Assembly: GCA_019686175.1 (NCBI GenBank)
Contig: JADGHJ010000004.1
Location: forward strand, 1-38,947
DNA from: Chloroflexota bacterium
GTDB taxonomy: Bacteria > Chloroflexota > UBA6077 > JAJPHF01
Length of the DNA stretch: 38,947 nucleotides
Direction of reading: 5' to 3'
Under the pieces are notes generated by a model. The model ran no database searches. It worked only from the letters and a program-made list of their open reading frames with translations, and was not told the origin of the DNA. Below, in pieces: positions 1 through 38,947 of this stretch (the first letter of the stretch is position 1; every line of letters begins with the position of its first letter). The translations under genes and the position numbers were made by a program.

Positions 1-2
1 CG

Positions 3-515
3 GGGACGCGGGAGGCCGTCCAGGCCATGGAGCAGGGCGCGCAGCGGGTCGAGGCCGGAACCCTGCAGGCCGACGCGGCCGGCGAGGCGTTGGCCGCCAT
101 CCTGCGCGCCGCCGAGCAGACGGTCGAGCAGGTGACCGGCATCGCCACGGCGGCGCAAGAGCTGGCGCAGGGCGCACGCAGTGTGGTGGATGCCATGGCC
201 AGCATCAGCGCAGTCGTGGAGGAAAATTCGGCCGCCACCGAGGAGATGTCCGCCCAGGCCGGCGAGGTGAACGAGATCGTCCAGTCCATCGCGACGGTGA
301 CCGAGCAGAACAGTGCTGCCACGAGCACGGTGGCGGCTAGCATCGAGGGTATCGAGGGCCAGGTGCAGGCGATCGCCAGCGAGGCCGACGAGCTGGCACA
401 GACCGCGGCCGCGCTGCGCGCGCTGGTGAGCCGCTTCGAGCGCCGCGCGGAGCCAGCCACCCTGCCCGAAGCGCCACTGGCCGAGCGGCGCCCAGCCCTG
501 GCGCGCGTGAGCTAA
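3..515 (+). CDS. Methyl-accepting chemotaxis protein, C-terminal signalling part (5' truncated by window edge)
   Basis: Frame is open upstream of the listed Met (GTREAVQAMEQGAQRVEAGT...), then an MCP signalling-domain pattern (EENSAATEEMSAQAGEVNEIVQSIATVTEQNSAATSTVAASI). Confidence 0.9.
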   Translation, partial: GTREAVQAMEQGAQRVEAGTLQADAAGEALAAILRAAEQTVEQVTGIATAAQELAQGARSVVDAMASISAVVEENSAATEEMSAQAGEVNEIVQSIATVTEQNSAATSTVAASIEGIEGQVQAIASEADELAQTAAALRALVSRFERRAEPATLPEAPLAERRPALARVS

Positions 516-544
516 CCCCCCTTGCCGCCAGCTGACCCATGGTG

Positions 545-585
545 AGCGGGCGCGAGTGATGCACACGACCGCACTCGCGCCCGCT
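545..585. repeat. Inverted repeat/hairpin, 14-bp arms AGCGGGCGCGAGTG / CACTCGCGCCCGCT, 13-nt loop; possible terminator of the MCP gene without a U-tract
   Basis: Direct reading of the sequence; arms at 545-558 and 572-585 are perfect complements. Confidence 0.75.
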
Positions 586-606
586 TGGTACACATCCTGC
601 GCCAGT

Positions 607-657
607 TCTCAGGCGCGAGCGGCCCAGGCTAGCAGAAGGGGCGGCTCGCGCCTGAGA
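607..657. repeat. Second inverted repeat, 14-bp arms TCTCAGGCGCGAGC / GCTCGCGCCTGAGA, 23-nt loop, ending 13 nt before the treZ start
   Basis: Direct reading; arms at 607-620 and 644-657 are perfect complements. Confidence 0.75.
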
Positions 658-670
658 CCATGGCCGAGAG

Positions 671-2575
671 GTGAGCACGGTGCTGAGCCGCGATGTCGCC
701 CAGCCGGGCTGGCAGGACCCCCGCTACGACCTGCCGGAGGGGCCGCCCCTCGGCGCCACGCTACTGGGCGACGGGCGCTGCGAGTTCCGCGTCTGGGCGC
801 CGCGCTGCCAGCAGGTCGCGCTCCACCTCCTGGCCCCGCGCGATCGCCTGCTCCCGCTCACACCCGAGCGGCGCGGCTACTTCGCCGCTGTGGTCGACGA
901 CGTGCCGGCGGGCGCCCTGTACCGTTACCGGCTCGATGGCCAGCGCGAGCGGCCCGACCCGGCCTCGCGCTACCAGCCCGAGGGGCCCCACGGGCCGTCG
1001 GCCGTGGTCGACCCTCGCGCCTTCCGCTGGACCGACCACGCCTGGCGCGGCGTGCCGCAGCCGGAGCTGGTGTTCTACGAGCTACACGTGGGGACGTTCA
1101 CCGCGGAGGGCACCTTCGACGCCATCATCCCGCACCTGCCCGCGCTGCGCGAGCTGGGCGTCACCGCCCTCGAACTGATGCCCGTGGCCCAGTTTCCGGG
1201 GGCGCGCAACTGGGGCTACGATGGCGTGCTGCCGTTCGCGGTGCAGAACTCGTACGGCGGTCCGGAGGGGCTGCGGCGCCTGGTCGACGCCTGCCATGCC
1301 CGTGGCCTGGCCGTGTTCCTCGACGTGGTCTACAACCACCTCGGCCCCGAAGGGAACTATCTCGGCGACTTCGGCCCCTACTTCACCGACGTGTACCACA
1401 CGCCGTGGGGCGCGGCGCTGAACTTCGACCAGCCCCACAGCGACGAGGTGCGCCACTACTTCATCCAGAACGGCCTGCACTGGCTACGCGAGTACCACCT
1501 CGACGGTTTCCGGCTGGACGCTGTGCACGCCATCCTCGATCGCTCGGCCTTCACGTTCCTGCAGGAGTGGAACGCGGCGGTGCACCGCGAGGGGCGCCGT
1601 CGTGGCTGGCCCGTGGTCACCATTGCCGAGAGCGACCTCAACGACGCTCGCGTGCTCCGCCCGGTCGAGGCCGGCGGCTGGGGCTTCGACGGCCAGTGGG
1701 CCGACGATTTCCACCACGCGCTCCACGCTCTGCTCACGGGCGAGCGCGCCGGCTACTACGCCGACTACGGCACCGTCGAGGACCTGGCCGAGGCGCTCCG
1801 CGCCGGCTGGAGCTATCGCGGACGCTACTCGGAGTACCGGCGCCGCCGGCACGGCAACGACCCCGCCGATCGCCCGGCGTGGCAGTTCGTGTACTGCACC
1901 CAGAATCACGACCAGGTGGGCAACCGGGCCCGCGGGGATCGACTATCCACCCTGGTGCCGTTCGACGCGCTCAAGCTGGCGGCCGGCGCCCTGCTCCTGG
2001 CGCCCTGCCTGCCGCTGCTGTTCATGGGCGAGGAGTACGGCGAGCCGCACCCCTTCCCCTACTTCACCAGCCACACCGACCCCGCGCTAGCGGCGGCCGT
2101 CAGCCATGGGCGGCGCGAGGAGTTCGCCGCTTTCGCCTGGCAGGGCACGGTGCCCGACCCGCAGGCGGAGGCGACCTTCCGCAGCGCGCTGCTCCAGCAC
2201 CACCTGGCCAGCGAAGGGCGGCACCGCCAGCTCCGGGAGTGGTACCAGACGCTCCTGCGGCTGCGGCGCGAGCTGCCTGCGCTCGCGGCCCTGGATCGCA
2301 CGCGCCTCAGCGTGTGGACCGACGGCCGCGTGCTGGTGATGCAGCGCTGGGCCGAGGACCAGACGGTGGCGGCGGTGCTCGCCTTCAGCGCCGAGCCGGT
2401 CGCCACCACGCTCCCGCTGCCTGCGGGCGAGTGGCAACGGTTGCTCGATGCCGCGGAGCCCCGTTGGGGCGGGACCGGCAGCACCGTGCCCGCCCGGATC
2501 ACCACCACGGGCAGCGTCGCGCTCTCCCTGGGCTCCTGGGCGTGCGTCGTGCTGGCTCGCGCAGCAGCCGCCTGA
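671..2575 (+). CDS. treZ: Malto-oligosyltrehalose trehalohydrolase
   Basis: 634 aa from GTG; FRVWAPRCQQVALHLL N-terminal module, YELHVGTFTAEGTFDAIIPHL, GYDGVLPFAVQNSYGGPEGLRRLVDACHARGLAVFLDVVYNHLGPEGNYL, FMGEEYGE; adjacent to treY. Confidence 0.95.
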   Translation: MSTVLSRDVAQPGWQDPRYDLPEGPPLGATLLGDGRCEFRVWAPRCQQVALHLLAPRDRLLPLTPERRGYFAAVVDDVPAGALYRYRLDGQRERPDPASRYQPEGPHGPSAVVDPRAFRWTDHAWRGVPQPELVFYELHVGTFTAEGTFDAIIPHLPALRELGVTALELMPVAQFPGARNWGYDGVLPFAVQNSYGGPEGLRRLVDACHARGLAVFLDVVYNHLGPEGNYLGDFGPYFTDVYHTPWGAALNFDQPHSDEVRHYFIQNGLHWLREYHLDGFRLDAVHAILDRSAFTFLQEWNAAVHREGRRRGWPVVTIAESDLNDARVLRPVEAGGWGFDGQWADDFHHALHALLTGERAGYYADYGTVEDLAEALRAGWSYRGRYSEYRRRRHGNDPADRPAWQFVYCTQNHDQVGNRARGDRLSTLVPFDALKLAAGALLLAPCLPLLFMGEEYGEPHPFPYFTSHTDPALAAAVSHGRREEFAAFAWQGTVPDPQAEATFRSALLQHHLASEGRHRQLREWYQTLLRLRRELPALAALDRTRLSVWTDGRVLVMQRWAEDQTVAAVLAFSAEPVATTLPLPAGEWQRLLDAAEPRWGGTGSTVPARITTTGSVALSLGSWACVVLARAAAA

Positions 2576-2619
2576 GTGGCATGCCAGGCGGGCGGCCAAC
2601 AGCGCTCTATACTATTGGC

Positions 2620-5124
2620 ATGGATCGCTTTGTATGCATTCACGGGCATTTCTACCAGCCACCGCGCGAGAACCCCTGGCTCGGGGCGATCGAGCTGCAG
2701 GACTCGGCCGCGCCGTACCACGATTGGAACGAGCGGATCACGGCGGAGTGCTACGCTCCTAACGCCCACTCGCGCATCCTCGACGCCGACGGGCTCATCC
2801 GCCAGATCGTGAACAACTACGCGCGGATCAGCTTCAACTTCGGCCCCACGCTGCTGGCGTGGATGGAGGAGCACGCGCCGGACACCTACGCCGCCATTCT
2901 CGCCGCGGACCGCGAGAGCCAGCAGCGCTTCGGCGGCCATGGCTCGGCGCTCGCGCAGGCCTACAACCACCTGATCCTCCCGCTGGCCAACCACCGCGAC
3001 AAGCGCACGCAGGTGGTCTGGGGGGTGCACGACTTCCTGCACCGCTTCGGGCGCGCACCCGAGGGGATGTGGCTGCCCGAGACGGCGGTGGACCTCGAGT
3101 CGCTCGATCTGCTGGCCGAGCACGGCCTGCGCTTCACGATCCTCGCCCCGCACCAGGCTAAGCGCATCCGTCCGCTGGACCGCGAGCAGTGGTACGACGT
3201 AGGCGCCGGCACCATCGACCCGCACCAGCCGTATCTGGTGCGCTTGCCCTCCGGTCGCGCGATCGCGGTGTTCTTCTACGATGGGCCGATCGCGCGCGCG
3301 GTGGCCTTCGAGGGCCTACTCAGCAACGGCGAGCAGTTCGCGCACCGCCTGCTGAGCGCGTTCGACCCGACCCCGGGGCACGCCCAGCTCGTGCACATCG
3401 CCACCGACGGCGAGACCTACGGCCACCACCACCGCCACGGCGACATGGCGCTCGCCTATGCGTTGCACTACCTCGAGACGCGCGGGCTGGCGCGGCTGAC
3501 CAACTACGGCGAGTACCTGGAACGCTTCCCCCCTACGCACGAGGTGGAGATCATCGAGAACACCTCCTGGAGCTGCGCGCACGGGGTAGAGCGCTGGCGC
3601 GCCGCCTGCGGCTGCTGCAGCGGCGGCCATCCCGGCTGGAGCCAGGCGTGGCGCGGGCCGCTGCGCGCGGCGCTCGACTGGCTCCGCGATGCACTGGCCA
3701 CCTGCTACGAGGCCGCCGGGGCGCGCTATTTCCGCGACCCCTGGGCGGCGCGCGACGCCTACATCGCCGTGATCCTCGATCGCTCGACGGCCAATGTCGA
3801 CGCGTTCCTGGCGCGCCACGCGCAGCGCCCGCTCACGGCCCAGGAGCAGATCACCGCCCTGAAGCTGTTGGAGATGCAGCGCCACGCCCTGCTCATGTAC
3901 ACGAGCTGCGGCTGGTTCTTCGACGAGCTGTCCGGCATCGAGACGGTGCAGTGCCTGGCCTACGCCGGCCGCGCGCTGCAACTCGCCCGCGAGGTGTTCA
4001 GCGATGGCGCGGAGGGGCGCTACGCGGAGCTGTTGGAGGCCCCGTTCACCAACGGGCACGGCGTCGGCTATGCGTGGCACGCTACCCTCGAGGCCAGCTT
4101 CCTCGAGCGGCTGGCCGCCGCCAAGAGCAATCTTCCGGAGATGGGCGACGGCCGGCAGGTCTTCGAGCGGTTCGTCCGCCCGGCGATGGTCGACCTGACC
4201 AAGGTCGCGGCGCACTACGCGGTCAGCTCGCTGTTCGAGGACTACCCGGACCGCGCGCGGGTGTACGGCTACACGGTCGAGCGCGACGACTACCGGCGGC
4301 TGGAGGCGGGCCGGGTGCGGCTGGCGCTCGGCCGCGCGCGCTTCACCTCGACGGTCACCCGCGAGAGCGCCGCGATGTGCTTCGGGGTGCTGCACTTCGG
4401 CGACCACAACGTCAGCGGCGGCGTCTGCCCGTACCAGAGCGAGGAGGCGTACAGCCACCTGGTGGAGGAGATCAGCGCCAGCTTCGAGCGCGCGGAGCTG
4501 GCGGAGGTGCTGCGCGGGCTCGACCGCCACTACGGGAAGGTGACCTACTCGCTACGCGCCCTGTTCCGGGACGAGCAGCGGGCTATCCTGCGCGCCATCC
4601 TCGACTCGACACTGGCCGACGCCGAGGGCATGTACCGCCAGATCTACGAGCACAACGCGCCGCTGATGCGCTTCCTCGCCGACCTGCATGCGCCGGTGCC
4701 ATCCGCGCTCCAGGCCAGCGCCGAGTTCCTGCTCAACGCCGACTTGCGCCGGGCGATCGAGGTAGACGTGCCCGACCGGGACGAGGTGCAGCGGCTGCTC
4801 GCCGAGGCGCGGCTATGGAACGTGCGCCTGGACAGCGACATGCTAGCCTATGTGCTGCGCAACGGCGTGCGCCGCCAGGCGGAGGCGTTCCGCGAGGCAC
4901 CGCACGACCTCGACCGGCTGCGAGAGTTCGAGCAGACGGTGGTCGTGGCACAGATGATGCCCTTCGAGGTCGATCTGTGGCGCGCCCAGAACGCCTACTG
5001 GGCCGTGCTGCAGCAGCACTACCCGGCGCGCGCCTCCGCCGCGGGGCAAGGCGACCGTGCGGCGGCCACCTGGGTGGCGGCGTTCCGCGCGCTGGGCCAG
5101 CGCCTGCGCGTGCGCGTCGACTGA
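2620..5124 (+). CDS. Glycoside hydrolase family 57 protein (DUF3536-type)
   Basis: MDRFVCIHGHFYQPPRENPWLGAIELQDSAAPYHDWNERITAECY..., GMWLPETAVDLESLDLLAEHGLRFTILAP, HIATDGETYGHHHRHGDMAL. True start is the ATG at 2620, not the 556 start of the extended ORF. Confidence 0.9.
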   Translation: MDRFVCIHGHFYQPPRENPWLGAIELQDSAAPYHDWNERITAECYAPNAHSRILDADGLIRQIVNNYARISFNFGPTLLAWMEEHAPDTYAAILAADRESQQRFGGHGSALAQAYNHLILPLANHRDKRTQVVWGVHDFLHRFGRAPEGMWLPETAVDLESLDLLAEHGLRFTILAPHQAKRIRPLDREQWYDVGAGTIDPHQPYLVRLPSGRAIAVFFYDGPIARAVAFEGLLSNGEQFAHRLLSAFDPTPGHAQLVHIATDGETYGHHHRHGDMALAYALHYLETRGLARLTNYGEYLERFPPTHEVEIIENTSWSCAHGVERWRAACGCCSGGHPGWSQAWRGPLRAALDWLRDALATCYEAAGARYFRDPWAARDAYIAVILDRSTANVDAFLARHAQRPLTAQEQITALKLLEMQRHALLMYTSCGWFFDELSGIETVQCLAYAGRALQLAREVFSDGAEGRYAELLEAPFTNGHGVGYAWHATLEASFLERLAAAKSNLPEMGDGRQVFERFVRPAMVDLTKVAAHYAVSSLFEDYPDRARVYGYTVERDDYRRLEAGRVRLALGRARFTSTVTRESAAMCFGVLHFGDHNVSGGVCPYQSEEAYSHLVEEISASFERAELAEVLRGLDRHYGKVTYSLRALFRDEQRAILRAILDSTLADAEGMYRQIYEHNAPLMRFLADLHAPVPSALQASAEFLLNADLRRAIEVDVPDRDEVQRLLAEARLWNVRLDSDMLAYVLRNGVRRQAEAFREAPHDLDRLREFEQTVVVAQMMPFEVDLWRAQNAYWAVLQQHYPARASAAGQGDRAAATWVAAFRALGQRLRVRVD

Positions 5125-5210
5125 CACAACGGGATGCCCCGCACCGGACGTTCCAGCCCTATCCGCTCTACGTGAGGCGGCGCTAGAGCCCGGCGAGGGC
5201 GCGAGGAGAC

Positions 5211-8102
5211 GTGAGCCTGCGCTTGCCAACAGCAACCTACCGCTTGCAGCTCCATGCGGGCTTCCCGCTGTCCGGGGCGACCGCTCTGGTGCCGTATCTG
5301 GCGGCGCTCGGTGTGGGAGCGCTGTACGCCTCGCCGCTGTTCGCCGCCCGGCCCGGCAGCACGCATGGGTACGATGTCACCAATCCGGACGAGATCAACC
5401 CGGAGCTCGGCGGGCAGCCCGCCTTCGACGCGCTGGCCGCCGCCCTGCGCGCATACGGCCTGGGGCTGGTGCTCGACATCGTGCCTAACCACATGGCCGC
5501 CGCGCCCGACAACCCCTGGTGGTACGACGTCCTCCAGCTCGGCCGGCACTCGCCGTACGCGCCGTTCTTCGACATCGACTGGCGGCCCGGCCCCGCGGCA
5601 CTGCAGGAGCGGTTGCTGCTGCCGATCCTCGGCGCGCCGCTGCGGCGCACGCTGCTCCGCGGGGAACTGCAGTTGGCGCTCGACGAGCGGGGCCTCGGCC
5701 TGCGCTACTACGAGTGGCGCCTCCCGCTCAGCCCGCGCTCGCTGCGCGGCCTGCTGCGCGCTGAGGTCTGGGAGGGCTTGGCGCGCGCGCTATCCCCAGC
5801 CGAGGCGGCGGAGGCGCGCCGCCTCGGCGCGCTGACCGCCACGCTGCGCGACGACGACCGCGACTCCCTGGCCGCACTCCAGGCGGGCCTTGGACGCCTC
5901 CACGGCCGCGAGGCAGCTGCTCGGGCCTTCTTCGACGCGCGGCTGGCCGTGTGGAACGGCCGGCCCGGCGAGGCCCGCAGCTTCGCGATCCTGCAGCGCG
6001 TGCTGGCCGAGCAGGTGTATCGCCTGGCGTACTGGCGCCTGGCGGGGCGCCTGCTGAACTACCGGCGCTTCTTCGACATCGCCGACCTGGTCGCGCTGCG
6101 GATCGAGCGCCCGAGCGTGTTCGAAGCAGTCCACGCGTTGCTCGGCCGGCTGGTCGCGGCCGGCCAGGTGACGGGCCTGCGGATCGACCACGTGGACGGC
6201 CTCTACGACCCCCTGGGGTACTTGCAGCGGCTGCAGCGCTGGCTGGCGGCCCACCAGCCGGGCGCGCCACCCGCGCCGTCGCCTGCTGCACACACGGCGG
6301 CGGGCGCCGACCTGCCCGGCTACGTCGTCGTGGAGAAGATCCTCACCGGCGCCGAGTCGCTGCCCGACGACTGGCCCGTGGCCGGCACCACTGGCTACGA
6401 TTTCGCAGCCCTCGTCACCAACCTGCTGGTCGCCCCCGCCGGGCTGACCGCGTTGGAGCGTGCCTACGCGTGGATCGAGGGCGCGCCCACCGACTATCCC
6501 TCCGTGGCTCGCCAGCAGAAGATCTACGTGATGGACACGCTGTTCGCCGGCGAGCGCCGCGCCTTGGTCCTGCAGCTCGCCGCGCTGGCTCGCCGCGCCG
6601 GCCGCAGCCACTCGCCGGCGGCGCTGCAGCGCGCGCTCACGCTGGTCACGGCGCACTTGCCGATCTACCGCACGTACACCCGCGGGGACGCGGTGGCGCC
6701 ACGCGATCGTGCCTACATCGAGCAGGCGGTCGCCGCCGCCCGCGCCGAGAGCGAGACAGACTCCCGCGCGCTGGCGTTCCTGCGCGAGGTGCTGTTGCTC
6801 GCCTATCCCCCGGGGCTACCCGAGGCCGAGCGCGCGGCCTGGCGCCGGTTCGTGATGCGCTGGCAGCAGTTCAGTGGGCCGGTGACGGCCAAGGGCCTCG
6901 AGGACAGCGCGTTCTACCGCTACCACCGCCTCATCGCGCTCAACGAGGTGGGCGGCGAGCCCGACAGCCGGGGGCTGAGCGTGGAGGCGTTCCACGCGGC
7001 CATGCAGCAGCGACAGGCGCAATGGCCGGACACTCTGAACGCCACGTCTACCCACGACACGAAGCGCAGCGAGGATGTACGCGCGCGCCTCCTCGTGCTC
7101 GCGGAGGTGCCCGAGGCTTGGACCGCGCGCGTGCAGCGCTGGCGCGCATGGAATGCCCCCCACAAGCCGTTGGTCGACGGCCAGCCCGTGCCCGACCCCA
7201 ACACCGAGTACCTGCTATACCAGACGCTCGTCGGCGCTTGGCCGCTGGACCCGCACGAGCACGACGCGTTCGTGGAGCGCGTGCAGGCGTTTGCCCGGAA
7301 AGCCGCTCGCGAGGCCCGCGTCTTCACGAACTGGCTGCACCCCCACACCGCCTGGGAACAGGCCCAGGACGCCTTTCTGGCCCGGGTCCTGGCCCGGACG
7401 GACGCCAACCCGTTCCTGGCCGACCTCCAGGCGTTCCTACAGCCGATCGCCTACTTCGGCGCGCTCAACGCGCTCGCGCAGACGCTCCTCAAGCTCGCCG
7501 CTCCCGGCGTGCCGGACCTGTATCAGGGCACCGAGCTGTGGGACCTCAGCCTGGTCGATCCCGACAACCGGCGGCCGGTGGACTTCGGTCGTCGCCAGGC
7601 GGCGCTCGCCGCGCTGCGTACGGCGGAGCACGCGAGTGCGGCAGCGCAGGCAGTGTTGGCCAGCTGGCCCGATGGTCGCGTGAAGCTCTGGATCACGCAC
7701 CGCGCGCTACACGAGCGTCGGCGCCACCCTGCGCTGTTCGCCCGGGGCGCATACTTGTCCCTGCGCGCCGAAGGCGACCGCGCGCCGCACGCCGTGGCCT
7801 TCGCGCGCCAGCTGGCGGATCGCTGGGCGCTGGTGGTGGTGCCGCGCCTTCCCGCTCAGCTCATCGGGACAACCACACCGGACGCGCTGGCTGCCTGGCA
7901 GTCGCCGACGCGCCTGGCCATCCCCTCCCCCGCCTGGGGCACCACGCGCGTCCATCTGCCGCCCGAGGCACCGCGGCGCTGGCGCCACGCCTTCACCGAC
8001 GCCGTCATCGAGGCCGAACCCACTGCGGCCGGCACGGCGCTACCGCTGGCGGCGGTGCTCGACGCCTTCCCCGTGGCCTTGCTGCGGCCCGAGGACTCCT
8101 GA
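5211..8102 (+). CDS. treY: Malto-oligosyltrehalose synthase
   Basis: 963 aa from GTG; TYRLQLHAGFPLSGATALVPYLAALGVGALYASPLFAARPGSTHGYDVTNPDEINPELGG, GLRIDHVDGLYDP, KGLEDSAFYRYHRLIALNEVGG, STHDTKRSEDVRARL. Confidence 0.96.
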   Translation: MSLRLPTATYRLQLHAGFPLSGATALVPYLAALGVGALYASPLFAARPGSTHGYDVTNPDEINPELGGQPAFDALAAALRAYGLGLVLDIVPNHMAAAPDNPWWYDVLQLGRHSPYAPFFDIDWRPGPAALQERLLLPILGAPLRRTLLRGELQLALDERGLGLRYYEWRLPLSPRSLRGLLRAEVWEGLARALSPAEAAEARRLGALTATLRDDDRDSLAALQAGLGRLHGREAAARAFFDARLAVWNGRPGEARSFAILQRVLAEQVYRLAYWRLAGRLLNYRRFFDIADLVALRIERPSVFEAVHALLGRLVAAGQVTGLRIDHVDGLYDPLGYLQRLQRWLAAHQPGAPPAPSPAAHTAAGADLPGYVVVEKILTGAESLPDDWPVAGTTGYDFAALVTNLLVAPAGLTALERAYAWIEGAPTDYPSVARQQKIYVMDTLFAGERRALVLQLAALARRAGRSHSPAALQRALTLVTAHLPIYRTYTRGDAVAPRDRAYIEQAVAAARAESETDSRALAFLREVLLLAYPPGLPEAERAAWRRFVMRWQQFSGPVTAKGLEDSAFYRYHRLIALNEVGGEPDSRGLSVEAFHAAMQQRQAQWPDTLNATSTHDTKRSEDVRARLLVLAEVPEAWTARVQRWRAWNAPHKPLVDGQPVPDPNTEYLLYQTLVGAWPLDPHEHDAFVERVQAFARKAAREARVFTNWLHPHTAWEQAQDAFLARVLARTDANPFLADLQAFLQPIAYFGALNALAQTLLKLAAPGVPDLYQGTELWDLSLVDPDNRRPVDFGRRQAALAALRTAEHASAAAQAVLASWPDGRVKLWITHRALHERRRHPALFARGAYLSLRAEGDRAPHAVAFARQLADRWALVVVPRLPAQLIGTTTPDALAAWQSPTRLAIPSPAWGTTRVHLPPEAPRRWRHAFTDAVIEAEPTAAGTALPLAAVLDAFPVALLRPEDS

Positions 8103-8125
8103 CGCCCCGGCGACTGCTCCGCGGC

Positions 8126-9301
8126 TCAGTGGGCGCCTGGCGCACCAGGGGGGCACGAGATGGGCCGGTCTGGCGTATGGTGGGCGACAGCGGCGTGAGG
8201 ATCGGTGCCTCCGTGCCCACAGGGATCGACGTGGACCATCACGACAGCCAGGCGGGGCAGCGCGTGGAATAGCGCGTGGCGCACGGCCTCGCCGATGGCG
8301 TGGCTCTCGCGCGTGGGCAGGTCCTCGTCCACCAGCACGTGTAGCTCCGCCTGCAGGCGGTGGCCTAGCCAGCGCACCCGCACGCCCTCGACGTGCTGGA
8401 CGCCCGGCACGCCAGCCGCCGTGGTCTCGATCCGTGCCACGAGCGCCGGGTCCACGGCGTCGAGCAGCCGCTGGCCCATGGTCAGCGCGGCATCCCTGGC
8501 GATGAACAGGATAGCTACCGTGATGAGCAAGCCGACCAGCGGATCGGCGAGCGGGAAACCGGCCCAGACGCCGGCGGCGCCCAGCAGGACCGCCAGGGAG
8601 GTCAGACCGTCGGCTTGCGCATGCTGCCCGTCCGCCACCAGGGCCGCGCTGCCGATCGCGCGCCCCTCGCGGATGCGGTACAGCGCGACCGTCTCATTGC
8701 CCAGAAAGCCGATCACCGCGGCGGCCGCCACCCAGCCCAAGTGCTCGATCGGCTGCGGCTCGATCAGCTTGCGCCAGGACTCGTAGCCGGCCAGCACCGC
8801 GCTGGCCCCGATGACCGCGACCACCAGGACCCCGGCGAGATCCTCCGCCCGGCCGAAGCCGTAGGTGAAGCGCCGTGTGGGCGGGCGCTGCCCGAGCCGG
8901 TACGCCAGCCAGAGGGGTAGTGCCGTGAGGGCATCGGCAAGATTGTGGATCGTGTCGGCCAGTAACGCCGCGCTGCCACTGAAGGCGACCACCACGAGCT
9001 GCAGCGCCGCGGTGGCAAGTAGCGCCACCAGCGACACGCGCACCGCGCGGATGCCGCGCTCGGTGGACATGAGCAGCTCGTCGCTGGGCGCCACCTCGTG
9101 ACCGTGGCCGTGCAGCAGGCCGCCGAGGGTGCGGCTCGCCGTCAGGCGCTCCCACAGGCCCCGCGGCGGGTGGGCGTGGTCGTGCGCTCCGTGCTCAGGG
9201 TGAGTGTGGGTCGCGGATCTCGGGTGACGGTGTCCCGTCGGCTCTGCCACTAGTGGGTCGGTGCCTAGCGACGGGGTAGCCGGCTGGCGTGGTGCACACA
9301 T
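8126..9301 (-). CDS. Cation diffusion facilitator (CDF) family transporter with His-rich termini
   Basis: RGIRAVRVSLVALLATAALQLVVVAFSGSAALLADTIHNLADALTALPLWLAYRLGQRPPTRRFTYGFGRAEDLAG; HRHPRSATHTHPEHGAHDHAHPP N-terminus; SD GGAGG upstream of ATG. Confidence 0.93.
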   Translation of the reverse strand: MCAPRQPATPSLGTDPLVAEPTGHRHPRSATHTHPEHGAHDHAHPPRGLWERLTASRTLGGLLHGHGHEVAPSDELLMSTERGIRAVRVSLVALLATAALQLVVVAFSGSAALLADTIHNLADALTALPLWLAYRLGQRPPTRRFTYGFGRAEDLAGVLVVAVIGASAVLAGYESWRKLIEPQPIEHLGWVAAAAVIGFLGNETVALYRIREGRAIGSAALVADGQHAQADGLTSLAVLLGAAGVWAGFPLADPLVGLLITVAILFIARDAALTMGQRLLDAVDPALVARIETTAAGVPGVQHVEGVRVRWLGHRLQAELHVLVDEDLPTRESHAIGEAVRHALFHALPRLAVVMVHVDPCGHGGTDPHAAVAHHTPDRPISCPPGAPGAH

Positions 9302-9342
9302 CGACCCACCTCCGCACGCCGTGCGAGAGGCAATCCCCGTGC

Positions 9343-9969
9343 CTACTCTGGCGCCTCACCCGCCTTGGCCAGTTCCCGGCAGGCCAGGTCGTACGCCTCG
9401 CGCAGCACGCTGTACGGCTGCGCGCCGTGGACGGCGATATGGTCGCCGAACACCATCGTGGGCACGAGGCTGATCCCCAGCTGATGCGCAATGTGCTCGA
9501 GCTGCACCACGCGGCCGCGATACGTGCCCTCGGCCAGCGCCGTACGCAGCGCCGCACCGTCGAGCCCCACGCGCTCGGCGACCTCGGCCAGCACCTCGGG
9601 CGCGCCGATGTCGCGGTTGTCGACGAAGTACGCCTGGAACAGGGCGACGCGCATGGCGTCGAAGCGCCCGCGGTCGCGCGCGAACTCAGCCGCCTCGTGG
9701 GCCCAGCGCGAGCGCGGCTTGAAGGGCGGGAAGCGCATCTCGACCCCGTAGCGGGCGGCCAGTGGCGCTACCCCGCGCGCCCAGTTGGCCTGGTAGCGGG
9801 CGAGATCCGGTCCGGTCAGGTCGGGCAGCGGCTCGGGCTCTGGACGCAGTTCGAACGGGAGCCACACCAGTTCGACAGGGTGCTGGCGCTGAAGCTCGGC
9901 CAAGGGCCCCTCGGCCAGGTAGCAGTACGGTCAGACGTAGTCGGAGAACACCAAGACCCGCAGCGCCAT
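9343..9969 (-). CDS. DsbA-family (FrnE-like) thiol-disulfide oxidoreductase with in-frame UGA at the first active-site Cys: candidate selenoprotein (U-P-Y-C)
   Basis: ATG at 9969 with SD-like GGGGG 6 nt upstream: MALRVLVFSDYV-[UGA 9931-9933]-PYCYLAEGPLAELQRQHPVELVWLPFELRPEPEP... continuing in frame to 9343. DsbA/FrnE proteins carry DxVCPxCY at this position. Confidence 0.85.
9898..9916 (-). promoter_or_regulatory. Candidate bacterial SECIS-like hairpin: GGCCGAGG-GGC-CCTTGGCC, 8-bp stem (one G-U), 3-nt loop
   Basis: Begins 14 nt downstream of the UGA; apical loop starts 22 nt after it and begins with G. Confidence 0.5.
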
Positions 9970-10074
9970 GTCAGCCCCCTTCCGGCGCCATGATGCCGGT
10001 AGTATACGCCGCGGTGGCCTCGGGGCCCTATCTCCGCTGGCTCGGTCGGGAGACCGACCACGAGGAGCGCCGCG

Positions 10075-11022
10075 TCAGGCGCGGACTTCCTGGCGCATGA
10101 AGCGGATATAGGAGAGCGCGAAGCAGACGCAGGTCAGGGCGACCAGTCCCGAGACCTGGGGCCACACCAGCAGGAGGCTTTGGACGAACGGCAGGGGGCT
10201 CGGCACCATGCCCTGCACCTCGCTGGCCAGCACCAGGTCGCCCAGCGTATTGCGGCTCGGATTCATCACCACGCTGGTGGCCTCGGCGTACAGCCGTGTC
10301 GGCGAGATGCGCGCTACGGCGCGGCGAATCTCGTCGTTGCGCAGCACTTGCAGCGCGGGCGCGTCCTGGCCGACCGGCGCGACCACGTTGGCCACCACGC
10401 CCGCGAGCATGCCGACGAAGAAGACGCAGACGAGCCACAGCGCCACTCCGGCCAGCGCCGCCGTCGCCACCTGGCGGAACAGCAGGGAGAACAGGATCGC
10501 CGCGGCGAGCCAGAAGCCCACGTACACGATGCTCAGCAGCAGGAACAGCGTCAGCCGCGCCAGGTCATCGGGGCTGGGCAGACGGCCGACCAGCGGGATG
10601 CCCAGGCCCATCGCCAGCAGCGTGATGGAGACGAGCAGCGCGCTGATAGTGGCCAGGCCGGCGAGGAACTTCCCGTTGATCACCGAGTCGCGGTAGATCG
10701 GCTGGGCCAGCAGCCGGCTCAGCGTCCCGCGAGCCTGCTCGCCGTTGATAGCGTCGAAGCCCAGCGCCAGCCCGACCAGCGGCCCCAGGAAGCCGATGAA
10801 AGTCACGAAGCTCGGCAGGGTACCGTTGGAGGCCGTGAACACCAGCAGGAACACCGAGGTCGCGGCCTCCGCCGTACGCGTCAGCTCCTCGCGGATCGAT
10901 TGAGCGGCCACGTACGCCGCGCCGATCCCCGAGATGAGCACCAGCGCGAACAGGATGAAGAACCGGCGGCTGCTGAAGTGATCCGCTAGCTCCTTGCGCA
11001 CGATGGGCACCAGGCCGGGCAT
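10075..11022 (-). CDS. ABC-2 type transporter permease
   Basis: MPGLVPIVRKELADHFSSRRFFILFALVLISGIGAAYVAAQ..., multiple TM segments, FDAINGEQARGTLSRLLAQPIYRDSVINGKFLAGL. Confidence 0.9.
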   Translation of the reverse strand: MPGLVPIVRKELADHFSSRRFFILFALVLISGIGAAYVAAQSIREELTRTAEAATSVFLLVFTASNGTLPSFVTFIGFLGPLVGLALGFDAINGEQARGTLSRLLAQPIYRDSVINGKFLAGLATISALLVSITLLAMGLGIPLVGRLPSPDDLARLTLFLLLSIVYVGFWLAAAILFSLLFRQVATAALAGVALWLVCVFFVGMLAGVVANVVAPVGQDAPALQVLRNDEIRRAVARISPTRLYAEATSVVMNPSRNTLGDLVLASEVQGMVPSPLPFVQSLLLVWPQVSGLVALTCVCFALSYIRFMRQEVRA

Positions 11023-11052
11023 GGCCGTATCACCTCCCAGGCGGGACACCGC

Positions 11053-12051
11053 CTACCGGAAGTAGCGCAAGTAGATATCCTCCAGGCTGTAGCCGCGTGC
11101 CCGCAGCGCGAGGAGGCCGAACGGCACGGCCGCGTGGGCGATGGCGGCCCGCACGTCCTCCACGCAGCGCACCACGAGCGTGTCCCCGCTGCACTCCACC
11201 CCGGCCACGCCGGGCAGCGTGGCCAGTGCCTGCGCGGCAGCCTGCGGCCGCTCGGCGACCTGCACCTCGACGACCAGCGGCTCGCCGGCCGCGAGCTGCG
11301 CGCCCAAACTGGCGATTGGGCCAGCCGCCACCAGCTTGCCCTTGACGAAGATGCCCACACGGTCACAGATGCGCTGCACCTGATCGAGCAGATGGGAGGA
11401 GACCAGCACGGTGATGTGGTCTTCGAGGCTCAGGCGCCGGATCAGGTCGAGCAGCGCCCGGGTGCCGTCAGGGTCGAGCCCGATCGTCGGCTCGTCGAGG
11501 ATGATGAGTCGCGGGTTCTTGACCAGCACGTCGGCGATCCCGAGGCGCTGCCGCATGCCGCGGGAGAACTGGCCGGCCTTCTTGTCCTTCACCTCGCCGA
11601 GGCCCACCCGGTCGAGCAGCGCGTCGATGCGCTCGCGCGCGACCGCCCGGGGGATCTGATTGAGGTCGGCGGTGAACAGCAGGTTCTCGCGGGCAGTAAG
11701 GTCGTCGTAGAACCCGACCGCGTCCGGGAGATAGCCGACCAGGCGCTTGACCTCAAGCGGCTCGCGGGTGGGGTCGTGGCCCAGTACCCGCGCCTGCCCG
11801 GCTGACGGCTCGGTGAGCCCGAGGAGCATGAGGATGGTCGTCGTCTTGCCCGCGCCGTTCGGGCCGAGCAAGCCGAACACCTCGCCCTCGCGCACGGTCA
11901 GGTTGAGGTCGTCGACCGCCACGAACGTGCCGTAGCGCTTGGTCAGGTGGCTGGTCTCGATCGCCGGCGCCGCCTCCGCGCCCACCTGACGCCCGGGCGC
12001 CTCCACGGCCTGCCGGACTGCCGACTGGGCGGGCGCCTCCGTCACACGCAT
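11053..12051 (-). CDS. ABC transporter ATP-binding protein
   Basis: Walker [11 protein letters not shown], signature [35 protein letters not shown]. Confidence 0.96.
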
Positions 12052-12099
12052 AGCATCCTCCCGCTGGCGATAGGGGACACCCCCCGTCGCCCCCCGTGA

Positions 12100-13266
12100 T
12101 CAGCGGCGGCTGAAGCGCCGGAACACCCCATAGAGCCCGCCGACGCTCAGGGCGATGATGCCCAGTCCCACGAGGCCCCAGGCTGTGGGGCTACCGACAG
12201 TGACCCGCACCCCCGCCTGCTCGTTGACCTGAGCGTTGGAGGCCGTCACGCGCACCATGTAGTCGCCGGGAATCGCGCGGCTCGACGGCTTGATGCGCAT
12301 GGTGACCTCGCGCGTCTGGCCGGCTGGCAAGCGGTCGATGGCCTCCGGCTGGAAAGTAACATCCCAGCCCTCGGGCTTCTGCGCCGACAGCGCCACGTTG
12401 GTCAGGTCGCCGCTGCCCGTGTTCTGGACGGTCAGAGTCACGGGCGTCTCGGCTCCCGCGGTGGCCTGCGCATTGAGGGTCCCCGAGCTGGTCCCGAGCG
12501 TGACCTTGTAGTTGCCGATGATCTTGGCCGCGAGCTGGACCTGCGCCTGATCCGGCCCGCTGGCGGCCACGATCATGATAGGATAGTCGCCAGCGCGCGC
12601 CGTGCGGGGCGGCGTGACTTGGATGTCCAGCCCGCGCGTCTCGCCCGCCTTCACGCGCAGGCTAGCGATCTGCCGCTTCTCATACGCGGGCTGGAACACC
12701 ACCTCCCAGCCCTCGGGGGCGCGCGCCGCGAGCGTGAACTCGCGCTCCTCGTCGGACTGGTTGATCAGGTCGACTTTGAACTCGAACGGCTTATCGGCCC
12801 CGCCGCGTAGCTCCGGGTACTGTGACACCAGGCGCACCCCCCCCGGCACGCCCTCGCCAATGCTGATACGCAGCGGGAGCGCGACCCGCGCGCCGTCGGG
12901 CGTGGTCCCGGTAATGGTGAAGGTATACTCGCCCGGCGCGGCGTTTGCCGGCGGGTCGACGGTGAAGTCGGCCGTGAGATTGCGCCCGGCTTGGACGTAG
13001 ACGCTGTGGACCAGGAAGCTCTGGCTCTTCAGCTGCGGCTTCCACTCCGCGGGACCGTCGATGGTGATGTCCAGCGCCCGATCCACCGAGCCGTTGTTGG
13101 TGAAGCGGATGGAAAACTTCGCGTTCTTACCCGCCTGGACCGTAACGGATGGATAGTCAGTGCTGATGGTGACATCGGACAGTGTCTGCGCCCCGACCGG
13201 GCCTGGCAGCAGCAGCACCGGCACCAGCAGCACCGCCACCAGCGCTAGCGCTCCCCAGCGTCGCAT
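12100..13266 (-). CDS. NEW3 (NPCBM-associated)-domain exported/membrane protein with C-terminal TM
   Basis: Signal peptide MRRWGALALVAVLLVPVLLLPGPVGA; repeated NxGxxxxxxxxxxxxPEGW modules; C-terminal TM WGLVGLGIIALSVGGLYGVFRRFSRR; next to ABC ATPase and permease. Confidence 0.88.
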   Translation of the reverse strand: MRRWGALALVAVLLVPVLLLPGPVGAQTLSDVTISTDYPSVTVQAGKNAKFSIRFTNNGSVDRALDITIDGPAEWKPQLKSQSFLVHSVYVQAGRNLTADFTVDPPANAAPGEYTFTITGTTPDGARVALPLRISIGEGVPGGVRLVSQYPELRGGADKPFEFKVDLINQSDEEREFTLAARAPEGWEVVFQPAYEKRQIASLRVKAGETRGLDIQVTPPRTARAGDYPIMIVAASGPDQAQVQLAAKIIGNYKVTLGTSSGTLNAQATAGAETPVTLTVQNTGSGDLTNVALSAQKPEGWDVTFQPEAIDRLPAGQTREVTMRIKPSSRAIPGDYMVRVTASNAQVNEQAGVRVTVGSPTAWGLVGLGIIALSVGGLYGVFRRFSRR

Positions 13267-13475
13267 CGTCCTACCCCCCACGCGTCTTGCTCGCCACCCG
13301 CACTGTCGTACCTACCGCCGGGCCGTCGAAGGTCCCGGCTTCGGCGCGATGCTAGCATCCGGTATGTTAGACAGCGGCAAATACCGTGTGAAGGGTATGC
13401 TAGTGAGCGGAGCCGCCTACCGCCTGGAGCTTCGCGCCTCTCCCCCAGGAGACCGGCACCAAGGAGGCTGGGCGA

Positions 13476-13565
13476 ATGCGTGAGGTGATCGGGACGCTCG
13501 TACTGGTCCTCGCGATCTTCCTCCTGCTGGTCTACACCGCCGTGGTGTCGATGGTTCGGCAGTAA
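13476..13565 (+). CDS. Small single-pass membrane protein, 29 aa (MREVIGTLVLVLAIFLLLVYTAVVSMVRQ)
   Basis: Strong SD AAGGAGG at 13461-13467 with 8-nt spacing to ATG; hydrophobic core; not in supplied ORF track because of length. Confidence 0.6.
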   Translation: MREVIGTLVLVLAIFLLLVYTAVVSMVRQ

Positions 13566-13629
13566 CCAGCCGGGCTGGCAGCCCCCTTCCACAGGGGTCT
13601 TGCGGGGGCACATCGCGCGCTGGACCTCG

Positions 13630-14310
13630 TCAGGGGCGGGCGGGCTCGCCCTCGGCCACGATAACACGAGCGGGCCGGATCAGCCGCTCGCGGAGGAGAT
13701 AGCCAGGCTGCAGCACCGTCGCGATGTGCCCCTCAGCGTGGCGTGTGCCACGCTCGCGGCCCACCGCCTCGTGCAGCCGGGGGTCAAACAGCTCCCCCGG
13801 AGCGCCCACACGCCGCACGCCAGCCCTGGCCAGCGCCAGGCGTAGTTGCCGGGCGATGAGCGGCAGCCCCGCCGCCCAGGGGTGATCGCGTAGTTCGGGC
13901 GGCACCTGGGCGAGCGCACGCTCCAGGTCGTCCAGCACGGGCAACAGGTGGCCCAGCAGCTCGACGCGGGCCGTCTCCGCCTCCTCACCGCGCTCGCGCT
14001 CGACGCGTCGCTTGTAGTTCACGAAATCGGCCTGCGTACGCTGCGCGAGGTCGAGGTAGCTCTCCGCTTTGCCCTCCTGCGCGGCCGCCCGCTCGCGCTC
14101 GGCGGCGAGCTGCGCCTCCAGCTCGGCCAGCCGCCGGGTCAGCGCCTCCACCTGCGCGGTCAGCTCGGCCACCTGCGCCGGATCCAGGTGCGAGGATGGA
14201 GACTCCTCGGAGCGCGAGGCGGGCTGCCCTGCGCCGGGGATAGTCACGCGCCGGGGCGGGCCAACCCGCGGGTCGTGAGGTTGGCGGCGCCACTCCTGAG
14301 AATCCGTCAC
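13630..14310 (-). CDS. grpE: Nucleotide exchange factor GrpE
   Basis: RTQADFVNYKRRVERERGEEAETARVELLGHLLPVLDDLERALAQVP...FDPRLHEAVGRERG; GTG start preceded by AAGGAGG. Confidence 0.93.
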   Translation of the reverse strand: MTDSQEWRRQPHDPRVGPPRRVTIPGAGQPASRSEESPSSHLDPAQVAELTAQVEALTRRLAELEAQLAAERERAAAQEGKAESYLDLAQRTQADFVNYKRRVERERGEEAETARVELLGHLLPVLDDLERALAQVPPELRDHPWAAGLPLIARQLRLALARAGVRRVGAPGELFDPRLHEAVGRERGTRHAEGHIATVLQPGYLLRERLIRPARVIVAEGEPARP

Positions 14311-14321
14311 ACGGACCTCCT

Positions 14322-14348
14322 TCCCTGGCCGGCGGCGCCGGCCAGGGA
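14322..14348. repeat. Perfect 12-bp inverted repeat TCCCTGGCCGGC-ggc-GCCGGCCAGGGA directly upstream of the grpE SD
   Basis: Direct reading; lies next to the SD (14314-14320) of grpE on the minus strand. Confidence 0.75.
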
Positions 14349-14454
14349 TCGCCACGCCGACCAAGGACTCGATTACATAGTCGTTGTATTTAGGTTAGCG
14401 AGCGGCGCGTTAAGCGGGCGCAAGACCGGAGCAAGCAGCACGTAAGAGCGCTGC

Positions 14455-14757
14455 TTATTCGACTAGGAGGATCTCGCGCTTGGGCGGGCAGACCACCAGC
14501 TGCGACACTTGCTGGCTCCACTGCCGGAAGCGCTCCTGATCGGTGACGCCGCTCATCTCCCGCTCTAGCTCGGCCAGCGATTCCATCTCCTGCTCGAACT
14601 GGAGGTCGGGTGCGCCGGGCGAGGCCATCGACACGCGCAAGATGCGCGGCCGCTTGCCACCGGTGGCCGCGACCATGTCGGCCAGCTCGCGCAGGCGCTG
14701 CGCCACCTCCTCGGTATGGCCGGGACGGGTATGAAACGATAGCCGCGACACGTACAT
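14455..14757 (-). CDS. Small protein of ABM/Dabb-like fold (putative)
   Basis: MYVSRLSFHTRPGHTEEVAQRLRELADMVAATGGKRPRILRVSMASPGAPDLQFEQEMESLAELE...; SD GGGAGG upstream. Confidence 0.7.
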   Translation of the reverse strand: MYVSRLSFHTRPGHTEEVAQRLRELADMVAATGGKRPRILRVSMASPGAPDLQFEQEMESLAELEREMSGVTDQERFRQWSQQVSQLVVCPPKREILLVE

Positions 14758-14893
14758 GGTGTTACCTCCCTTCGCGCCAGCGTCCAGCGCTAGCCCGCGC
14801 CCTGCTCGGCGGGGCCGTGGTACCCGCCCTTGGTCAAGATGCGTGCCGGCCCGAGCGGAGAGCGCGCGAGCCGGGCCGGTGCGCGCCGGGGGC

Positions 14894-14922
14894 TTGTAGG
14901 AGAGCCGGGCTGCGGCTACAAT
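14894..14922 (+). promoter_or_regulatory. Sigma70-like promoter of tRNA-Gly: TTGTAG-17 nt-TACAAT
   Basis: -35-like at 14894-14899, -10-like at 14917-14922, 27 nt before the tRNA 5' end. Confidence 0.6.
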
Positions 14923-14948
14923 GAAGAATGGAACTGGCCAGTGGCCGC

Positions 14949-15020
14949 GCGGAAGTGGCTCAGTGGTAGAGCATCTCCTTGCCAAGGAGAGGGTCGCGGG
15001 TTCGAATCCCGTCTTCCGCT
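14949..15020 (+). tRNA. tRNA-Gly (anticodon GCC)
   Basis: Acceptor GCGGAAG/CTTCCGC, D-arm GGCTCAGTGGTAGAGC, anticodon stem-loop TCTCC-TTGCCAA-GGAGA, T-arm CGCGGGTTCGAATCCCG, discriminator T, no encoded CCA. Confidence 0.96.
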
Positions 15021-15048
15021 CTCAGCCCTTACCTCGTCCGTAGTCCTC

Positions 15049-15077
15049 AAAGGGGCTCTCCGGGAGAGCCCCTTTTT
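15049..15077 (+). terminator. Rho-independent terminator downstream of tRNA-Gly
   Basis: AAAGGGGCTCTC-CGG-GAGAGCCCCTTTTT hairpin plus T-tract. Confidence 0.9.
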
Positions 15078-15150
15078 GTCGAGATAAAGGCATGCTCGCG
15101 CCCAGCGCCCCAGTGCCCACAGCGCGGAGCGGAAAGGCAGCAAACAGGCC

Positions 15151-16491
15151 GTGAAGATCAGCACCCAGCCCATGGAGAGCAGCCAGGTGCTGCTCGAGAT
15201 CGAGGTCGAACCGCCGCGCGTCGAGCGGGCGCTCGATGAGGCTTACAAGCGCTACGCCCAGCGGCTCAACATCCCCGGCTTCCGACGCGGCAAGGCGCCG
15301 CGGCCGCTCGTGGAGCGGATGGTCGGCCGGGAGTCGCTGCTCGAGGAGGCGCTCGAGCGCCTGGTGCCCGCGGTGTATCGCGAGGCGGTGAGCGAAGCCG
15401 GGCTCCACCCGATCGAGGAGGCCCAGGTCCAGATCGTGGAGGTCGAGCCGCTGCGGATCAAGGCTACCGTGCCCGTGCGGCCCGAGGTGCGCTTGGGCGA
15501 CTACCGCGCGCTGCGCCGCGAACTGCAGGTGCCCCCCGTCACCGACGAGCAAGTGGACAAGCTGCTCGACCAGTTGCGCGAGGCGCATGCGACCTGGGTG
15601 CCCGTGGAGCGGCCGGCGCAGCTGGGCGATCGCGTGGCGCTCGACGTGCGTGGGACAGTGGGCGAGCGCGTGCTGCTCGACCGCCGCGACGTGGAGTACG
15701 TGCTGCGCGAGGATGACCAGCGGCCGCTGCCAGGCTTTGCCGCCGCGCTGGTGGGCCTGGCGCCCGAGAGCGAGCGCACGTTCACCCTGCGCGTGCCCGA
15801 GGACTTCGCCGACCAGGAGCTGGCCGGGCAGGAGGCCACGTTCACCGTGCGCCTGCACTGGGTGAAGGAGAAGCAGTTGCCGGCGGCCGACGATGCGTTC
15901 GCCTCGACGGTGGGAGCGTTCAACACCATCGAGGAGCTGCGCGCCCAGTTGCGCGAGGAGTTGGCCACGCGCTTCGAGGCCGACGCCCGTCAGCAGCTCG
16001 CGGAGGACGTGGTCGAGGCGGTGGTCGGGGTGGCGTCGCTGGAGTTGCCGCCGCAGGCGATCGAGAAGCAGGCCGAGCGCCTGCGCCGCCGCCTGGCCGC
16101 CTCGCTTGACAACCAAGGCATCACGATTGAACAATACCTGCAACTGACGGGGAAGTCCGCGGCGGACTTCGAGGACGAGCTGCGCGCGCAAGCGCGCCGG
16201 GAGCTGACCCGCATGTTCGTGCTCGACGCGGTGGCCGACGCGGAGCACATCACGGTGGACCCTGTCGAGGTCGAGGCCGAGATCCGACGGGCGACGAGCG
16301 GGCGTGCGGATGCGGCGCGCGCCGCGCGGGCCGCGCTCAACAACCAGGAGACGCGCGAGCGCGTCGAACTCGCGCTCCGCGAGCGCAAGACGATCGAGCG
16401 ACTGGTAGAGCTGGCGACCGGCGGTCAGGCCCAGACCGAGGCGGCCACGGCGGCCGCCAGCCCTGCCGCAGAGGAGCGGCCCCATGCGTGA
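15151..16491 (+). CDS. tig: Trigger factor
   Basis: 446 aa; [34 protein letters not shown] ribosome-binding signature; followed by clpP and clpX. Confidence 0.95.
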
Positions 16492-17116
16492 CCCGCGGGC
16501 GCAAATCTTGGTCCCACAAGTCATCGAGCAGACGAACCGCGGGGAGCGCGCCTACGATATCTACTCCCTGCTCCTCAAAGAGCGCATCGTGTTCATCGGT
16601 ACGGCCATCGATGACTACCTCGCCAACCTCATCGTGGCCGAGCTGCTGTACCTCGACCGCGAGGATCCCGAGAAGGACATCCAGATGTACATCCACTCCC
16701 CGGGCGGGAGTGTGAATGCGGGGCTGTCGATCTACGACACGATGCAGCTCATCCGGCCCGACGTGAGCACGATCTGTGTGGGCATGGCCGCCAGCATGGG
16801 TGCGGTGCTGCTCATGGCCGGCGCGAAGGGCAAGCGCTATGCGCTGCCCAATTCCACGGTGATGATCCATCAGGCTGCGGGCGGCTTCCAGGGCACCGCG
16901 GCCGACATCGAGGTGCGAGCGCGCGAGATCCTCCGCCTGCAGCAGCGGCTGCGCGAGATCATGGCCCACCACACCAGCCAGCCGCTCGAGCGGATCGCGC
17001 GCGACTCGGACCGCGACTTCTTTATGACGCCTGAACAAGCGAAAGAGTACGGCATCATCGACGAGGTTATCGGGCATCCGGCCGAGTCGATGAGAGCGGA
17101 ACGCCCAACCAAGTAA
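16484..17116 (+). CDS. clpP: ATP-dependent Clp protease proteolytic subunit
   Basis: [55 protein letters not shown]...[11 protein letters not shown]...[11 protein letters not shown]; overlaps the tig 3' end by 8 nt. Confidence 0.98.
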
Positions 17117-17143
17117 CCGCGGCGCTGGACGGAGGACAAAGGC

Positions 17144-18424
<1,281 letters not shown>

Positions 18425-18445
18425 GAACCGGATCGCATTCCAACC

Positions 18446-18487
18446 AAGGAAAGAGCGGGCCGATCACATCCGGCCCGCTCTTTCCTT
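18446..18487 (+). terminator. Terminator-like hairpin downstream of clpX
   Basis: AAGGAAAGAGCGGGCCG...CGGCCCGCTCTTTCCTT, long near-perfect stem ending in a T-rich tract. Confidence 0.85.
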
Positions 18488-18548
18488 GCGACCAGAAGCG
18501 CCCACCATCATCGGTCAGGAGCGCGCGGCCCTTCCCCCGCCCGCACGC

Positions 18549-18577
18549 TTGCAATATCCTAAGATCGCTCTTATCCT
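18549..18577 (+). promoter_or_regulatory. Sigma70-like promoter TTGCAA-17 nt-TATCCT
   Basis: Upstream of the 18658 ORF and downstream of the clpX terminator. Confidence 0.5.
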
Positions 18578-18657
18578 AGAGCCAACGGTCGGGCGGCCCG
18601 GCGGGTGGGCCGCCGGTCTCGATCACTGGGGGCAGTACGCGCCCGACCCGCAGTGGC

Positions 18658-19200
18658 ATGGAACGGCGAGTGTGGCTGGGGCTCGCAACCGGCGTGCTGC
18701 TGCTCGCCAGCGCAGCGGTGGTCGTCTGGCAGCAGCATGCCGCACAGGCCGAGCCCGAGGTGTATTGTGCCCAGGTCTGGAGCGCCTTCGATCGCACGAG
18801 CAAGTTGGCGCGCGAGCTGGGGGCCGTACTCGAGGCCGCTGCCAGCGAGCCCGCCGACCGGGTGTTGCCTCGCATGCAGGCCGTGCAACAAGGCCTGGCC
18901 GACGAGCTCGCGCTCATCGAGCGGCTCGCCCCCTCGCCGGGCGCCGAAGACGTCCCCCCTCACGCGCGGGCTGCCCTTACCGCCCTCCTCGCCGCCGCCG
19001 ACCCGCAGCTGCTCGACCACCCGCCGGAAGTGCGCGTGCAGATGGGACCCTATCTGCGCGAGCAGCTCCTCATTGCCCGGGCGGAGGCGCGAGCGGCCGC
19101 TGCTGCGCTCCGCGCGGCCGACGAGGAGTGCGCCAATCGCCACGCGCCGGGCGTGCTCCGCCCGTTGGGCCGTCCACGCGAGGGGCCGCCACCATCGTAA
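18658..19200 (+). CDS. Hypothetical membrane-anchored/exported protein
   Basis: N-terminal TM/signal MERRVWLGLATGVLLLASAAVVVWQQHAAQA then helical Ala-rich domain. Confidence 0.7.
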   Translation: MERRVWLGLATGVLLLASAAVVVWQQHAAQAEPEVYCAQVWSAFDRTSKLARELGAVLEAAASEPADRVLPRMQAVQQGLADELALIERLAPSPGAEDVPPHARAALTALLAAADPQLLDHPPEVRVQMGPYLREQLLIARAEARAAAAALRAADEECANRHAPGVLRPLGRPREGPPPS

Positions 19201-19213
19201 CCCCCGCGCGGGC

Positions 19214-19660
19214 TTAGCGCTCGGCGCTGTCCAGCCACAGCGTCACGGGGCCGTCGGCCACCAAGTGGATCTCCATCAGGGCACCGAACCGCCCGGTGGC
19301 CACTCGCAGCCCCTGCGCGGCGAGGGCCTCCACGAACACGTCGACCAGCGGGCGTGCAACCTCCGGCGGCGCCGCCTCGCCGAAGTAGGGCCGGCGCCCG
19401 CGGCGCAGGTCGGCGTACAGCGTGAACTGTGACACGACGAGGCACTCGGCGCCCACCTCCAGCGCCGAGCGGTTCATGCGGCCCGCGTCATCCGGAAAGG
19501 CACGCAGGTGGGGAATGCGCGCCGCCAGGCCGCGCGCCACCGCCGCGTCATCGCCCCGCCCGACCCCGAGCAGCACCAGCCAGCCGGCGCCGATGGCGCC
19601 AGTGACCTGCCCGTCGACGTAGACCGCCGCCGAGCGGACGCGCTGCAGGAGGGCGCGCAC
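19214..19660 (-). CDS. dtd: D-aminoacyl-tRNA deacylase
   Basis: MRALLQRVRSAAVYVDGQVTGAIGAGWLVLLGVGRGD...NRSALEVGAECLVVSQFTLYADLRRGRRPYF. Confidence 0.96.
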   Translation of the reverse strand: MRALLQRVRSAAVYVDGQVTGAIGAGWLVLLGVGRGDDAAVARGLAARIPHLRAFPDDAGRMNRSALEVGAECLVVSQFTLYADLRRGRRPYFGEAAPPEVARPLVDVFVEALAAQGLRVATGRFGALMEIHLVADGPVTLWLDSAER

Positions 19661-19666
19661 CGCGGC

Positions 19667-19957
19667 CTACTTGCTACTGTCGCTGCTGCTGGCGGTCGCC
19701 TCCGCCTTGCTGGTCGTGCCACCGCTCTCGCCGTTGCCGCTGGCGCCGTTGCCGGTGCTGCCGTTCTTTCCGTTCGCGCCGTTGCGGCTATCGGTGATGT
19801 AAAAGCCGCTGCCCTTGAAAATGATGCCGACGGGCTGCAGCACACGGCGCACGGGCCCGCCACAGTCGTCACAGGCCGCCAGGGGCGCGTCGGCGAAGCT
19901 TTGGCGCTTCTCGATATCCACGCCACAGGCTGGACAGTGATACACGTAAATGGGCAT
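19667..19957 (-). CDS. FmdB-family zinc-ribbon regulatory protein with low-complexity Gly/Asn/Ser tail
   Basis: MPIYVYHCPACGVDIEKRQSFADAPLAACDDCGGPVRRVLQPVGIIFKGSGFYITD then NGANGKNGSTGNGASGNGESGG... Confidence 0.92.
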   Translation of the reverse strand: MPIYVYHCPACGVDIEKRQSFADAPLAACDDCGGPVRRVLQPVGIIFKGSGFYITDSRNGANGKNGSTGNGASGNGESGGTTSKAEATASSSDSSK

Positions 19958-20121
19958 AGTTCAGCCGGGCCTCCGCAACACGTGGTAATCGCCGGCCAAA
20001 TTATACCGAGTGCCCGGTTAGACGCGCATTAGAGAAATCTCGGAGCCACTGCGGCCGGCCGGCGATACCGTTGCCAGCCCGGCTCTGGGCAAGCGAAGGG
20101 GCCACTGGGGGAGCCGCGGGG

Positions 20122-20391
20122 CTAACCGGTCTTCTCGGGCGGCAGCACCTCGTGGTCCACGGCCGGAAGCGCCCCCGCGGCCAGCCGGATGTTCACGGCG
20201 CGCGGATGCTCGCCGGGCTCGTCACCCTCACTGGGTGGCCGTACGTCGAACTCGGCCTCGACCCCGGGCGCCAGCTCCTCGAAGTCCACCGCCTGGAATG
20301 CGCTCCGATGAAAGAACAGTTCCTGTCCCTCTTCGCTGGCAATGAAGCCAAACCCCTGCTCGGGCACCAGTCGCGTTACCGTTCCTCGCAT
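20122..20391 (-). CDS. Cold-shock domain protein
   Basis: MRGTVTRLVPEQGFGFIASEEGQELFFHRSAF (RNP1/RNP2-like motifs). Confidence 0.9.
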   Translation of the reverse strand: MRGTVTRLVPEQGFGFIASEEGQELFFHRSAFQAVDFEELAPGVEAEFDVRPPSEGDEPGEHPRAVNIRLAAGALPAVDHEVLPPEKTG

Positions 20392-20538
20392 CGCCCTACT
20401 TGCCTTCCTGCTTCCCACGGCACTGCGCCTCGATTTGGCCGTCCGAGCCTCGGAGGGCAGCGGTCCGGCCCAGGCAGTTCCTAGCACTCCTCATGCCAGT
20501 AGGGTTGGGTGCGAGGCGATCTTGCTCGCAGAGCCGGG

Positions 20539-21021
20539 TCAGTCCTTGGCGCCCGCCTTGGCGTGCACGCGTTCGATCAAGGCCTTGCCGTCTTCAGGCG
20601 ACACCCAGATGTAGGTGTACTGCTGCACGATCAGACGCAGGTCGCGCCCGCTCGGCAGCACCTCGCCGCCGAAGTGCGGAGCCTTCAACACGGCGGGGAT
20701 GAACACATCGGTCTGCACCGTGCAGATCTTCTTGTCCGGGTCGGTCGGGTGCGGCTCGGGCCCGGCGGTGACCGTGCCGACGGCGAACAGCACGAACTGC
20801 CCCAGCGCCAGGTAGATCAACCGGTCGCCCGCGCTGATCTCCAGGTCGGGGCTGGGCGGCGCCGCCACGGCCGGCGCGGCGACAGCCACGCCGCCGGTCC
20901 CGCCGGCGGCCACAGTCCGAGGGCGCGGCGTCCCCCGGTAATAGCCGGAGGCGCGGAAGACCTCGCGCGCCGGCGGGGGCTGGAGGTAGCCCACCACACG
21001 GATCCAGTGCTGATCAGCCAC
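20539..21021 (-). CDS. Hypothetical protein, possible EVE/PUA-like fold (weak)
   Basis: GTG start with AGGAGG 8 nt upstream; VADQHWIRVVGYLQPPP...GDRLIYLALGQFVLFAVGTVTAGPEPHPTD... Confidence 0.65.
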   Translation of the reverse strand: MADQHWIRVVGYLQPPPAREVFRASGYYRGTPRPRTVAAGGTGGVAVAAPAVAAPPSPDLEISAGDRLIYLALGQFVLFAVGTVTAGPEPHPTDPDKKICTVQTDVFIPAVLKAPHFGGEVLPSGRDLRLIVQQYTYIWVSPEDGKALIERVHAKAGAKD

Positions 21022-21150
21022 GGTGCATGCCTCCTGCCGCGCCGTCGCACGGCGCATGGTGCTGCCCCAGTATACCCGAGCGCCGCCGGTCCCCCGCCGC
21101 ACCCAGGATGCTATCATCACCCAGAGGCGCTGCCAGCGCGGGGGGTGCGG

Positions 21151-21384
21151 ATGGGACAGCCAGGGGCACACGGCGGCGAGGAGCACGAGCACACCTACGT
21201 CGAGATCGAGGGGACTGAGAACATCAGCATCTTCGAAGAGCAGACCCACCACCAGATCACGCTCCACTGGCACCCACGCGGCCTGGCCCTGAGCCTCAAC
21301 TACGCGGAGGCACTCGAGCTAGCCGACGCTTTGCAGCGCGCCCTCGCCCACATCGCCCAGGGCCGCCGCCGCAACGGTGGTTGA
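21151..21384 (+). CDS. Small hypothetical protein (77 aa)
   Basis: MGQPGAHGGEEHEHTYVEIEGTENISIFEEQTHHQITLHWHPRGLALSLNYAEALELADALQRAL; abuts the NifU-like gene. Confidence 0.65.
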   Translation: MGQPGAHGGEEHEHTYVEIEGTENISIFEEQTHHQITLHWHPRGLALSLNYAEALELADALQRALAHIAQGRRRNGG

Positions 21385-21407
21385 GCGCCGTACAGGAGTG
21401 CACCAGC

Positions 21408-21818
21408 ATGGGCGGCGATATGGCTGATCCGTACCTCTACTCGCCGGTCCTGATCGACCACGCCACCAACCCGCGCAATGTCGGTGCGCTACAGGATCCA
21501 CATGGCGTGGGTACGGATGGCGAGCCCGTGGTGGGCAGCCAGGTGCGGATTGCCGTGCGCCTCGAGCACGAGCGTGTGAGCGCCATTCGCTTCCGCGCCT
21601 TCGGCTGCAGTGCCACCATCGCCGCCGCCAGCGTGGCCACCGAGCTGGCGAACGGGCGTCTGGTGGCCGACGCCCGCACCATCGACGCCGCGCGCATTAC
21701 CGCCGCCCTCGGCGGCCTTCCGCCGGAGAAGCACCACTGCGCGCGCGTCGCGGCCGGCGCGCTGCAGCGCGCGCTCACCGCCGCGCTGGCCCGCACCACG
21801 ACACCTTCACCCAGCTAG
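21408..21818 (+). CDS. NifU/IscU/SufU-like protein with degenerate cluster-ligand set
   Basis: MADPYLYSPVLIDHATNPRNVGALQDPHGVGTDGEPVVGSQVRIAV...RFRAFGCSATIAAASVATEL...LPPEKHHCARVAAGAL. Confidence 0.85.
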   Translation: MGGDMADPYLYSPVLIDHATNPRNVGALQDPHGVGTDGEPVVGSQVRIAVRLEHERVSAIRFRAFGCSATIAAASVATELANGRLVADARTIDAARITAALGGLPPEKHHCARVAAGALQRALTAALARTTTPSPS

Positions 21819-21839
21819 CGAGGAGAGCAGAGAAGTCCA

Positions 21840-22054
21840 TGGATTTGGAAGCGGAGCTGGTCCGCTGGATGGACGAGCACGAGGCAGAGATGCTGGATTT
21901 GCTGCGCGAAGAGGAGGGGCGCTTTCTCGCGCTGCACCCCGGCGTCGATCCGGCGGAGAGCCGGGCGCACGTCACGGCGATGGCCAATCGGCGCTTCATC
22001 GCACGGGCGCTCGGCGCGGTCCTGCCGCGCTATCTCCAGGCAGCCCACCCATAA
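21840..22054 (+). CDS. Small helical hypothetical protein (71 aa)
   Basis: MDLEAELVRWMDEHEAEMLDLLREEEGRFLALHPGVDPAESRAHVTAMANRRFIARALGAVLPRYLQAAHP; co-directional with neighbours. Confidence 0.65.
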
Positions 22055-22078
22055 TCCACACGCACAGGAGGCCAGGCG

Positions 22079-22507
22079 GTGGCGGCGAACGATGCCAAGC
22101 GGATGGCGCTGGTGGTCAAGAGCGACAGCTTCGAGGATTTCCTGCTCGCGTTGAGCTGGGCGGGAATCGCTGCCGACTCGGACATGGATGTGTGCCTGTT
22201 CTTCACGAACCGGGCCGCTCGCCGCCTGCACCGCGACGGCTTCCGCGACCTCGCCAGCGCACCGCCCGGCGACGAAGTGGGCGCGCATTTCATCGATCGG
22301 GCCGAGCAGATGGGCTTCACCGACTTGCGCGAGCTGCTCCGGCAGGTGAAGGAGACGGGGCGCGTGCGCATCTACGTCTGCTCGCGCGGCGCGCGGATCT
22401 ACGATCTGCGGCCCGACACGCTGCTGCCGGAGGTCGATAGCGTGCTCGGGACCGCCAGTTTCCTGCTGAACGAGGCTCAGGCGGCCGATATCCTGCTGAC
22501 GATCTAG
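22079..22507 (+). CDS. DsrE-family protein
   Basis: KRMALVVKSDSFEDFLLALSWAGIAADSDMDVCLFFTNRAARRL...VRIYVCSRGARIYDLRPDTLLPEVDSVLGTASFLLNEAQAADILLTI. Confidence 0.8.
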   Translation: MAANDAKRMALVVKSDSFEDFLLALSWAGIAADSDMDVCLFFTNRAARRLHRDGFRDLASAPPGDEVGAHFIDRAEQMGFTDLRELLRQVKETGRVRIYVCSRGARIYDLRPDTLLPEVDSVLGTASFLLNEAQAADILLTI

Positions 22508-22959
22508 CGACGCCAGGCGCCCACGGTCGCCACCGCCCGCACGGCCCACGCCTGGATCTCGGCGTCGGCGCCCAGCGCGGCCAGCTCGTCCAACCGGTAC
22601 CAGCCCGCGCGCGAGGCCTGGGCATGGGTGCCGTGTGGCGCCTGTCCAGCCACCCGCGGCACGGCGAAGTACACCAGGTCGATATGCTCGTGGTCGTGGC
22701 CGATGTTCTCCAGCTGGATGCCCGCCGGGCGCACGAGTTGGACCGGCGTGGCCAGCGGGAGGGCGCGCTCGCCCACCAGCTCGACCTCCAGGCCGGTCTC
22801 CTCCACGACCTCGCGCACGGCGGCTTCGTCGGGCAGCTCATTGGGCTCGATGTGGCCGCCGGGCGGCAGCCAGCGCCCGAGCTTGGCGTGGTAGTGCAGC
22901 AGCACGCGGTCGCCATCGACCACGAACACCGCGACCGTGAACTCACGCCGCGGGCGCAT
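22504..22959 (-). CDS. NUDIX hydrolase
   Basis: [61 protein letters not shown] (Nudix box GX5EX7REVXEETGXEXE-like); start overlaps the moaA stop (TGATG). Confidence 0.93.
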   Translation of the reverse strand: MRPRREFTVAVFVVDGDRVLLHYHAKLGRWLPPGGHIEPNELPDEAAVREVVEETGLEVELVGERALPLATPVQLVRPAGIQLENIGHDHEHIDLVYFAVPRVAGQAPHGTHAQASRAGWYRLDELAALGADAEIQAWAVRAVATVGAWRR

Positions 22960-23963
22960 CAGCCACCAATGTGCGACATCTCGACTTTGCGCCACCGCGG
23001 TGTCGCGGCCGTCCGCAGCTCGGAGTAGCGATCCCCGCGCGCGGTCCACACGGTGCGGATACGTGCGGCGATCTCCTCGTCCGAGCGGCCCGAGCGCAGC
23101 AGCGCGCGGAGATCGTGGCCCTCCCCCGCGAACAGGCACGTGTACAGCTTGCCCTCGGCCGACAGGCGGATGCGCGTGCAGTCGCCACAGAAGGGCTGGG
23201 TCACGGAGGTGATGATGCCGATCTCGCCCCCGCCATCACGGTAGCGGTAGCGGTTCGCTACCTCGCCCCGGTAGCCGCGGCCGATCGGCTCCAGCGGCAG
23301 GACCGCGTTGATCTGCTCCACGATCTCGGCGCCGGGCACCACATCCTCCATCCGCCAGCCGTTGGTATTGCCCACATCCATGTATTCGATGAAGCGGAGG
23401 ATGTAGCCCGTCCCATGGAAGTAGCGCGCCATATCGACCACGCAGTGGTCGTTGACCCCGCGCTTGACCACCATGTTGATCTTGATGGGCCACAGCCCCG
23501 CCCGGCGCGCGGCCTCGATGCCCTCCAGCACGCGCGCCACGGGGAAATCGACGTCGTTCATCCGCCGGAACACCGCGTCGTCGAGGGCATCCAAGCTCAC
23601 GGTCACGCGCTTGAGGCCAGCGGCCGCGAGCGCCTCCGCCTTGCGGGCCAGCAACGACCCATTGGTGGTGAGCGTGAGGTCGCGCAGCCCCTCGATGCGC
23701 GCCAGCATCGCTATCAGCTTCTCGAGGTCGCGGCGCACCAGGGGCTCGCCGCCGGTCAGCCGGATCTTCTGCACGCCGAGCCGGACGAAGATGCGCGCGA
23801 GCCGCGCGATCTCCTCGAAGGTGAGGATCTCGCGGCTGGGCAAGAACTGGAAATCGGGGCCGAAGATCTCCTTCGGCATACAATAGATGCAGCGGAAATT
23901 GCAGCGATCGGTGACCGAGATGCGGAGATCCCGCAGCGGCCGATTGAGCGTGTCGGTCAACAT
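22959..23963 (-). CDS. moaA: GTP 3',8-cyclase MoaA
   Basis: [21 protein letters not shown] (CX3CX2C radical-SAM motif), VRLTGGEP-like [19 protein letters not shown]-terminal [24 protein letters not shown] 23963 has GAGG at 8-nt spacing. Confidence 0.97.
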
Positions 23964-24150
23964 GGTCATCACCTCGGCTCGCCGCGAACGTCTGCGGAAT
24001 ACCCAGCAGCGGGGATACTCACTACCAGGACTATAGCCGAGCACCGACCCGCTCGCCAACCGGCGCCGATCTCCCTGGCCCGGATACTGCATCTAGCGCC
24101 CCGGGGGCACCGTGAGGTTGTGCCCCATCGGGTCCAGAAAGGTGGTGCCC

Positions 24151-24543
24151 ATGCGACGCCTGCTGCTCAGCGCGCTACTCGCTGGCGCGAGCGCGCTGCT
24201 CGCCGCCGAGGCACACGCGCAGTTGCCTCCGGGCGGCTACTATGCCGACGGTGCCTACTATGCGCCGGCCGAGCCGGCCACGCCCGTTCCCTCGCAGGAC
24301 GAGACGGCGTACTGGCGGGGCGTCTATGCCTACGCGCCGGGCTTCGGGCCGTACCTGCGCCTGGGTGGAGAGAGCAGCTGGAACCCCGGCATCGGCAGCA
24401 CCTACAACGCCTACCCGGCCGGTGACTATTTCACTGACTACGGGCTGCCGCCACTGCCGCCGTACTACGTGCTGCCGGCGGGCCTGGTAGTGGTGCGGGC
24501 ATGGCCGTACGGGGTGGCGCCCATGTACTGGTGGTGGCGCTAA
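24151..24543 (+). CDS. Small secreted Tyr/Pro/Gly-rich hypothetical protein
   Basis: Signal peptide MRRLLLSALLAGASALLAAEAHAQ followed by LPPGGYYADGAYYAPAEPATPVPSQ...YWWWR. Confidence 0.7.
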   Translation: MRRLLLSALLAGASALLAAEAHAQLPPGGYYADGAYYAPAEPATPVPSQDETAYWRGVYAYAPGFGPYLRLGGESSWNPGIGSTYNAYPAGDYFTDYGLPPLPPYYVLPAGLVVVRAWPYGVAPMYWWWR

Positions 24544-24550
24544 GCCCGGG

Positions 24551-24700
24551 CTAGCCCGGCCGCTGGATCAGGCTGTCGAGCAGCCGGCCCCCGATGGTCA
24601 CAATGAACACGATCACGATGAACAGCAGCACCAGGATGACCACGGGCGCAACCGGGTTGTCGCGATCGAACAGCCGCTCGTACCAGGGCCGCTGATCCAC
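24551..24700 (-). CDS. Small single-pass membrane protein, 49 aa (GTG start)
   Basis: Conceptual translation MDQRPWYERLFDRDNPVAPVVILVLLFIVIVFIVTIGGRLLDSLIQRPG; below the length cut-off of the supplied track. Confidence 0.55.
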   Translation of the reverse strand: MDQRPWYERLFDRDNPVAPVVILVLLFIVIVFIVTIGGRLLDSLIQRPG

Positions 24701-24749
24701 AAGCGCTCCTCGAGCCGGTGGGCGGGGCTTCGCGCGGGTGTCGCAGGCC

Positions 24750-25385
24750 CTACACCAGAGCCGGACTCGTCAACGGCGTCTCGCGATAGTGCCAACGGGC
24801 CAGCAGCGACAATAGCTCACGGCGGGCCACTAGGTGGTCGGTGGCGGGGAACACCTCCCGCGCCACCCAGGCGCGGTAATCCAGCAGCGCCTGCTCGCTA
24901 TCCCAGGCGGTGCGCACTAGGAACTGCTCGGCAGCGTCCTCGGCCTGGTAGATCCCGACCGCGAGCAGCCCCGGCCGCTTGGGGTATTGCTCCTGGATGC
25001 GCTGGCGCAGCAGCGCGGCATAGTAGTCGCCTAGCCCGGGGCGCGCTCGCACCAGCCCCACGCCGACGGCCGTCGCCTCGCGGGCCTGGAGGCGCAGCAC
25101 GTCGAGGGGGCGGAATACGCGCACCCGTGCCGGGCGGAGGAACAGGTGACCGATGTCCGTCGTGGTGGCGCGCAGCCGCTCGCGGGCGGCCTCGAACGCC
25201 TCGCGCGTCTCCCACTCGACGAGATCGACATAGAGGTTGGACTGAGCCCGCCCCTGGAGCACCTGGTACGTCCGGATCCCCGCGCAGACCTGGGTGGCCG
25301 CGGTCGCATGCTCTTGCAGCGCCGCCCGCACCTCCGCCACGCGGCCTGGTTGCGCTTCCCGAATAAATGCGACGAGCACGGACAT
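24750..25385 (-). CDS. Putative antibiotic-biosynthesis-monooxygenase (ABM)-like dimeric alpha/beta-barrel protein (two repeats)
   Basis: MSVLVAFIREAQPGRVAEVRAALQEHATAATQVCAGIRTYQVLQGRAQSNLYVDLVEWETREAFEAARERLRA... Confidence 0.7.
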   Translation of the reverse strand: MSVLVAFIREAQPGRVAEVRAALQEHATAATQVCAGIRTYQVLQGRAQSNLYVDLVEWETREAFEAARERLRATTTDIGHLFLRPARVRVFRPLDVLRLQAREATAVGVGLVRARPGLGDYYAALLRQRIQEQYPKRPGLLAVGIYQAEDAAEQFLVRTAWDSEQALLDYRAWVAREVFPATDHLVARRELLSLLARWHYRETPLTSPALV

Positions 25386-25641
25386 AGCGAGCGCCTCCTC
25401 GAGCCCGACCATCCGGCCGCTGGCGGCTGATGCGCACGGGGCCTTGTTCGCCGATTATAGCACCAGGGCCCTGCGCGAGTTCGCCGGCGCGAACGGCCGG
25501 TGTGTGCCCGCACCACACGCTTGCGGAAAGCCAGGACGCTCAGTAGACTGGTACGGCTGCCTGGCAACCTGGGTGCGGGCCACGAGCCCAGCACGGCTGT
25601 CCACTGCGCGACCCCAGATTCCACTGTGTGAGGAGAGGGCC

Positions 25642-25884
25642 ATGGCGTATGTGATCACGGAGGCGTGCATCGGGACCAAGGACGCCTCCTGCGTCGACGC
25701 GTGTCCGGTCGATTGCATCCACTCGACCGACGCGGACGAGCAGTACTACATCGACCCGGACACGTGCATCGACTGCGGGGCCTGCGAGCCCGTCTGCCCC
25801 GTGAACGCGATCTACGCCGAGAGCGACGTGCCGGACGAGCTCAAGCACTACATTCAGAAGAACGCCGACTACTACAAGAAGTAG
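25642..25884 (+). CDS. 7Fe/8Fe-type ferredoxin
   Basis: MAYVITEACIGTKDASCVDACPVDCIHSTDADEQYYIDPDTCIDCGACEPVCPVNAIYAE. Confidence 0.96.
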   Translation: MAYVITEACIGTKDASCVDACPVDCIHSTDADEQYYIDPDTCIDCGACEPVCPVNAIYAESDVPDELKHYIQKNADYYKK

Positions 25885-25996
25885 GCGTCGCGGGTGCCCC
25901 CGCGCGGGGGCACCGCGCCAGCGTCGCGGGCCCCGCCGCTGCCAGGCACGCGCCGTGGCCATAGCCGCGGCTCCCCTCGACCACGACCGCAACACT

Positions 25997-26027
25997 AGGC
26001 GGGCGCACCGTGTAGGCGCCCGCCTTT
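25997..26027 (+). terminator. Terminator-like hairpin downstream of ferredoxin
   Basis: AGGCGGGCGC-N9-GCGCCCGCCT followed by TT; a second hairpin GGTGCCCCC-gcgc-GGGGGCACC lies at 25893-25914. Confidence 0.65.
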
Positions 26028-26093
26028 CGTATCCCCGGTGCTTGACTGGCAGCCGCCCGTTGGCGTGCGGTCATGGCCCCGCCTTCGAGACCC

Positions 26094-26681
26094 CTAGCTC
26101 GTGGGCGGCTGGAAAAACGAGCAGCGCACGCTCCAGGTGCTCTGAGGGTACTCGCGCTGCAGCCGTCCCCAATACTCAGCCAGGTGCGACCGGTCGTGGG
26201 TCACGCTGTAGCCCACCACACCCCGCCAGTACAGGAGCTGCGGCGTATACTCGCCCTGCGCGAAGCGCGCCAGCGCGTCATCGAGCGCCTGGATCGCCTC
26301 CTGGCCGCGGCCGGTGGCCAGCAGTCCCTTGGCCCGAGCCAGGGCGAGCATGGGCAGGAAATCGTTGGGGGGCAGGAAGCCGATCTCGCGGTGCACCTCG
26401 CGCCCCCGCCCGTCGCTGATGATGAACGTCGGGGTCCATAGGGGCACCAGCTCACGGGCCTGCGCGGCTTCGGCATCGTCGGAGAGGTTGAGCTTCACGG
26501 GCACGAAGTGCGCGTCGATGAAGGCGGAGACGGCGGCGTCTGGATACGTCACGGCATCCATCCGCTGACAGCCGCCTCAGGTCGGGCGGTACAGGTCCAC
26601 CAACAGCAGGCGACGAGTGTCGCGGGCCCGCTCCCGCGCCGCCGCCAGGTCGTGCTGCCACGCGATCGCTTGTTGGGTCAT
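26094..26681 (-). CDS. Thioredoxin-fold protein with in-frame UGA at the first active-site Cys: candidate selenoprotein (U-G-G-C)
   Basis: ATG at 26681 with SD GGAGG (7-nt spacing): MTQQAIAWQHDLAAARERARDTRRLLLVDLYRPT-[UGA 26577-26579]-GGCQRMDAVTYPDAAVSAFIDAHFVPVKLNLSDDAEAAQARELVPLWTPTFIISD..., same frame to 26094. Confidence 0.87.
26532..26576 (-). promoter_or_regulatory. Candidate SECIS-like structure downstream of UGA: outer GGCGGC/GCCGCC, inner GTCA(g)CGG-ATGGATG-CCGTGAC
   Basis: Inner hairpin at 26548-26569; outer arms at 26571-26576 and 26532-26537; apical loop starts 15 nt after UGA. Confidence 0.35.
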
Positions 26682-26810
26682 GCTGCCACCTCCGTTGCTA
26701 GCTGCTCCTGCGCCTTCTCTCTGCAGGAGCACACCCAGGTGCCCGCAGAAACCGTGCCGCAGCCCCCGCCGGACAACAGCGGGAGCCTAGTGCCTACCGC
26801 GCACCCGCGC

Positions 26811-27821
26811 TCAGCTCCGATGCGTTCCAGGCATGGGGATGCCGAGGAGTCGGGCGGCGTTCCCGCCGAGCACCGCTTCCCGCTCGGTCGCCGAGAGGTC
26901 GGCTCCGAGCACCTCCGCCACCGGGTCCTCCGGCCCCATGTCGAAGGGGTAGTCGCTGCCCAGCAGTACACGCTCGGCGCCCGCGACCTGCACGAGATAC
27001 CGCAGCGCGGGGGACGAGTGCACGATGGTGTCGAAGTACAGCCGGGCCAGGCTGGCGGCCGGCGAGCCCTGCAGCCGCGCCCGGGGCTCGCGGCGCCGGC
27101 GCCAACCGTGGAGCAGCCGCCCCTGCTGGTAGGGGATGAACCCGCCGCCGTGGGCGAAGCAACACACTAGGCGTGGGTGGCGTTCCACCACGCCGCCGAA
27201 CACCAGCGAGGCGATGGCGATCGAGGTATCCGTGGGGTTGCCAATCAGGTTGTGCAGATAGTAGCTGCTGAGCCGGTCCTGGGCACAGACGCGATCGGGG
27301 TGCACGAACAGGAACGCGCCCAGCTCCTCGGCAGCGGCCCACACGGGCTCTAGCTCGGGCAGGTCGAGGTTGCGGCCATCGATATTCGTCCCCAGGGCCG
27401 CGCCGCGTAGCCCCAGCTCGGTCATGGCGTAGCGCAGCTCGGCAGCGGCCAGCTCGGGCGCCTGCATCGGCAGCGTGGCGAGGCCCACGAAGCGCGTGGG
27501 GTGCTGCCGGCACAGCGCAGCGATCTCCTCGTTCTGGATGCGGGCGAAGCGCTGCGCCACCTCGACGGGGAGGTAGTAATAGTAGGTGAACGGGACTACC
27601 CCGAGCACCTGCACGTCCACGCCGACCGCGTCCATGTCGGCCAGCCGGCGCGCGATATCCCAGCCGCCTACCGGGAACGGCTGGTAGGTGCCGCTACCGG
27701 TCCACAGCTCAGCCCAGTCGCCATGACGCGCTTGCAAGCGCGGGGCGTGCTCGGCCGCCGCCTCCTGCAAGCGCGCCATCATCCGCTCGGTGAGCACATG
27801 GGCGTGCACATCGATACGCAT
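26811..27821 (-). CDS. Amidohydrolase (amidohydrolase 2 / ACMSD-like family)
   Basis: MRIDVHAHVLTERMM..., FLFVHPDRVC, RLVCCFAHGGGFIPYQQGRL, LLGSDYPFDMGPEDP. Confidence 0.92.
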   Translation of the reverse strand: MRIDVHAHVLTERMMARLQEAAAEHAPRLQARHGDWAELWTGSGTYQPFPVGGWDIARRLADMDAVGVDVQVLGVVPFTYYYYLPVEVAQRFARIQNEEIAALCRQHPTRFVGLATLPMQAPELAAAELRYAMTELGLRGAALGTNIDGRNLDLPELEPVWAAAEELGAFLFVHPDRVCAQDRLSSYYLHNLIGNPTDTSIAIASLVFGGVVERHPRLVCCFAHGGGFIPYQQGRLLHGWRRRREPRARLQGSPAASLARLYFDTIVHSSPALRYLVQVAGAERVLLGSDYPFDMGPEDPVAEVLGADLSATEREAVLGGNAARLLGIPMPGTHRS

Positions 27822-27931
27822 CGCCGTCCTCGACCCGCCCGCACTCCGAGCCAGCGGCCTGGAGAGAGCGGGAACAAATACCGCGCGGGGGCCAGTGCGG
27901 CGGGAGCGCGACAAGCTCCCGCCGCACCCCG

Positions 27932-29794
<1,863 letters not shown>

Positions 29795-30189
29795 TCGGCT
29801 TCCCTCCACACCGTCGTTCGAGGACTGCCCGGCGCCGCGCGACGCCGCCGCGGCAGGAAGCGGCGCGCCACAAGGGCCCACCCCCGGCGCGCGCCGTAGC
29901 TGGGCCCGCTGCCTGAAGTTTACATCCTCTGCGGTTCGGACGCCGACGCGCCCGACCGCCTCGTGGGCAGAGAGGCCCCGAGCACCGACCAGCAGTCAAG
30001 GCGTCGACCCTGCCCACCTGCTCCGATGCCCACCCCACATCGCCCCTAGCGGCAGCCCTCAGCCGGCACGTTTGACCCACGCCTGGGGGGAGTGGTATCG
30101 TCGGCGGAGGACGCGCCCTGGGCGCCCGGCGCGGCGCGCGTGACGCGGCCCCGCCTCACCACATTGCCCGTCCCACTGGGAGGTCGCCG

Positions 30190-31110
30190 ATGAAGCTGAC
30201 CATGGTCGGCGCTGGCCGCGTCGGCTCCACCACGCTGTTCCAGCTCGTCCTCGAAGGCGGGATCCAGGAGTTCGTCATCGTCGACGTTCGCAAGGAGGTC
30301 GCCGAGGGCGAGGCGCTCGACCTGCGTCATGGCCTGGCCCAGTCGTACCGCACGCGCATCGTCGCGGGCGACTACGACGCCACCGCCGACTCCGATATCG
30401 TGGTCATTACCGCCGGGATCCCCCGCAAGCCCGGCGACACGCGCCTCGACCTGCTGCGCACCAACGTCGAGCTGATGCGCGAGATCCTGGACAACGTCGT
30501 CCGCTACAGCCCCAACGCGCTGCTGTTCGTCGTCTCGAACCCGGTCGACGTGCTTACCTACCAGGCGCTGCGCCAGTCGGGCTTCCCGGAGCAGCGCGTG
30601 TTCGGGCTCGGCACCGTGCTCGATACGACGCGCTTCCGCTCGCTGCTCGCCGAGCGGTTGGAGGTGTCGCCCGACAGCGTCATCGCCTACATGCTGGGCG
30701 AGCACGGCGACAGCATGGTGCCGCTGCTCTCCAGTGCGAGCGTCGCGGGCGTGCCGCTCGACCAGTTCCCCGGCTACTCGCCCCAGATGGTGCAGGAGGT
30801 CGTCGAGGCGACGCGCTACGGCGGGGCTGAGGTGATCAAGCGCAAGGGCGGCACCTTCTACTCTGTGGCGCCCTCGATCTGCGCGGTCCTGCGCGCCGTG
30901 CGCTGGGACCTGAAACAGGTGCTGCCCGTCACCTCCTTGGTGGACGGCCCGCTGGGCCTGAGCAACATGTGTCTGTCGCTGCCCTGTGTCGTGGGCAAGC
31001 ACGGGCGCGAGCGCGTGCTCGTGCCGCCCATGAACGACCAGGAGCGCGAGGCGCTGCGGCACTCGCACCGGGTGCTGCGCGAGGCGGCCGATTCGGTAGG
31101 CCTGCCGTAA
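30190..31110 (+). CDS. Malate/L-lactate dehydrogenase
   Basis: MKLTMVGAGRVGSTTLFQLVL, ITAGIPRKPGDTRLDLLRTN, VVSNPVDVLTY, MLGEHGDSMVPL. Arg in the substrate loop suggests malate preference. Confidence 0.93.
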   Translation: MKLTMVGAGRVGSTTLFQLVLEGGIQEFVIVDVRKEVAEGEALDLRHGLAQSYRTRIVAGDYDATADSDIVVITAGIPRKPGDTRLDLLRTNVELMREILDNVVRYSPNALLFVVSNPVDVLTYQALRQSGFPEQRVFGLGTVLDTTRFRSLLAERLEVSPDSVIAYMLGEHGDSMVPLLSSASVAGVPLDQFPGYSPQMVQEVVEATRYGGAEVIKRKGGTFYSVAPSICAVLRAVRWDLKQVLPVTSLVDGPLGLSNMCLSLPCVVGKHGRERVLVPPMNDQEREALRHSHRVLREAADSVGLP

Positions 31111-31201
31111 CGCCACCGGCCGCGACCGTCGGCGCATCGCGTGCGGGCCCGTCGCGCGGGGCCCGGGCGGGCGTCGCGGGTCCACACTGCCAGGAGCAGG
31201 C

Positions 31202-32311
31202 ATGGCCGAGCCGACCGACCCTAGTGGCATCCCCCAGCGGAAGCTGGAGCACGTGGAGATCACTGCCCGCCAGCCGGCCCTGGGCGCGGTGACCCCGGGC
31301 TGGGCCGATATCTACTTGCTCCACGCCTGCCTGCCGGAGGTCGACTACGACGCCGTCGACCTGCGCACCGAGCTACTGGGGCACACGCTCGCTGCGCCGG
31401 TGCTCATCGCCGGCATGACCGGCGGCCACCCGCAAGCCGCGCCGATCAACGCCACGCTGGCGCGAGCCGTCGAGCGATTCGGCCTGGGCATGGGGGTGGG
31501 CAGCCAGCGCGCGGGGCTGCGCCAGCCGGCGCTTCGCGGCACCTACGCCGTGGCGCGCGAGCAGGCGCCCACCGCCTTGCTCCTAGCGAACATCGGCCTG
31601 CCGCAACTGCTCGACCAGGGCTCCGAGCCCGCGCTCACGCTCGCTCAGGTCCAAGAGGCGATCGACACGCTGCGGGCCGACGCCCTGGTCGTGCACCTCA
31701 ACTACTTGCAGGAGGTCGTCCAGCCCGAGGGCGACACGCGCGCGGCGGGCGCCCTGGCCGCGCTCACCCGGCTGTGCGCGGCGCTCTCGGCGCCGGTCGT
31801 GGCCAAGGAGACCGGCGCGGGCATGACGCGCGCGCAAGCCGAGCGCTTGAAGCAGGCCGGGGTCGCCGCGCTGGACGTGGGCGGGGCGGGCGGCACAAGC
31901 TTCGCAGTGGTCGAGGCCCAGCGCGCCGCCGCCCGGGGCCACACCCTCGGCACACGGCTCGGGCAGACGTTCGCCGCATGGGGGATTCCCACCGCCGTAT
32001 CGGTGGTGGAGACGGTGCCCGTCGGGCTGCCGGTGATCGCCACAGGGGGGATCCGGACCGGCCTCGATGCGGCGAAAGCCCTCGCCCTAGGGGCCACCGC
32101 CGTCGGCATCGCACGCCCCGCCCTGATCGCGGCGCTGGAGGGCGACGCCGCGCTGAGCGCGTGGCTCGAAGGGTTCTTGGCCGAGCTACGGGCGGCGCTG
32201 TTCCTCGCCGGCGCGCCGACCGTGACCGCACTGCGCCAGCAGCGGTGCATCGTGCTGGGCGCCACAGCGGCATGGTTGGAGCAGCTAGGCCATCGGCTGC
32301 CGCTGCGCTAG
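31202..32311 (+). CDS. fni: Type 2 isopentenyl-diphosphate delta-isomerase
   Basis: RKLEHVEITARQPA, APVLIAGMTGGHPQAAPINATLARAVERFGLGMGVGSQRAGL, LVVHLNYLQEVVQPEGD, VVAKETGAGMT, LDVGGAGGTSFAVVE. Confidence 0.96.
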   Translation: MAEPTDPSGIPQRKLEHVEITARQPALGAVTPGWADIYLLHACLPEVDYDAVDLRTELLGHTLAAPVLIAGMTGGHPQAAPINATLARAVERFGLGMGVGSQRAGLRQPALRGTYAVAREQAPTALLLANIGLPQLLDQGSEPALTLAQVQEAIDTLRADALVVHLNYLQEVVQPEGDTRAAGALAALTRLCAALSAPVVAKETGAGMTRAQAERLKQAGVAALDVGGAGGTSFAVVEAQRAAARGHTLGTRLGQTFAAWGIPTAVSVVETVPVGLPVIATGGIRTGLDAAKALALGATAVGIARPALIAALEGDAALSAWLEGFLAELRAALFLAGAPTVTALRQQRCIVLGATAAWLEQLGHRLPLR

Positions 32312-32324
32312 GCGTACGCTCGCC

Positions 32325-32603
32325 TCACCCGGTCGGCAGCTTCCGGAAGGGGAAAACGTGTACCTGTAGCCCCTGCTGCAGGAACAGGTCGACGGTCGCC
32401 CCCGCGACGACCTCGAGGACCGCGAAATCGTCCTCCGCGTCGGTCGCGACGTCGAGATAGATGCGGAGCCCATCGGGTGACTCGCGAATCGCGAAGCGGG
32501 CCTCCGGGAAGCTCGCGCGGAGCGCACGTTTCAGTGGCTCGAGCGCGCGCCGTGCGGGGGGCTGCTGGGGGCGGTCGGACACACAACCTCCCGGGCAAGC
32601 CAC
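32325..32603 (-). CDS. Small hypothetical protein, candidate HEPN partner (start uncertain)
   Basis: [73 protein letters not shown]; overlaps the HEPN gene 3' end. Confidence 0.6.
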   Translation of the reverse strand: MACPGGCVSDRPQQPPARRALEPLKRALRASFPEARFAIRESPDGLRIYLDVATDAEDDFAVLEVVAGATVDLFLQQGLQVHVFPFRKLPTG

Positions 32604-32977
32604 TGCTCCGCCGCCCCCACGAAGGCACGCGCTAACGCGACCGCACGGCGGGCAGTGACTTCCCCGATCATCTCCACATCGTAGTCAGCTTTCAGCCGGG
32701 CGTCCTGCAGCGCCTTGAGCGCTACGGGGCCACACGCGTCGAGCGGCTCCGCGGGACGGGGCGGCTGCAGGCGGCAGAACTCGCGCAGGACGAAGTCGTG
32801 GCCCCAGTACCGAGGCGTGGGCGGACGCACCTCAGCCGCCGTGAGCCGGGCGATCGCCGCCTGGAACGCGGCATAATAGGCGCGGTTCACGGCGTTGTTG
32901 TACTGGCCGTGCGCCAGGGCCAGCTCTGCGCCGGCCAGACATTGGCGGGCCTTGCCCAGATAGACGTCGGCGTTCAT
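32531..32977 (-). CDS. HEPN-domain protein
   Basis: [76 protein letters not shown] helix and R..H motif. Confidence 0.82.
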
Positions 32978-33072
32978 GGCTGGCCGCTTCCCAGGCGCGC
33001 GGGCGGCGCGCGCCCGGCGTACGTCTGGGCGGGATTATAGCACGCCGCTCAGCCCCGACCGGATGGCGAGCG

Positions 33073-33825
33073 ATGCACGCACGGTCCGACCGCCCGCTGC
33101 TGGTAGCCCACCGCGGCGGCGCAGCCGAGGCCCCCGAAAATACCCTCGCCGCGGTTCGCCACGCGCTGGCGCTCGGCGCCGACGCTGTGGAAGTCGACGT
33201 GCGCCTCACGGCCGACGGCGTGCCGGTCTGCCTGCACGACGCCACGCTCGAACGCACCACCAACGGCCGAGGGCCGCTCGCGCGTCAGACCGCCGCCACG
33301 ATAGGCCGGCTCGATGCGACAGCCCACTGGCGGGCGACACCGCGCGTCGAGCCCGAGCCCCCACCGATGCTGGCAGCCGTGCTGGCCCTGGTCGCCGGCC
33401 ACGCCCAGGTGTTCGTCGAGCTGAAGCCACTCGGCACGCGCGCCGCCGAGGCTCGGCTCGTCGAGGCCGTCCTGCACACGCTCGAGGCGCACCACGCCCT
33501 CGGGTGGACCACAGCGCTCTCGTTCGACTGGAGCAGCCTGGCGGCCATCCGCCGGCGGGCGCCCGCCGTGGCGACGCAAGCGCTCCTCGACCGACCGCTC
33601 TATCCAGGCGAGGCCGCGCGGCTGGCCACGGTGGGAGTGGCCAGCGTGGGGCTGCCGGCGCGCTACGGCGACGACGCCGTCGCGACAGCCCGAGCAGCAG
33701 GCCTACTGGTCAATGTCTGGGGCGCCGAGGATGCAGCTACGTGGCAGCGACTCCGCGCGCTGGGCGTTGCCGCACTCACCACCGACCGGCCCGCGGCCTT
33801 GCGTGCCTGGCTCCGCACGCTATAA
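33073..33825 (+). CDS. Glycerophosphodiester phosphodiesterase
   Basis: [61 protein letters not shown]. Confidence 0.96.
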
Positions 33826-33826
33826 T
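33799..33826 (+). promoter_or_regulatory. Sigma70-like promoter TTGCGT-16 nt-TATAAT inside the 3' end of the GDPD gene
   Basis: Consensus -10 TATAAT at 33821-33826 overlapping the GDPD stop codon. Confidence 0.5.
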
Positions 33827-33877
33827 CGTCCGCCAAGATTCGTTCTCGCAGCAGCGACGCACGCTCGGAGGGGTCCC

Positions 33878-34153
33878 GTGAAAGACGAGACCACCCCTGA
33901 CCGCGACAACGACGAACTGGAGTTCGACCTGCCCCCGGCGCCGGACGGCGCGGTCCACTGCCGGGTATGCACCATTCTGATCGGGCCGGGCTATGTGGAG
34001 ACCGAGCCGCTGCCGGACCCCGAAGGGCGGGGGTACGTGTGCTGGCGTTGCTTCGAGTCGCTGCAGCGCCAGGCCGAACGGCGCGCGCGGGCGGAGCGGC
34101 AGGGACAGCCCCCGCCGCCTGACGATCCGGTGCGGCGCTTCCGGCGCCGCTGA
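33878..34153 (+). CDS. Small CxxC-pair (zinc-ribbon-like) hypothetical protein
   Basis: GTG start with GGAGG; HCRVCTILIGPGYVETEPLPDPEGRGYVCWRCFESLQRQAERRAR. Confidence 0.75.
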   Translation: MKDETTPDRDNDELEFDLPPAPDGAVHCRVCTILIGPGYVETEPLPDPEGRGYVCWRCFESLQRQAERRARAERQGQPPPPDDPVRRFRRR

Positions 34154-34164
34154 GCAGCGCCTCC

Positions 34165-34827
34165 TCAGTTCTGCGAGAAGCGGCCGGTGGAGTACAGATC
34201 GCGTCGCACAAGCGAGAGCTGGAGCATGCGCAGCTCGCGGCGGAGGAGGGCCAGCTCCGCGCGCAGGCGCGGACCGAGGCCCGATTCCTCGAGCAGCGCT
34301 TGGCGCTCGTGGGCGGCGATCTGCAGGAGGGCCCCCACCTGATAGGAGAGCACCCGCGGGTCCTCGTCGAGCTGGATGCCGCGCCGCCGCTGGTTGGCCA
34401 ACGCGTACGCCATGTCGATGTACTCGTCGGCCATCGCGCGCACCTCGGCGGCTAGCGTCGCGACGGCCGTGTCCTCGCCCGGATCCTCCGGGAGCCACGC
34501 CACGCGCGCGAACCGGTATGGGCGCACTTGCAGGTGCTCGAGACAGCGGAAGCGACGTCCGCCAACCACCACGAGGTTGAGGCGCCCCTCTGGCAAATGC
34601 TCCACACGGCGGATCTCGGCCTCCGTCCCCACCGCGTAGGGCTCGGCCGGCTCCCCGACCTCGAACCCCTCGCGGATCAGCACGACGCCGAAGGGCTCCC
34701 CGCGTTCCAGGCAGCGCGCCAGCATGAGCTTGTAGCGCTCCTCGAACACATGAAGCGGCAGCGCCATGCCCGGAAACAGCACGACGTTGAGGGGGAACAG
34801 CGCCAACTCTTGCTCGTCCGAGCCCAC
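34165..34827 (-). CDS. LON N-terminal (substrate-binding) domain protein
   Basis: ELALFPLNVVLFPGMALPLHVFEERYKLMLARCLERGEPFGVVLIREG...YAVGTEAEIRRVEHLPEGRLNLVVVGGRRFR. Confidence 0.92.
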   Translation of the reverse strand: MGSDEQELALFPLNVVLFPGMALPLHVFEERYKLMLARCLERGEPFGVVLIREGFEVGEPAEPYAVGTEAEIRRVEHLPEGRLNLVVVGGRRFRCLEHLQVRPYRFARVAWLPEDPGEDTAVATLAAEVRAMADEYIDMAYALANQRRRGIQLDEDPRVLSYQVGALLQIAAHERQALLEESGLGPRLRAELALLRRELRMLQLSLVRRDLYSTGRFSQN

Positions 34828-34960
34828 CGTCTCGCTCCCAGCGCGCTGCTGGCCTCATGGTCGCGCGCGACACCGCCGCGCGTCAAGGCCTCGGCGAGTT
34901 GCATCGCCGTGCGGCGCCTGCTACACCACGCGAAGGGAGACGGAGGCGGAGGTGCCGGCC

Positions 34961-35683
34961 ATGGTCCACAGCTACACGGTCGACGAATACCTGCTGTTCG
35001 AGCCGCCCGACTCGCCGCGCCCCTGGCCGACCGTGGTGCTGTGCCCGGGCCGGCTGGGCGATCGGGCGTCGCTCGCCTGGCTAGCGGAGCCGCTGGCGGC
35101 CCGGGGCTTCCTAGTCTGTGCCATCACCTACCCGCCGGAGCGGCGCTACCTGGTGCACGATCCGGCGCAGGTGTCGACCACTGCGGACTGGCTACTGGCC
35201 CACGACTATGTGCGCGACGCCCGGCTGGGGGTGGCTGGCCACTCGCGGGGCGGGGCGGCGGCCCTCCTGTCGGCGGCGCACGATGCTCGGTTCCGCGCCG
35301 TGGCCGCGCTCAGCCCACTCACCGACAACGTGGCCTACATGCGCGCCCTGCGCGACTACGCGCCGTCGCGCTACGCCGAGCTACTGGCAGGCCGCTGGGC
35401 CACCCCCGACGAGGACCCGGCCTACTACGAGGCCATCTCGGCGCTGCGCCATGCCGACCGGCTCCGCGTGCCGGTGCTGCTAGTCCACGGCGACATGGAC
35501 TTCATGAACCCCCACGACCACTCGATCTGGCTGTACGAGGCGCTGCGCCGGCTCGGGCGGCAGGACGTGCGGCTGGAGCTGATTCCGCGCGCGGGCCACT
35601 TCTTCGAGCAGACCTACACCGGCTATGCGCACGCCCAAGTGGCGCAGCTCGTCGGTGACTGGTTCGCCCAGTATCTCGGCTGA
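34961..35683 (+). CDS. Alpha/beta hydrolase (dienelactone-hydrolase/prolyl-oligopeptidase-like)
   Basis: PTVVLCPGRLGDRASLAWLAEPLAARGFLVCAITYP, nucleophile elbow VAGHSRGGAAAL, RVPVLLVHGDMDFMNP, PRAGHFF. Confidence 0.88.
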   Translation: MVHSYTVDEYLLFEPPDSPRPWPTVVLCPGRLGDRASLAWLAEPLAARGFLVCAITYPPERRYLVHDPAQVSTTADWLLAHDYVRDARLGVAGHSRGGAAALLSAAHDARFRAVAALSPLTDNVAYMRALRDYAPSRYAELLAGRWATPDEDPAYYEAISALRHADRLRVPVLLVHGDMDFMNPHDHSIWLYEALRRLGRQDVRLELIPRAGHFFEQTYTGYAHAQVAQLVGDWFAQYLG

Positions 35684-35690
35684 CGGCGCG

Positions 35691-37682
35691 CTACTCCAGC
35701 ACGAAGCGCAGCAGCCCATCGAGGTCAGCCACCCGGACGCACTGCCCGTCGGTCCGCACGAAACCGCCAGCCTCGAGGAGCATGAGCGTGCGCTCCAACT
35801 GCGGCAGGTCCACGCCGACGGCCGCGGCGAGCGCGGCGGCGGTGGGCTGCTCCGCACCGTCGCTGGTCACCGCCCGGAGCAGCTGACGCGCCACGCGCTC
35901 GGCCAGGTCGCCCGAGGTGAGCGCCCCGACGCGGCGGTCGGTGGCGCGGAGCCGGCTGGCCAGCACGCGGAGCAACCGCAGGCAGGCGCGGGGCGACCGC
36001 TGCAGCCCGGCCAGGAACGCCTCGCCGGGCACGAAGTCGACCACCGTGCGGGTAGCCGCGACCAGGGTGGCGGTGCGCGGCTCCTGATCGAGCACGGCCA
36101 GCTCGCCTACCATGCTACCCGCCGGCAGGGTCGCAAGTAGCATCTCCTGCCCGTCGGGCGCATGGGCGACTACTTGCACGGCTCCCTCGCGGATGTAGTA
36201 CACGCCCGTCGGCGGCTCGCCCTCTCGACACAGAACGTCGCCCGGCTGCAGCTGGCAGGTGGTAGCGTCGCGCAAGAGGGCGGCGCGCTCGCGCGGCGGC
36301 AGGTCGGCAAAGATCGCCGGCAGCCGCTGCTCGCTGTGGCGGCGGCCCGTGCTGGCGCGCGCCGCCCGCCGCCTGACCCCGCAGCGCGCGAGCCAGGCGC
36401 GCACGCGTGATCGCAGCATAGGGGCGCTGTACGGCTGGGTCACGATATCCGTGGCCTCGGCCAGCAGCTCGGCCACCCGCACGGGCCCGTCGTCGCGCAG
36501 CACGACCACGATCGGGAGCTTGGCGCCCACCGCGCTGGCGCGCAGCTCGGCGGCGGCGTGCAGCGGATCGTGCAGCTTCCCGCCCGCCACGAGGAGGACC
36601 AGCGCGGGTCGCAGCCGCGCGACCGCCGCCACCACGCCCAGTCCCGGCGGTAGCGGCAGCAGCCGGTGCCCATCAGGCGCCAGCGCCTCGCGCAAGGCCG
36701 TCAGATCGTCGGCGGTCCCCCCGGCCACCAGCAGGCGCGCGGAGTAGGGGGTGTCGCAGCACGGCTGCTCGGCGCCCCGCTGGAGCATGAAGGCGGTGAC
36801 GGGCTGCTCCGGCAGGCGCAGTTCCAGTCCCTCGGCGGCGGCAATGACCTCCATGCTACTGCCCTGGGCGGCGATGCGCCGGCTCGCCGCCCGCGTGATA
36901 GAGGCGATGAGACGGTCGTCGTGGGCCGGATCGTGGTGGAAGAGCACCAACTGGCGCACCCCCGCGCGGACCGCCATCTCCGTGACGTACTCCACCGGAC
37001 TATGGCCCCAGCCCCGTCGAGCGGGATATTCGCGATCGAGGAACTGGGCGTCGTGGATCAGCACGTCGGCCCCTTCGAGGAAGGCCAGGTGGCGCTGATC
37101 GCCGGGGTGGGGCAGCAGACCGGTGCTCCGGTAGCGGGTGCCCGGCCACCAGAACGGCTCGTGGTCCGAGGCGTACACCACCGTCACGCCCCCCACCGTC
37201 AAGCGGTAGCCAAGCGCGGGCGCGGTGTGGTTGAGGTACTGCGTCTGGATGTGCACGCCGCCAGCGTAGAACGCGCCCTCGCCTAGCTCGTGGAACTCCA
37301 GCCGCGCCCGCAGGTCGGTGAGCCGGACGGGGAAGTAGGTGTACTGCATTTGCCCCGATAACGAGCCCTCCAGCGTTCCCTCGAGGCCCGGCGGCGAGTA
37401 GATGTCGAGCGTGCACGTGGGGTCGTAGGCCGGCGCGAAGAACGGGAACCCCTGGATGTGGTCCCAATGCGTGTGGCCGATCAACAGGTGGAGATGCAGG
37501 GGCCGGGATGCCTCGGCGCTCAGCGCCGCGCCCAGCTCGCGCGCGCCCGTACCACAGTCGATCACCAGGCGGGTTCCGTCGTCCGCCGCCACCTCGACGC
37601 AGGCTGTATTGCCGCCGAAGCGCGCCGTGCGCGGCCCAGGGGTGGGCACCGAGCCGCGCGTACCCCAGAACTTGACTCTCAC
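35691..37682 (-). CDS. Multidomain regulator: metallo-beta-lactamase fold + degenerate receiver-like + cyclic-nucleotide-binding + winged-helix
   Basis: MRVKFWGTRGSVPTPGPRTARFGGNTACVEV...IGHTHWDHIQGFPFF...LFHHDPAHDD; RLLVAGGTADDLTALREAL...DIVTQPYSAPMLRSRVRAWL; QLQPGDVLCREGEPPTGVYYIREGAVQV...SMVGELAVLDQEPRTATLVA; C-terminal wHTH-like segment. Confidence 0.88.
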   Translation of the reverse strand: MRVKFWGTRGSVPTPGPRTARFGGNTACVEVAADDGTRLVIDCGTGARELGAALSAEASRPLHLHLLIGHTHWDHIQGFPFFAPAYDPTCTLDIYSPPGLEGTLEGSLSGQMQYTYFPVRLTDLRARLEFHELGEGAFYAGGVHIQTQYLNHTAPALGYRLTVGGVTVVYASDHEPFWWPGTRYRSTGLLPHPGDQRHLAFLEGADVLIHDAQFLDREYPARRGWGHSPVEYVTEMAVRAGVRQLVLFHHDPAHDDRLIASITRAASRRIAAQGSSMEVIAAAEGLELRLPEQPVTAFMLQRGAEQPCCDTPYSARLLVAGGTADDLTALREALAPDGHRLLPLPPGLGVVAAVARLRPALVLLVAGGKLHDPLHAAAELRASAVGAKLPIVVVLRDDGPVRVAELLAEATDIVTQPYSAPMLRSRVRAWLARCGVRRRAARASTGRRHSEQRLPAIFADLPPRERAALLRDATTCQLQPGDVLCREGEPPTGVYYIREGAVQVVAHAPDGQEMLLATLPAGSMVGELAVLDQEPRTATLVAATRTVVDFVPGEAFLAGLQRSPRACLRLLRVLASRLRATDRRVGALTSGDLAERVARQLLRAVTSDGAEQPTAAALAAAVGVDLPQLERTLMLLEAGGFVRTDGQCVRVADLDGLLRFVLE

Positions 37683-37813
37683 CGGCGATGTCCAGCCACC
37701 CGACCTACCCGCGGGTCACGGGTGCGAGCCCCCCGGCCACACTGATCATCTGAGCCGCCGTGGGTTCCCATAGCCCCTCGCCTCCCGCTGTAGATTGCTG
37801 GCACCCCCGTGGG

Positions 37814-37843
37814 AATCTAGAAGCCGCCCCTGGCGGGTGTCAA
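37814..37843 (-). promoter_or_regulatory. Sigma70-like promoter TTGACA-18 nt-TAGATT driving the MBL/cNMP regulator gene; palindrome CCGCC-cct-GGCGG (37824-37836) in the spacer
   Basis: Direct reading of minus strand; consensus -35 at 37838-37843, -10 at 37814-37819. Confidence 0.6.
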
Positions 37844-37900
37844 TTTCTGTATCGCCCTCCCAGCGCGTCCACCACGCGGCCCTCGCCCTGTCCCGGGCCA

Positions 37901-38935
37901 CTACGCAGAGCGCGCCGCGGCAGGTAGGGGGAGGCGCACCAGGTGCGCGTCGGCCGCGCCGAGTACTGCCTGGACCACCTCGGCCTCGACCGTAGCCAGT
38001 ACGACCTGCGTCAGCAGGCTGTCGCGACACATCTGCTGCAAGTGCTCGAGCAAGCGCCGCCCATTCTCGGCGTCGAGGTGTTCCAAAGGCTCGTCGAGCA
38101 ACAGGAATCCGCCCCGTCCGAAGTGGCGCCCGAGCTGCGCGTGCAGCAGCGCCAGGAACGCAGCGCGCTCGCCCCCGCTGAGCTGCGCCAGCTCGAGGGC
38201 CCGCTCGGGTCGCTGGAGCGCCAGCTTCCCTTTGGGGCCGGCCGCGAGCTGCACCCCCGTCCAGCCGCTGAACCGCTCCCAGGCGCGCGCTACTTCCCCG
38301 TAGGCGGCGGCCAGCGCGCTGGTGCGCAGCCGATCGATGCTTGCCTTGGCCGCCGCGGCGAACAGCTCGGCCAGTAGCTCGCGGCGCGCCAGCGCTAGGC
38401 GTCGCTGCTCTAGCAGTGCGGGCGCCTGTCCCTCCATCGTCAACAGCTGGAGGTAGCCCTGCAGGGTAGCCAACTGCTCCTGCACCTCCGCCAGGGCCTG
38501 AGCGGCGGCCGTCTCCTCTTCGCGCGCGCGCTCGAGTGCTTGCTGTGCCTCGACGGCGCGCGCCGCCAGGTCCGCGGGCGTCGCGTCCGCGGATAGCAGC
38601 TCGCGCCGTCGCTCGGCGATCTCGTTCAAGCGGCGGCGCCGCTCCAGCGCTGCACGATGCGCCCCCTCCGCGTCGGCCAGCTCCCCTGCGAGCTGGTCAC
38701 GCTCCTGTTCGAGCCGGCCGATCTCGGCAGCGATCTCCCGCTCTCGCTCCGCGTGCTCCGCGAGCAGCCGGTCGCGCAGGGCCGCCGCCTCGCGCTCCAG
38801 CGCCGCGCGCTCGGCCTCCCGCCGCGCCCGGAGCTGCGCGATCTCCTCGCGGAGCTGCCGCTCGCGCGCGGCGTTCTCTGCCAGGATGCGCTGGCGCAGC
38901 GGCTCGGGCAGCGCCTGGCGACACACCGGGCACAC
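37901..38935 (-). CDS. Rad50/SbcC-like SMC-family ATPase, C-terminal part (gene probably continues beyond the window)
   Basis: CPVC zinc-hook motif at the window edge, long coiled coil, ABC signature LSGGERAAFLALLHAQL and Walker B GGFLLLDEPLEHLD. Confidence 0.88.
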   Translation of the reverse strand: MCPVCRQALPEPLRQRILAENAARERQLREEIAQLRARREAERAALEREAAALRDRLLAEHAEREREIAAEIGRLEQERDQLAGELADAEGAHRAALERRRRLNEIAERRRELLSADATPADLAARAVEAQQALERAREEETAAAQALAEVQEQLATLQGYLQLLTMEGQAPALLEQRRLALARRELLAELFAAAAKASIDRLRTSALAAAYGEVARAWERFSGWTGVQLAAGPKGKLALQRPERALELAQLSGGERAAFLALLHAQLGRHFGRGGFLLLDEPLEHLDAENGRRLLEHLQQMCRDSLLTQVVLATVEAEVVQAVLGAADAHLVRLPLPAAARSA

Positions 38936-38947
38936 CGGCTCGGCCTG

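Follow-up and report, generated by a model that had tools for sequence, protein, structure and literature searches.

Among the 119 families or subfamilies of prokaryotic selenoproteins listed in a 2026 review is a thiol:disulfide interchange protein with a PF13098 domain and a UxxC motif; an entry that combines a thioredoxin (Trx) domain with a TPR-like domain is absent from this list (PMC13188914). The order of a thioredoxin domain followed by a TPR-type domain is known from the CnoX/YbbN chaperedoxins. According to the description of deep-Sep, a survey tool of 2025, all known selenoproteins seem to have cysteine homologues, and its filter may discard those without them (PMC12013277). Here we describe a gene on the minus strand of the window (the whole 38,947-nt stretch of DNA analyzed) that very probably encodes a complete selenocysteine (Sec)-containing thioredoxin-fold selenol/thiol oxidoreductase. 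From computation we infer that its in-frame UGA is read as Sec, with support from the conservation of the UGA, coding sequence on both sides of it, the Sec machinery, constraint at the RNA level and the predicted fold.

Reading frame and predicted fold

An earlier note on this DNA had placed the start at ATG 26681, behind a GGAGG at 7-nt spacing, with 34 sense codons up to a UGA at 26577-26579 and the same frame running on to 26094. The sequence bears this out: ATG 26681 is followed by 34 sense codons (MTQQ...YRPT), a single internal UGA (26579-26577) and 160 codons to a TAG (Table 1), and on read-through the motif around the UGA is U35-G-G-C38. In the mechanical ORF list the gene begins further in, at ATG 26561, which removes the redox centre, as the same note had correctly pointed out. 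The read-through protein matched PF13098 (41.7 bits) and PF13899 (39.1 bits; cut-off 27 for both), each match spanning the UGA; judged from these matches and from the 17 homologues that keep both halves in frame, the frame 26681-26094 is not a chance open frame. An Rfam scan of the window returned tRNA-Gly only.

Table 1. Features of the candidate selenoprotein gene (positions in the window)
Feature	Position	Strand	Details	Basis
Selenoprotein CDS	26094..26681	(-)	ATG 26681, stop TAG 26096-26094, 195 aa including one Sec	17-member family alignment and AF2 model
Shine-Dalgarno GGAGG	26689..26693	(-)	7-nt spacer to ATG	Sequence
In-frame UGA, predicted Sec35 of U-G-G-C motif	26577..26579	(-)		UGA at same column in 17/17 full-length homologues; Sec machinery in genome
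Cys38, predicted resolving cysteine of UxxC	26568..26570	(-)		Invariant in family alignment
Candidate SECIS hairpin	26541..26560	(-)	Stem UGGAUGC/GUAUCCA, loop CGUGAC 26553-26548, 23 nt after UGA	Folding, codon constraint, bSECIS model
Thioredoxin-like domain	26346..26618	(-)	Residues 22-112, matched by PF13098	Pfam, alignment, AF2 model
C-terminal helical, TPR-like domain	26127..26369	(-)	Residues 105-185; helices 105-122, 126-139, 146-161, 164-177	AF2 model, weak TPR matches

The AlphaFold2 model built on the 17-member alignment (pLDDT 93.9, pTM 0.89) has a thioredoxin fold in which residue 35 directly precedes helix 36-45, followed by four helices (105-177) that resemble TPR hairpins. The invariant residues of this alignment include U35, C38 and W82-T83-P84, and Trp82-Thr83-Pro84 is likely the cis-Pro loop. 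Both domains (PF13899 and PF13098) over their gathering scores, a UxxC at the start of a helix and the probable cis-Pro loop are what we found of a Thioredoxin-like oxidoreductase. Over its whole length the top PDB match of the model was the Trx-TPR protein YbbN/CnoX (3qou; E 4.2e-7, 192 columns, TM 0.42, rmsd 11.8 Å), and another match was DsbD gamma (1uc7; target TM 0.74). Since no obvious signal peptide was seen by eye at the N-terminus, a cytosolic location is likely. The earlier note had described a thioredoxin-like fold with UGA in place of the first Cys of CxxC, a description upheld by the two Pfam matches and by the Cys of distant homologues; it did not mention the TPR-like domain at the C-terminus, the candidate SECIS hairpin or the fact that the full-length family is Sec-only in the sample.

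The window also contains a second read-through candidate at 9345-9969 (-), with the first base of its UGA at 9933. Its product, MALRVLVFSDYV-U-PYC..., is DsbA/FrnE-like with U-P-Y-C at the active site, and when read through it matched PF01323 with 116 bits. DsbA-like UxxC selenoproteins are a listed family (PMC13188914). The earlier note counts the gene at 26094-26681 as its candidate selenoprotein 2, and the DsbA/FrnE-like gene is probably its selenoprotein 1.

Distribution of the family and constraint on its codons

Seven homologues of full length came from a first search of 201 related genomes, and the matched stretch of each contains one in-frame UGA. A later profile search covered 399 genomes of the phylum and yielded 17 full-length members, the window's included, in 16 genomes and six taxonomic families. 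All 17 carry the UGA at the same column and a Cys at +3, so that the in-frame UGA is conserved at the redox-active position (UxxC), and in none of these 17 does Cys replace Sec. Full-length members scored between 284 and 176 bits in this search; next came a Cys protein that consists of the Trx domain only, at 83 bits, and the Cys domains found in larger proteins scored 62 bits or less. Two paralogues (L018 and L044) occur together in genome G006, and a second TGA at the C-terminal end of L019/L054, L056 and L059 was read as their stop. Solved structures of distant Trx-fold relatives, e.g., 2kuc, have Cys exactly at the UGA position, and Cys homologues at the Sec position were found at this domain level only. 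The alignment suggested in the earlier note therefore gave a divided answer, in that Cys does stand at the UGA position in distant Trx-fold homologues, whereas the close full-length homologues all have UGA.

Outside the phylum, 399 Pseudomonadota genomes contained no full-length member: what matched there was the Trx domain alone, with about 61 bits at most, within ORFs 570-630 residues long. No full-length relative was found in the plasmid collection either. Within this limited sample (399 genomes of the phylum, 399 Pseudomonadota genomes and the plasmids) the full-length family is Sec-only. A single-protein scan of genome contigs for close relatives gave only two Reyranella matches, which were set aside as spurious (a short PPNDFLPML stretch). 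Gene neighbourhood was not conserved among the six families, and where the same neighbours reappear it is mainly in close relatives.

Three further loci deserve description. The nearest Cys relative (L064; G336:C75:26002-26313) is short and consists of the Trx domain only; it has WCGPC and what appears to be a lipoprotein signal, but no TPR-like tail. L045/L050 (G000:C150:46-363), at the end of a contig, is a degraded remnant of the C-terminal part of a second family member and is interrupted by TAG and TGA; it resembles the L017/L018 subgroup and is either a pseudogene or a poor contig end. L017 (G084:C290, around 640-790) has an AGGAGG but lacks a canonical start codon at the expected place, and its next ATG is 21 codons before the UGA, pointing to a non-standard start or a sequence error.

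Close relatives compared in pairs had a dN much lower than dS over the 29 codons that precede the UGA (L019 vs. L059: dN 0.03, dS 0.97; L021 vs. L022: dN 0.20, dS 1.08), and likewise downstream of it. These substitution rates indicate that the codons on both sides of the UGA are under purifying selection, a strong argument against a real stop combined with an internal start.

Selenocysteine machinery, candidate SECIS hairpin and other readings of the UGA

The earlier note had advised checking the genome for the Sec machinery, and the complete set was present: tRNA-Sec (73.3 bits, anticodon UCA), SelA (574.5 bits), SelB (355.7 bits) and SelD (385.3 bits), in an assembly of 4.36 Mb that is fragmented (425 contigs) and has 5.1% estimated contamination. 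The host SelD (L013; G000:C70:376-1296) has an internal UGA at its catalytic SHGAG-U-ACK site, i.e., it is itself a Sec-containing SelD; the catalytic UACK site is the usual location of Sec in this protein. Among the 15 other genomes with a family member, SelA was over the cut-off in all 15 and tRNA-Sec in 14. Since SelA is widespread in the phylum (present in 322 of the 399 genomes), its association with the family is mild evidence only (0.81^15, about 0.04).

The bSECIS model asks for a loop of 3-9 nt with G in its first two positions, a stem of at least 4 bp, a spacing of 16-37 nt and a minimum free energy of -7.5 or lower (PMC13188914). The hairpin in the window agrees with this model in its loop (CGUGAC), 7-bp stem and spacing (23 nt), and barely in its energy (-7.6 kcal/mol against the limit of -7.5); the energy limit was also reached by 16% of random positions in the GC-rich window, so that energy alone is not evidence. 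Folding of 43 nt was no better than that of shuffled sequences, while folding of 51 nt was better (z -2.4). The same hairpin, UGGAURC-CGUG[A/U]C-GUAUCCA or a close variant, was found in 13 of the 17 members with its loop starting 23 nt after the UGA, and 94.5% of the cells of the 13-member alignment were paired, compared to 15-50% with the partner slid; covariation was slight, only one pair having changed on both sides. Three members of one genus (L020, L021 and L022) have the hairpin CACGGC-UGGAA-GCCGUG, or a G-C variant, at a distance of 16 nt from the UGA; the hairpin of L060 is similar. The replacement of the CGUGAC-loop hairpin in these three by a different strong hairpin nearer the UGA looks like a switch of SECIS form within the family; between L020 and L021, an A-U to G-C change affected both sides of the stem.

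Synonymous codon usage is constrained at the same place. When members with the same residue were compared, the codon differed in 0/66, 0/81 and 0/84 comparisons at positions +6, +7 and +8 from the UGA, and in 13% at +9. Codons +6 to +9, which lie on the 5' arm and loop of the hairpin, had the lowest synonymous change of 85 four-codon windows (0.042 vs. a median of 0.52; 0.064 with one member per subgroup), and it was not so low at the same offsets in Cys homologues (0.24 vs. 0.41 elsewhere). This comparison indicates that, in the Sec family, selection acts at the RNA level on the 5' arm and loop of the hairpin. The strong evidence for a SECIS is comparative, not energetic, and codon constraint of this strength makes the family a clear natural SECIS set.

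How else could the UGA be read? If it were an ordinary stop, the gene could be expressed only by starting further in, for instance at ATG 26561, and the 155-aa product would have no redox centre. This is the model that mechanical ORF callers arrive at, and the window does have an ATG just downstream of the UGA, but in all 17 members the codons just upstream are conserved at the protein level, with a dN much lower than dS, most members have Leu in place of that ATG, the ATG sits in the 5' arm of the SECIS hairpin, and the product would lack the first strand as well as Sec; we regard this reading as very improbable. A pseudogene, or a sequencing or assembly error that turned a Cys or Trp codon into a spurious UGA, might be suspected in a fragmented assembly that holds a degraded C-terminal paralogue fragment with TAG and TGA (L045) at a contig end. 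It is refuted by the UGA at the same codon in sixteen other full-length loci, several of them in nearly complete genomes, and purifying selection on both sides of the UGA also speaks against it; we give it next to no weight, and the sequencing error against which the earlier note had warned is excluded. Insertion of Trp, Cys or Arg, through a changed code or near-cognate suppression, would equally account for conservation on both sides, which requires read-through itself. Against it stand the dedicated tRNA-Sec (UCA) with SelA, SelB and SelD, the presence of Cys and not Trp at the UGA position of distant homologues, constraint on the RNA exactly where a SECIS is expected and the use of UGA as terminator by several members, and it seems to us quite as improbable as the internal start. 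Sec insertion, which the earlier note had proposed, is supported by the machinery, the UGA in 17/17 members, the codon constraint and the predicted fold.

A further reading concerns function and is a variant of Sec insertion, not an alternative to it. By analogy with CnoX/YbbN, the protein could be a Sec-armed chaperedoxin whose tail would hold unfolded proteins by chaperone activity while the Trx domain would protect or reduce their cysteines. The best whole-length fold match (E. coli YbbN, 3qou) and the Trx-then-TPR order common to both argue for it, as does the active reductase found in Caulobacter CnoX (PMC6282202). On the other side, the TM-score and rmsd of that match mean a different placement of the domains, the tail consists of about four helices in a protein of 195 aa vs. 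284 and without WCxPC, and the Trx domain is nearer to DsbD-gamma/Thioredoxin_7. We consider chaperedoxin function unlikely.

Proposed mechanism and comparison with known systems

The known bacterial Sec pathway and thioredoxin chemistry suggest how the selenoprotein would be made and would act. Ribosomes would start at ATG 26681, the SECIS hairpin in the coding sequence after the UGA would recruit SelB with Sec-tRNA, Sec35 would be inserted at 26579-26577 and translation would run on to the TAG. Sec35, at the N-terminus of helix 36-45, would then be the attacking nucleophile and Cys38 would resolve, in what we infer to be the reductase direction, and the C-terminal TPR-like helices would most likely dock a partner or substrate.

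Thioredoxin_7, DUF255 (Thioredox_DsbH) and the C-terminal domain of DsbD share the fold, and the PDB relatives include DsbD gamma; PF13899 and PF13098 matched all 17 members and PF03190 matched 16. These proteins differ in having CxxC, mostly within larger proteins, and in lacking the C-terminal domain of the family, and the scores drop from 176 to 83 at the boundary. Three Trx-like selenoprotein models of NCBIfam matched over the Trx region, all far below their cut-offs (TsoB, NF045694: 33 vs. 805; Trx_VPGUxxT, NF041383: 17.5 vs. 275; Trx7/PDZ, NF041199: 13 vs. 300), and no NCBIfam selenoprotein model reached its cut-off for the window protein. A literature search likewise found no Trx-TPR selenoprotein.

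The chaperedoxins resemble the family in domain order and fold type and gave the best whole-length PDB match, if with a TM-score of only 0.42. The family differs from CnoX/YbbN in its short four-helix tail, domain placement and Trx subfamily, and in its motif: the 17 members have UxxC without a preceding Trp, and neither WCxPC nor SxxC with a second conserved cysteine. When profiles were compared, the match to E. coli YbbN was weak (probability 20.6%, with an approximate query sequence), and membership is not claimed.

The PF13098 UxxC thiol:disulfide interchange selenoprotein (PMC13188914) has the same PF13098 domain with Sec first in UxxC; going by its description in the table of that review, the family is set apart by its TPR-like C-terminal domain and by a full-length Cys form not being found. 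Gene callers that start after the UGA would truncate the members and lose the active site, as the mechanical ORF tables did here. Sec proteins normally have Cys orthologues, so that it is unusual for all full-length members in the sample to carry Sec, and the question arises why Cys does not suffice. The family is apparently a Sec-containing Trx-like oxidoreductase family not yet catalogued. We put forward, as a tentative idea that we hold to be possible without favouring it, that it is an obligate-Sec family overlooked until now, with Cys relatives at the domain level only instead of a Cys orthologue, and possibly a selenium-armed chaperedoxin.
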